This document shows positions 1 through 64,000 of a DNA stretch of 64,000 bases, piece after piece. The position numbers and the translations under genes were made by a program. Below the pieces are notes generated by a model. That model was not told the DNA's origin, ran no database searches, and saw nothing but the letters and a program-made list of their open reading frames with translations. The stretch lies in the NCBI GenBank assembly GCA_902728285.1, contig CACVBU010000878.1, positions 980,025 to 1,044,024 of the forward strand, written 5' to 3'. How positions within the stretch are numbered: the stretch's first letter is position 1; every line of letters starts with the position of its first letter. This stretch comes from Clytia hemisphaerica (Eukaryota > Cnidaria > Hydrozoa > Leptothecata > Clytiidae).

Positions 1-543
1 TCGTACGGACCCTTAGACGTACTTTGGTCAGATAAAGTCTTTACTGTAAAAGACTAGATAACATCCAGTTGAACAACGAATGAACGAAGGGCGTTGGGTG
101 CAAAATATTGGGCAGTTTGTTCTCGGCCTCGGCAAATTCTACCGGTGTAAAATCCCGTAAAAAAAAACACGATCAGCGCCTTTAATTTGTGGAAGTTTTA
201 GCTAGAAAGGGAAACTACGAAAAGACTCATCATTCATTCACAGTAGTTTAGTACTTTACTTTTGAAGAATTACCCTTTCATACTGGAAATCACTCTTCCA
301 AGAATTGAAATATTCATGTTCATGAATACCTTCGATTGGATACGGTAAGGAGACATTCAAGAAAGTGAACGAACATTTTTGGTGTTAGAACTACCGCGGT
401 GAAAAAGTGAAAATTATTGTGGAAGATTGTTGAAGACTACCATTTTATTCACTGTATTGTACTACAAATTTTTGGTTTTTGTTTATACCTGGACTACTTA
501 GTACAGCTAATTTTGATTGAGGAGTTTGAGCGGGGTATATATT
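1..543. other. Upstream region of gene 1, no gene seen
   Basis: No coding signal is visible. An in-frame TGA at 514-516 closes the reading frame just before the gene 1 start, so this stretch probably holds its 5' untranslated leader and perhaps its promoter. I see no clear TATA box or upstream exon. Confidence 0.4.
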
Positions 544-2655
544 ATGGCTTCTACTCAAACCAACAGCAATGAACTTGAGCAAATTTTACAGATGAAAGAA
601 AGAGAAATAAAAGATCTTAATATTCAACTTCAATCACTTCAAGAGTATGTAAAGGATTCTGAAAAAATTGTTGCATTTAAAGAAAGGATGATTAAAGACA
701 TGCCCAAAAACCCTGCGATACAATTCTATGATCCGGTGTTAAAACGTACAATTCAAAGATTATCAAAAGAAAATCAATCATTTAAAGACATTTTAAATGA
801 AAAATATAAATCTAAAGAAGCTGCTGATATTACCTTGGAAATCAAAGAGGTTAGAAAAGAGAATGAACATCTACGTGAACAGTTAGATTCCAAATTTAGA
901 GACAATCAAAGGCTTCAACAATCTTTAAACTCCGAAGACAAAAAAAATGATAACTTGAAAAAACTAACTGATAAGTGTAGTATTTTACAGAATGAAAACC
1001 GAATAATAAGATCCACCCTTTTGTTACAAGACCAATCTAATGAATACCTCAAAAAGTGTGTGGATTCACAACGTGATGAATTTTTGAAAATATTTCTGCA
1101 AATAAGTTCTGACGAGCAAGGTCAAACATTTATTGATGCCATTAGAAATCTTAATTCTTCACAAACAAAATTACCAATGGGACTTTTGACACCATTAAGT
1201 AGAGACCAGTCGACAGATACCAAAGAGATTGAAGGAGTTGAAGCTTTACGTGGAGCCATAGCTGATCAATTAAGAATCCCGAAGGGACCATTATTAAATA
1301 AAGGTGGAGCAGATTCTGACTCTGCAATCGCCAGTATGAGTGATGAAATACAATCATTGAACAAAATGCTACGTGACTCAACAGAGGAAAATGAGTCTCT
1401 AAAGACAAAAATCGACGAAGTCAACTTTGAAAATGAGACTTTAAAGAAAGAGAGGCAAAATCAACAAAGCAACAGTGAACAATTTATTGATGAACTTCTA
1501 AAAAGAACACATGTAATAGAAGGGGAATTAACAGCAGCACGATGCACAGTTAGTATTGTTTTATTTCAATAGACTTTATCAGAGTCTTTTATTTTTCTGA
1601 AAAAGCGATGCATTGTGGGATTGTCTCGAGAGGGAATTCTATTGAAACAATCCCACACTGCATTGCTTTTTTAGAAAAATCAAAAACTCCGATAAGGTCT
1701 ATTCTTAATTTTTCCTTTTAACTGTTTTATGAATGGTAATAGGGTAGAAATGAAGTGGGACAAGCAATTTTATACAAAGGGACAGTTCTTTATCAATTGT
1801 TTAGTGTTATAAAACTTTTTTTAAAGGGTACATATTGTATAATTAAATTATCTCAATTTTCCAGGTTGAAATACGTGAAAAAGAAGCCAAAGATTTCTTC
1901 ACTGACATTGAAAAACACAAGACTGAAAACAAACAATTAAAAGAAGAACTGAGACTAATGAAAACAAAAGAGAAGCAACTCTTTGATTACGTTTTACAAG
2001 CTCAAAGAAGAGATAATCCACCCCCAATACCACCTGCTTCAAGGCAGTTATCTACGGTAAGTTTAGTGGTTTCTAAAAACTTTTTATAGTTAAATTTACC
2101 TTTGGTTTATCTATTATGAATCTTCTAGAAATGTTTGATAGTATTCCTGCGCCATCTAATTTTACTTAGCTTTTAAAAATAAAAGATTTAACATTTTAGG
2201 AACTCCTTTTTGAGATTATATATATCTAGTTGTTGCCAACAAGTTTTTTTGAGTTAGTTTCATTTTTTCAGGAACATGAAATTTTTAAGACAATAATTTA
2301 ATGAATCACATTTTTTCAGCCTGTTGAACCATATCAACAACAACAATATGGATGGATCAGTGGTGGTATATTTCCAGAACAATCAGGAATTTTAGTGAGG
2401 GATGGTGCAGAATCACCGAGCCCAAGTCCAACCAAAAGTGCTTCAATACCAAGAGACTTAGGAGCTCAATCTAGAGATTATTATAGTAGACAGGATTCAC
2501 CGCCACAACAGTCACCTTCAAGACCACCAAAGTCTTTTTCACCAACTGAAAAAATGGAGCTTTGTGAGTACTGTTTTCGAGAATTCCCCAAGGGAGCAGT
2601 TTTATTTGACCATATGATGAAATGTGACAAAAGATATCAGAGGGATAACAGATGA
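544..2655 (+). CDS. Gene 1: coiled-coil protein with C-terminal CCHC zinc finger, three exons
   Basis: Exons are 544-1548, 1865-2056 and 2320-2655, with introns of 316 and 263 bp, all GT-AG, and all junctions in phase 0. They give 510 residues. The ATG at 544 is the first after an in-frame stop at 514-516 and has A at -3 and G at +4. Residues 1 to about 440 are rich in charged heptads (long coiled coil). Residues about 385-480 are rich in Pro, Ser and Gln. The C terminus holds C481, C484, H497 and C501 with spacing C-x2-C-x12-H-x3-C, the spacing of the NEMO and optineurin ubiquitin-binding fingers. Coiled coil, proline-rich linker and terminal finger is also the NEMO order, so an adaptor role in ubiquitin or TBK1/IKK-type signalling is possible. 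This is inference: I see no convincing UBAN motif in the coiled coil. Intron 1 carries a MITE and exon 3 has a broken copy at 19671-20073. Confidence 0.85.
1572..1699. mobile_element. Short hairpin MITE in intron 1 of gene 1 (TA duplication)
   Basis: The ends are near-perfect inverted repeats of about 55 bp (left starts GACTTTATCAGAGTC; right ends CTCCGATAAGGTC) around a spacer of about 20 bp. TA flanks both ends (1570-1571 and 1700-1701), as in Tc1/mariner-type MITEs. It begins 23 bp after the exon 1 donor, so the pre-mRNA would carry a strong hairpin next to the splice site. Confidence 0.8.
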
Positions 2656-4939
2656 TTTTGTAATCATTCAAAAAATTCAACATTATTTTTTTTATAAATG
2701 TTTCCTATAAATTTGTACATAGTAAATTTGTCCATAATTTTTGTTTTACTTTTAGTGCATTGGTTGAAAATGAAACTAGCATCATTCTTTACCAAACCTA
2801 GTTATTCAAAGAGATTACAAGATTAAACTTTTTATTCTACTAAGGGACATGTTTGATATTATAACAGCATGATTTTCCTTTTATAGATATAGACAAGTCA
2901 TGTCAATTATGATAAATTACACACCAATTATTGTTCAGTCAGGCTGATTTAATCCTTTTTTTGAGGGAAATGTCAGGGAAGTTTCTTATTTGTTTGTAAT
3001 GTAATGAGTCATTCGGGGCATTTTGAGTCTTTAACTACACTTTTTTGTCTTATGAGAATTGATACACTTTTTTGTGAGAATAACTTCTTTGAGAAGACCA
3101 GTATACCAGTGTGATAGCTTGCATACAAGCACAAAATACAAATCCCGTCCCTCAAACCTTGTCTGTACACAAACCCAATATCTACGGCTAATTTCAAAAT
3201 TCATTGCCGTATTGAACTACGCTACGATAATCGTGAGATACACTCTGGTACAGAGTACTCAAACCTAACTCCCTCTTTTTATAAAACATGTACAGGCCAT
3301 TGATCATGTCCTTTTAGCGTCCGGGTATCGGATGTTGGCCCTCCTGAATTCACTCAAATTTTGGTAAAAACAGCCTTTTTAGTGGAATAACAATAGAAAA
3401 AGAGCTAACGGATGCTGTCCTGCCTTTCTAAAATATTGACTGGTATATGATTTTCTTTTTCTTAAATGCCCAAAACTCAAGATTATTAACTTTTAGTATT
3501 CATAATAATCCTCACGTAGTATATTGGTAATTTTTGTAAAGTTTTTTGTACATTAAAATAATTTTTGGTTGTAAATTTTGTAAATATTACATATTCTTTT
3601 TTTGTAGTGAATGTGATTTTTTAATTTTAGGTTACGGTTTTTTGTCTTCACACAGAACAACTTATCAGTTCATATTACAATGATAATACAAAGTATTTCT
3701 TGTCTCCAAATAATTAATCTTTTAAAAAGTGATTGTCAAGGGTGACGAAGTAAATTTTGACATAAACCACAATCTTTGTCACAAAGCTTTGTACTCTGTT
3801 GCCATCTTATCATGTCCTTATTTTGATAAGATCATATTTCGTATAAAAAAACCTGGAAGCTTTTTGTTTCTTTCCATTGTTTCTTACTTGAACTTGCGTT
3901 AAGAAATTAGTTTGTTTTGCTCGCTTTTTGATCATGTGATTAAATCTTAAACCAAACCACGTGATCAAAAACTGAGCAAATTAATTTTTGATATTAACAA
4001 AGGAAAAAGCCAACTTATGAATGATAGAGCTTATTGAGCATAGGACCCAATTTTCGAGACTAACTTTTATCATGTGCTGAATTATAAGGTTAGGGAACTG
4101 TTAATAATAAGCAGAAATGTATCTTTTTCTCTGTCTAGTATAAATTGTAGTTTGTGTCTAATCTTGCTGAGTTTGTCTCATTTCCTAATTCGTTTCCAAT
4201 GTGTACGGCCACTCGGGGTTCCGAACCGGGCTCTCGGTCAACCTTTCAACTTTTTCTCTTTCTTTCTGCTGTACTTCACTGTATGGGCAGAAATTTTAAA
4301 CTTTTTTGTTTACAATTTGTTTTATTTTAACCCCTTTACTCTGTTTTTTATGTACGAAATAGTGTCTGATCAACACTATTTCTTCTTTGGTAAAGATGAC
4401 GGGTGGCTCGCGGGCGCCAGAGGGTGCTTACTCTTGGTACCACACCTGACTCTAGGCTTTGTCTTCATCTTGCCATTTTCTATTTCTTTGTATAGTTGTT
4501 TGTTTGAATGTTTTGTCTGCTTTGTATCATATTTTGTCTGTTTTGTATCATATTTGTTGGTATTGTCGTCGAGCAATTGGGGTGTGATGGGGTTTCAGCT
4601 TTTGCTGAGATTATGTTGTTGAGGGTAGTGTTTTGATCCATGATAGATTTTCAAACTTTTCTTAGATATATCAATGCAGTCAAAACATGTGATTACTCGA
4701 AAAAGTTCACGTGATTTTATTCCCATGTTACTTGCTTTACAACTTACAACCTTATTAGTGACGATAAATTCGAACCAATTAGAAATAAATGTCATAAATG
4801 TAAAAGCGTGATTTGTCTTCAGACTTAAATTTTGCAACCTGTGTATTTGAAAAATGTAAAACTACTAAAATTCCTACCCGGAAAATTCCCCCTATTTATT
4901 TTTGCTTTGGATGCGTTACTCTTAAATTCGAAAGAACAT
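2656..4939. other. Region 3' of gene 1, AT-rich, no gene recognised
   Basis: Holds the gene 1 3' region and low-complexity AT-rich DNA. Open frames here, including a 182-codon one at 4074-4622, are T-rich, hydrophobic and lack recognisable domains, and I do not call them genes. A GC-richer patch at 4205-4240 contains GGTTCGGAACC on the minus strand, like a Pol III B box, but no full tRNA can be folded by eye. Confidence 0.4.
3905..3988. repeat. Short imperfect palindrome
   Basis: The sequence TTTTGATCATGTG is matched by CACGTGATCAAAA about 17 bp later, and the pairing continues outward imperfectly (TTGCTCGC against GAGCAA). It could be a tiny MITE or a hairpin; no target duplication is clear. 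Confidence 0.45.
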
Positions 4940-4967
4940 AAGTTATGGGGCATACTGGAGAAGTGGG

Positions 4968-5205
4968 ACGTGGGACGGTGGGACGCTAAGGTGGGACGGT
5001 AGTGGGACGCTAAGGTGGGACGGTAGTGGGACGCTAAAGTGGGACGGTAGTGGGACGTAAGGTGGGACGGTAGTGGGACGCTAAGGTGGGACGGTAGTGG
5101 GACGCTAAGGTGGGACGGTAGTGGGACGCTAAGGTGGGACGGTAGTGGGACGCTAAGGTGGGACGGTAGTGGGACGCTAAGGTGGGAAGGTAGTGGGACG
5201 CTCTT
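4968..5205 (+). repeat. 24-bp minisatellite, left arm of fold-back element
   Basis: About nine to ten copies of GTGGGACGCTAAG followed by GTGGGACGGTA, a 24-bp unit made of two related halves, with few base changes (CTAAAG once, GGGAAGG once, one short copy). Confidence 0.92.
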
Positions 5206-6671
5206 TTATATGTATTTTGTCTTTTTCTATTTATAATACAGTGAAGAGGGACAGGTCAAGTACTTATAAACAATACACAGATCGATCGAAATGTTTTTGA
5301 CTTTTTTCATAGTGAATGGATTATAAAATAATAACATAATCAATTTGATCGAAGCTACAAAGACACAAAAAGCTAGTCAGTCAGATAAATCAATTTCTGG
5401 CTCCTCCTCTTGGCTCTTTTTGTGTAATTCAATTGTGTAATTTACAGAGCAATTTCAACAATTCTAACGCTCTTTTTAGCCTAGAGGCTAAATGTCTAAA
5501 TCTGCGAGAACTGATTTTAAAGAGTATCATATAAAAAATGAACATTCCAATCACAGGGATTTCCCCAGAGACAAGATGTTTACTTTTCGAATTCAAAATT
5601 CGAATGAAAGGAAAACATTCGAATCGACAACAAAGGGTTACACCATCAGCATGAATAATAAAAGTATCCACATTGTTCACGTGAAAGGGAAAACCCGTGA
5701 GGTGAAACATACCTGTGACGCCCAAAAACTTCTTTCATCAAATTTTATGAAGTTGACTAGGCTAAAAATTTTTAAAGTCGCGTGTCCATCGTTGAAAGTT
5801 GTTTTTAGATTTTTATTGAGTTTTTTGGTTTTATTTTCATTTGTTTGTGCATCATTTTTTTTTCGAAATACGTTATCGCAGACTTACAGTAGTGTTCTAT
5901 AAATTAACTAGCCAAACCAAAAGAAAAGGAGCCAGAAATTGATTTCACATTTTTTCATTAAATAATTATAAAGACAAAAAGACAATATTCTAATAAAAGA
6001 GCGTCCCACTTGAACGTCCCACTACCGTCCCACTCATGCTGAGGGGAAAGCCCTTTATTACAATTAGAATGTCTTTTCATTCGAATTCAAAATCGTGTTT
6101 CTGGGGAAACCCCTCTGATTCGAATGATTTCTTTGTTATTCTCAATAAATATAAACTCTTCGAAATATGGTCAGGCTGCTGCTGGACCACTTTTGTAAAA
6201 ACCTTAATGTGAAGAATCTAAAACCTATTGAAACCTGTTATATATGATTAAAGGGGGTAAAAAAGTTTTACTGGCCATTAGGTTTTCCCAGATTTAGCCT
6301 AGACAAAGTTGCAAAGGATTGAAAGTGTTGGAAAATAATAAAATTGTTCTATAAATTAGACAATATGAGCCTGAAGATAAGGAGCCAGAAATTGATTACA
6401 CATTTTCCGGTGTTTATTTCTGACTCGCACGGATATTGCTTGGTAGCTTTTCGATCAAACATCCAATTTGAATATTATTATTATTCGTTTATCACCCACT
6501 ATATGATAAAAAAAATCAATATATATATTTTGGCCGAAATCCTGTGTAGGTTGAAAACTGAAGAACAGATCAGTATATGTGTTTTGTGAAAGTATTCATT
6601 TACTCATATTGAGTTCTTTTTTACTCGTACATAATTATCAGAGAAGCAAAAATACAAAAGCCTTACGAGAG

Positions 6672-7015
6672 AGCGTCCCACTACAGTCCCACCTGAGCGT
6701 CCCACTACCGTCCCACCTTAGCGTCCCACTACCGTCCCACCTTAGCGTCCTACTACCGTCCCACCTTAGCGTCCCACTACCGTCCCACCTTAGCGTCCCA
6801 CTACCGTCCCACCTTAGCGTCCCACTACCGTCCCACCTTGAGCGTCCCACTACCGTCCCACCTTAGCGTCCCACTACCGTCCCACTTTAGCGTCCCACCT
6901 TAGCGTCCCACTACCGTCCCACCTTAGCGTCCCACTACCGTCCCACCTTAGCGTCCCACCTGAGCGTCCCACTCGAGCGTCCCACCTGAGCGTCCCACCG
7001 TCCCACGCCCCACTT
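6672..7015 (-). repeat. 24-bp minisatellite, right arm of fold-back element
   Basis: The inverse of the left arm: AGCGTCCCACT followed by ACCGTCCCACCTT, repeated about 13 times, with half-units missing near the outer end (6885-7010). The right arm is about 100 bp longer than the left, so the arms have expanded independently. The open frames on both strands here are repeat artefacts. Confidence 0.92.
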
Positions 7016-7312
7016 CTCCGGTATGCCAAGTTATGGGACCTTAGACATGGTCATTATTATACGTTAGGTAGATTTCAGAACTGCCTGTTAATAAAATTAA
7101 TTTTTTATCTTTCTTGATAAGTTACGGAGAAAAAGTACTTTATGACGTCATAAAACTTAAACTTTGAATATCTCAAAAAGTACTAATCAAAAGATTTTGC
7201 CTGGAGGGGAGCATTTTGAAAATTTTGTCTAAATTTATTTTTGCACTCTACGCACTATAAACACTAAAATGATTACCACATCAACTTTTACATTCGGGAA
7301 AATCCCTGCAAT

Positions 7313-7574
7313 GGGCTCTTCCAGAAAAAATCCGTTCATGGGGGGTGGAGGATGAATTGTCCAGGGGTATTGAAAAAATACCAAAAAATTGCAATGTTCA
7401 GGGGGTAAATTTTAATGTCCAGGGGTATTTTTTTGTGCCCACGGGGTTGATTTGATGTTTGTCCAGGGGTATAACCCGTGTCCAGGGGGTTGAAAATCAA
7501 AATGTCCAGGGGTAATTCATGAAAAAAATAATATATCCTCCACCCCCATGAACGGATTTTTTCTGGAAGAGCCC
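7313..7574. mobile_element. MITE with 40-bp inverted ends and internal 12-bp repeats
   Basis: The left end starts GGGCTCTTCCAGAAAAAATC and the right end is its exact complement over about 40 bp. AAT lies on both sides (7310-7312, 7575-7577), a likely 3-bp duplication. The middle holds six irregular copies of GTCCAGGGGTAT. There is no coding capacity. Confidence 0.82.
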
Positions 7575-10500
7575 AATAATAAGTAAAATTCTAAGAATAA
7601 AAAAATCAATAAAAATCGGAAAATGAAGATTTAAATGAGGATTTAAATCGTGGAGATGAAAAATTGATAGAATCGTGAATATATAGAATAAATGAATAGA
7701 ACAGAAAATGAAGCGACTGCTTATCTAGAAATTTTTGTCATCTTTCGTGACTTCATCAGCATATTAAATAAATAAATAACTACAATGTATACTATATTTC
7801 GAGTTAAAAATCATTCTCATTCAAAACTTTTGTTTGTTTTATCCAAATTAAGCGACAAGTGACACCATTATGAATGACGACATCATACACGGGATACTGG
7901 TCTTTCCATTTGTTTTGTGTGCTTTTTACACCACATCTCAAAATCTTTTCGTTCCATGGAGACAATCTTATCTCGGACAAACTGTAAAAAAAATTAAAAG
8001 TTGTCAGTGATCATGTGATCATCCATTTAGGGAATAAAACATATTACCATTGATGATACACATGGTTTTAGTCATTTAAAGGGTTGGGGACACGAGAAGT
8101 TTTTTTCGCGTTGGTGCAATGCAACATCCCACCAGCTTATCTGGCACCCGATGTAGAAATTTTCTTCCGACACGCTAAAGCTCTGAAGGTCGGGAAAATT
8201 ATCAACATCTGGAAGAAATACATTACGGAATTTCGCCTGACCGCGTAATTTTTTAGAAAAATGGGCCCGAGTGCAATTTGGACAGGGAAGGTGTCATGGC
8301 CGACAAAATTTGGGTCAGAAAAAACTTCAAAAGGTTTCACGAAATAAATTCAAATAGAAAACTTTTTGGAGAAGGAATCATGCAAAATATTATCATTCTT
8401 TTCACAAGGAGGGCATGCAGAAATACTCAAATAAGTATTTTTCCTTCTTTAAACTGATCACAGAAGCAAAAACAAAATAGAAATAACATTGTACACAAAA
8501 AAGCCTGAAAGAAGAGAAAAGTCGTAATCAGCATCTATAATAACACTAAAAGAAAAACTAAAGCTATAGAAAATGAATACTAACCCTCAATGAACACTTT
8601 TGTGAAGTTTAATAAAGATTTTATCCAAAAAACTTCAGTTTTGGAACACTGACAGACTGAAGTCGGTTTGTCGGTTGTCGGCCGGTGGACAACAGTTATA
8701 TTTGGAGGACGGTCTAAGATAGATAACAACATTAAAGTTACTGATAAAAGCCTAAGCCCATAGGAACATACCTGCTTTAGTTTCTTTGGTCTTTGAATGG
8801 TATAAAATTTGAGAAAGTGCAGAAAAAATCAGCCATCAAAAACAAACAAAAACAAAAGTTATGATTATCAACTTTTCTGTGGTAGAAACACATTTTTTGG
8901 GTTGGTGCACATACAGAAATTACACTGGATACTAAAACTAATATTCAGGGAGTGATAAGTACAGTTAAACTACAAAAAATCCATCAAAAAAAACCAAAAA
9001 CAACCATAACAGCACACATTTTTTGAAAATTACATCAGCCATGTTGTTTGTAATTTTTGCCGACATACTCATGACGTGGTAACTAACGACAGTGATTTGA
9101 CGGTCTTTTTGAGGCGCCAGATCTCAAAAAAACAATTTTTGAGCGTTCAGCACGGCCCCGAAAATGAGGGCTAAACTTATGTCGGCACATCAATGGATGA
9201 CTACTATTTCTCTCCGATGGTATATTGGCCCGCTCCTTTAGAGCTTTAGCGTGGGCGGCCGCCAATACGCCATCGGAATATCAGATAACCCACCAGCACA
9301 AGAAAAAAAGTGCGTGACCCATAGTTTCTTTTTTTGTTTCATGGGACAAATAGTGTGGGAAATACCCAAAAGACACGCTGATTTTTCTCCCGGGGCAATA
9401 TTGCTCCATTGTCCCAGGGATAGTCAAAAGTGAGATTTCATTTTTATTTGTAGAAAAAACAAGAAACATGCTGAATGGACCTACCTAATGATTAACATAA
9501 TAGATGAAAATAAGAAAAAAGTGACAATAATTGTACAAAAATTCAGAATGGAAAAATAAGGCTTGTGTGTTGAATAATGTAAAAGGGTAAAAAGGAATTT
9601 CCCCAAATACGAAAATCACTTAAACCATTCAGGCCCAAAAACCCCTATTTTTAAGCAGTTTTTGGCCCAAATACACTCTACAGGGGCGTATCTAGGATTT
9701 TTAGCATACCCTGCAAAAAAGATTCAGCTATATATAGTAATTCAGCTATATATAGTGTGTGAGGAGGGCCCACCATGGTTGGGCCCGACGGGCTAGAAAA
9801 TTTTTGAATTTCGACCCTCTAGATTGGCTAAAACAGCCACCTTTTTATGCCCAATGTACCATGAACCAGAGATAAAGAATTAAAATTCATTTCATTTAAA
9901 CACAAAATGAAGCTGGTAAAACTAAGATAGTTTTTTTGTGTTAAAGAGTTTTAAAAACCAAAAAAGAGTGGCCTCTAAAATATGGAAAAAATGAAGGAAA
10001 GAGAAAGGAGGTGTAAAACATTGGCAATTCATTATATCAATGACAAAAATCATAACTATCATGAATTTTTTTAAGAATTTTTTGAACTTTACACAAAAAA
10101 GTGAAAAATGATAGCAAAATAATACAATAGCACACAAAAGATTATAAATTATACAAAAACCTTTATCTGATCGTGATAATAGCATTAACAATAATAATAA
10201 TATTTACCAAACTGTCTAAAATTTTCTAATATAATTTTGATTCTTATTTATTATGTCAAATTTATTTATCTTATTGCTGCCAAAAGGTGACTTAATAATT
10301 TCAAGCCGATTAATAATAAAAGCCTTTTGCCATTTCAAATGAAAATTTAGAGAAAAAGAGCAAAACTATTTTATTCAGACTGTCCAAGAAAAGAGTATTT
10401 CATTAGAAAATTGATTAATGTGATGCATTAAAGTATCCAAAACTAGAATTTGTACTGATGAAGCTGAAATCTCTATAGTTGGTTCATCTTGAAATTGTAG

Positions 10501-10802
10501 TCTAGCCCCATTCTGGTGTCTCGTTTGGAACTGTTTGCCAAATCAAGCAGGGAATCCTGTACCAGGGGTAAAAAGCCCCCAATCCGAATTGAAAATAAAC
10601 CATATACGTCATCAGAAACTCATTTATTCATTATGGACATAATACTTACTTTTGTTACTTACTTTTGGTTGTCTTCGAGCTTCATGCTCTGGCAAGAAAC
10701 TTTCTGCTTCACACCACAATGCTGCATCCATCAAACCTGAATAAAGGAAGGATGTCGGCAGCTAAACAGTTTTCATGTCAAGAATGGAGTGTATAATAAA
10801 TC
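7575..10802. other. Repeat-derived intergenic DNA without a recognised gene
   Basis: No coding signal. About 8127-8260 matches the MITE at 23404-23549. A sharp palindrome at 9217-9277 pairs CCGATGGTATATTGGC with GCCAATACGCCATCGG. At 9674 the sequence CAGGGGCGTATCTAGG looks like one end of a hAT-like element, but I found no partner end. Two tandem copies of ATTCAGCTATATATAGT lie at 9722-9760. Confidence 0.5.
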
Positions 10803-12194
10803 CTTGGTCGAACTGTTCACTTGATCGTTGAACCGGTGGTCGAACCGGTCACTCGATCGTTGAATCGGTCGTTCGATCGTTGAACTCCTGTGAAAATGGG
10901 TGTCTAAACAATTAAAAATCTCAATTTGGAGAGTACCCTTTACCTTTAAAAAAATAAATTTTTCTCCTTCAGAGAGTTTTACCCCTTATATTCAAAAAGC
11001 TATATCATTTTAAGTTTGCCCTCTTTTTGGAAAATTATTCTTTATAATCATGCCACACAAGGGTTGGTTGAAATTTTGGTTAACTTGGAAAGATATGGAT
11101 CTTTGTTTGTTTTTTTGTTTGCATAAAAAATTAGTCATTATAACAGGCATTTTTTCCTTGATTCCCCGCAATAAAACCTTTTTATTTTTGTTTGAAACTT
11201 TGCATGCGCGTTCTTTAGGTACGGTACCACGCCAAAAGAAAAGGTTCACTGCAAAAAGAAAATGTCCACGGCAAAAAAAAAAGTTCAAAAAAATTTAATC
11301 TTGGCGAGAACTAACTTTGGCAAGTCAGCGGATTTTTTAATTTTGGCGAGAACTAATTTTGGCGAGTCAGCCATTTTCTGAATTTTAGCAAGAACGTATT
11401 TTGACGAATGAAATACTAAAACTTCCCTTATTTACCGTACTTTCTCATGAAAAGTATATGAAAAGAATAAAATCAAGCCAAAAATTAATTTTGAATCATC
11501 AAAGTGGTTTGTTAAAATTGTTCAATGCTAACGTTCTCTCTAAACTCACAGTCCTAGTTGTTAAAGGTCCCTATTTTTAAGACACGTTGCGATGGGAACG
11601 AAACAATTTTTCCATGTCCGCCAAGGTTTGATTAACTTTTTGGTATTTGTTCAACTTAATATATGCTTGTATCGACCTCGTTCGCTCGTATTGGACCTCG
11701 CTTCGCTCGTTCCAATACGTCGCGAACTCGGTCGATATTTTGCCAGAGAGACCGGCTTTTCGGTTAATAATCCATAATTACATAAGAATCTTGTTTTTCC
11801 ATTTCATCGTGGATATTCTTAACTTTTTGGTCTAAATCATCCTAAAATATTCTTAAGGCATTTTTAGGTTAAAATATAAACCCCATCTTAACTTAACACC
11901 AAGAATACGAAGGAAAATATAAGAAAATTTTGTTGACGCTTTGTCATTTACTGATAACAAAGGGGTGATTTACAGATTAACAAGTTGAACATGATTGGAC
12001 CTAAAAATTGCTGAAAAGCTTGCTTGATGAGGAACCATGATAAGAAAAAGTGCCATGGTAATAATGATTAACGTTTTGTTTGACGCGGGTTTGACGCTGT
12101 CAAAGAGATATTTTTGGACCCAGTTTCCAAGGGCAAAAAATATAATCTAAAGACATTCACCCTTCAAGAAGGATAAAAATATCTAATTTTAGCC

Positions 12195-12524
12195 CCCGGG
12201 GGGGGGGTACTTAGGCAAATAGAGGGTATGGTATGTGCCGCCCTTAAGGGTACCTTTTTTGGACTTCCAAAGTCCCGCTAAGGGTCGAAAAAATCAGAAA
12301 ATCAAATTTCAGTCCCAGTAAGGGTCGGAAAAATGGGAAAATTTCAACTTTTTACCCCCTGGAAGATCGAAATTTGGTCAAAATTGGTCAAATTAGTCCC
12401 GCTAAGGGTCGTAAAATTCCAAAAAATTTCCTTTGTTTTCTCCTTTTTAGTCCCGGTAAGGGTCCAAAGTTCGAAAGTCGGGCGGCACCCCCCCGTCAGC
12501 TCGCAACCCTAGTACCCCCCCGGG
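12195..12524. mobile_element. hAT-like MITE with 8-bp target duplication
   Basis: The ends are CCCGGGGGGGGGGTACT and its near complement, flanked on both sides by TTTTAGCC (12187-12194 and 12525-12532). An 8-bp duplication is characteristic of hAT elements. Inside are four copies of a motif close to AGTCCCGCTAAGGGTC. A truncated relative lies at 21184-21440. Confidence 0.82.
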
Positions 12525-12769
12525 TTTTAGCCAAACCCCCATGGAATAAGATTTTTTTTTGAAAAATCCGGCTCTGTCACTCTGGGGTTTATAGTCAACA
12601 CTGTGCAAAAAATCGTTTTTTTTTTCCATCTCAAGAAATCTGAATTATCAGCAAGACTAGCGTCCGTATCTTTTTTTCTCCCCAAACTTTTAGAAAAATC
12701 TTGGTCGCGTGGTGTTGTATGATAACGTTCCGTGGGAAAAAAAACAAACAAGTTTCTTCACCAGACCAA

Positions 12770-13086
12770 TTCGATGACCGATCCGACGACCGATTCGACG
12801 ACCGATTCAATGACCGATTCGACGACCGATTCAATAACCGATTCGACGATCGAGTGACCGGTTCGACCACCGGTTCAACGATCGAGTGGACGGTTCGACG
12901 ATCGAGTGACCGGTTCATATCGATCGAGTGAACAGTTCAACCACCGGTTCAACGATCGAGTGAACGGTTCGACCACCGGTTCAGCGATCGAGTGAACGGT
13001 TCGACCACCGGTTCAACGATCGAGTGAACGGTTCGACCACCGGTTCAACGATCGAGTGAACGGTTCGACCACCGGTTCAACGATTT
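12770..13086. repeat. Tandem array, 15-bp then 32-bp units
   Basis: 12770-12850 repeats ACCGATTCGACG at about 15-bp steps. From about 12840 a 32-bp unit with ACCGGTTCAACGATCGAGTG repeats about seven times. The shorter unit looks like a fragment of the longer one. Small open frames across it are artefacts. Confidence 0.85.
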
Positions 13087-13798
13087 TGACCTCGATCTAA
13101 CTCCATATATCCCAACCTGTTCCGACTAATCAAGATTCTATTCAGCGCCAAAACTTATCAAATCTTATCAAATCGACAGCAGGATTTTTTCTTGTAATTT
13201 TAGCTAGGACCCGAAATAACCCCAGTGCCAAAATTCTATTCCTTACAGAGGTAAGGGCCTTTTTTGAGCTAATTCTATCAGACTAAAAATGACGACTCTT
13301 CTTGTGAATTTCAGTTTTTAGTAGGAGTAGTTTGTAGCATTCTGAGTAGTAATCCCAAAAGTTTTACATTTCGAAAGCATCATTTGAACCCCTATTTGGC
13401 TTTTACAGGGACGAAGTGGTTTTCATTCTGGGGGTAGGCCGTGCCACAACAAAAGTGACCACGTGTCGTGCGATGATCTTAGAACGCTCCTACACTCGTT
13501 GTAAAGTTATGTAGCCACCTCACGCTATCACTCGGGTAAGTTATGGCATGTCTGAAAAACTGAAAATTACCATAATTTTTAGATCGCATTAGTCGACGGA
13601 AAATGACCAAACAAAAGACTGGACATGAAGGTTCTATAACCTGATGTGTAACCTAATCGTTCATTCGCGGATTTTCGCAAAAAGCCCTAAAAACTGATTA
13701 TGACGTCATCGATTATGACGCCATTAAAACTAAAAGTTGAATTTCTCAAGAATAGTTTATCTAATTGTCTTCAAACTTTCACCAAAGATGTATCTTAC
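13087..13798. other. No gene seen
   Basis: AT-rich unique-looking sequence with no long frame or recognisable RNA. It contains short TGACGTCAT palindromes, also common elsewhere in the window. Confidence 0.4.
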
Positions 13799-13799
13799 T

Positions 13800-14148
13800 A
13801 AAGTCTGTCCAGATATAATTGGCAGTGGAAACAAGAATGGCTGTAACTTTTGATAGTCTAATATAATTATGGAAATTCTTTTTGCTTGTTTCAGAGTATC
13901 AAAAGCGCTATATTTGAATGTATTTTTGGTTGAAAAATTCGCGATTTTTATCGGTTAAATTTGCGATTGTAAAAATTGAGCTTTTTTTCTACTTATGCTA
14001 TAACTTTCATTTTTACACCAGTGGTAGTTCAACCTTAGGTTAAGAAGTTTGTTAAATTTCAAGGCAAACGCAGAAAAGTCCTTCGGAAGATATGGGACCC
14101 GAAATACCCCTTCGTAGCACTTTTCTGTGAAATATCAAATCTCCAACT
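13800..14148 (+). repeat. Single arm of the palindromic element family (see 20107-21112)
   Basis: Begins AAAGTCTGTCCAGATATAAT and matches the left arm at 20107-20460 almost base for base to AATATCAAATCTCCAACT, with scattered changes. No opposite arm follows, so this is a truncated or half element. Confidence 0.8.
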
Positions 14149-14198
14149 CCAACGTCCCTTGTGTTTTTGCTAACATTACACAGATTATTTACTTGTGA

Positions 14199-16020
14199 AT
14201 TAGCCTCCGTCTCAGAACGCGGTCAGAAAATTTTGCGGATAATTTCACAGCGAAAGTGCATCCAGTGAAATGTGAGTAATGTATCATGATTCATTTCGAC
14301 TGACATAATTATGCACATAATACATGTTAAAAGTTCTGCTACGGATTCTCAAGCTCGGCTATAATAAAACTATTACATGTTAGTAGCGGAACCGACTGAC
14401 CAATGTTATGTGGCAGGTTGAAACCATTGAGTTTCTGCTGGAAAGATGCAGTTTGTTTTCAAGTTAAATCTTCAAAATAAAATAATCTGTGTGAGTTTCT
14501 TTACTTCCAAACAACCTACCAATAGTTTTGGAACACTTCATAATAAAGGAAGATGGCTCTTCTTGTGGATTGGCTTTCTGATACCCCATATAAACACGAT
14601 GTGACATGAAAGTGAAGAGACATGATTTGTTGGTTTTTGTTTGATTTGTTGACTCATATATCTCATGGCAAATGGGATAGCAAATGACTTTTCATGTATT
14701 GCTTGGCTCTACATATGATACCTCTAACTTTGAACACCTCCAGAATGTTTAAAAAAGCATTTTACGAGATACGTTTCAATTATAATTTTCATGGAAATTT
14801 TTAATCGACAGATTTGGCTTGGCGTCAGTTTTGTTTGGTTGATGTTTGGTATTGTGATCATTAAAAGCAATGAAATGCCACACAGTCACTCTACACATGA
14901 TGCCTCCAGCCATGATTGGTATCAGAATGTTGAAAAAAAAAATTTTACGAGAAATTGTTGATAGAAATTATATTGACTTATTTTTACAATTTTGGCGGTG
15001 TGGGTTTAGTTGGTTGATAATGTTTACACTGTGGGATGGTTTTCAAAAAACTGTTATATTGATTGTTGTTTGTTGGAATTGATTACCAAAAAAAAAGAGA
15101 ACCTTTTTTTGATAAATACTTTATTTTTTTCATGAATCGAAAAAACCGTGTGGATACTAGTATGTCTTGTAGTAACCAATGCAGTGTCTGTTTTCAAATT
15201 TTGAAAGCTCTATACCTACTGAATTGAAGCTCTGACTAGGTCTGTTTTTAAAACTTTGAACCATGTTTTTTTCTTTGTTGCTATTAAAGATAGATTTTTA
15301 AATTGTCGTAATGTAAATTTATGGTAAAGTTTTAGTTTTTGAGTTTAGTTCATCAGTGGTACATACAGTAGTAGTATTTTTTCAGTAATCCTTTCTTGTA
15401 AATATAGTAACATTTAACCAGACTCATTGCCCTCATTATATTCGAATTTGTATTTTTTTAGGACTGATAAGTACATATTTTTAAACACCAAAACAAAGCA
15501 AACAACATGCCAGTTCTTTCTGGACAAATATATATGTATACTTTATTGTGTGCTTTGAGTTCTATTTTAATCAACCCTCTCAACTGCTGATCTTTCAACT
15601 ATCATTTAGGAGTATAGAATGGGCTTCCATAGTACCATTTTCTCTAAGTATTTTGTGCAAATTTTCAACAAAGTAGACTTCTTGACTGTCCTTGTCCCTT
15701 ATGTTAAAGTTGTTCTGATGGAGGACATTGCTATTTTTGGTAGCCTTCACATATCAATAAGGAGCTTTGGTGTAAATGTTTTTTCTGATGAAATCATACT
15801 AATCTGAAACTATTAGGCCTTTATGAACTTTCTAGAACAATAATCTTGCTCCAATCTTGAGAAAAACTGGAAAAATAGGTTAGCATTCCCTGCCATAATT
15901 TCACAGATTTCCTCTGCTTTCTGCTTGAAAACGCTGTCGTATAGCCGAAAACGAAAGTGAAACTGTGAAAACGTCCGCAAATTCGGGCCCAGTCCTCTTC
16001 CGAGACGGAGGCTAATAACA
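14199..16020. mobile_element. Decayed inverted-repeat element with internal direct repeat
   Basis: TTAGCCTCCGTCTCAGAACG near 14202 has an inverted, diverged partner at about 15935-16018, and the similarity extends over about 65 bp including a TTTGCGGA and TTTCACAG pair. Inside, a segment of about 170 bp at 14690-14860 is repeated with divergence at about 14870-15060. No transposase is visible and the true ends are uncertain. Confidence 0.5.
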
Positions 16021-16616
16021 AACGATTAAAGGAAACTTGTGGCAATATTTCCCAGAACGATTGTATCACGGTCCATCAGTGTAAACTAATATAATAAAAA
16101 AGTGTTCCGAGTGGCTCTTGTTGAGTTCTTACCTGACTTAGAGTAAGCAAATTCGGGTAATACTTAACTCGAAACTTTTTTTTCTGCAAAAAAAATCCGA
16201 GTTGGCTAACTCGATAAGAGGTTTTGTGGAAAAAAAAATTCGAGTTAGCTAACTCGAAAATCCTTTTTTGAAAACTTAAAATCGAGTTAGACTTAGAGTT
16301 GAGTGACGTCAGAATTTGCACTTTTGTGACGTCATAATTAAGCTAACCCGAAGTTTTCTAACTCGAAGATTCTGGGTCTCAATTTGAAATTTTGGTCGGG
16401 GAAAAGTGCCGAAAATGTTAGACTGGCACGCCAGTCGGGCCGGAACGGTATCACGCGGGGATAGTGAGCGTAGGAGTTAGGTAAGCATAGGAAGAAATTT
16501 TGTCGGCGGCAAGGCTGTAACCAGCAGCCTCTCACTAACTTTTGCTCGTTCTCCTACGCAGCTCCTACTTTAGCAAACGCCCGCCGCCTTTATGTTCCCG
16601 CCCTCTGACATGATTA

Positions 16617-17998
16617 CACAGGAACAAAATTTCGATTTCCAAGGTTGGAATAATTCAATATTTTTGGGTTGGAAATTTTGGTTTCATAATTGAAGGTTGG
16701 AAATTTGAGCGATTGCCTTTAAGCTGATTTGGAAAACGTAAAAACCAATGTCTTTGAAAAATCAAGTGAAAAAAAAAACAATGTAGAAATGTGTGTTTCT
16801 CTAAACAGTTTGGAAAACGGTAAATACCCATGTGGAAATTACGTTTTTGTACCATTTTCTGCGCATGTCCTTTGAGAAAACCACAAGCGATTTTTCGGGC
16901 AGAACTGTCGTGATGCTCAGGCAAGTTACGGCCTCCTGGAATATTTATCCAAATGAACTGAAATTTAGTATGAAGGTAGAGTTTATAAATATCTTTTATT
17001 TCCAAAAAAAAATTTTCCAAAAAATTGATGACGTCAGCATTTTGTTAGGAAAAACGAAAATTGCTGATTTTTGCTGACGTCATCAATTTTTTGAAACATT
17101 TTTTTTAGAAATGAAAGAAATTTATCCACCCTACCTTCGTACAAAATTTGAGCTCATTTCAATAAATATTCCAGGAGATATTAGTATTTCAAATTTTTGC
17201 TGACGTCAGCAAAAAGTGTTTTTCCTTAATTTTACCAAAATGGCTGAAACACAATTTTTGGCCCAGGACTTTTTGAAAAGCCATTAATATGACGAGTGAG
17301 AAAAACCAAAAATTTTTCCCGAAAAAGGGGTGGAACAACTGGCCGTCACGCATTATTTAATTCGTTAATTTTTGCACAGGCCGTAACTTGCCTGAGTGAA
17401 TAGCTAACCTAGATATTAGGCTATAATGTGAGCAGTCAAGCTGTAAGTTTCCGTCAGGTGAGGCGTCCCTTCGGAGCGGCCTCGGTCAATCGCAGGGAGC
17501 TCGCACAGTAAAGCACATAGGGTACTTGTGTCATAGTTTCAAATGGTGCCCTGCTGAGCTGTGTGAGTGATCTAAGATCAACCACTTAATCTGTGCGAAC
17601 AATAACGAGAGATTGACCGGGAGCCATATCGAGCATAGGCTAAGCGAGTGACTGTTCACAAAAACAAAAACCTTGTTTAAGATCTCTTTTTCCACATCTC
17701 TGTCATCACTTTTTGGATTTTGGCTTTTTTCAACCTGGATTTTTGAATTCCAACCTTTTTTAGCTTGGATTTTGGCTTTATTCAACCTGGATTTTTGAAA
17801 ATACCAAGTTTGTTTACTTTGGATTGTGGCTTTTTTCAACATGAATTTTTGAAAATTCCAAGCCATGGAAAATGCAAAATTTCCATCCTTAGAGAGTGTC
17901 CCAAGTTTCCAGGTTGGATTTTCCATTGGATTTTATCTATTTTCCAACTAAGAAATCTTCAAATTTCCAACCTTGGAAGTCGAAATTTCTTTCCTGTG
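16617..17998. mobile_element. Harbinger-like non-autonomous element (TTA duplication)
   Basis: The left end begins CACAGGAACAAAATTTCG and the right end is its complement with a few changes (both continue into CCAAGGTTGGAA). TTA flanks both ends (16614-16616, 17999-18001). A 3-bp TTA/TAA duplication is typical of PIF/Harbinger elements. The interior has many TTGGAAA and TTCCAACC motifs in both orientations and no intact transposase. Confidence 0.75.
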
Positions 17999-18001
17999 TT
18001 A

Positions 18002-19312
18002 ATTAATAGACTAGTTTGCTAGTCCTACGAAAATGCCTCTAGGTGATGAAAGTTTTATTTTTCCTCGACAAAAAAAAACCCTGACTAAATAAAACTCCAA
18101 CATTTTATTCCCCCATAAGGTAATTGATAAAAAGAAAGGTTTTTACTTCTCGTTTGTTTGAAAAAGTTTCTATTGTCTGATAATTACAGCTGACAAAAAT
18201 ATTTTTCTCAGTTTTTCTTTAAAACAGAAAATTTCCCAAGCTTCTTTTTTAACACAGATTTACAGCTGAGAAATACAGTGCACTATAAGGGTTGGGTAAA
18301 TCAAGAGATTATTCACAGATTCACCCATATTGAACTGCACTGTAAGGGTAAACAATGTAATATTAAACAGATATTTCAATCTATTTATTAAAATATTAAA
18401 AGATATATATTTCATCACAAAATAAAAAAGTACTAGTACACTGATTTTAATTAATTTATTATAATAAAAAAAGAAAGAAAAAAGGTTCTAATTAAATCCA
18501 AATGTAGTACAATATAAAAGCTAAAAGAAAAGGTATATATCTGCATTTAATAGGTATTAGTAGGCCCCCCCAGCGGTTTACGTAAATGCGTCAATGTTTG
18601 CATCAATGTTTGAATCCTATGGAATTTAAAAGTAAACTTTTCTTTTGCATATACAATATCTTAATATCACAGGAGTAATATTTTTTAAGTTGCATTTAAA
18701 TGTAAGAGGGGGGTCCCTTAACAAACATTCTCTCTTAGTCCACAGAACCAATTTTGACATAATGGACCTATAGGTGAGGCTCATCACGTGCAGAACATAA
18801 CTTGTCTATAAAAGAAAAATCATGCTATTGTACCAAAACATGTCCCTTAACAAAAATTTCTTGTAATCTCTTGGAATAACTAGGTTTGGTATAGCCTGGG
18901 TATCCAGACTCAAAATTTCAGAAAAAAACACTCTTACCTCAACATACAAAGTTTCTAAAATTTAGAGTCTGGTGCAACTAAAAAAGTCTGATACAGTTTT
19001 GAATGACACAGTCTGTGAGTGAACCCTTGTTTACAGACTATCAAAACTTTGTAAACAGAGGCAGACACACATAAGTAACTTAATATAAAACCTCTTTTAC
19101 AAACTCAAAAAACTTTCAAAACTACTTTAAGCTATATCAAAACATCAGCCACATTTATAAAGGCTCTTTTCCAGCGGCCATCTTGTTTAGAAATGAACCT
19201 GCGTTTTCATTTTCATTTGTTTATCTTTTTTTGCAAGGTCAGCTTTTTCCATAAATTATGCGAAATTTTATATTTATAAGAAACATTCATAAAAAAATAT
19301 ACACGTTTTTTT
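18002..19312. other. No gene seen
   Basis: AT-rich DNA. Sequence at 18275-18350 forms a weak palindrome around GCACTATAAGGGT and ACTGCACTGTAAGGGT. Nothing else can be supported. Confidence 0.4.
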
Positions 19313-19652
19313 TTTATTAGAACACCTAAAATTTGGCTGAGCCTGGATGTGCTTATTTTTTTAGCAATTTTCAGCCTGAAATGTTCTTAGATGCGTTCTT
19401 AAATTTTCAGACTACTCTAAATCGACAATATCATGCAAAATAAAGAGCACTTAAAATTGGTAAAATTTGGACAATATTTGACTCTCGATTTAGAAAATCC
19501 ATTCTTAAGTTTGTTTAAAACTGCTTGAAAAGAGGAAAAAATTGTAGTTTCTTGTCATTTTTTCCAAACTGAGGCTGGGCATGTTCTTACGATGTTCTTA
19601 ATTTTTCGACGAATTTCAGCCTCAATGTTCTTATAAACTGGGTTCTAATAAA
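19313..19652. mobile_element. TTCTTATAA-type MITE
   Basis: Ends TTTTATTAGAAC and GTTCTAATAAAAG are inverted, with GGCTGAGCC / GAGGCTGAA sub-terminal motifs. The same design recurs at 22298-22508 and 36708-37094. It directly abuts the copied gene 1 exon. Confidence 0.55.
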
Positions 19653-19670
19653 AGAAAAAACGTGTATTGA

Positions 19671-20073
19671 ATTGAATGATTACAAAATCATCTGTTGTCC
19701 CTCTGATATCTTTTGTCACATTTCATCATATGGTCAAATAAAACTGCTCCCTTGGGGAATTCTCGAAAACAATACTCACAAAGTTCCATTTTTTCAGTTG
19801 GTGAAAAAGACTTTGGTGGTCTTGAAGGTGACTGTTGTGGCGGTGAATCCTGTCTACTATAATAATCTCATGATTGAGCTCCTAAGTCTCTTGGTATTGA
19901 AGCACTTTCGGTTGGACTTGGGTTCGGTGATTCTGCACCATCCCTGACTAAAATTCCTGATTGTTCTGGAAATAAACCACCACTGATCCATCCATATTGT
20001 TGTTGTTGATATGGTTTAACAGGCTGAAAAAATGTGATTCATTAAGTTATTGTCTTAAAAGTTTCATGTTCTT
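19671..20073 (-). pseudogene. Inverted copy of gene 1 exon 3 with a premature stop
   Basis: On the minus strand this matches 2268-2663 closely. It includes the intron sequence before exon 3, the splice acceptor, the whole exon and the stop. It came from genomic DNA rather than mRNA, because intron sequence is present. Relative to gene 1, TCT AGA has become TCA TGA, so the frame stops about 60 codons before the end, upstream of the zinc finger. The finger cysteines and histidine are still intact. Similarity ends abruptly at both sides, next to a MITE (19313-19652) and a palindromic element (20107-21112), which may have carried or shaped the copy. I see no copy of exons 1 and 2. Confidence 0.9.
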
Positions 20074-20106
20074 TAACAAATACAATAATTCAGTCCAAAT
20101 ACAACT

Positions 20107-21112
20107 AAAGTCTGTCCAGATATAATTGGCAGTGGAAACAAGAATGCCTGTAACTTTTGACAGTCAAATATAATTATGGAAATTTTTTTTGCTTGTTTTA
20201 GAGAATCAAGAGCGCTATATTTCAATGTATTTTTTGTTGAAAAATTCGCGATTTTTAGCGGTTAAATTTGCGATTGCAAAAATTGAGCTTTTTTTCTACT
20301 TATGCTATAACGTTCATTTTTACACCAGTGGTAGTTCAACCTTAGGTTAAGAAGTTTGCAAAATTTCAAGGTAAACTGAAAAGTCCTTCGGAAGATATGG
20401 GACCCGAAATACCCCTTGGTAGCACTTTTCTGTGAAATATCAAATCTCCAACTTATTACTAAAAACGGGGGTTATGTTATCTTTTTTAACAGTGCAATTA
20501 AAAGTTGGAAAATGTTAAGTGTTGGTGCATTGGTATTATTGGTATCATTGATTATTTCGAAACGAAGACACATTATAATTGTTTTTATTGAAAAGATAAG
20601 CATGAACTTATATTGGCTTTTTTATTTTCAAGTCATTAAAGAACTTTGCTAATTCCCAAAACACTACACACAGTTTGGCTATGAGGTCATTAAAGAGATC
20701 GTAAAATGTGTTATGATCAAAAAACTGTTTTATCAATCATATCACTACCCCCGTTTTTAGTAATAAGTTGGAGATTTGATATTTCACAGAAAAGTGCTAC
20801 CAAGGGGTATTCCGGGTCCCATATCTTCCGAAGGACTTTTCAGTTTGCCTTGAAATTTAATAAACTTCTTAACCTAAGGTTGAACTACCACTGGTGTAAA
20901 AATGAACGTTATAGCATAAGTAGAAAAAAAGCTCAATTTTTGCAATCGCAAATTTAACCGCTAAAAATCGCGAATTTTTCAACCAAAAATACATTGAAAT
21001 ATAGCACTTTTGATTTTCTAAAACAAGCGAAAAAAATTTCCATAATTACATTTGACTATCAAAAGTTACAGGCATTCTTGTTTCCACTGCCAATTATATC
21101 TGGACAGACTTT
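20107..21112. mobile_element. Palindromic element with about 365-bp inverted arms
   Basis: The left arm (20107-20472) begins AAAGTCTGTCCAGATATAAT. The right arm (20747-21112) is its reverse complement, with a spacer of 274 bp. The arms differ at a small number of positions. No transposase frame is present. No convincing target duplication was found. A lone arm of the same family is at 13800-14148. Confidence 0.88.
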
Positions 21113-21183
21113 CGCTAGATAATTTCAAAAAATAACTCCAAAATATTTTATCTTTCTTTTTTGAAAGCTAATTAAAATGAAAT

Positions 21184-21440
21184 GTTCGGGGGGTACTACC
21201 CTTGCCGACTGACGGGGGTGCTCTGCTGAGGTTCGAAAAATGGACCCTACATGGGACTCGTTTTTTTCAAAAATGTTGCCGAAATTTGCAAAAAATTGAC
21301 CCTAAATGGGACTGAAATTCCAGCATTTTCCTCAAATTTTCTACTTTTTCTCCAAATCTTCCAAGAAAAGCACCCTATGAGGGACTGATTTTTCTATTTT
21401 GGTGTTTTTGTGACCCTACCTGGGACTTGTAGCGGTTGAA
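21184..21440 (+). mobile_element. Truncated relative of the hAT-like MITE at 12195-12524
   Basis: Starts CGGGGGGTACTACCCTTG and continues with CGACTGACGGGGGTG, matching the inverted right end of the 12.2-kb MITE. Internal phrases such as ACCCTACATGGGACT mirror its CCCGCTAAGGGT motifs. The far end is missing. Confidence 0.5.
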
Positions 21441-22020
21441 CAAGGTGCCAACTAAGCTTTGAGCTTTGCTTTCTTTTTCAGGTATCCTAACCTGAAAAAT
21501 TGAGAAAAATTTAATATGTACGCTTAAAAAGGTTTTAACAGTAATAAATTGATAAAGAATCGTCCCTTAGTTAAAATTGCTTGTCCCACTTCATTTCTAC
21601 CCCTATTTACAATTCATAAAACAGTTAAAAGAATATCTGGCCACACCGATTTAGCTCTGTGTTACCTTTATCCCCTTCATACTCCGTAATAGAAACTACT
21701 CTCTGAAGCTTCCCATATAATGATTTATTTCACATATTTGTCTGACACGTCCAAGAGAATATTTATTCAGTAAAAAGAGCTGAAAGCTGAAAAAAGGGAG
21801 ATAGATCTTCCATGTCACGAAGGCCTCGGATAGTATTATATTATTCATCTCTAGCCCTATTACCATTCATACAAATTAAGAACCATTTTTAAAATCTTTT
21901 TCCTTTTTTGATAATATTTCACTCCAGATTATCTTTTTAACAAGCACAAAACCGCTATCTAACTCGAATTCTATCAAAAGTTGCAGCCTTTTTTGTCTCC
22001 GCTGCAAATTATATTATTGA

Positions 22021-22178
22021 GACGGAACGAACGAACGAACGAACGAACGAACGAACGAACGAACGAACGAACGAACGAACGAACGAACGAACGAACGAAC
22101 GAAACGAACGAACGAACGAAACGAACGAACGAACGAACGAACGAACGAACGAACGAACGAACGAACGAACGAACGAAC
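22021..22178. repeat. (CGAA)n microsatellite
   Basis: About 38 copies of the tetramer CGAA with two slips to AACGAAACG near 22100 and 22118. It reads open in several frames on both strands, so the open frames here are artefacts. Confidence 0.97.
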
Positions 22179-22297
22179 TTTAACATTGGACAAGTACGAT
22201 AGAGGAGCACCCGAGAGAAGTGTCGAGTAAGGCTTGTAAAGAATACCAATGCCAGTTCAGAATAAATAACATCCAGGAATTAATGCACCATACATTT

Positions 22298-22508
22298 CTT
22301 TTATAAGAACCAGTAAGATTTTTATGAGGCTCGGCTGTTCTCATTTTTTAGCACTTTGAGCATCAAATAGGTATTTTAGGCGTTATACCAAATTTTTACT
22401 ACTTTAACCCCTAAATTGCTTGAAATTGAGTAATTTCAGACTCAGCATAGTTCTTAAAATTGTTCTTATTTTTTGACGATTTTGAGCCTCGTTGTTCTTA
22501 TAAAAAAT
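22298..22508. mobile_element. TTCTTATAA-type MITE
   Basis: Left end TTTTATAAGAACCAG and right end GTTCTTATAAAA are inverted, with GAGGCTC (left) and GAGCCTC (right) sub-terminal motifs. It contains no coding sequence. Confidence 0.6.
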
Positions 22509-23403
22509 TGTACTGCACATTCACTAGTCTATACTAGACGTCACCTGCAATTAACAAAATGAAAAATCCCGGTTTTTGGTGAGGTGCTCGCTATATTCAC
22601 AGTCTTACAAGTTTACAAAATGTTGAACTCACCGTTAAAAACTTTCTGGAGCGTTTTCCCAGTTGTTCTTTTAGTTGTTCCTACAAAATACCAAAATTAC
22701 CAAAGTTTTTTTATTTTCTACTTTTGCAATCGCGATGACGATTTTCTTTTTATATAGAATGTAGAATGAAGATGAAAATGAAGAAGTTTCCTTTTGAGCT
22801 TCCTTTTTCGACATACGTACTTTGAAACCGTATATCTTTTAAATTTCAATTGAAGGGTTTAATTTGGCAAATGCCGAATTAAATTCGCCAAATTAAAATC
22901 GCCAAATTTAATTCACCAAATATAATTCCTGCCAAAATTAATCCACTTAAAAGGGCATACCATACCGGCATCATCAAAAACGACATTTGAATTAGACTTT
23001 TTAGAGTATAGTAAAACAGTGGAAAATGAATTATACCCTCAGGTCAATATTAAACAGTTGGACAAAGTTTAATCCGATATGCAAAAATGGGCGTGCAAGA
23101 AAAGACATTGGACGAGACTTTGCAGAGTACTTACTGTTATCTCTTGATCTCTTGGTGCAAAAGATCGTCCTCCACTTCTTTGGTTGAACCAAAAATCATC
23201 CGTACTACCCTTAAATAAGAGTTCAAAAATGTCTTTTAGTCCTTTAAGTGCCAGGGTCCTTTTTTCTAAGTTTTTTAAGAAAATCGATAGTTCAACTCAT
23301 ATCTCCGTATATAGAAGGACTTAGAAGCTCGTTCATTGCTCGTTGGATAGCTTAGAGTTTCCTCTTATGGAAAGGATGGGTGAGGTGGGCGGCGGTTAAG
23401 GGT
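22509..23403. other. No gene seen
   Basis: AT-rich, with a cluster of AAATTCGCCAAATT-like words at 22870-22930 and no supported feature. Confidence 0.4.
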
Positions 23404-23549
23404 AGGGTTATCTGGCACCCAGATGGTGAAATTTTCATTCGACACGCTAAAGCTCTGAAGATTGGGAAAATTTTCAACATCTGGAAGGTTTACATTACGG
23501 AATTTTGCGAGACCGCGTCAAGAATTTTGCAGCGGGAGGTCTGGTAACC
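23404..23549. mobile_element. Small MITE related to 8127-8260
   Basis: The ends GGGTTATCTGGCACCC and GGGAGGTCTGGTAACCC are inverted. The middle, CGACACGCTAAAGCTCTGAA and following, matches 8170-8235 closely. Confidence 0.55.
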
Positions 23550-24049
23550 CAGCCCTCGTTCTCGGGGATTGGTAGAATACGTAGATGGTGTAAATTTAAA
23601 ATTTATACAGATGTCTGTAGATTTACGGGTAGAATTATAATTCTAAAAAATATGTAGATTCATATTTATACAGACATCTGTAGAATTACGGCAAATTAGT
23701 AGATTGCTACACAACAGAGTCTATATTGTATACACCACAATGAGTAATTTAGCGCTGACAAGTAAGGGCGAAGAATACAATGTGGGGGAGTCACGTAATA
23801 CCGGATAAATAGCGATCTAGACAGTTAGCCTAACTCGTCAGTTAGACTGTTTACTCGTCACTACAAAAGTTCTTAGGTCAGGGGTTTGGAGCTCGAGTCT
23901 CGAGCGCGCTTAAAGTGAAATCGTACTAGAATATCTACAAAATCAGTTGAATTCTATATTCGACATTATATGTCAATATTAAAGAGTGCCGTAATTCTAC
24001 AAAATTTATACATCTACTTATTTTGTAGATTTTCTTGTGAGACTGGCCT

Positions 24050-24401
24050 GCAATTTTTTCATCAAGATTCAAGTCATGTTTTGATATTCTATCGAGTTCA
24101 ATCTTGTTTTCATTCGGCCATGTTTTTGTATTAACAGCATCTTTCCAGCATTCGCTTTTGGCCAGCTGGTAGGTTTTTTGTTTCTTGTTTTCTCTTTTTG
24201 CCTTTTGGTCTTTGTGTGCCTTTCATCCGGGTCTTAGGACGTTTATTTTCAACTCAGATTTATTTAAGTTTAGTTTTTCTAAGTTCATTATTCATAAAGC
24301 ATAGCATCTACTTTCATATTTTCAATCAATTTTTCGCATGTCAATAGGTCTAGCCTAGATTCTCAATTTTATTTCAAAAACTTAGTTTTGTCACTTTTCT
24401 A
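24050..24401 (+). repeat. Direct repeat copy 1 (about 350 bp)
   Basis: Nearly identical to 24982-25341, from TTTCATCAAGATT to TTGTCACTTTTCTAT, with a few small indels. The ends are not TG...CA and I see no primer-binding site, so this may be a tandem duplication (unit about 930 bp) rather than a pair of LTRs. Confidence 0.85.
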
Positions 24402-24981
24402 TCACCGCTCCTCCCCGCCAGGCTTTCAAGCCAAGGTATGTTATTGGTATAAAGCCAAGTCTCGAAAAGTTTTACCTCAATGTAAAAGCTCAAATTAAAC
24501 TCCTGGTGTATACGTGATTTGAATATTGGAAAGGCTTCAGTCTTCATTTGGCTCAAATAAATCAATTTGTTTATTGGGGGAGTGTAAAGTTAACAACTTT
24601 TAGTCAAAAAAATTTTCAAATAATAAACACAAATATTTTATTTCAATTTTCAAGTATTTCTCTTTCAGTGTCATTTTGTTCGTCAGCGTCTTTGTTTTTC
24701 CAGCGTTTTCCTTTGTTCTGCAGTGTCTTGTCTCCCTTGTGCGTCATCCGTTTCTTTTGTTCAGTGTCTCTTGTGCATTCTCTTTTCAGTTTTTGTTTCC
24801 CGTATTAATTATTATTTATCATTATCTTTTGTCTCTAATTTTAAGTAATTATGTACGAATTCTCAAATGACATTTTTATAGTAATATCAATTTAACTAGT
24901 TATTAATTTTTGTTTGATAAAAAAGACCTGCGTTTTCTTTTTTACACATCAGTTAAGAGTATGTATGAGTGGAGTTGACAT

Positions 24982-25341
24982 CAATTTTTCATCAAGATTT
25001 AAGCCATGTTTTGATATTCTATCGAGTTCAATCTTGTTTTCATTCGGCGATGTTTTTGTATTGACAGCATCTTTCCAGCATTCACTTTTGGCCAGCTGGT
25101 AGGTTTTTTGTTTCTTGTTTCTGTTTTTGCCTTTTTTCTTTTGGTCTTTGTGTGCCTTTCATCCAGGTCTTAGGACGTTTTATTTTCAACTCAGATTTAT
25201 TTAAGTTTAGTTTTTCTAAGTTCATTATTCATAAAGCATAGCATCTACTTTCATATTTTCAATCAATTTTTCGCATGTCAATAGGTCTAGCCTAGATTCT
25301 CAATTTTATTTCAAAAACTTAGTTTTGTCACTTTTCTATTT
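24982..25341 (+). repeat. Direct repeat copy 2 (about 350 bp)
   Basis: Second copy of 24050-24401. The 580 bp between the copies is T-rich and has no recognisable gene. An LTR miniature (TRIM) is an alternative reading. Confidence 0.85.
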
Positions 25342-25510
25342 TTCAGTTTGAACTCTTGTCAATAAATCATCAATATCAATCAAACTCTTGAGTTCCAAAC
25401 ACAGCCCTTCTCTGCGCTAAGGCTACACGAGGCACTTTGTTTATTTTTGAGTTCTTTCAGCCCAGCCATTTTGTGCTTGTTTAAATTTCTTATTGTTGAT
25501 CTTTCTGTTA

Positions 25511-25676
25511 TGCGCAGATATGTAATTTTTGCGCAGATATGTAATTTCTGCGCATATATGTAATTATTTTGCGCAGATATGTAATTTCTGCGCAAATATG
25601 TAATTATTTTGCGCAACTATGTAATTTTGAGCTGCGCAGATATGTAATTAAATTTCTGCGCAGATATGTAAAACAC
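25511..25676 (+). repeat. Outer left array, about 20-bp unit
   Basis: Eight copies of GCGCAGATATGTAATT with variable 3- to 8-bp linkers (TTT, TCT, ATTTT, TTGAGCT). Confidence 0.9.
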
Positions 25677-25769
25677 GACCTTTTGGTTTTTTTTTGAAAA
25701 ACTGACTCGATTTTAACATTAATTTTTCAAAGTATTTAATCGCATTGTTCTTGGACTATGACAGACATT

Positions 25770-27190
25770 TGGCGATTGTTGTTTTTCTTATAAGCATCAT
25801 CTTTATAAGAAACAAGTCAATATCTTTTTATCAAAGTGATACTGGCTTTCGGCGATTGGTTCTATCAAAGCAACTAGGGGACAGTGCTAAATGACTTATA
25901 AGCATCAACTTTATAAGAACACGATTCATAACTCTTACATAAACCAATAGATATTAGCTTTTGGCGTTTGGTTCTTTCAAAGCAAATATAGGAATGTGCT
26001 TAAGCTAGAAAAATGTATTTTTCTTATAAGCATCAAATTTATAAGAACACAACTCATAACTCTTAAACCAATGATTATTAGCTTTTGGCGTTTGGTTCTT
26101 TCAAAGCAAATATAGGATTGTGCTTAAGCTAGAAAAATGTATTTTTCTTATAAGCATCAACTTTATAAGAACACAATTCATAACTCTTAAACCAATAGAT
26201 ATTAGCTTTTGGCGTTTGGTTCTTTCAAAGCAAATATAGGATTGTGCTTAAGCTAGAAAAATGTATTTTTCTTATAAGCATCAACTTTATAAGAACACAA
26301 TTCATAACTCTTAAACCAATAGATATTAGCTTTTGGCGTTTGGTTCTTTCAAAGCAAATATAGGATTGTGCTTAAGCTAGAAAAATGTATTTTTCTTATA
26401 AGCATCAAATTTATAAGAACACAACTCATAACTCTTAAACCAATGATTATTAGCTTTTGGCGTTTGGTTCTTTCAAAGCATATATAGGATTGTGTTTAAG
26501 CTAGAAAAATTTATTTTTCTTATAAGCATCAACTTTATAAGAACACAATTCATAACTCTTAAACCAATAGATATTAGCTTTTGGCGATTGGTTCTTCAAA
26601 GCAAATATATAGGATTGTGCTAAGCAGAAAAATGTATTTTCTTATAAGCATCAACTTTATAAGAACACAATTCATAACTCTTAAACCAATAGATATTAGC
26701 TTTTGGCGATTGGTTCTTTCAAAGCAAATATAGGATTGTGCTTAAGCTAGAAAAATGTATTTTTCTTATAAGCATCAACTTTATAAGAACACAATTCATA
26801 ACTCTTAAACCAATAATCATTAGCTTTCGGCGATTGGTTGTATAAGCAACGAGGGGACTGTGCTTAATCAGGAAATTTTTGTTTTTCTTATAAGCATCAA
26901 CTTGATAAGAACACAATTCATAATTCTCCAAACAATAGATATTAGCTTTCGGCGATTGGTTCTTTCAAAGCAAACATATGATTGTGCCTAAAAAAGAAAC
27001 ATTAATTTTTCTTATAAGCATCAACTTGATAAGAACACAATTCATAACAAACCAATGATTATAAGCTTTCGGTGATCGGTCTTTCAAAGCATAAATAGGA
27101 TTGTGACTAAAAGAGAAACATTTATTTTTCTTATAAGCAACATTTTATAAGAACACAATTCATAACTTTTAAACAATATTTGTTAGCTAT
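25770..27190 (+). repeat. Inner left array, about 123-bp unit
   Basis: About twelve copies. Each unit holds TTGGCGTTTGGTTCTTTCAA, a TATAGGATTGTGCTTAAG stretch, and the hairpin word CTTATAAGCATCAACTTTAT. Central copies (26090-26780) are almost identical and outer ones diverge, as expected for an array homogenised at its centre. Confidence 0.92.
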
Positions 27191-27939
27191 TGTTTGATAA
27201 ATCAAATCTCTGAAACTTAGAAAATTCTTATAAACTAATGTTAGATTTAGGAAATTTCTCTATTTCTTTCGATAGAGCCGTTGCAGAATGCTGATTCCAC
27301 ATAGAAAAAAAAAAAAATTTCTCTCCTTTTAGATGGCTTGAAGTTGAATATTTTGCCTTGGTTTAATTTATAGGGGGAAAATAAAAAAGGCATCTAATTT
27401 TTTTAAATATCTTTAACAATCAGTGTCAAAATATTCCTGAAATATATAACATTCTTCAGAATTTAAGTTCGAATCACACCTTCAATAACCCCACTCTATT
27501 TCATCGGATAATTCAATCAAATATAATGACTTTGCTCGTAGAACCATGAAAAGGAAAAGGAAGTTTTTTATCATAAATTAGTCCATGTTTTGGTAGAGAC
27601 AACCAATAAAATTTTACTTTATTTCACGTAATGTAAGAAATGCAATCCATATCTTACAAAATCAATAAAGTTTACCTAGATGCGAGATCCGAGTCGAGGT
27701 TTTATCGAAGATCTCATTATGTTGTACTTTTTTTATAGGTTGTACTGAATCTTTGCTTACATGCTAGAGGGCGCATCTTTTAAAAGAATTTGATACCTCT
27801 TTTTTTTTTAGGTTTCGCCTAAAGATATTCTTAACATGTTCTCCCTTGTTCACTTTGTAATAACTACCGTTTTTTTCAAATAAACGCCCTGGCGTCTTTT
27901 TAATTTTAAGACTTTCGGAGGGGTGTTTATTTGAGGGTA

Positions 27940-28900
27940 TATACCATTCTTACCAAGAGTTATTGATTCTCATAAAGTAGTGCTTATGGGAAGAAGTACT
28001 ATGCTCATAATATTATAGCCTTTCCTGTTACTTTGTAAACTAATTACGAAGGTAAATGACCGTCTATCAAGAGTTATTGCTTTGATTCTTTTAAGTAGTT
28101 GCTTATAAGAAAAAATAAATATGCTTATCTATGCGCCGTCCTTTTTACTTTGTAAGAATCATTACCGAAGGGTAATGACCGTCTATCAAGAGTTATGCTT
28201 GATTCTTATAAGTATTGCTTATAAGAAAAATAAATTATACACATATATGCGCCCATCCCTTATTTACTTTTTAAAAACTAACAAAACGAAGGGTATCACA
28301 GTCTATCAGAGTTATTGATTGATTCTTATAAAGTAATGCTTATAGAAAAAAATATGGTCATTATGTGCCGTTCCTTGTTTACTTTGTAAGAACTAATTAC
28401 CGAAAGGTATATGGCCGTCTATCAAGAGTTATTGCTTTGATTCTTATAAAGTAGTTGCTTATAAGAAAAATAAATATGCACATATTATGCGCCATCCCTT
28501 ATTTACTTTGTAAAAACTAACAACCGAAGGGTATATCACAGTCTATCAAGAGTTATTGATTTGATTCTTATAAAGTACATGCTTATAAGAAAAATAAATA
28601 TGCTTATATTATGTGCCGTTCCTTGTTTACTTTGTAAAAACTAATTTCCGAAAGGTATATGGCCGTCTATCAAGAGTTATTGCTTTGATTCTTATAAAGA
28701 TGATGCTTACAAGAAAAATAGTCATATCCATTTTAGGCGCTATTCCATGTTTGCTTTGAAAGAACCAATCATCGAAAGTTAAAAACTTACTGGTTGATAG
28801 TTATAGGATCATGATGCTTTAAAAGAAAAAAAATAATTATTCTCATTTAAGGCCCTATTCTATTCCATTCAAAAGTTATGGATATTTTTCTTATAAAGTT
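27940..28900 (-). repeat. Inner right array, about 118-bp unit, inverted relative to the left array
   Basis: About seven copies marked by GTCTATCAAGAGTTATTG, TTCTTATAAAGTAGTTGC and TTATTTACTTTGTAAAAAC. The TTCTTATAAAG...GCTTATAAG part is the reverse complement of the hairpin word of the left array, while the rest is related only loosely. Confidence 0.88.
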
Positions 28901-29032
28901 GATGCTTAGAAGATATTACTCCTTGTATTTGATAGATATTAGCTAAAATACCTAAGTCTTAAAAAAGGTAAAAGTAATGGTAAAATCTATCAAGGGGTAC
29001 CATTGATTTAAAGGTTTAATTCGCGCAGTTTT

Positions 29033-29167
29033 ACATTATCTGCGCAGCTCGAAAATAATAGGCGCGCAAAATAATTACATATTTGCGCAAAAATTACATA
29101 TCTGCGCAAAATAATTACATATATGCGCAGAAATTACATATCTGCGCAAAAATTACATATCTGCGCA
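29033..29167 (-). repeat. Outer right array, about 20-bp unit
   Basis: Six to seven copies of TTACATATCTGCGCAAAA, the inverse of the outer left array. Confidence 0.9.
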
Positions 29168-30057
29168 CAACACTTTCCTTTACAATGATTTTATAATGCA
29201 AGTCTCTAAAACATACTGAGAAGTAAGTATTAACGACAAACCAATACAATTTACCATTAAAGATGCTACATTACTGATCTCTTGATAAAAAAAAATAGTC
29301 ATCAAATACGACAGAGATAGAACAACAGAAGTTCAGATGTTATCATTCCAGCCGCGGCTTTCTTATACTATGCGTAAAGTAATCGTTTTGCAACCAATTT
29401 TCCAAAAGCTTTATTATTATCTTTAAGGTTAAACCTCAAATGTTTATAACATAAAACCTGGTTAACGGTATATTAACGAGATACCAGTGGATACCCCTCA
29501 AAGCCACACAACGCCCTTAAAACCTCTTAGTCACCAAACTTAATTTAATATTGTATAATTCACTTTTTTACAACCTCTTCTGAATATACGATCATAAAAT
29601 TATTTTAAGAATTTCAATTATCGCAAATTGTCGTAAAATTCGAAGTTATTCAAAACTTTATCAAAAAACCCTTCAAAAAATCAAGTTTTTTGGACCTAGA
29701 GATTACACAATTGAATTCAAGGTCATAAAACCTATACTTTTTAGGTACCTATACTTATGGTAGTATTTTCTTCTTCATGGTTAGACTTCAAAGTTCTATT
29801 TTATCAACATGAAAGGGGCTTCGGAACGAGCGTTCCGTTTTCGCAAAGCGAAGTATCGTTAACTCAAGAAAGTTAGTAGCATATTGTTTTGGGAATAGAT
29901 TTCTAGCACGTATTTGATCAATCGAACCACGGTTCAGCACCTGAATTGCAATTTCAAAGTTTCAGTAAGATGTGAGAAAGGGGTCGATGTTTGAAGGTTT
30001 TGAGGTGTATTTTGATTTTAACGTACATAGTTTTGAAAATATTTAGGTACCAATGAT
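29168..30057. other. No gene seen
   Basis: AT-rich sequence between the fold-back element and the LINE. It might hold a decayed 5' part of the LINE, but no endonuclease motif can be read before about 30060. Confidence 0.4.
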
Positions 30058-32170
30058 CTAGCCCCCTTGACAAAAGCGATCATAGTGTTCTCTCATTCAC
30101 ATTTGAATGTTATTTTGAAACCGAGCCTGTAGGTGCGAAATACAATTACAATAAAGCAGACTACGAAGCGATGAAAGGAGATCTTGAAAATTCTGAATGA
30201 GTTACTGATTTCATTAGCAGGGCAGAAGACACTAATGAGTGCTGGAATATGGTACGAGATAAACTTCTTGACCTTAGGAACCAATACGTACCATGCACAA
30301 AAGAAGAAAAATCTTATAAAAGAAAGAGGAAATTTGCGATTTCTACAGAACTTCGAAAAACCATCAAAGAAAAGCGTCGTCTCCACCGCAAATGGATAAG
30401 GTCGATTGGCAGATCAACAGAACAGAGAAGTAGAGCTGAATACGTGATAACAAGAAACCTTGTAAGTAGAAAAATAGCACATACAAGAAGGAGGCTAGAA
30501 GAACAAATCTATGATCAAGCGAAGAAAAGTCCCAAGAAATTCTAGAAACATATTCGAAGCTCCATGAAAACAAAACCAGAAATTTCTCCTCTCCTTCTTG
30601 ACCCGAAGGATAACTCATCACTCTGTTATAAGGATGAAGATAAAGCAGACGTACTACAGAATCAATTTTGTAGTGTTTTTACACAAGAGCCTACTGGACC
30701 ACTACCAGAATTTGCATCACGTACAGACTCATGTGTAACTTTCGATCTCACCATTGAAATGGTCCGAAAAGAACTGAAAGGCGTGAACCCAACAAGTCAC
30801 TGGAACCAGATGAGATTCATTCTGCTATGTTGAAGGCGTTAGTTTTCTATATTGCTGTCCCCCTATGCATTGTTATTTTCAAATCCTTCCCAGAAAGTAC
30901 ACTACCGGATGATTGAAAAATCGCGCACGTATCCCCGATCTATAAGAAAGGAAAAAAGAACTTGGCAGAAAATTACAGGCCAGTTAGCTTGACATCTATT
31001 GATTGTAGATTGATGTAAAGAATTGTTAAAGATCAAATAATGAAGTTCCTAGTAGACAAAAAGTTACTTTCTGACAAAGCACAGGAGCTGGGAAAGATCA
31101 ACATCACACAATTATGATTACTTGATAAATGTGCGACTCAATATCAGAAAGTAAGTGGAGATTTATCTATTCGACTTGCCAAGGCTTTTCATACAGTCTA
31201 CACCCAGATTCTAAGAAACCAACGCATACGTATCAAAGATACGTAGACTGGATCATCTTTCTTCGGATCGATATCAAATGTCAAGGTAATGGAAACTCTA
31301 AAGGAGGTAAAGACTCAGCGGTGTTCCACAGGGAAGTGTTCTTGGTCCATTACTTTTTGCTGTTATATATCAACGATCTACCTGAGGTTACAAGCTCTGG
31401 TATGTACCTCTTTGCAGACGACACTAAGTTTGTTGAGGAGATAAATAGTGCTGAAGATGCCATTCGCTTGCAACATGATATCGATGCAATGGAAAGATGG
31501 TCAAAGGACTGGCTACTCAAATTCCACCCAGATAAATACCACGTGCTAACACGAGAAAAATTTTGGAACATCAAACATGTCTATCCATACAACATAGACG
31601 GGTTAATCCTGAAGCACGTGGATCAAGAAAAAGATCTCGGAGTTATTATCGTTAGGGAACTAAATTTTGAAGAACACATCTTTGATAAAACCAAGAAAGC
31701 TAACTCAAGCGTTGGTCTGATCAGCAGAAGTTTTGACTTTCTTTCGTACGACCATAGCGTTCGTACGACCTCATCTTGAGTACGCTCAAGCCGTTTGGTC
31801 TACACGACTCATCAAACACATCGATGCCATCGAGAGTGTTCAGCGATGGGCCACGAGACTGGTTAGCAGGTACAAGAAAAAATCTTACGAATTCCGTCTC
31901 CGTAAGATTAACCTTCCGACACTGAAAATCAGACGTAAAATTGACAATATGGTTGAAGTATATAAACATCTTAACGTTTATGATAAGTCATCAGCCTGTG
32001 AAAAAATTGTCCTTCGCGAACGCCCGAAACGTCAGCACGATTTAGAACTACAAAGAAACTTTGCAAATAGTACTGGTAATACTTCAATCGTTTTCAAAAT
32101 TTACTTTTCAACCCGCGTTTTTGGGATTAAACACTACAACTTTTTCCCGGCATTCTCAACGTAACATGCT
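30058..32170 (+). pseudogene. Broken CR1/L2-like LINE (end of endonuclease, reverse transcriptase)
   Basis: Pieces of one retrotransposon polyprotein follow each other in different frames. They are the endonuclease end SDHSVL (about 30075), a linker rich in Lys/Arg, RT motif NYRPVSLTS (about 30975), the catalytic FADDTK (about 31405), and the thumb and C-terminal part up to about 32160. The frame is broken by an in-frame TGA at about 30207, a TAG at 30543, a TGA at about 30830, further stops around 30915 and 31016, and a frameshift near 31735. The 5' part is missing, which is usual for LINEs. FADD with the RPHLEYAQAVW thumb word fits the CR1/L2/jockey branch; the exact clade is not decided. 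It is not functional. Confidence 0.85.
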
Positions 32171-33598
32171 TTACTCGTTTAGTTTGAAGCTAAAAGGGCT
32201 AAAGATGAATATCTTGAATGGGAAATGAAGCCATACAAACGCTAGATATTGAAAGTAAAATTTGTCACGAGAATTCAAAAAATGAGCAGTGCGAAAAAAA
32301 AGAATTTCAATTTTACTTGCTTAGGAAAGGTTGAATATTCTATTCTTTCTAGCCTATCAGACTTTTACCTTGAGCCTAGCTGCTGCTACTCCAGCTTCTA
32401 AAGTTGTTTTCTTCTCGTGCATTCTGTCAATGCGATCTGCATTACTCGATCTAAAGGCAAAGTTGGAGGTTTTTTGAGTAAGTCACATCTCACATCGACA
32501 GAGTTTGATATGTTTTTTGTTAAAGCCATCTTGAGCGTGCCTCCTTAAGAAATTTTTTACAGTAGTGCTTTTATATTTTTAAAAGCACTTTCTACGTGAA
32601 TTTATAACTATATTTAACACACACACCTATCAACCCTTAGCAGTGCTGTCGGTTTTTTGAGAAAACTGGTAACGAATTTACAACTAAATAAAGGAATATT
32701 TTTTTCTCGGCGGACGGTATTTCTTGGCTGTCTCTAAAACAAACCAAATAAATTCCAGCCAAAGCTATATTTTCTATATACGATATATTTTCTCAAGTCC
32801 CTGAGGTAGAGTGAAAACTATTTATAGCATTCGAATAGTTTAACTAAATTGAAGTAGGCCTAATACAAACAATAACCCTCCCTCCACAGTTCCTGATCAG
32901 GCATTGCTATTCCGAGCTGTAGCGTTTCCAGGCCTGTTTCCCGCTTTAGATTGTATGTCGAGAAACGTTTGTTTCCTCGAATGCTTTGGACCAATAGGAC
33001 ACTAAAGCAAAAGAACTGAGGTTACTTTACTTTTGAACGGAAACAACACCCTGCAAAAGCTAGCTTTCTCTTAACCAAAACGTTAGAAATTCTGGGGAGA
33101 CCGTTGTTGATTTGCAGAGTCTTGGATCCATAGAGAAAAATGGGCTCAACTAGAGATTTAAATATCCTGATTCAATGCAAGGGTATCTTAAATTATCACA
33201 ATGGTGCTCTTACGCTTCTGTTTTCAATTTTCAAAAAGAAGTTTTTTTTATCTAACTTCATTACCAGTCTCCTTAAAACCTGACCGCGCCGCTAAGAAAA
33301 GATAGGTGTAATCAAAAATATCAAAAAGCAAAATATATGCCAAGGCTTAAGTAAAAAGCAAAATTTAAAGTACTAAAATAGCAAACCAAACATGCCAATA
33401 AATTGTATTTACCGCTGATGATATATCAAAATGTACATAACCAGCTTATGTTCTTTTGGGTTCTAAAACTTACCTCGTTAAGTTGGATTCACTGGCACTT
33501 CGTTTAAACTTTTTTTCCAGCAAGCCCATGGCAATTTGACTAAAATCAGACAAATTCAATAAATAATTTGATTATGCTCCCAATTAAAGAAAATTACT
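32171..33598. other. No gene seen
   Basis: AT-rich, may include the LINE 3' tail. No open frame or repeat structure that I can support. Confidence 0.4.
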
Positions 33599-33602
33599 TT
33601 AA

Positions 33603-36601
33603 GGGGGTAGTCATATGAGAAATTTGAAATGTCATTTTTTAAACTTTTTGTTATATCTTGTGAAGTAGTAAATATTTTTCAATGAAACTTTCCACAATTG
33701 TAGCACAACTATAAAGGATATGAAAAATTAAAAAAAAAATTCTAAAAATAGCAAAGACGGGGGTAATATCGTCCAGGGGGTAAAGGCTATAAAAATATTG
33801 TGTCACCTTTTTAGGAAAAGCTAAGAAAGCTATTCAAAAAATTTTTTCTGGTGAAGGTTAATATTATGAAAGTCTCCAGAATGAGTGGAAAAATTTTTCA
33901 AAATTTCAAGCCAGGGGTCTGGAACCTAAATTTGTACTTTTTCGTTTAAAAGTCAAAAATGATTTTTTGAAAAACGCTTCATTCATCTGAACTTACCATA
34001 ATGGAAAAACTACCTGAATTTCAAGTCAATAGTTTTCTAATCCTGAAAGGCGACAGGTGCGCGAAAAACTTAGTGTAACGTCATAGGTCAAGGTCGCAGG
34101 TCACAGGTCACAGGTCAGTGATGCGGTTGACTCTAATCAATGCATTGCAGAGGAAAATGTTGGAAACACAAAGAAGTATCAAAAACAGATTCTCAGCAAT
34201 TTATCCATGTAAAACCATTTCAAACATCAAATTTAACCCTGTGCTTTATCGTCTTTCGCATGGTGCGCCGTGTATAACGCAGACCAGAAACGCATATTAT
34301 ACGTAAAGGGATTACCATTTAATGTGTAATGTTATAGATGGTTACATATAATAAAACACATCGCTCTAAAACTACCTTCTCAGAGAACTCACGAGCTTCT
34401 GATTGGTGTAATTTTATATCCAGCCATATTGTCATCATCATATTCGGTATGCTAAATATTTTTGTTGTTTTTCTCTTGTAAGACATGATATTTTGTGATT
34501 CTGTCAATATTTTTGTCAAAAATTGCATTACAGGAAAACAATTGGAATGAGAGAGTTGTAGCCTCGAAACCACTCGCTTAGGGACTCACAAGCATGATTG
34601 GTGCCGTTTTATCTCCATTCACACTATCAACATCACATTCTGTATTATAAATATTTTTCGTGTGTTTGTCTTTTCTTGCATCAGATTTTATGATTATGTT
34701 AATATTTTTGTCAAAAATTGTCATTAAGACGTTAAAATAATAACTGAATAATTAATTAGTTCCATCCTTAAACCACTCTCTTAGGGACCATGCTAGACAG
34801 GAACCCGTCTGCGTATTTTTTTTAAATCTGATGAATACTTGACGGGTCAGAGCTGTGAGTCCGATTTTGGACTCAAAAAATTTACAGTGGGAAATTCGAA
34901 TTTAGCGCTGTCCTCACTTACTAAAATAAAAACCAAATTTCAGAAGTTGCGCTTTCTTTAAGAAAGTGTGACCAGTGAAACAATAACAGGATTTGATTGG
35001 CTGTGTTTTCAACCGTTATTAGGATATGGGAAATTCAAACTGTCAGCCCATACCATGCTATATATTTCGCCATCAGTATATAGAATAAGAAATCATAGCA
35101 TGGATCTCCAGGCTAGGACCATGCAAGCTTCTGTTTTGGTGCCATTTTTTATCCATTCACACCATCCACATCACATTTTGTATAATAAATATTTTTCGTG
35201 CTTTTGTCTTGTTAGGCATCATATTTTATGATTTTGTCATTATTTTTGTAAGTAAGTGTCACTAGGTTGTTATTCTATTCAATTGTCATTTTATAATCTA
35301 AATAACATGTATTACTTTTTTGTAATTTAATGAGTTATGTATTGATTTTATGTTATGATCTTATTATCTTTTTTTCCGGTCTGCACTTTGTTGACCTGTG
35401 ACCTGTGACCTGCGTTTTACACTAACCGCGCGAAAACCCCCTAAAACGTGTTTTGAGAAAACGGCGCAGAAAGTTGAAAATAGAGGTTTTTCTCAATTTT
35501 TCTGCGATACATTGACCGTTTTACAAAATTTTTACTGTGGTTGACCAAAATGGATTGATACATAACTTTTAATGTTGAAAAGGTACTGGAAATACTAAAA
35601 TAGTCCAAGTTTTTTGAAAAAAATGGCCTTTCACGTGCTCCGGGAATCTCCAAGTATTTTGCGTCAACTCTGCGTACAACGCGTAAACATGGCTTTAAGT
35701 CAATAAAAGTGCATTTTCTCATCAAAAAACATATTGCCAACAAAATATATCATCCTTGTGCTCTCTCAAATCTGTTTATATCATTTACAGTTGAATTTCA
35801 GTGTTGATCTTAGGGAAACGTGTCTTCAGGTTGAACGTCAATCATGCATAGTTTTACTCAATTTTCCAGGATCGCCTCTGGCACCATGAGTGCCATGATT
35901 CATCAAAGACTAGATTTCCACTGGATTTAAGAATCATAATGGATACATCATTGAATGTGTTTGGTTCCTTGCTTCAAACCTTATTCAAAGTCTATAGTCC
36001 ATCACTTTGAAAAGTTTTTTTCGATGTACAAGTTTTACTGTTCGAAAACATCAGTTCGCAGAATCGAATTGTTGCTTTCACTCAAAATATAGGCTTCCAA
36101 AGCTTTCCCAGATGTGAGAAATGAAATGAAACATTCAATAATATCATAATTCAATCCAAAACAATACATAAGCTCAGTTTCCATGTCAAAAACACAGCTG
36201 ACTTGTGACTGCCTCCAAAATGTGAATGTTTTTGAAAATACCACTTCTTCGGTTACCATCTTTAATTACGTCATATTAAGAAATCCCGGGGAAAAAAGGC
36301 GGTATTGACTTAGACGCCCAAAAAGGGCGTAAAAAGAGCTTTCATTTGGTATGTCATGATGCTATGTTTAGAGCAGCCATACGGAAATGAGGCCCTACCT
36401 AGCAACGGATGCGATTTCCCGTTGCTAAGGAGAAAATTGTATATCAGGGCTCATAAGAAACCCAATATATCGGCAGATATTTATGCTACGGCCTTGAAAT
36501 TTTCAGGGTATGTTCAGGAAGGATAAAGGATTCTAAAAAGCCCTAAATCCCGAAATTGATAATTTTTTCACCAATTTTCAAAATCTCATATGACTACCCC
36601 C
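33603..36601. mobile_element. 3-kb DNA element with TTAA duplication (Kolobok/piggyBac-like ends)
   Basis: The ends GGGGGTAGTCATATGAGA and TCTCATATGACTACCCCC are perfect inverted repeats and sit directly between TTAA at 33599-33602 and 36602-36605. TTAA duplications are typical of piggyBac and Kolobok elements. Inside, a second inverted pair (CGCAGGTCACAGGTCACAGG at about 34094 and its inverse at about 35393) brackets a tandem array. No transposase of normal length is present, so it is non-autonomous or decayed. Confidence 0.82.
34370..35280 (+). repeat. Diverged tandem repeat of about 180 bp inside the TTAA element
   Basis: Three recognisable copies (about 34385, 34560, 35090), each with a TATCCATTCACA-like word, ATAAATATTTTTCGTG, TGTCTTGTTAGGCATCATAT and TTGTCAATATTTTTG-like words. 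Confidence 0.65.
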
Positions 36602-36707
36602 TTAATGAAATAAATGCACATGTATGAGAGATGTAATGGAAGGAAAAGGCTACAGTAAATGCCACCCCATCCCAAAAAAATATATATGTAGGTCCCCTTT
36701 ATTACTA

Positions 36708-37094
36708 AACTTTTTTTATAAGAATGGTGTTTTTCCATTTCATCGTGGATATTCTTAACTATTTGGGGAAAATCATTCTAAAATATTTCTTAGATTAGGA
36801 TTAAAATTGAACCTAAATTTTTAACATGTAATGCATATCCGAAGCAAAAAAATGACATTTTCGTGAAAGTTTTGAGCCTCCGGGGTTGTAATTGGCAATT
36901 TACAGATAAAAATGCTTTAAAAATGACACTGTTGGGAGAGAATATTTTTACAATTTTGTGTACAACCAAGTAAGCATGTTGTTAGTTGAAATACGCATTA
37001 CTAGCACCGCGGAAACTTTATCCCATATTATTCTTAATTTTTTTAAACAAATTTCATCATGAATATTCTTATAAACTGTATTCTTATAAAAAGG
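36708..37094. mobile_element. TTCTTATAA-type MITE 3' of gene 2
   Basis: Left end CTTTTTTTATAAGAAT and right end ATTCTTATAAAAAGG are inverted. Its left half (TTTTTCCATTTCATCGTGGA and after) also recurs at about 11792-11880. Confidence 0.55.
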
Positions 37095-37141
37095 CATGTA
37101 GCAAATCCTCTTGAATTGTTCAGGTGATTTAATAGGCATAC

Positions 37142-37298
37142 CGTGTAGAATAGAAATTTGCATCATCTGAATTCTCATATTTTGCAATGTCAAACAGTAT
37201 CTCCGTTGCCTTCTTCGTGCACAAAGCTGTTTTATCGTTAACCATATTTTTCTTTTGAAGCGTTTCAATTACTTCATCTAAATTAGATTCTGATTTGC
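37142..37298 (-). CDS. Candidate alternative 3' exon of gene 2
   Basis: On the minus strand a good acceptor (TTTTTTTCATTTCATTAG) precedes 157 nt of open frame ending at a CG|GTATGC donor. It encodes a short charged helical segment of 51 full codons. It starts in phase 1, so it can be joined to the exon ending at 38109 in place of the stop-containing exon 37918-37961. If used, the gene would continue further down the minus strand, but I found no following exon. It could also be a remnant of another gene. Confidence 0.4.
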
Positions 37299-37917
37299 CT
37301 AATGAAATGAAAAAAATTGAGAAAAACTTTAAGTCTGTGTTAAAAAGGCGTGCGGTATTTTTAATTTTGGCAATAACTTTCTTGTCGACTAAAAAAACAA
37401 CAAAAACACACATTTTAGGGGTCAACCATTAGAGCACTTTCTTGCAAGTATATCTAGCCATCGAAAATCTTTAAGTCAAAAATTTTTATCTACTATGTTT
37501 TCAAAGCCCAATTTTGAAATATAGTCCAGATTTATTTTGAAATTTTCTTTTTTACAAGGATATACTCTTTTTGAGCTGCAGACTAAATCATTATTTCCAT
37601 ACTAATGAAAATATCTATGAACGAAAATGATTGAGTGTTGAGTTAAAAAAAAACGAGTTGCGAAAAACTGGGTTATGACGTCATTTGAAAAATTCTGACA
37701 TGAAAATACAACTGTGAATTAATTGCGAAAATTGAGAAATGGGTCTGAAAAACATAAGAGCAGCGTGTTTTTGCTCGAACAGAGCGGGAGTTAAGCGTGC
37801 AAAAGGTGCAGGACGGGTAACGGGAGGAAAATTCAACTTTTCCTTTCGGGATTAAAGTCCCTGGTAGGGTAATCTCCGAGCAGATTCTGATACTTCGCGC
37901 ATAGCAATAGCACTTAT

Positions 37918-37961
37918 TCACTCTAAAAGCCATGGCAGCTCCGTATGGGAATCTGCAATTT
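37918..37961 (-). CDS. Gene 2 last exon with stop
   Basis: Acceptor CAAATTTTCAG, then two bases completing the split codon, 13 codons ending PWLLE, and TGA. It is short, so the call rests on the acceptor and the phase. Confidence 0.6.
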
Positions 37962-40900
37962 CTGAAAATTTGTGTCCATAATATATAATCAAATAAAAAA
38001 CAACAACATTAAACCATGGAAATTCACACTGATTCACAGTTTTTGAAAACGAAAAAAAAGCAATTGTGCTGTGCCTGACGCAAAAGTAAGATAAACTGTA
38101 AAATGTACCTCCCTTAACAGTGACAATGGAGAGTTTAGTTCTTGCTCTTGATAGGGCTTCGCCAAACATATGTCTACTGTGAATGTCTTCCTCATTCCAT
38201 AGAACTAACACCTGTGAAGAAAGAGAGAAATTCAAATTGAGTGTAAACAACATTACCTTATTACCTTAAAAGGAATAAATTTTATTGGAAAGAAAATATT
38301 TTTTTTGCAGTTATGTCCGCCAAATTAAGTTCAAAAATTTATTTATTTCGCAATTCGTAAAATCTCGTCTTTTTGCTTATATGCAATAAAGATTTTTGTC
38401 CAAAAATATCCTGCAACGCAACTACAACGCCAAATTAAGTCCCGATCAAACTAGATTTCTCCACACAAACTTTCAGCAAAAAATGAAGAAAATCAGCATG
38501 CTTCAAATTTTGGATGCTCTTATAAAATAAACGCCGTGTACCTCATCACAATCCATGCCTCTACACCCACGACAATCAACCAATAACGCTTCGACATCAT
38601 TTTGCCATTTTCCGATGATTGTTTCTTTTGTTTCTGTACTTGGTGCATGTTTACCTTTGATATTATCTGTATACTCCACAAAGCGAACGTCAGAATTACC
38701 CAATGCGCATCTTGCAAGAGGGAGTAACTCAATAGAGTTGCAGATGAACATCCATTTGTTTGGCTTTCGCTTCTTCTTAACAAAACTTGTCAAGAAATAT
38801 GCAAACTTTTCTACATCATTTACAGCATCAAGACGCAATAAATATGGGATATCACCTTCAACTCCAGAGCCATCCAGAAAATCTGTTGGATAATGAAATG
38901 TTGAGATGATTTTAGATTTACTATCAGATGGTCCATTGGATAATTTGCATAGCGCATCTAGCTTTAATGTCGGAGCTTTGATTGCTTCTTGATGTGGATG
39001 ATTTGGAGATTCTACTGATTGGATTACTTGTGGATCAAAGGTCACGGTTGGTTGAACTTTGGAGGAAGCCACCGCTTGATTTTCAGATGAAATGGCAATC
39101 TTTTCTTCATTGCTAGGTAAAGTGTATACTGCTTGTTTCTTCTCAGTCATAATAAGGGATTCCTTGATAGCATCTCCAATTTTAGACGAAAACCTCATGG
39201 TACGTTGAAGCTCAAATTTGGTAAAATTCAATTCATCAAGGGAAGAAGAAGAATATTCTTTAGTGGGCTGAATTTCTTCAAAGACTCGGTGTTTTTGGCA
39301 GCTTTGAATAGCTAACAAAACATGAAGTTGATCGGAAACAGTCGAATTGAAAAGAGTATTTAACGCTTCTGCATCTTCAGTACTCATATCTTCACTATCA
39401 TACTCATCAATGACTGCATAGATTTTATCATTACCAGAGTTGTACTTTGTTGAGATGTAATTCAAACAGTCATTTAGCGATAACATTTCGCCTGAGCCAC
39501 TCTGCGGTGAAAGGTCGACGACACAATTGAACTCGGCACCGTCGGTTTGGCACATTTTCTTCATAAGGACATTGAGTAAAGAGTATTCTTCGAAATTGAT
39601 GTAAAACACTGTAAAGTCTTCCTTTTTGCTGAATTTCTGGATGGCTTGGTTGACGATTACACTTTTGCCTGAACCATAGGGTCCTATTGAAACATAAACA
39701 AGAAAATAAACCATAAGAATACTAGAACATTAATTCTTTAGCTTTAAGATCAGGGGCGGATACAGGAATTTTTATCACTGTGTGAAAATTCCGGTTTACC
39801 CCAATTTTTCCAATATAATCCCGATTTTTGAATCCGATAATTGAAGGAATACTCTACCCCATCGCTACATGCCACACACATGTATATAACACCTTTGATT
39901 CACTCTACTTATAAGAGCACATAATCATAGTTTCAAAATGTCCTCATGTTAGTTTATGTTCTTGTAAAAAACTTTAGATCAGACTCAGAAAGAGAGAAAA
40001 CTTCGTGATTTTATGACGATAAAATCTCCGAATATCTCTGGAATATCCGCTATGACTGGCAAGAAATAAAAGTCATAACTCAAACCCACATCGACCTCAA
40101 TTCGCTTTCTCGCAATCAAAACAAGATGTCGGAAGAAATGTAAGTTGTGGTTTTATCTATTATCATCCCACTAATCACCTTGGATATTTTACAAAGTGTT
40201 GCATAATCCTTTCTTTCATTACTTGATTGAAGGATACCTGCATAGATTGTGTTTGCTCTTCCATCGCAGCGCGTTGGGGAACAAACGGAACCAAGAAACC
40301 CTTGCAACCATTACGTGGCTGAGAGAGGGCAGTTTTGTTGTCTTTCAATCATTACTTGATGGGGGATTTCAATATGTTTTCTCGTATTTTTCGTAGAACT
40401 GCAACAAAATCTCACGAATCTACTGCTACTGAATCAACAAGTACTGGGGGTACTGAAGAGAATGCTGTTCATGTCGAGAATGTTACTACAAACCAACAAA
40501 CTCTGACCTCTCCCACCCTTACTAGTACGGCTGCTTCTACAAATGTTCCTACTGGGACTGGGAAGAGATCTGCTTTGCCTTTGGACGGTCATCTGCAACC
40601 AGCCCCAAAATTAGCCAGATATGAACTTGACGAGAACGAAGATGGTAGAGTCTGGGAGATGAGGGAAGCCCAGGCTGTTTATCTAAATAAATATCTCTCC
40701 AAGCCACGTCAATAATTGTCAGATTAAGAAAAAAATCTTAGACGAATCACCCACGCCAATAAACATAAAAAATGTTCCAATTTTGGACACCCATATAAAG
40801 GAATTGTTACAAGAACATTCTAAATTAGACGTGCTTCATAGGGACAAAACACTCAAAGGCATACACGATAGTGTCCATGCGGTATTGGGTCCTATGTGCA

Positions 40901-43900
40901 TCATTTGGGACATGGTTGAGTCATAGCGCCAGGCGCTCTTGGACAATGATCAGGAGGACACCTTGGCAGAACCCGCAAGATTATTTGATCAGACTATAAT
41001 TTTACTTGCTCAATGCTTCAATGATATTTCTTACCAGCGAAGACTGGAGGTACTGTCCAGCCTCATAACAAGTCAACCTATGGTCAAGGACTAAACTGGA
41101 TAACCCAGGGAATCCAGAACTATTTGGGCCTTCTTTTGATGAGGAACTCTCGAAAAATTCATCGATTCGTTCGAAAGCCCGGACGGCTTTTACCGCACTG
41201 AAGAAGCCTCAATCTGGTCTGCAGACCCGAGGACGTGGACGTAGGCGTGGTTACCCACGTGGACAGTCCCATCATACGGTTGGTTACAATAATGGTTACG
41301 GTCGTGGTGGCAATTTTTCGGGTGGAAGATGGCCCTTTCGGTGGAGCCCTCGCCTCAGAGGTGCAAGAGGCAGAGGGCAGTCATTCAGAATGGGTGGAAT
41401 TCAGGCAACAGAGGAGGTAAGAGATGTTTCCATTCCAAATTTTATCCCACTTCACAAGCTGGGGAAGGTTCATCTAGCCTTAAGGGGAATGTTTCCGATA
41501 ATGCCAGAGGGTCACATAAAACCGGTAGGGAAGATCAAGTGTTTCCCTTAATGGAGGAACCACTTCAATCCAGAATTCCACCTGCTTGTCCATTGAAACC
41601 GGACGAGATGAAGCTTGTAGACAAAGAGGTAGAGGAGATGATCCAGAAGGGTGCAATCCAGGAAGTCTCCCCAATACCAGGCCAATTTGTAAGCTCAATA
41701 TTTGTAGTAGAGAAGAAAGATTCAGGATATCGTCCGGTCATAAATTTAAAGAAATTGAATCAGTACATCCCTTACCAACACTTCAAGATGGAGTCTTTAG
41801 ATCTGTTAAAGGATCTTCTCCAAACCAACGATTTGATGGTGAAAGTGGACCTCAAGGACGCCTATTACTCTGTTCCTCTGAGGGACCACTCACAGTATGT
41901 CAAGTATGTCAGGTTTCATTGGCGAGGGAAGCTGTATCAATTTCTTTGCCTGTGCTTCGGACTAGCTCCTGCTCCCAGGATTTTCTCAAAACTTCTGAAG
42001 ACTCCAATGACCTTACTCAGGAGACTGAACATTCGTTTAGTGATCTATTTGGACGATATTTTGATAATGGGTCGATCAAAGGAAGAGATAGAGGTTGCCA
42101 GGGACTCATTGATTTTCGTGCTACAGTGTCTAGGTTTCACTATAAACATGAACAAATGGAGTTTCTGGGGGTAGTGATAGACTCAAAAAAGATGATGCTA
42201 TTCTTGCCAGAAAAGAAGAAATTAAACATAATTGCCATGTGTCAATCTATCATAGAGAAAAAGAAGGTTTCTCTGAGGACCCTTGCAAAGATTATAGGGA
42301 AACTGTCATCTTCAGCAGTAGCGGTTCTTCCTGCCCCGCTTCATCTCAGGATTCTTCAGCAGACCCAAATAAGGGCGTGGCTTGTCAACAACGATTTCGA
42401 GACAAAAGTGGAGGTATCAGAAGAGATGAAAGAGGAGCTCTCTTGGTGGGTGGAAAACCTACATCTGAGCAACGGGAAGAGATTGGACTCTCCATATCCA
42501 GATCTGGTGATAGCATCGGACGCCTCAAAGGAGGGTTGGGGTGCAGTCTGTCGTGGTCAGAGAACAGGGGGGCCTTGGTCTCCACTGGAGAGGGGCACTC
42601 ATATCAACATACTAGAACATACTAGAGCTCAAAGCAGCATTATTGGCTGTGAGGACCTTTCTAGGAATATTTCCCTCTACACAGTTTCTTCATCTCCAGA
42701 TGGACAATCTCACAGCTCTGTCCTATGTTGTCAAGCAGGGAGGTACTCCGAATCAGGAACTTTGTCTGTTGACCAGGGAGTTATGGAACCTTCTGTTGTC
42801 GAAAGGGATCACAGTTACAGTAGAGTATCTTCCAGGGGTTTTGAATGTTATAGCCGACTACGAGTCTCGCCATATACAGGACTCAAGCGAGTGGATGCTC
42901 TGCCCAACAATATTCAATCAAGTGTGTCAGGTTCTGGGGATACCAGAAGTAGATCTATTTGCTTCCAGAGTTCCAAAGTATTTTGCTTGGAAGCTGGGTC
43001 CGTTCAGCATAGGGAGGGACGCCTTTCAGACAAGATGGTCTCAGCCCAAAGGTTATGCCTTCCCCCCTTTCTCTCTGATAGGAAGGGTTCTGAGGAAGGT
43101 AGAGGTAGATCAAGCTACACTGATTTTGGTAACTCCAGTGTGGCAGGGTCAACCATGGTTACCCAAGCTCCTCTAAATATCAATAAGGAATCCAATACTT
43201 TTACCTTTTCAGAAGGATATGTTGAAAAATCCAAAGGACGAGGGTCATCCATTGCTGTTAAACAATAGTCTAAGATTAGCAGTCTGGTTAGTATCAGGGA
43301 AATTGGATTTGATTGTGAGCTATCAGAGGGGGCTTCCAACCTTATCAAATCCTCCCGTAGAAAAGGTACAAGGTCTCGTTACCAGTGCGCCTGGACTAAG
43401 TGGTCTGGCTGATGTTTGCGGAGACAAGTTGATCCTGTCTAATGCCCTGTAGCCGAAATTTTAAACTTCTTGGCAGATCTTTTTTAACAAGAATTACAGT
43501 ATGATACGATTGCAGGTTACAGTTCGGCTTACCATGACCCTATTGATGGGTCTAGAGTTGGCAGTCATCCTAAAGTTACTACTTTAATTACCGCTGTGTT
43601 CAATGAAAGATGTCCGAAACCTAGATTTTGCTTTGTTTGGGATGTTGAGACTGTTCTTAGATAGTTGAAGTCATTGGGTAATGATTTGTCAGATAAAATG
43701 CTTACTCTGAAAGTCACTATGCTCTTGGCCCTAACTTCGGTGTGCAGGGTACATGAAATCAAGTTTCTAGACAAAGATTATATGGTTACCACGAGTGAGA
43801 CGGTTGTGTTTCATTTTGGAGCGGTTACTAAGACCGCCAGACCGGGTAAAATGAAACCACCTGTTGAGTTTATAGCCTTTCCTCAGGATCCTATTTTATG

Positions 43901-46900
43901 TGTCCTTACCAATCTAAAACTATACCTAGATAGATGCAAAGGCTGGGGAAGAGATAAAGGCCAATTATTGGTTAGTCATATTTCTCCCCATGACCCGGTG
44001 TCATGGTATTGATGTTGAAAAATTCAAGGGGCACTCAACACGGTCAGTTTCTTCCTCAAAGGCTAAAAGTTTGGGTATTTCTACCAAGGAAATTCTGGAA
44101 CGAGGTCATTGGACTCGAGAGTCAACATTTCAAAAGTTTTATTTCAGGCCAGTAGATGGGGAGAGTTCGGGCGATAGTTTTCAACGGAAACTTCTTAGCA
44201 TCAGTCATAAAGGGCTTTGAAGAGAGGTCGATGTGGGTTTCAGTTATGACTTTTATTTCTTGCCAGTCATAGCGGATATTCCAGTATTTATCTGGCGGAG
44301 ATTTTATCGTCATAAAATTGAGGATTGTGCAAGGGCGCGAAGCGCCCGTAGTGCAATCCAGATTTTATAAGATAAAATCGAAGCCTAAAGATAAATACTG
44401 CCCACCCAATCCCTACCCGATTATAGCGACATTGATATTTATTTCCTTTTCTTCTATTTCTTCAGGTTATGGGAGTCGTGGTGGTTACAACAAATGATTT
44501 GTATCTATTTTGAGTTTTTAATTAAAAGAATATACGATATCAGTTCAATCGAACTTATTCATGTTGTCTTTTACTTTTTGTATTTCCTTAATGCTTGCTC
44601 GAAAGCTTTAACTTTAGTACCTTTTTCTTAGTTTGTGATGGGATCGAAGTCTTGTTGCCTTTTCTTTAAAAAAATTTGAAAAATTTCGACTAATTTATTT
44701 TTTCAAAAGATGCTTGGTTTGAGTTATTTCATTTATTTATTTATTCCAGTATTTATCTTTAGGCTTTGATTTTATCTTATAAAATCTGGATTGCACTACG
44801 GGCGCTTCGCGCCCTTGCTCAATCCTCAATTTGTTTACACGTAAATCGCGATAGTGTGAAGGGTATGAAAAAGTGGTCTCACAAGTCTGAAGGAATGAAA
44901 ATTCGTGAAAAGTATGCAAAACTATGTAATTATCGTCACGAAATTCTGCCAAAATAATCTCCACCGTTGAGGTATGATAACAAGATGAATGCGACTCCTT
45001 CAGTAAACTTATTACGATGGAGAGTCTCTCTAACTCAAACAAAAGCTTCTTTGACGTCATTTTGAACACAGAAAGTGAAACGTATCAACAGATGTACCTT
45101 TTGAACATTTTGTGTACAGAAAGCATTTATGTTTCTTTGAAAGAACAAAATATTTTTTCTATAAGAAAAAATTTATAGAAAACAATTTTAGTGTTTTTAA
45201 TTTTTCGAATTGAGAAAATTGAGTGTGTGTTCACATACCCTGTATCCGCCCCTGAAGATCAAAGAAAGCCGCTTCGAAAGTATTTAAAAAGAGTTTAACG
45301 GCAATTTATGTTTTTTACCGTATACTATTTTAACTATGAGCATTGTACTATAGTGATAGTGAAATGCTTTTATGTGAGAATGAAATATTTTGATGTGAGA
45401 ATGAAATATTTTGGTGTGAGAATGAAAGGTTTTGGTGTGAGAATGAAATATTTTGATGTGAGAATGAAAGGTTTTGGTGTGAGAATGAAAGGCTTTGAAG
45501 TGGGAATGAAAGGTTTTGGTGTGAGAGTGAAAGGTTTTGGCGTGAGAAAGAAAGGCTTTGAAGTGGGAATGAAAGGTTTTGGTGTGAGAATGAAAGGTTT
45601 TGGTGTGAGAATGAAAGGCTTTGAAGTGAGAATGAAAGGTTTTGGTGTGAGAAAGAAAGGCTTTGAAGTGGGAATGAAAGGTTTTGGTGTGAGAATGAAA
45701 TATTTTGATGTGAGAATGAAATGCTTTGAAGTGGAAATGAAAGGTTTTGGTGTGAGAATGAAATTTGGTGAGGTTTTTGTGTGAGAAATGAAGGTTTTGG
45801 TTGTGAAATGAAGGTTTTTTGGTGTGGAATGAAAGGCTTGTGTGAGAATGAAAGGTTTTGGTGTGTGAAAGAAAGGCTTTGAGAATGAAGGTTTTTGGTG
45901 TGAGAATGAAAGGCTTTGATGTGAGAATGAAAGGTTTTGGTGTGAGAATGAAAGGCTTTGATGTGAGAATGAAAGGTTTTGGTGTGAGAATGAAAGGCTT
46001 TGAAGTGGGAATGAAGGTTTTGGTGTGAGTGAAGTTTGTGGAATGTTTGTGTGAGAATGAACGGTTTTTGGTTGGAGAAATGAATGCTTTGAAGTGGGAA
46101 TGAAAGGTTTTGGTTGCGAGTGAAAGGGTTTTGGCGTGAGAAGAAAGCTTTTGAAGTGGAATGAAGGTTTTGGTGTGAGAATGAAAGGTTTTGGTGTTTG
46201 GAAAGGCTTTGATGTGAGAATGAAGGTTTGGTTGTGAGAATGAAAGGCTTTGGTGGGAATGAATGAAATTTTTGTGGGTGCATAGGTTGAGAATGAAATG
46301 AGAATGAAAGGTTTTGGTGGTTGATGAATGTGAATGAAAGGTTTTGGTGTGTTTTTGAGTGAAAGGTTTTGCGTGAGAAAGAATGAAAGGTTTTGGTGTG
46401 AGAAGGTGAAAAGGCTTTGAATGAAAGGTTTTGGTGTGAGAATGAAAGGTTTTTGTGGTGTGAGAATGAAAGGTTTTGGTGTGGGAAGTGAAATGGTTTG
46501 GTTTGTGTGAGAGTGAAGGTTTGAAGTGATGAATGAAATCTTTGAAGTGGGAATGAAAGGATTTTTGGGTGAGAATGAAAGGTTTTTGAAGTGGGAATGA
46601 AAGGTTTTGGTGTGAGAATGTAAGGCTTTAAAGTGAAAATAAAAGGTTTTGGTGTGAGAATGAAAGGTTTTGGTGTGAGAATGAAAGGCTTTGAAGTGGG
46701 AATGAAAGGTTTTGGTGTGAGAATGAAAGGTTTTGGTGTGAGAATGTAAGGCTTTAAAGTGAGAGTGAAAGGTTTTGGTGTGAGAATGAAAGGTTTTGGT
46801 GTGAGAATGAAAGGTTTTGGTGTGAGAATGAAAGGCTTTGAAGTGGGAATGAAAGGTTTTGGTGTGAGAGTGAAAGGTTTTGGTGTGAGAATGAAAGGTT

Positions 46901-49900
46901 TTGGTGTGAGAATGAAAGGTTTTGGTGTGAGAATGAAAGGCTTTGAAGTGAGAATGAAAGGTTTTGGTGTGAAAATGAAATGCTTTGAAGTGGGAATGAA
47001 AGGTTTTGAAGTGAGAGTGGAAGGTTTTGGTGTGAGAATGAAAAGTTTTAGTGTGAGAATGTAAGGTTTTTGTGTGAGAATGAAAGGCTTTGATGAGAAT
47101 GACAGGTTTTGGTGTGAGAATGAAATGCTTTGGTATGAGAATGAAAGGTTTTGGTGTGAAAATGAAAGGCTTTGAAGTGAGAATGAAAGGTTTTGGTGTG
47201 AGAATGAAATGTTTTGGTGTGAGAATGAAAGGTCTTTGTGAAGAGACAATGAAATGTTTTGTTGAGAAAATGAGGTCTTTGAGAGAAAAAGATGAATGTT
47301 TTAAAACAATGAAGTGCTTTGCTGACAGAATGAAATGTTCAGGTGAGAGAATGAAAGGTTTGGCGAGATAATAAAATGCTTTTATGAGAGAACGAAATAC
47401 AGTGTGTTCCGCAAAAAAGTATACTCAAAAAGTAAAGCGTAGCTCTGAAAAAACTGTCTATATATCGAGCTTAAATTTTAAACCAGCTAAAAGCAATCAT
47501 TAAGCTTTTTGTGGTCAGAAATTCATTGCAAGAGAATTTTCGATTCAAGAGATATCAAGTCATAAGTAAGCAAAGGTGTAGATTTTAAACATCGGAGATC
47601 AGGTAAATTTTTTTATAATTACTTCACTAAAAAGTAACGTTAATTTCAAATTGGAAGAAAGATAAAAAAAATCTAAATTTTTAATGCAAAAGAAAGAAAA
47701 ATTCTTCTTCTTTCCACTGCTGAAAGAATTCCTTTGGAAAAAAAGCCTTTTGTTAATGAGATAATTAATTTACAAGCTGCATAGGTCATCTTTCAAGATG
47801 CAAAGTTTCATCAAATTGACAAAAAAACAGACCTGTCAATCAAAAATTAATTAACTCTTTGGTAATAAAAATGATGCATCTCGACTTTTTTTAAACTCCA
47901 ACAGGGTGTAGTAAAAGCGTCATATCTCACTAAAGAAGAATTGTTCGAAATGAAATTCGGACAGTAGAAAGCTGAATAGCTGTGCTAGTTTTAAAAATCA
48001 TTCAAAACAGATCATCATTTATCTCAAAAGTTGACTTTATTTATTTGAGTATACTTTTTTTGCGGAACACACTGTATTTTGGTGTTGGAATGAAAACCTT
48101 TGGTGAGAGAATGAAAAATTTCGGTGAGGGAGTGAAAAGTTTTGGTGAGGGAGTGAAAAGCTTCTGTGAGAAAATGAAATGTTTCGGTGAGAGAGTGAAA
48201 GGTTTTGGTAAGAGAGTGAAATATTTTGGTGAGAGACTGAAAAGTTTTGATGAGAGAGAAAATGAAATGCTTTGACGAGAGAGCGAAATACTTTGGTTTG
48301 AAAATGAAAAGTTTCGGTGAAAAAATGAAATTTTTTGGCGAGAAAGTGAAATATTTTGGAGAGAAAATACAACTTTTCAATGAGAGAGAGAATTAAATGC
48401 TTTAGTGAGAGAGAGAAAGGTAATAATTTGATGAGAGAATGAAATGCTTTGGTGACAGAGCAAAATACTTTGGTGTGAGAATGAAAAGTTTCGGTGAGAG
48501 AACGAAATGTCTTGGTGAGAGAATGACAGGTTTTGGTGCGAGAGTGAAATGCTTTGATGAGAGAGTGAAATGCTTTGGAGTGAGAATGAAAAGATCTGGT
48601 GAGAGAGAGAGAAGGTTTCGGTGAAAGAATCTAATATTCAGGAGGGAGAATTAAATGATTTGGCGAGAGAATGAAAAGCTTAGGCGAGGGAGTGAAAGGT
48701 TTCAGTGAGATAATGAAAAGCTTTGGTAAGAGAAAGAGAAAGGTTTCGGTGAGAGAGTAATGTTTTGGTGTGAGAATGAAGGGAAGCATACCTGCAATTA
48801 TTTTTCGTTTTGAAGCATCTTCAAGTGCATTTCTTTGATCCTCTGTCAGTACCCTTTTCACAATGATTTCTGAGCCTCCAGCAAAGAGGCGCGGGAATCT
48901 GACATCTACTGAGGCTGACATTACGACAGAGCGAAATGCAGTTTTCAAAACTGTTGTTTTGTTTACATTGCTATTTCTGTTACCCTCTTTCCATTGTATT
49001 TTGAAGTCTTCCCACCATTCACTGCAGCCAGTTTCGAGATCATCTTTAAACATCATCAGCTCTTTACAATCTTTACAATTTATATCTTCTCTTTTATGGT
49101 ATAGTGCAGCAACAACATTGATGAGTACAACCTCTCCGTCTTTCAGTAGATCATCGTTTATAGAAAGGAATGCTTTTGCATTCTCGTTGGCCCTAACCAT
49201 GACATGCTGGATTTTTTCTTCCATGTTTTCTGGTAAAGTTATGAGGAAAATAGCAGGTATTTCAGCAGGATAGAAGATCATAGCATTCCCACCTTGCAAC
49301 AGATGCTCGAAATCTGTCTGAATTTGATTCGGATTAAAACCAATTATACAAGATATCTGCCTGTGAAAATCAACTTTGGACAAAATATACGACTCTTTTC
49401 CTTTCCCGATTTCAACCAATGTTTTTGCAATATGATGATTTGGTGAGTTTTCCTCAAGCTGGTATAATTGGGGTACAACAACGCAGCTTTCCGAAAAATT
49501 TTTTTTGACATAATCACGACAATTAATTTCAGTCAACCGACATTCTTCATTGTCTCCAGTCTGGAAACGGATTAATTTATCTCCACTAGGAGACTTCTTT
49601 AAAAATCTGGAAACGTCTGAGTCGGTTCCAAATGGATGCGATATTAAGGTGATATTTGGAAGCCAACGACTGAGTTGCCTGTGAGGTGTTACTTTGAATT
49701 AAAGAAAAATGCAAGTATCAATGATTTACTGACGAAGACTAAAAGTAATTAAAGGAATATTTTTGGCTGCAGGTGAAGTATTCTTAAGAATATTCTTAAC
49801 ATATTCTTATTCTTGACCGTTTAGAACACGCAGAAGTTAATGTTCATCACGAAGAAATCACTAGAGATTTATAATTAGCGAAAACAATTATGCTTCATTC

Positions 49901-52118
49901 TGCTTGTTTTATTTTTCCCACCCTATATTCTTATCAATTTGTGAAATCCCCCCTCAAAGAATTCTGAAGACATTAGCGACATTTAGTCGATTTTCAGCCT
50001 GATATTTTTACTATTCTTATTCTTATTCTTAAAAGTATGAATGCGCGTAAGGCAGAAAGAAAGTATACCTTATTACATGAAAATAAATATGGAAGTACTT
50101 AACACGAATTATAAAATTTCGTGTTAATAAAAACCCCCTTAATTAAGGGCTCTGACCATAGTCCAAAAATTGATTTTGGTATTTGAACATAAAAGTTATA
50201 TTTCAGGTTCCTTAACACTTTTAACAAAGAATTTCCTTTATAAATTGCTTTTTAATCGAATCCCTTAAGAGTAACTAGAACTAGTAACTAGTAACTAGAA
50301 GAATTTAATTGCAAAAATGACGTTATGAACTTTAAAAAGATGTTAATAATATGTACCCTCTTTTACAAAAAGTGTTTAGTTTTAATGGGTAATTAACTTT
50401 TTTGTTTCAAAATTTCTTTACACTGTCCGCAAAAAGTTGAACTATTTTAAATTTTGCGGAAAATTTTTCGAAAAAGATGTGTCAAAAGTTATGACTGTTT
50501 TTTTTAAGCAAAATCCAGATGAAAAATTCATGAAAAACCAATATTTTGAAGATTTCAAGACAAAGAAGCATTTACAAAAATTTTCCGCAAAAATTTTTAT
50601 TGTTCGGTAAAAGATACACCATCTACTGCGAAAAAATTTTCAAAATGTTTTTTCTTCGCCGAAACTAAGCTCTTCAAAGTTTAAATACTCTTCCTCGCAA
50701 AAGTCTTCATTTTCTTCTTCATCATTTTTTTTCAATGCAATTTTTGAATTTCCAGATTCAGGAATAGTTTGTCTAACAGAAAATGTATAACATTCCATAG
50801 TTTTGTTGGTTACATCAGTCAGAAAACACATTTTAAACACGGCAATTATGAAAAATTCACTATGGTCAGAGCCCTTAAAACCAGACGTGGTGTCCTTGAA
50901 AAAGCAGAACAATTCGTGTTAATTTTAGATCGTGCAAATTTCAAGGTCGTTAAATACTTCCATATTTATTTTCATGTAATAAGGTATCTGAAATTAAAAA
51001 GAGCCTTACTCCTTGTGTATAAACCTGCTTTCGTGAGAATAAGTTTAGAATCATCCGGGGCTTTAACGACAAACTGAATTTCATGCTTTGTTTCTTCTTT
51101 CAAACCACCAATATTCACTTCAGAATAATTCATCATCTTGAAATTCTCCTTTTCAATTTCTTTCCATTCATCAAATTCATTCTCACGTATATTGACCTGG
51201 ATTATCTCCTTGAAATCTTTCTTCTGTTCTTGGTTGAAAATAAATGCTATCGAATTCTCTTGAATGCATTTAATATTTGAACTGTAATAGTAAAAAAGTT
51301 TGACTTCACTAAAAAGGAACATAAAAGTACAGACGAAATTTGTAAACAAACCGTATGATGCATCGGGATACAAAAGCGAAACAAATGTCACATGTCAAAA
51401 TAAAAAATCAAAACAGAAATGGCTAATTTTGATTTTTTCAAGTGTTAAAGTTTGTTTTGGACACGTGATTTTAATTGTTCTCTTTAACGACACGTGGTTT
51501 GCGCAACGTTTACATTTTAGTACTTTTATGTCCCTTTAAAACATTTTTCAAGCTTTTTGACTTTCAAACTTTTCCTCAAATAGAATCTGTACACCATACC
51601 GAATCTGAGAAAATTCAACATAATTCTTACTCTGGAATTACATCTATTGGAAAATCGTGAACGAAGCAATTTTGGTGCTTAATGACAATTTTTTCTCCAG
51701 GTTTGATTTCTGAAAAATAAGAAAAAGTCATTAAAATAAAATGTTATTTCTGCATACATATTCCTCATGAAAAATCATTCTTTTATAAAAAGATGTAGCA
51801 GAGTGGCTCCATCAAAGGATTGCATGCAAGTGTACATGATATGATATTTATCATAAAAGATTACCTCTAATTGTAACACTTTGTTGACTATTCAAACAGA
51901 TAATTTTATTATCTTGAGTTTCAGCTAAACCACGAAATTCATGATGGCTTCCGAATGGAAGCTTAAGGACTTCGATCATTCCATTTTTTATATGGGAACT
52001 TTCTGAAACTTTCACCCAGCCTTGAACATTGGGTTGCTTGATTTGGAGATCGATGATATTGTAATTTTCGTTGAAAAGCAAAGTACATCCTCCAGATATG
52101 TTGGCAGAAGTTTGAAAA
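37918..52118 (-). CDS. Gene 2: SF1-helicase-like P-loop ATPase, at least seven exons, 5' end not found
   Basis: Minus-strand exons in order: 52118-51865, 51709-51631, 51281-51010, 49691-48792, 39683-38542, 38211-38109, 37961-37918. They total 2794 nt and read as one frame of 930 codons plus TGA after one leading base. All six junctions are GT-AG and all phases agree. From about residue 475 on, the order of SF1 helicase motifs can be seen: a Q-like motif (LTEDQRNALEDASKRKIIAG), Walker A GPYGSGKS, Walker B VIDEYD (about residue 590), an AIQSCQK motif III-like site, MRFSSKIGDAI, CRGCRGMDCDEVLVLW (motif V-like) and EALSRARTKLSIV (motif VI-like). The first about 200 residues are beta-rich with a fibronectin-III-like stretch (inference). 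Nucleic-acid stimulated ATPase activity is likely; its role is unknown. The intron between 48792 and 39683 is 9108 bp and full of transposons. Confidence 0.85.
38109..38211 (-). CDS. Gene 2 exon with helicase motif VI
   Basis: Acceptor TTTCTCTCTTTCTTCACAG and donor G|GTACAT; 34 codons plus one base. It encodes VLVLW, completing motif V from the previous exon, and EALSRARTKLSIV, the arginine-bearing motif VI of SF1 enzymes. Confidence 0.85.
38542..39683 (-). CDS. Gene 2 main ATPase exon
   Basis: Starts PYGSGKS directly after the split glycine codon (acceptor GTTTCAATAG) and ends at GATGAG|GTACAC, a phase 0 donor that the open frame itself reads past to a stop at 38503. It has Walker A, Walker B (KIYAVIDEYDSED), a Ser-rich insert of about 100 residues in the middle, and the CRGCRGMDCDE motif at the end. 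Confidence 0.9.
40009..40107 (+). repeat. DIRS left terminal repeat
   Basis: From TTTTATGACGATAAAATCTC to ACCCACATCGACCTC. It is complementary to 44226-44323, with one small gap (the copy at 44226 has an extra CCAGATAAATACTGG-side segment). Confidence 0.85.
40359..41150 (+). pseudogene. DIRS gag-like ORF, broken
   Basis: ATG at 40359 (or 40374) opens a Thr/Ser-rich frame that stops at 40715. Coding continues in another frame to about 41090, with an in-frame TAG at about 40924 and more stops near 41090. The downstream end is Arg/Gly-rich (41225-41420), a nucleic-acid-binding style seen in DIRS gag proteins. Confidence 0.65.
41329..42174 (+). pseudogene. DIRS reverse transcriptase segment
   Basis: A 281-codon frame with RT landmarks in order: GYRPVINLKKLNQY (about 41728), MVKVDLKDAYYSVPL (about 41837), FGLAPAPRIFSKLLK and the catalytic YLDDIL (about 42045). 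It ends in TAG after a frame change at about 42150; the conserved continuation EFLGVVIDS is in another frame. It needs the element's other products and is inactive as read. Confidence 0.9.
42140..43176 (+). pseudogene. DIRS RNase H region, split by a 10-bp duplication
   Basis: The first part (to about 42616) contains VIASDASKEGWGAV, an RNase H start with its Asp. The sequence ACATACTAGA is present twice in tandem (42607-42616 and 42617-42626) and shifts the frame. The second part, from about 42627 to 43176, carries MDNLTALSYV and LNVIADYESR, the later RNase H and linker motifs. Confidence 0.82.
43490..44220 (+). pseudogene. DIRS tyrosine recombinase, broken
   Basis: The first frame (43665-44012) has the box I arginine in TSVCRVHEI. 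The second frame (43990-44220) has HSTRS (H-x-x-R), GHW and the catalytic tyrosine in FQKFYF. Between them, near 44005, the frame changes and a short stretch expected before GIDVEKF is missing, so a small deletion is likely. This enzyme would integrate the circular cDNA, and it separates DIRS from LTR elements, which use an integrase. Confidence 0.85.
44226..44400. repeat. DIRS internal complementary region
   Basis: 44226-44323 is the inverse of the left end and 44321-44400 the inverse of the right end (44747-44832), including the GGGCGCGAAGCGCCC palindrome. The junction CATAAAATTGAGG marks where the two element ends meet in the circle. Confidence 0.88.
44747..44832 (+). repeat. DIRS right terminal repeat
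   Basis: From CAGTATTTATCTTTAGGC through GGGCGCTTCGCGCCC to CCTCAATTT, complementary to 44321-44400. Confidence 0.85.
45354..47391 (+). repeat. 21-bp minisatellite, first block
   Basis: About 95 copies of GGTTTTGGTGTGAGAATGAAA with variants (GGCTTTGAAGTGGGAATG, AAATATTTTGATG). The middle (about 45780-46600) is full of small indels, while the ends are regular. Because 21 is a multiple of three, most frames stay open, including a 633-codon minus-strand frame. Its position in the gene 2 intron and its purity argue against a real protein. Confidence 0.9.
47400..48074. mobile_element. Tc1/mariner-like element inside the minisatellite
   Basis: The ends CAGTGTGTTCCGCAAAAAAG and its inverse CTTTTTTTGCGGAACACACTG-like end sit between TA at 47398-47399 and 48075-48076. 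The inverted similarity covers about 30 bp. It is 675 bp with no transposase frame and is non-autonomous. Confidence 0.85.
48076..48776 (+). repeat. 21-bp minisatellite, second block
   Basis: Variant units close to GGTTTTGGTGAGAGAGTGAAA. The end of the first block (47240-47391) already drifts towards this variant, so both blocks were one array before the 47400-48074 insertion. It ends 16 bp from the gene 2 exon at 48792. Confidence 0.88.
48792..49691 (-). CDS. Gene 2 large exon upstream of the ATPase exon
   Basis: Acceptor GCATTTTTCTTTAATTCAAAG, donor GCAG|GTATGC, 900 nt, entering in phase 1 and leaving in phase 1. It encodes about 300 residues. Early landmarks are RWLPNITLISHPFGTD and a Cys-rich stretch (DINCKDCKELMM). 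It ends in the Q-like motif LTEDQRNALEDASKRKIIAG, which continues into Walker A in the next exon 9.1 kb away. I do not recognise the domain before the ATPase. Confidence 0.88.
50068..50984. mobile_element. TA-flanked inverted-repeat element in a gene 2 intron
   Basis: CCTTATTACATGAAAATAAA opens the left end and its inverse closes the right end. TA lies on both sides (50066-50067, 50985-50986). Identity is perfect for about 30 bp and continues in patches (AACACGAATT, AAGGGCTCTGACCATAG) over about 100 bp on the left and 125 bp on the right. The interior holds an open minus-strand frame (50640-50912). Confidence 0.78.
50640..50912 (-). CDS. Unassigned ORF inside the TA element
   Basis: An open frame of about 85 codons ends in a very acidic tail (DEEENEDFCEEEYLNFEEL) and TGA. 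The first third overlaps the element's inverted end, so only the part from about 50850 down is element-specific. It may be the last piece of a transposon protein or a captured host exon. I recognise no domain and gene 2 splices correctly without it. Confidence 0.3.
   Translation of the reverse strand: MFCFFKDTTSGFKGSDHSEFFIIAVFKMCFLTDVTNKTMECYTFSVRQTIPESGNSKIALKKNDEEENEDFCEEEYLNFEELSFGEEKTF
51010..51281 (-). CDS. Gene 2 exon, fibronectin-III-like stretch
   Basis: Acceptor TTTTTTACTATTACAG, donor AAGGA|GTAAGG, 272 nt, entering in phase 2 and leaving in phase 1. The pattern IAFIF...IIQVNI...W...VNIGGLKEETKHEIQFVVKA looks like alternating beta strands ending in a GL-x(4,6)-Y/H-type strand as in fibronectin type III. 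That assignment is tentative. Confidence 0.8.
51310..51541. mobile_element. Small MITE in gene 2 intron
   Basis: AAAAAGGAACATAAAAGTAC on the left pairs with GTACTTTTATGTCCCTTTAA on the right, with weaker inner pairing (GTAAAC...GTTTAC). It starts about 30 bp upstream of the exon 51281 acceptor. No clear duplication. Confidence 0.6.
51631..51709 (-). CDS. Gene 2 small exon
   Basis: 79 nt with acceptor TTTTTCTTATTTTTCAG and donor CCAGA|GTAAGA. It enters in phase 1, leaves in phase 2 and encodes 25 full codons beginning IKPGEKIVIKHQNC. Both splice sites and both phases fit the neighbours exactly, although it is too short to be found by open-frame length. Confidence 0.85.
51865..52118 (-). CDS. 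Gene 2 first clearly supported exon
   Basis: Acceptor TTTTGTTCATTTTTAAG, donor ATTAGAG|GTAATC, 254 nt, entering in phase 2 and leaving in phase 1. It encodes about 84 residues, including GGCTLLFNENYNIIDLQIKQ. No start codon is convincing, so there must be at least one more exon upstream. Confidence 0.8.
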
Positions 52119-52349
52119 CTTAAAAATGAACAAAATATTATAAAGAGTATATTTGTTAGAGCAAAGTATCTGCGTATAAGGATAGGGTTATTTCAAAAAT
52201 ATCCTTTAATGCTTCATAAGGGAGGCTAGATTTTCAAAGAGAACTTATAACAATAAAATTCAAATTTAGCTCCAAGAAAGCATTTATAAAGAAACTAATC
52301 TGTTCGACCACATAATAAGCTTTCCCAGTGATTATATTGGAAACTCATT

Positions 52350-52740
52350 AAGGGATATTCTCAAAAATGTAATCGATTTTCGATTATGAAATTCGATTAA
52401 TTATTCGACTAAATAGTATAAGTGTTACAATCGGATAGCTGCCGTCGTTTAGTCAAATAGCCCTTCGACTATTTAATCTCCTATATTCGATTATTTGATC
52501 TCCTATATTCGATTCATTAATCCTTGTACCATATTCGATTAATTAATCCTTTTTCGCTTATATCTTAGGGATCCTCTCAAAAATATAACCGAATTTCTGT
52601 AAAATGGTATCGGTTAAATTCGGCTGTTTAACCGAATCGGTTCTGAAAAAAGTTTAGCTAATTCAGTAAAAGTAATTATTGAATTCGCTTGTGGAATTCG
52701 GTTAAAGTTTTACCGAAATTTGGCTATAAAGAATTTTACA
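52350..52740. repeat. Degenerate TTCGATTA / AACCGAATT repeats
   Basis: Clustered variants of ATTCGATTAATTAAT and of TCGGTTAAATTCGG, with two related openings (ATTCTCAAAAATGTAATCGA and CCTCTCAAAAATATAACCGA). Likely two decayed palindromic elements side by side. Confidence 0.4.
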
Positions 52741-52850
52741 TTGTCTAAAATTATAATAGACAATTCCACTGACTGAGACAGGAATATTAACAAAAGTATC
52801 GTTCGTGGTGAGACAGGGTTATCTTGAAAATTGTTCTTTTAATTACTTAC

Positions 52851-52902
52851 AGATTCTGAATTTGTTTATCAAGTATTTTTGAATAGCGAAATACATTACT
52901 CT
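52851..52902 (-). CDS. Possible further upstream exon of gene 2
   Basis: Ends at a consensus donor CT|GTAAGT and leaves in phase 2, matching the next exon at 52118. It would encode 16 full codons (reading SNVFRYSKILDKQIQN). The acceptor ATGTAAG has a poor pyrimidine tract, so support is the donor, the open frame and the phase only. Confidence 0.4.
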
Positions 52903-53358
52903 CTTACATTTCTTTTCAAATCATAATACAGAATTGGAAAGCAAGAAAAATGTCTAGAGAGACCATATATCTTGAGGTTCAGTCAAGCCCACCATGATCC
53001 ACAACGAACGAAGCAGAGTGCAGACTTTTACGAAATGTTTGTTTACATTGAGCTCCCTCTGCGTGCTTTCTTTCGTGTTATCACGTGAACTTTTACAAAA
53101 AATAGTGATGAAATACACTCCTTCTGAGTGTGTTCTTTCTTTTCCCGTGATTTTCACTTTTTCTCTCTCCCTTCCTTTGAAAAATATCATAGCATTCTAA
53201 AAGTTGCATCACATTCGAAACGTCACAGATCAGGAGCTCGTGACAAATCAGGAGCTTATAAGAAAGCAAAGCCTGTGAGATGCTCTTTTGGAAGCTTTCC
53301 CTCTCTTCTACCGGGGAAGCAATCACTTTATTTTATTTTAAAACATTTGGTGGCTTTA

Positions 53359-53754
53359 TAAGCTATGTGTCCACTCCGGATAATTTTCAACGGATCGGTA
53401 CGGTTTGGAACGGTTTCTATTGTTCTGGGGATTATCTTCAATCCATGTGCTTCATACTTGTTTCACGTGAACGATTCAAATGTTCGCGTGTTTTTTGTCC
53501 AAACGGATAAAAAAAAAGTTGGATTTTTTCAACTTTTTTTGCGATCTGTCCCGGATCGAAACGGTTCTATTGATTTCAAACGATAGAACATCTGTAGAAG
53601 ATTAAACTAATTGAATTTTCTTTGTATAAATATTGTAAACCGAAAGAATCTGGTTCAGAAAATTTGAAGTGGATATTGCAAAACTGTCCGGATCGGTTTT
53701 CCAAAATATTCCAATCCAAACCGATCCTTTGAAAATTATCCGGAGTGGACACAA
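53359..53754. mobile_element. hAT-like MITE (GGCTTTA duplication)
   Basis: TGTGTCCACTCCGGATAATT on the left and its inverse on the right, flanked by GGCTTTA at 53352-53358 and 53755-53761. A 7-8 bp duplication suggests a hAT relative. Inner GGATCGGT / ACCGATCC words extend the pairing. Confidence 0.78.
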
Positions 53755-54080
53755 GGCTTTAGGTCGTTCTTTAATTTGATTATCCAATTTTGTTTTGGTA
53801 AAAACAATGTTTGACTTGAGAGCATGCAAAGTTCTATGATAATGATGGTGTAAATCGTGAAGGATGTCTTTGTGTATAAGAAATCCAAGGAAGAGTTAAT
53901 CTTTTAGAATATTTAACAATTCAAACTTTTCCAACAAACAAAGCATTCGATCTCTTATCTAGCCATTAAAACTAGTCATAGCTTTCACTAAATGCCCCCA
54001 CATAAAGATCATGCCATGCACTTATAAAGCTTTAATGCTTTAAAGACATAAAGATTAAACATTAAAGAATGATCAGGAAT

Positions 54081-54150
54081 AATTGATTGATTTAATTATT
54101 GATTGATTGGTTGATTGATTGATTGATTGATTTATTTATTGATTGATTGA
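54081..54150. repeat. (ATTG)n microsatellite
   Basis: Runs of ATTG with occasional ATTT units. Confidence 0.9.
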
Positions 54151-55907
54151 GGCGTTTGCTTGAAAAAAAAAAATATATTCCATTATAAAAAAATACATAC
54201 TTGAAAAATTCATGCAGCTTGATAACTTAATAAAATTTAAGGAAAAGCTGGAAAAGCCTCTCAAAAATATATTTAAAAAGTTTATGGTACCATTATCTTA
54301 CTGATTTTTACATCTCCTGTTTGTTTGTTTTTTCTCCTAGTTTCTTTCTTATAACGATATATGTCATGATTACTATTCACTAAATAGACCTTTTCTCCTT
54401 TTCTAATAATGTCGCAGACATCTTAGATTGTAGGCAAAATATATGGACATACGCAGTGAATAAATCCACAGTAACCAATCAGAAATAGCTTGTTTTTTTC
54501 ATTGGCTGCTATATTTCAACATTTGTCTGTTGCTACTTTGCCTAATAAACAATAGTCAAGAGGATACTGCGTATAAAATTTATTAAAAAGTTCTACGCCA
54601 TCTTAAGTTGGGTGAAATAGAAACTCACTTATCCTAGTTAAGGCCCGGGGTCCACTAGCGTACGCTGTGATTGCACTTCACAAGCAAAATCTTCTATGTT
54701 GTTGGTCAAAAGAAAAGTAAAGGAATGCCATTGTGGTTCATTCAGACGTACAGTCGAGAAAAGTTAAAATACGCCTAAATTTCTTTTCAAGTGCATAGTC
54801 CTTTTTCATGATGCAATCTTTTCTCCAAGCTGATCGCAGCGCAGACAATGAAGAGACGTGCTTCAGGAAGCTAGACTTTTTGAGTTTATAGCTAGCGATA
54901 TACTTTCCCTTTATGGTGTTTCTGTATGACTGTCTGTGTACCTAGTCTAACCACTGTTAAATGCATTCGGGAAGGTCTCTCCTTAGAACTTAGAAAGCCA
55001 GAATTTGGAGCTTATTTATTTCACCAAACCACTGGAGTGTAAGTTATTTAGGCTATCACAACTGCATGAAAAAGTTTAACGTGCGCATGTAAAGTATAAC
55101 GAGTAAACAAACTTTTTTCAGGTTTTTGAAAAAGATTTACCACACTGAAATGACGTAAAAACACTCTAAGTGAGGTAAATTATTTTGAAGACCAAAAGAA
55201 AAAGTCAACCACGTTTGGATTCAACTTTACATCATATGCGTACATTCATCTTTTTTGTACTTTGCCGGTTGTTTTACTAAGTTAAGAAGGACTTTCTCGA
55301 GTTACAACCATATGATGGTATTTAAAGCTCAAGAAGCCCTATAAACAATAAAGGTAGTTATCAATAAAAATGACAGACAAAAATAAATTAGAGTTTGAAC
55401 AAAAATATCAAATGTACATTTGAAAACTTAAGCAAATTTCTTTAAAGATTCTGGAAAAATAATTGAAATCAATGCTGAAGTGAACTTTTGACTAAATTAC
55501 AGTAGTTAGAATTCAGTTTCAAAGACAAGAAACTAGATTTGACATACAAAACACTTTTTCTAGTCAATGAATCAGCTCATCATCATCATAACCAGTCTGC
55601 CATTTTGTTTGTTTTGATTTGCACAAGTAATATTGTAATCCGTGTTATAGCATACACTGTTTTGATTTGCATTTATAATACTCGCTTCAGCTTTTCAAAG
55701 CTAAATCAAAACTAAAATTGTAATATGTAATAATGATAATACCATATAACGTAATATGAAAACCGAGCTTTTACGGAAGAGACTAACTACGGGGATGCTT
55801 GGGCGACAAAACAAACAAATACAACAAAATTTCGAGATTCCAGTCCAATATCTATGCGTGAAACTATGAGTGCCTCCTCGTCGCTACGCTCCTGCGGGGG
55901 CAAAAAC
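54151..55907. other. No gene seen
   Basis: AT-rich DNA upstream of gene 2. Its missing first exon and promoter may lie here or beyond, but I cannot point to them. Confidence 0.4.
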
Positions 55908-56715
55908 GGCAGGTACAAAATGCATAAAACATAATGCATATTGCATAATGCATAATAGTATTGTGTAATTTACAGAACGATTTCTTATTTTCTAAAACTC
56001 TCCTTTGTAGAGGCTAAAACCGCGAAAACCTCTTTAGAAGAGTTTCTTGTAAACATTCCAATCAGAGGGATTTCCCCAGACATATAATATTTACTTTTCG
56101 AATCCAAACGAAAGAGAAATCATTCGAATCATAACAACAAAGGGTTTTCCGTCAGCATAAATAATAAGAAGATACAACAGATCAGAAAGGTTTCCCCCTT
56201 CTTCTTTCTCAAAAAAACCATAAATATTCGAATGTAAAAAGATTCGAAGTCTATTTTCTTTGATCTAGCTTTTGCATGAAATTCTTTAATTTATATTGGC
56301 TCGATATTGGCTTATCTAACAAAAAGCATTCACATGGTTAATGCTTTGTAAGAGGGAAAGCCCGTTGAAATTTATTAGCAATTGTTCGAAAAGATCTCTG
56401 AGAACTTAGAAAAGTAATGTAGGAGGAGATATTTTCGTGTTTTTTTCTACACTATACTACGTTCTGTAAAATACAATTATGAAAATCAAAATGGCGACAA
56501 GCATTTTCAGTGGATCATAGATTTTCTTCATCATCCAAAATTCAAATTTACAGCTTTCTACCCTTTATTTTCTGGTAGAAAATGGTATATTTGTTTTGTT
56601 GAAAGTATTATCTTTCAAATTATCTTTATTATAGCCTCTAAAATTGACATTTGTCAATTATTATGCATTATGCATTATGCAATATGCATTATGTTTTATG
56701 CATTTTGGACCTGCC
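55908..56715. mobile_element. Inverted-repeat element sharing core sequence with the 4.9-kb fold-back element
   Basis: The ends GGCAGGTACAAAATGCATAA and inverse match over about 50 bp with about three differences, and run into TGCATAATGCATAATG palindromic repeats. The core 55961-56175 is similar to 5425-5680: GTAATTTACAGA, AACATTCCAATCA, GGGATTTCCCCAGA and ACAACAAAGGGTT occur in the same order. No target duplication is evident. Confidence 0.75.
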
Positions 56716-57179
56716 GATTAAAAAAACCCGGATGTAAAATTCGAATCAATTTTTGCAAACAGATCAATAGAGCAGAACGTAGTAACTTGTAAGAAAAAAA
56801 TGTTGCATTGACCAATCAAAACGCCATGATTGACGTTTGCGAATAGAACAATAGAGATAGAGCAAAAGAATGTTTTCTTCCTGCTTTTATATGACGTAAT
56901 AAAGTATTCTTGTGAGCGCTCTCCCTTTTATCGGGCTTTTATCCTTTTATCTTTTTTTTTGTTTTACCCTTTTTGATTTGAACATGAACACAACGATGGA
57001 GTGTTATTTTCGAATCGAAAAACAATAACAAAGATAAACATAAGAAGCAAATGTGTTGAGAGGCTGATAACAGAGGAAAGTGTGTAGAAATTAAAAATAC
57101 TTAATAGCCGTTAATTTCTGGTAGTTTGAACTATTTTGGGAATACGAAAAGAACTCAGTTTCAGCGAACACAATATTCC

Positions 57180-58135
57180 TCAATGAATGAATTGTTCATC
57201 GCTTTATTTAGAAATGATTAAAATGTTCCGTCTTGAACGCTGTGTTTCCTTTAGGAATCAAACCTAACAATTGTTAGGTAAAAGCCTAAAATAAAGCACC
57301 GCTAAACCTTCCAGTTTCGTTAAGGAATTCAACAACAGAACAAAGAATAGATTTATTTAGATTTGAAGTCAAACTTTCATCCCCATATAATAAAAGCCGA
57401 CAGAAAAAAGGAGGATTAAGTGGCGGATGAAAAATAATGCCTAGGGTCTGAAGTTTGTCGAACAAAGATTGTCTTGCATGGGAATACAAAGAGCAGTGCA
57501 GAAGAAAGTGCTGAGTGTTTTAAACAGAGTTAGTTCGGCAACCACAGAAAGGGTCTAAAGTGTCGCGGAAGCCATGTCTAAATTTATGCTCGTTGAGATG
57601 GCTGAAACCGACCCGAAGTCGATTAAGAAAGATCACTCCTTGAATGTCAGGAACATCAAAAACATGAGATTGCTTGGGTCTCAAAAATGAATATAGTTTT
57701 TCTTGAGACGTTCCATGAAAACAACCTGTTATAGCTAAACAGGCATTATATTGAATAGATTCAAGCTTCTGCACAAAGGTAGCATTTCCTGGGCGGTCAT
57801 ATACGATATCACCATAATCAAGATGAGGCCTAATGAAAGATTTATAAATGGTTAGTAGAGATCTCCTAGGCACATGCTTGCGAAGTCGGTTAATAAGACC
57901 AATTCCTTTATTGGCCTTTTTTATCTTCTCGTCTAGATGGCGATCAAAAGAAAGTTTTGAATCTAAGATTAGACCAAGATGTTTCTGGTACTCACTGGTC
58001 GCGATATTAGAATTATTAAAGGAGATTACTGGAGCATTTGGAGGAGTGAGTCTACAGGTAAAATAGACTTCAATGGCTTGCTTAGATAGGTCAGGGTTAA
58101 AAGACATCTTCCATTGATTGCCCAGTCAGTTATCA
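57180..58135 (-). pseudogene. 5'-truncated LINE, C-terminal part of reverse transcriptase
   Basis: The minus-strand frame begins abruptly at about 58135 inside the RT thumb region (QWKMSFNPDLSKQA), continues through YQKHLGLILDSKLSF and RPHLDYGDIVYD, and reaches a TAA at 57520-57522. The same frame continues after the stop to 57286 (HFLLHCSLYSHARQSLF). One nonsense codon in about 280 suggests a fairly young copy. Start inside the RT with a retained 3' end is normal for target-primed insertion. It belongs to a jockey/CR1-like group different from the copy at 30-32 kb. Confidence 0.88.
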
Positions 58136-58466
58136 AGAGAACAACTCGTTCATGATTAATATGATACTAATTTGGTGTTCTATGAAAAAACATTGTGGTG
58201 AGATGGGACAGTACATTCCGCGATTTCTTTGTATCAGAGATATGCCATATAATTTTATAAGGTTCCTATTGGAAAATGCAACTATGGCGGGTACTTTGAG
58301 TTGAATTTCTATTGGTTTGATTTTGAAAGGAGGTAAAGATTACAAACCATGAATGGTTTATTTTATATTATGGTTTCTAAACGACCCCCTGGTAAAATGA
58401 TGTCTGAAATAGTGAATAAGAAAGTCAAATCTGATCCAACACTCAATCCAGATTTGGAGCCGTGAC

Positions 58467-59228
58467 ATGGACAGCTCCAGAAGACTTTGTGTAAATTGGA
58501 AGTCTCTAGAAGGTGCAGCTCACGGGAAAAGACCATTGATCATTCGTCCAAATAACGAGGGTTTGTTTACCTGCCCTATAAAACTTTGTTTACACGCCGA
58601 CTTCAAAAATAGCCGTGGTTTGAGAAAACATGTATCGAACAAACATCCGTGGTACTACTACTTTGATCACCAACCTGTAGTAAAACGTGAAGACATGCAA
58701 AGAGCTATTCCGAAAAAGAAAGCAGTAACAGCTGGAAAACCTGCATTTTCGTTAGAAGAGGGACTGGGACTTCACTTTGTGCTATGGTTATGTACTTCTT
58801 GCGGAGGAGGGAAAAACCGAAAGGATGCCCGGCATATCGCAAAGAGAGCTATGAAATTCTTTATGCACGCCCTTGGGAATAATGAAAGTGATAACGATCT
58901 AACTGAGGAATTTGTCGATTGCTGCTTGAGTTCCACTTCTATATTTATTTCTTTTTTAAAACTTTTAGAAGAAGAATGGAAATTAAGCTCATCTGGTTCA
59001 TTGAATTACGTGAAGGCAATAAATGATGAAGTTTACCTACGCCGAGCGAAGGAAAATTTAAGCATGAAAAAGAACTTTGAATGCAACAGAAATCTTGATT
59101 TGGAAACACTTATAGCGAGAGACAGTTGGGCATCCATCGAAGAAATGGAGGAAGTGATCCCTTACCATATCCGATCATTCAAACAAGTGATACACAAGTT
59201 CACCTTAGACGAGGGCTCTGTAAACTGA
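58467..59228 (+). CDS. Unassigned 253-residue protein with C2H2-like finger
   Basis: ATG at 58467 follows an in-frame TGA at about 58413, and the frame ends in TGA at 59226-59228 with no break. Residues about 36-60 have C-x4-C...H-x4-H (FTCPIKLCLHADFKNSRGLRKHV), a C2H2-like finger followed by KHPWYYYFDHQP. The rest is helical and charged (YLRRAKENLSMKK, SWASIEEMEEVIPYHI). From memory, similar RGLRKHV...HPWYYYF proteins occur in many copies in cnidarian genomes, so it may be part of a transposable element or a multicopy family. I cannot name the function. It lies between a LINE and a BEL-like element. Confidence 0.6.
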   Translation: MDSSRRLCVNWKSLEGAAHGKRPLIIRPNNEGLFTCPIKLCLHADFKNSRGLRKHVSNKHPWYYYFDHQPVVKREDMQRAIPKKKAVTAGKPAFSLEEGLGLHFVLWLCTSCGGGKNRKDARHIAKRAMKFFMHALGNNESDNDLTEEFVDCCLSSTSIFISFLKLLEEEWKLSSSGSLNYVKAINDEVYLRRAKENLSMKKNFECNRNLDLETLIARDSWASIEEMEEVIPYHIRSFKQVIHKFTLDEGSVN

Positions 59229-60059
59229 GAAACTCGTGAAATACAAAATTTCATGTTTGTGTTCTTCTTGGTTTTATTTTATTATATTCAAAATTTACAA
59301 AAATATACAAATTTAAGTTTTCCTTGTTTTTCAGTGTCTTTCTGTTTTTTGTCACATGTGGACAGAGCTTTCTTTAAGGGTCTAGACACATTTTGGAAGT
59401 TTTCTTGCATGTCCACTTTGTTCTGGTCTTTGTCCTTTGTTTTGTTCTGCATTTTACATACAATTCAATTTTAGAATAATTTATATAATTTATGCACAAA
59501 AAATAATTAATTTATTCATAATTTATTACATATCCACTTTGTTTTTTATAACTTTTGTCCACTTTGCTTTTTGACACAAAACCAGCACTTTGCTTTTTGT
59601 CATCAGTTGTCAACTAGCTTTTGAGAAGTTAACATCACTCTCAACTTTCAACTGAACTCAACTCAACTCAATTCAAGATGGCTTCCAGTTAACTCTTAAG
59701 CTAAGTTGGGAACATCAATCAGTATTCAATTCAAATCTAATCTCAATTCAATCTCTCAAGCATACTTTATTCAAGCTCTTCATTTTGTCTAGGATTCTCA
59801 CCACTACATTTCCTGGCATGCTGGTAAATAGACTTACATTTTTCCTTCAACTTAGACTTATACTTTCATAGACTTATACTTTCAACTCAGACTTATACTT
59901 TCAACTTAGACTTAGACTTTCAATCAATATCAATTTTCTTTGTACATTGCTGCTAGAACTTAGATTTTTCACAAAGTAGGCGTGTCAAATTTGACTTTAT
60001 TTTTTTGTTCAAGTTATTTATTGTTTCTTTTGTATTTTATTTTCAGTTTTGAATTCTTA
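59229..60059 (+). other. Leader or 5' LTR region of the BEL-like element (borders not determined)
   Basis: T-rich sequence with repeated words (GTCCACTTTG, CAACTCAACTCAA, GACTTATACTTTCAA) and a TATATAA box-like word near 59480. The matching 3' LTR lies outside the window, so LTR ends and the primer-binding site cannot be fixed. Confidence 0.4.
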
Positions 60060-63000
60060 ATGAATTACAAAGAGCTTGCAAAGAAATTGGTGCACACCTT
60101 TATAACATTCAAAACAGCTCACCAACAGCTACATGCGTTGAAGCACACGTGCGGCTGCAAACAAACCCATTAATTATAAATCGTTTGGCACTCAAGGCAT
60201 ACGATTGCCACCTGAAACAACCAGTCAAGCATCATCAAGCGATGAATCAGATGCTGATATATCAACATTAGAGCAAACGTTCAACTTAGATCAAAGTTTA
60301 TACGAGAGTGATACCTCTACACAATTAGTTGACGCAAATCTTTCACAACTTGTCCGAGGTTTAACAATCAAAGACCAAATTATGGAAAACGATATTAAAA
60401 ACATTTCAATTGAACAGAATGTTCTCTCTAGTGAAATTGCTGATATCGGTACAGATTATGACATTGAGTTTATGACGTACAGTGAACTGGGACAACTCTT
60501 TAAGGAAGTGAAAACAATGCGCAACCGCCTGAAAGTACTACATAATGAAATACTTCAATCTATCGGAACAGAAGAATACGAGAAAAACTTTCTTAAATCC
60601 TACAATGAAACTATCCATAATGCACAGACAGTCATTCAACGCGTCAATGCTCGTCGAAAAGAAGTCCGCCCTGATGAGAAAAACGCCCAACGCAACATAT
60701 CATTATCAGACTTTTTAATGAAAGAGGTAAAATCTACTATTACTTCACTTGAGGCAGTTTTTAAAGAGGATCCAAGTGCATTTAGCTATGATGAACTTGT
60801 ACTTGCTGAACGTAATCTTTCTTCACATCAACAAAGTATCAACAACCTGACAAAGCATATGGAGAAAAACTCCTTGTAAGTGAACATTTTCAAAAGGATG
60901 AAACTAATATTGTTGTTACTAAGTCGTACGATGCACTCGCTAAACTGAAATCTACCTACATCACAAAGCTCGAATCAACACTCAAAGTTCAAGAGATAGC
61001 CAAGGAGCAGAAATTCCAATCTTCAAAGTTGAACATTAAGCTAACAAAATTCAAAGGGTATGATTCATCTTCGGATTTTTACTCCTTCAAAAGTGACTTT
61101 GAGAAATTGCATTCAAAATCAACACCTTCCGCTCATCTTCCTGACCTCATCAAAAACAATTACCTTGAGGGGCCAGCCCTGACCCTTGTTAAGGGAGTTG
61201 ACAACATTGAAGAAATATGGCGTAGACTCAAGTTATCGTACTGAGACCCAAAACTGCTTTTATCAAAAAAACTGTCTGATATTCAAAACACTACTCGTTT
61301 ATGGCGTGTCAGAAGTGACCCTGAGAAACAAATTGAGTCACTTAGTAAAATACTTTCGAAATACTTAACTTCATGAGAGATACAATGAACTTAGCTCAGA
61401 AACACCAAATTGAGAACTTTCTTCTTTATGGAAAAACACTTGAGGATGTTTATCAACTTATGGATGACACCCGCCAAACCAAATGGTTTTCCTTTCTTGA
61501 AGGGAAAACACTTCATCAATCAACTATCAAATTCCTAGAGAAAGAAATATCAATCCAACAACTCAAGATGCTACACTGCTCATCACCAACAACATTCAAC
61601 CCTGGTAAACAAACACCAGGAAATGGAAAGACTTCAGGAAGTGGTAGACAAACATCACCAGGAGGTGGTGGAAGCTCATCACATCTTACAGACAACAAAT
61701 CTCCAATCATCCAAACAAAGTGCTTCATCTGCGGTGAGAAGGGGCACGTCCAAACCAATGGTCCTAATAATTCCAAGCTGCTACAATACTTCTCCTGTCC
61801 AGAGTTTGTTCAAATGAAGCCATCTCAACGATTCAGCACCCTACGCCAAAAGGGTTACTTCACACAGTGTCTGTTTCCAGGCGCTCAACAATCAAAAGGT
61901 AAACATCAAGAAGGACGGTGTCAACGCGAATTTACCTGTCCACATCCATCCCATGACGACTACGACATCAAAAAGCATGTTCTCATCTGTCAAGACCATG
62001 CTACAACTCCAGAATCCCACCAAGTCCTTCAAAACTTCAAAGAAAGATGTATTCTACGACAATCAAGACTTCAACAATTCTCTAAAGACATCAAACTTGC
62101 ATTTCACATTGATACAAAATCTCTTTCCTTCAACTCTTCAACTAATTCCAAACAACCATCAGCATCAGATACTGAGGAGGAGGATACTGACGCCATCTAC
62201 ATTCTTCAAACAATCAATGTTGATGGCCAACAGCTTACGATATTTTTTGATTCAGGATGCAGCGACATGGTCATATCCCAGAGTGCAGTCAAACGTCTGG
62301 GGAAGAGAGCAAAGATGGAGTATGGCGGCAACATCCCAATGTAAAAACAATCAGCTCTGGCTCCTACAAAATCAACATTCCACTACACGATGGTCATGAC
62401 GCACAACTTAAAGGACTCTGTCTTCCAAAAATCACCTCAACCTTCCCTACTTACCAACTCAAACAAGTGGAGGAGGACATCATCAATGCATATCGACAAA
62501 CCGGATGCAACCCAGAAGATCTGCCATCACTCCCATCATCTGTAGGTGGGGAAATAGACATCATGCTTGGTATCAAATATCAACGCTATCATCCAAAAGA
62601 AGTATTCCAACTCAAGACCGGTTTAACAATCTTCCGCTCTTTGTTCAAGAACAGCGATGGCAGTCGTGGTGTTGTAGGGGGCCCTCATTGTGCCTTCAAC
62701 GTCATCAACCAACATCACTTTGCAATAAATCAAATGAATGCGTCCCTTGCAACCCATCGTCAACTGTCAAGTCAGCAGCTTACAACCCTACCAGATATCG
62801 ACCTGATTCACGTCAAGGTAGAGAAAGACCATCAACAAGACCTTATGCTAGAGATCGACCAACATCCAACAGCACATGTCACCAGAAATATCAAGATATT
62901 TGAAGAAGCCGAAAATTCTGGTAGTCAAATCACGTATCGTTGTGTTCATTGCAGAGACTGCAAAGAATGCAAAATAAGTGAATCAATTGAATCAATCAGC

Positions 63001-63973
63001 TTGAAGGAGGAAGTGGAACAACACTTGATCAACCAATCCGTCTCAGTCGATTTGAAGAATTGCGTATCACATGCAAACTTACCACTCCTTCACAACCCAG
63101 AGACCAAGCTGGCCAACCACAAACATAAAGCGCTGAAAGTCTACTTCCAACAATTGAGAAAGTTAGACAAAGAACCAACCGACAAAGCAGATGTCATCGC
63201 ATCAGAAGCCAAACTCCAAGTAATGGGATACATTGACTACGTAGAGAACCTCACACCACAACAACAACACATGCTATCCAACACTAAAGTACTCAATTTA
63301 ATTCCGTGGAGAGCGGTGTGGAAGCCAAGCTCCATATCAACACCCTACAGAATTGTATTTGATGCATCGCAACCAACTGATTCAGGATACAGTCTGAACG
63401 ACAACCTTGCGAAGGGAACAAACAACATGAGCCGACTGGTTGAGATTCTCATACGATGGTCGCTACATCATACAGCTTTCCACACCGACATTAGGAAGAT
63501 GTATAATTCAGTCCGTCTTCGCGAACATCATTGGTGCTTACAACGTTATATATGGGAAGAAAAAAAACTTGACCTTGACCAGAAAAAGATCCAAAGAGAA
63601 GGTAATTAAAACACTTATTTATGGCGTCAAAATCTTCAGGAATCAATCCGAGCGAGCCCTGAGGGAACCCGGACAACTGTCCTCACAAGATTTACCCATA
63701 AGTTGCTTCAATCATCATGAAAGACATCTATGTGGACGACTGTCTATCAGGAGAAAAATCAATGCAAATGGCTACTCAACGTGCCGACGAGTTAGAAATA
63801 GTTGTCAATCGTGGTGGTTTCTCACTTAAAGGAATCACTTTCTCACACCAAAACCCCAAAACCAGACCTGACATCAGATGGAGAAGCATTAGTGTTGCAG
63901 GCTGAAATGGTACACAGGAAGATGTGTCTCTCTTGATGTCAGCGAGCTCAATTTTGCCAAGAAGGTGAGGCAC
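60060..63973 (+). pseudogene. BEL/Pao-type retrotransposon gag-pol, broken, runs off the window
   Basis: Order of pieces: a gag start at ATG 60060, coiled gag region (60205-60879), a DUF1759-like gag segment (61029-61244, LTKFKGYDSSSDFYSF), zinc knuckle CFICGEKGH (about 61720), aspartic protease DSG (62249), RT words RIVFDASQPTDSG and TDIRKMYNSV (63350-63510), and the catalytic YVDD (about 63727). Lesions visible: frame change near 60170, frame change near 60876, a TGA at 61242-61244, frame change near 61365, frame change near 62300, stop at 63607 and frame changes after it. The protein order gag, protease, RT fits BEL/Pao. It is not functional. Confidence 0.88.
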
Positions 63974-64000
63974 CCAAGATCAATTGTACCAACCAAATTG

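Follow-up and report, generated by a model that had tools for sequence, protein, structure and literature searches.

A locus in the stretch of Clytia hemisphaerica DNA analysed here (the window; 64,000 nucleotides, positions 980025-1044024 of contig C604 in an assembly of 417 Mb and 951 contigs) raises the question of what kind of sequence folds back on itself over 3.7 kb with two nested tiers of arrays in each arm, and how such arrays came to be. An earlier note, made from the letters alone, had placed the fold-back at 25511..29167, with outer arrays of about 20 bp and inner arrays of about 120 bp in mirror order. The fold-back is real, with boundaries that we corrected to 25506-29172 (3,667 bp), and both tiers are mirrored as described: the outer boxes lie in arms (25506-25620 and 29058-29172) that are 97% complementary across 115 nt, and the inner arrays are built of units of about 124 bp. 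Its parts are as follows.

25501..25505, no strand: left target-site duplication CTTTC, an exact 5-bp match to 29173-29177
25506..25671, plus strand: left outer tier, terminus TGTTATGCGCA, 8 GCGC boxes at a spacing of 19,19,21,19,21,23,24
25672..25784, plus strand: left leader, joining outer and inner tier; bases 1-49 of it are part of the query matched by other copies
25785..27190, plus strand: left inner array, units of about 124 bp, 12 hairpin-like words
27193..27960, plus strand: central core, non-coding (open reading frame check and genome matches)
27963..28913, minus strand: right inner array, units of about 124 bp, 248-bp dimer pattern, 8 hairpin-like words
28914..29020, minus strand: right leader
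29021..29172, minus strand: right outer tier, 8 GCGC boxes at a spacing of 19,19,21,19,21,22,19 from the end
End of 29021..29172, minus strand: right terminus TGTTGTGCGCA, read inward
29173..29177, no strand: right target-site duplication CTTTC

When up to 3 mismatches are allowed, the window contains 14 matches to the outer 16-mer where 0.41 would be expected, and none of 100 shuffles reached 14; one of the 14, on the minus strand inside the left array, is taken as spurious. Tandem Repeats Finder (TRF) reported the left inner array at 25895-27192 (period 124, 10.5 copies) and the right one at 27963-28720 (period 124, 6.3 copies), where a 248-bp dimer outscores the 124-bp period (994 versus 860). 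Copies of the word TTCTTATAAGCATCAACTTTATAAGAA, near forms included, number 12 on the left (25785-27153) and, in inverted orientation, 8 on the right (27967-28913). No open reading frame of at least 120 aa overlaps any part of 25506-29172, core included.

Other repeats occur in the same window. A short way to the left of the element, 24055-25339 holds a direct duplication with a spacing of about 930 bp, one 161-nt part of which is 100% identical. At 4949-7027 lies a second, unrelated foldback with 24-bp arrays of the GTGGGACG type in inverted arms; its inverted ends are GGCATACTGGAGAAGTGG.../...CCACTTCTCCGGTATGCC, and genome-wide 149 sites match this end pattern exactly. On either side of it stands AAGTTATGG (9 bp, by eye), which a foldback of the Mutator type would be expected to show. 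Inverted tandem arrays occur as a third pair at 10805-10885 and 12764-13084, with units of the ACCGGTTCGACGATCGAGTG type and no clean ends found. A long degenerate 21-bp tandem array of the GAATGAAAGGTTTTGGT type with a strong GC skew spans 45223-48780, and elsewhere in the window frames resemble, by eye, reverse transcriptase and other retrotransposon proteins.

The fold-back at 25506-29172 is very probably one copy of a family of non-autonomous foldback DNA transposons moved in trans. An exact search of the genome located its 30-base end 114 times (60 forward, 54 reverse) and the reversed control not once; counting by hand among 100 of these 114 matches gave at least 34 convergent end pairs 1.6-8.7 kb apart. 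The termini of the family, TGTTATGCGCA... and ...TGCGCACAACA, are sharp and conserved. We retrieved the 20 other copies that scored best among 40 scored (of 415 candidates), ranked by left-end similarity, and added one copy chosen for its length (contig C214), a 5-kb piece of an end pair on C234, and three chosen for shortness (C49, C635 and C261). Three retrieved copies (L022, L029 and L033), whose right end is absent from the retrieved sequence, were omitted from the duplication count. Among the 22 copies with both ends, the window copy included, 16 are flanked by an exact 5-bp target duplication and three by an exact 4-bp one (L020 AACA, L028 ACAA and L056 AAAC); L052 has one mismatch in five bases, and the flanks of L030 and L032 do not match. 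As a control, left and right flanks from different copies were paired in 462 combinations, of which 3 agreed exactly over 5 bp and 3 over 4 bp. A weak consensus, about NCWGY, emerges from the 16 five-base sites. The family thus has both features of foldback elements: long, internally repetitive inverted repeats, and dispersed copies with target-site duplications. The core (27200-27960) matches 39 other loci among the best 40 of 117 candidates scored, and those matches that could be identified by position are known copies of the element. Two subfamilies were labelled by eye, the window copy falling in subfamily 1 and L034 and L052 being added to subfamily 2.

The left flank of L030 (C308) and the right flank of L032 (C232) are both CTGTG, which fits ectopic exchange between elements. 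This is only a lead, since the reciprocal flanks differ and 3 of the 462 cross-pairings match by chance.

In the outer tier, 17 of 22 left arms carry eight GCGC boxes at 19,19,21,19,21,23,24, and the same exact spacing was found in 8 of 19 right arms; the departures (5 of 22 left and 11 of 19 right arms) are mostly lost or shifted boxes. Of the three short copies, two keep the exact spacing in the right arm and none does so in the left. The majority consensus sequences of the left and right outer tiers differ in 2 columns of about 165. Mean pairwise identity is 0.984 between left tiers and 0.942 between right tiers, while left-right comparisons average 0.961 within a copy and 0.957 between copies; the right-right value being the lowest, the right ends are more worn. 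The earlier note had proposed repeated local amplification within each arm, and for the outer tier this was not borne out, since no arm exceeds eight boxes within the first 210 bases scanned. The outer 16-mer also has a single match in each of 7 viral contigs, taken as chance.

The inner arrays vary in size, the word count of two-armed copies ranging from 2 to 17 on the left and reaching 14 on the right (stricter count). The two inner arrays of the window share the word and differ otherwise, as the earlier note had seen: the left and right consensus units are 65% identical in subfamily 1 and 75% in subfamily 2. With the word removed, the left and right consensus units aligned with a score of 9, above all of 500 shuffles (mean -59.1, maximum -23), and with the word included the similarity is likewise well above shuffles. 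This homology indicates one diverged family and rules against two unrelated satellites, which the earlier note had named as a finding that would overturn its reading.

A phylogeny was built from 317 inner units of 22 copies, anchored on the word (up to 5 mismatches of 27, spacing 100-135); arms were cut at 62% of the length, the left arm of L023 being exempt, and the right arms of incomplete copies were assigned by position. The tree leaves out L053 and L056-L058, and only 2 right units of the window pass the anchor. On this tree the arm label changes once, the 180 left units forming a single clade that excludes the 137 right ones. When left units are labelled by their index in the array, 96 changes are needed, against 128-141 after shuffling, and labelling by copy requires 130 against 142-149; for right units the values are 69 against 91-100 for index and 107 against 108-116 for copy (five shuffles in each test), so that in the right arm grouping by copy is hardly above shuffles. 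Units therefore cluster by index more than by copy, which indicates that much of the array structure was inherited from transposing source copies. Local duplication is also seen: at 98.5% identity or more, units 3, 4 and 6 of L026 match units 8, 9 and 11, units 3 and 4 of L028 match 6 and 7, and units 5 and 6 of L029 match 8 and 9. The central left units of the window, described earlier as nearly identical, are indeed so (4 and 5 are 100% identical, 3 and 6 98%, and 5 and 8 99%), and they are a case of local segmental duplication on an inherited array. The proposed amplification within each arm is accordingly upheld for the inner tier by the arm-private clades and the segmental duplications; as the source of the arrays it falls short, because much of the inner structure is inherited, with index outweighing copy on the tree.

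The earlier note had called the element shared by the inner arrays a hairpin word. Folding of one left unit was little better than that of shuffled sequences (z -1.04; 34 of 200 shuffles folded as well), and a table of stem pairs, covering up to six of the commonest types per pair, contained one-sided changes and no compensatory class. A hairpin structure is thus unsupported, and the element is better termed a conserved palindromic word. The mean major-base frequency of its 27 bp is 0.941, against 0.764 for the rest of the inner unit; anchoring on the word favours a high value, and by eye the word is also near-identical in the unanchored TRF consensus sequences of both arms. The word has 147 exact matches in the genome and occurs in runs of up to seven among the 100 matches listed; with no longer run among these 100 places, the inner unit as a free satellite was rejected.

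The conserved word could mean that the inner arrays are accessory binding sites for a transposase or a host factor, kept by selection. The conservation of the word above the rest of the unit favours this (with the bias of anchoring toward it), as does the precedent of Galileo, whose tandem repeats bind the Galileo THAP domain in the available text of PMC3688188. We consider it somewhat doubtful, given that the number of units varies widely and that the left array is absent from copies at two sites.

These copies, L056 (C49, 1.78 kb) and L058 (C261, 1.89 kb), consist in order of a partial left outer tier, a linker, the right inner array and the right end, and left inner units are absent. The linker corresponds to the core sequence of subfamily 2, with identities of 94-99% to six copies and 86% to L029. 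Both share the same internal junction and linker and lie at different sites with different duplications (AAAC and GGTGT), and the simplest reading of the shared junction is that the one-armed form itself transposed. Its presence at two sites indicates that the left inner array seems dispensable. Since both copies retain the right array, and no copy lacking both inner arrays turned up among those fetched, one inner array may be needed.

An origin in two steps, in which an old foldback with arms of 124-bp units was captured between younger short terminal inverted repeats, would explain why the outer arms are about 99% alike and the inner ones 65-75% (consensus sequences), with a sharp drop at the tier boundary. 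It would also agree with the absence of clear similarity between outer and inner units in six comparisons, in the best of which 21 of 300 shuffles reached the score. The same pattern would, however, also arise if selection or conversion affected only the ends, the core is common to both subfamilies, and no solitary outer- or inner-tier element was seen among the fetched copies. A two-step origin therefore appears unlikely.

Which enzyme moves the family was approached through its termini and duplications. Mutator elements make duplications of about 8-11 bp, and P elements make 8-bp duplications, the range for P and Galileo being 7-8 bp; those of the present family are 4-5 bp long. For Transib and RAG-like elements, with 5-bp duplications and CAC termini, the duplication length fits and the termini, TGTT instead of CAC, do not. 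The end bases are TGTTA on the left and TGTTG or TGTTA on the right (TGTTR...YAACA), in agreement with the TGTNR ends of Ginger elements, and the 4-5-bp duplications also agree with that group; the target preference, about NCWGY at 16 sites, is different from RTATAY (Ginger2) or CCGG/CCGT (Ginger1). The TGTNR ends and the duplication length suggest a Ginger-like transposase, of the retroviral-integrase (rve) class; on these sequence characters this is possible, at somewhat under an even chance. Integrase-core genes (PF24764) are abundant in the genome (the best 150 of 596 candidates were scored), and none lies inside an end pair among the 150 integrase and 100 end matches listed. Two near-identical repeats of more than 5.4 kb with inverted tandem arrays, L054 and L055 (C897 and C939), carry a 509-aa integrase-core (PF24764/rve) gene.

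No transposase between these ends that could be the family's own was found in the fetched copies, whose open reading frames were judged by eye with length cut-offs of 70-80 aa; the longer end pairs examined were those on C781, C214 and, in part, C234, with C165, C850, C882 and C33 left out. Candidates for an autonomous copy were rejected one after another. The 6.8-kb copy on C214 (L052) contains inserts with no transposase recognisable by eye, the first 5 kb (L053) of the 19.8-kb pair on C234 has no recognisable frame among those of at least 80 aa, also by eye, and the 7.8-kb L023 holds a non-LTR retrotransposon (a PHD-like frame and reverse transcriptase, by eye). A transposase domain was recognised between the arms in one copy only, the 8.7-kb pair on C781 (L034 and L036; duplication TACCC), where PF21787 (E 2e-25) lies in a 5'-truncated fragment of a P element. 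We read it as a nested P-element insertion with a deletion and not as an autonomous copy. P-element transposase genes are common in this genome (153 matches, with 150 of 337 candidates scored), among others on C254, C212 and C215.

This fragment could instead be the decayed remnant of the family's own enzyme, the family being a P-superfamily foldback like Galileo, which is assigned to that superfamily in the available text of PMC3573991, and L034 a decayed autonomous copy of it. The position of the P transposase domain between the arms and an end of L018 lying 49 bp from a P transposase match would fit. The fragment is, however, N-truncated and stops within a base of the inverted repeat that belongs to the P element itself. 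It matches, at 98-99.5% identity, a P element on C435 whose ends are different, namely 30-bp inverted repeats of its own; no foldback arrays of either tier were found in that element. Coming from an unrelated P element, the fragment carries little information on the family's own enzyme. The ends of the C435 element show no target duplication, the printed frames of the other fetched copies are unlike P transposase by eye, and duplications are 4-5 bp here against 7 bp in Galileo (PMC3573991, available text); membership of the P superfamily is hence very improbable. The C435 element itself (722300-741900; L047-L049) has its 30-bp inverted repeats about 9 kb apart, with no matching duplication alongside.

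That the structure is an artefact, either a misassembly or a pair of unrelated satellites lying next to each other, found no support and has a practically negligible probability, as the same ends and tiers recur at many other loci with their own duplications, the inner arms are homologous beyond shuffles, and the inner word runs to seven at most among the 100 of 147 places listed.

In the sea-urchin TU elements, the inverted repeats consist of an inner domain and an outer one made of short tandem units of 15 bp, and the duplications are 8 bp long. Sea-urchin foldbacks are cited in PMC4079207, and foldbacks with composite inverted repeats of tandem units are a known kind of element (PMC4079207, PMC3169594, PMC3573991, PMC3688188; here and below, the available text of each), mostly assigned to Mutator (PMC4079207). 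The earlier note knew no described family with this structure; the kind itself is represented by Tetris, Tm1 and Galileo, while the present pairing of tiers was not found described. Our literature search, with most subscription papers outside its scope, returned no foldback with 5-bp duplications and none whose outer block hardly varies while its inner array does, and this combination is an unusual build of a known structural kind. Tetris of Drosophila virilis is likewise non-autonomous with no transposase found, has composite inverted repeats with an outermost domain and variable tandem repeats of about 220 bp inside, and its units group within two of the three complete elements. It differs in its duplications of 8-10 bp, for which Mutator was suggested, in an outermost domain that the text does not describe as a box array, in being known from three complete copies only, and in repeats that also build long satellite arrays, none of which was seen for the present element (PMC4079207). 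Tm1, a Mutator/foldback element of root-knot nematodes, shares multi-motif inverted repeats with tandem units of about 14 bp and dispersed non-autonomous copies; its duplications are 9 bp long, its short units number from 1 to 9 (here at most eight, with the spacing kept in most left arms), and the text describes no 124-bp inner tier (PMC3169594). Galileo is similar in its long repeats, in internal tandem repeats that change independently in each arm, in the multiple transposase sites proposed for it and in chimeric copies with non-matching duplications (PMC3573991, PMC3688188), and differs in 7-bp duplications with a P transposase (PMC3573991) and in internal repeats of about 210 bp, with no separate short-box tier described (PMC3573991, PMC3688188). 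Ginger1 and Ginger2/TDD share the TGTNR termini, with 4-bp duplications in Ginger2 and 5-bp ones in TDD-4/5; their inverted repeats are about 40-270 bp long with no foldback design described, their target preference is another one, and they encode an integrase-type transposase, which was not found in the present element (PMC2836005, PMC10045372).

In the mechanism that we propose, a transposase supplied by another element would recognise the outer tier, the recognition unit being up to eight boxes around GCGCAGATATGTAATT, 19-24 bases apart, at each end. It would pair both ends and move the DNA by cut-and-paste, and the conserved spacing and the near-identity of the outer tiers would reflect this recognition. 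Tn7-like elements, with multi-site TGT...ACA ends, offer an analogous end design. The inner 124-bp arrays would be passengers or accessory sites, gaining and losing units in each arm on its own, through slippage or unequal exchange. Tentatively, and with slightly less confidence than in the enzyme class, the family may be a foldback group beyond Mutator and P, moved by an integrase-type transposase through spacing-conserved eight-box ends and carrying a partly dispensable, arm-private inner satellite tier.

Why some DNA transposons have kilobase-long repetitive arms is unsettled. This family seems to part two candidate reasons, recognition and amplification, within one arm: a recognition tier of short boxes with capped number and conserved spacing, and an amplification tier of 124-bp units whose number and sequence drift on the two sides independently of each other. 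Since the tiers seem separable and natural copies lacking one inner array exist, the question is open to binding and mobility assays. Foldback architecture may also have originated in a superfamily that is not noted for it, and if the reading of an integrase-moved family is true, these elements would be a natural case in which a constrained recognition tier is separated from a free-running amplification tier.
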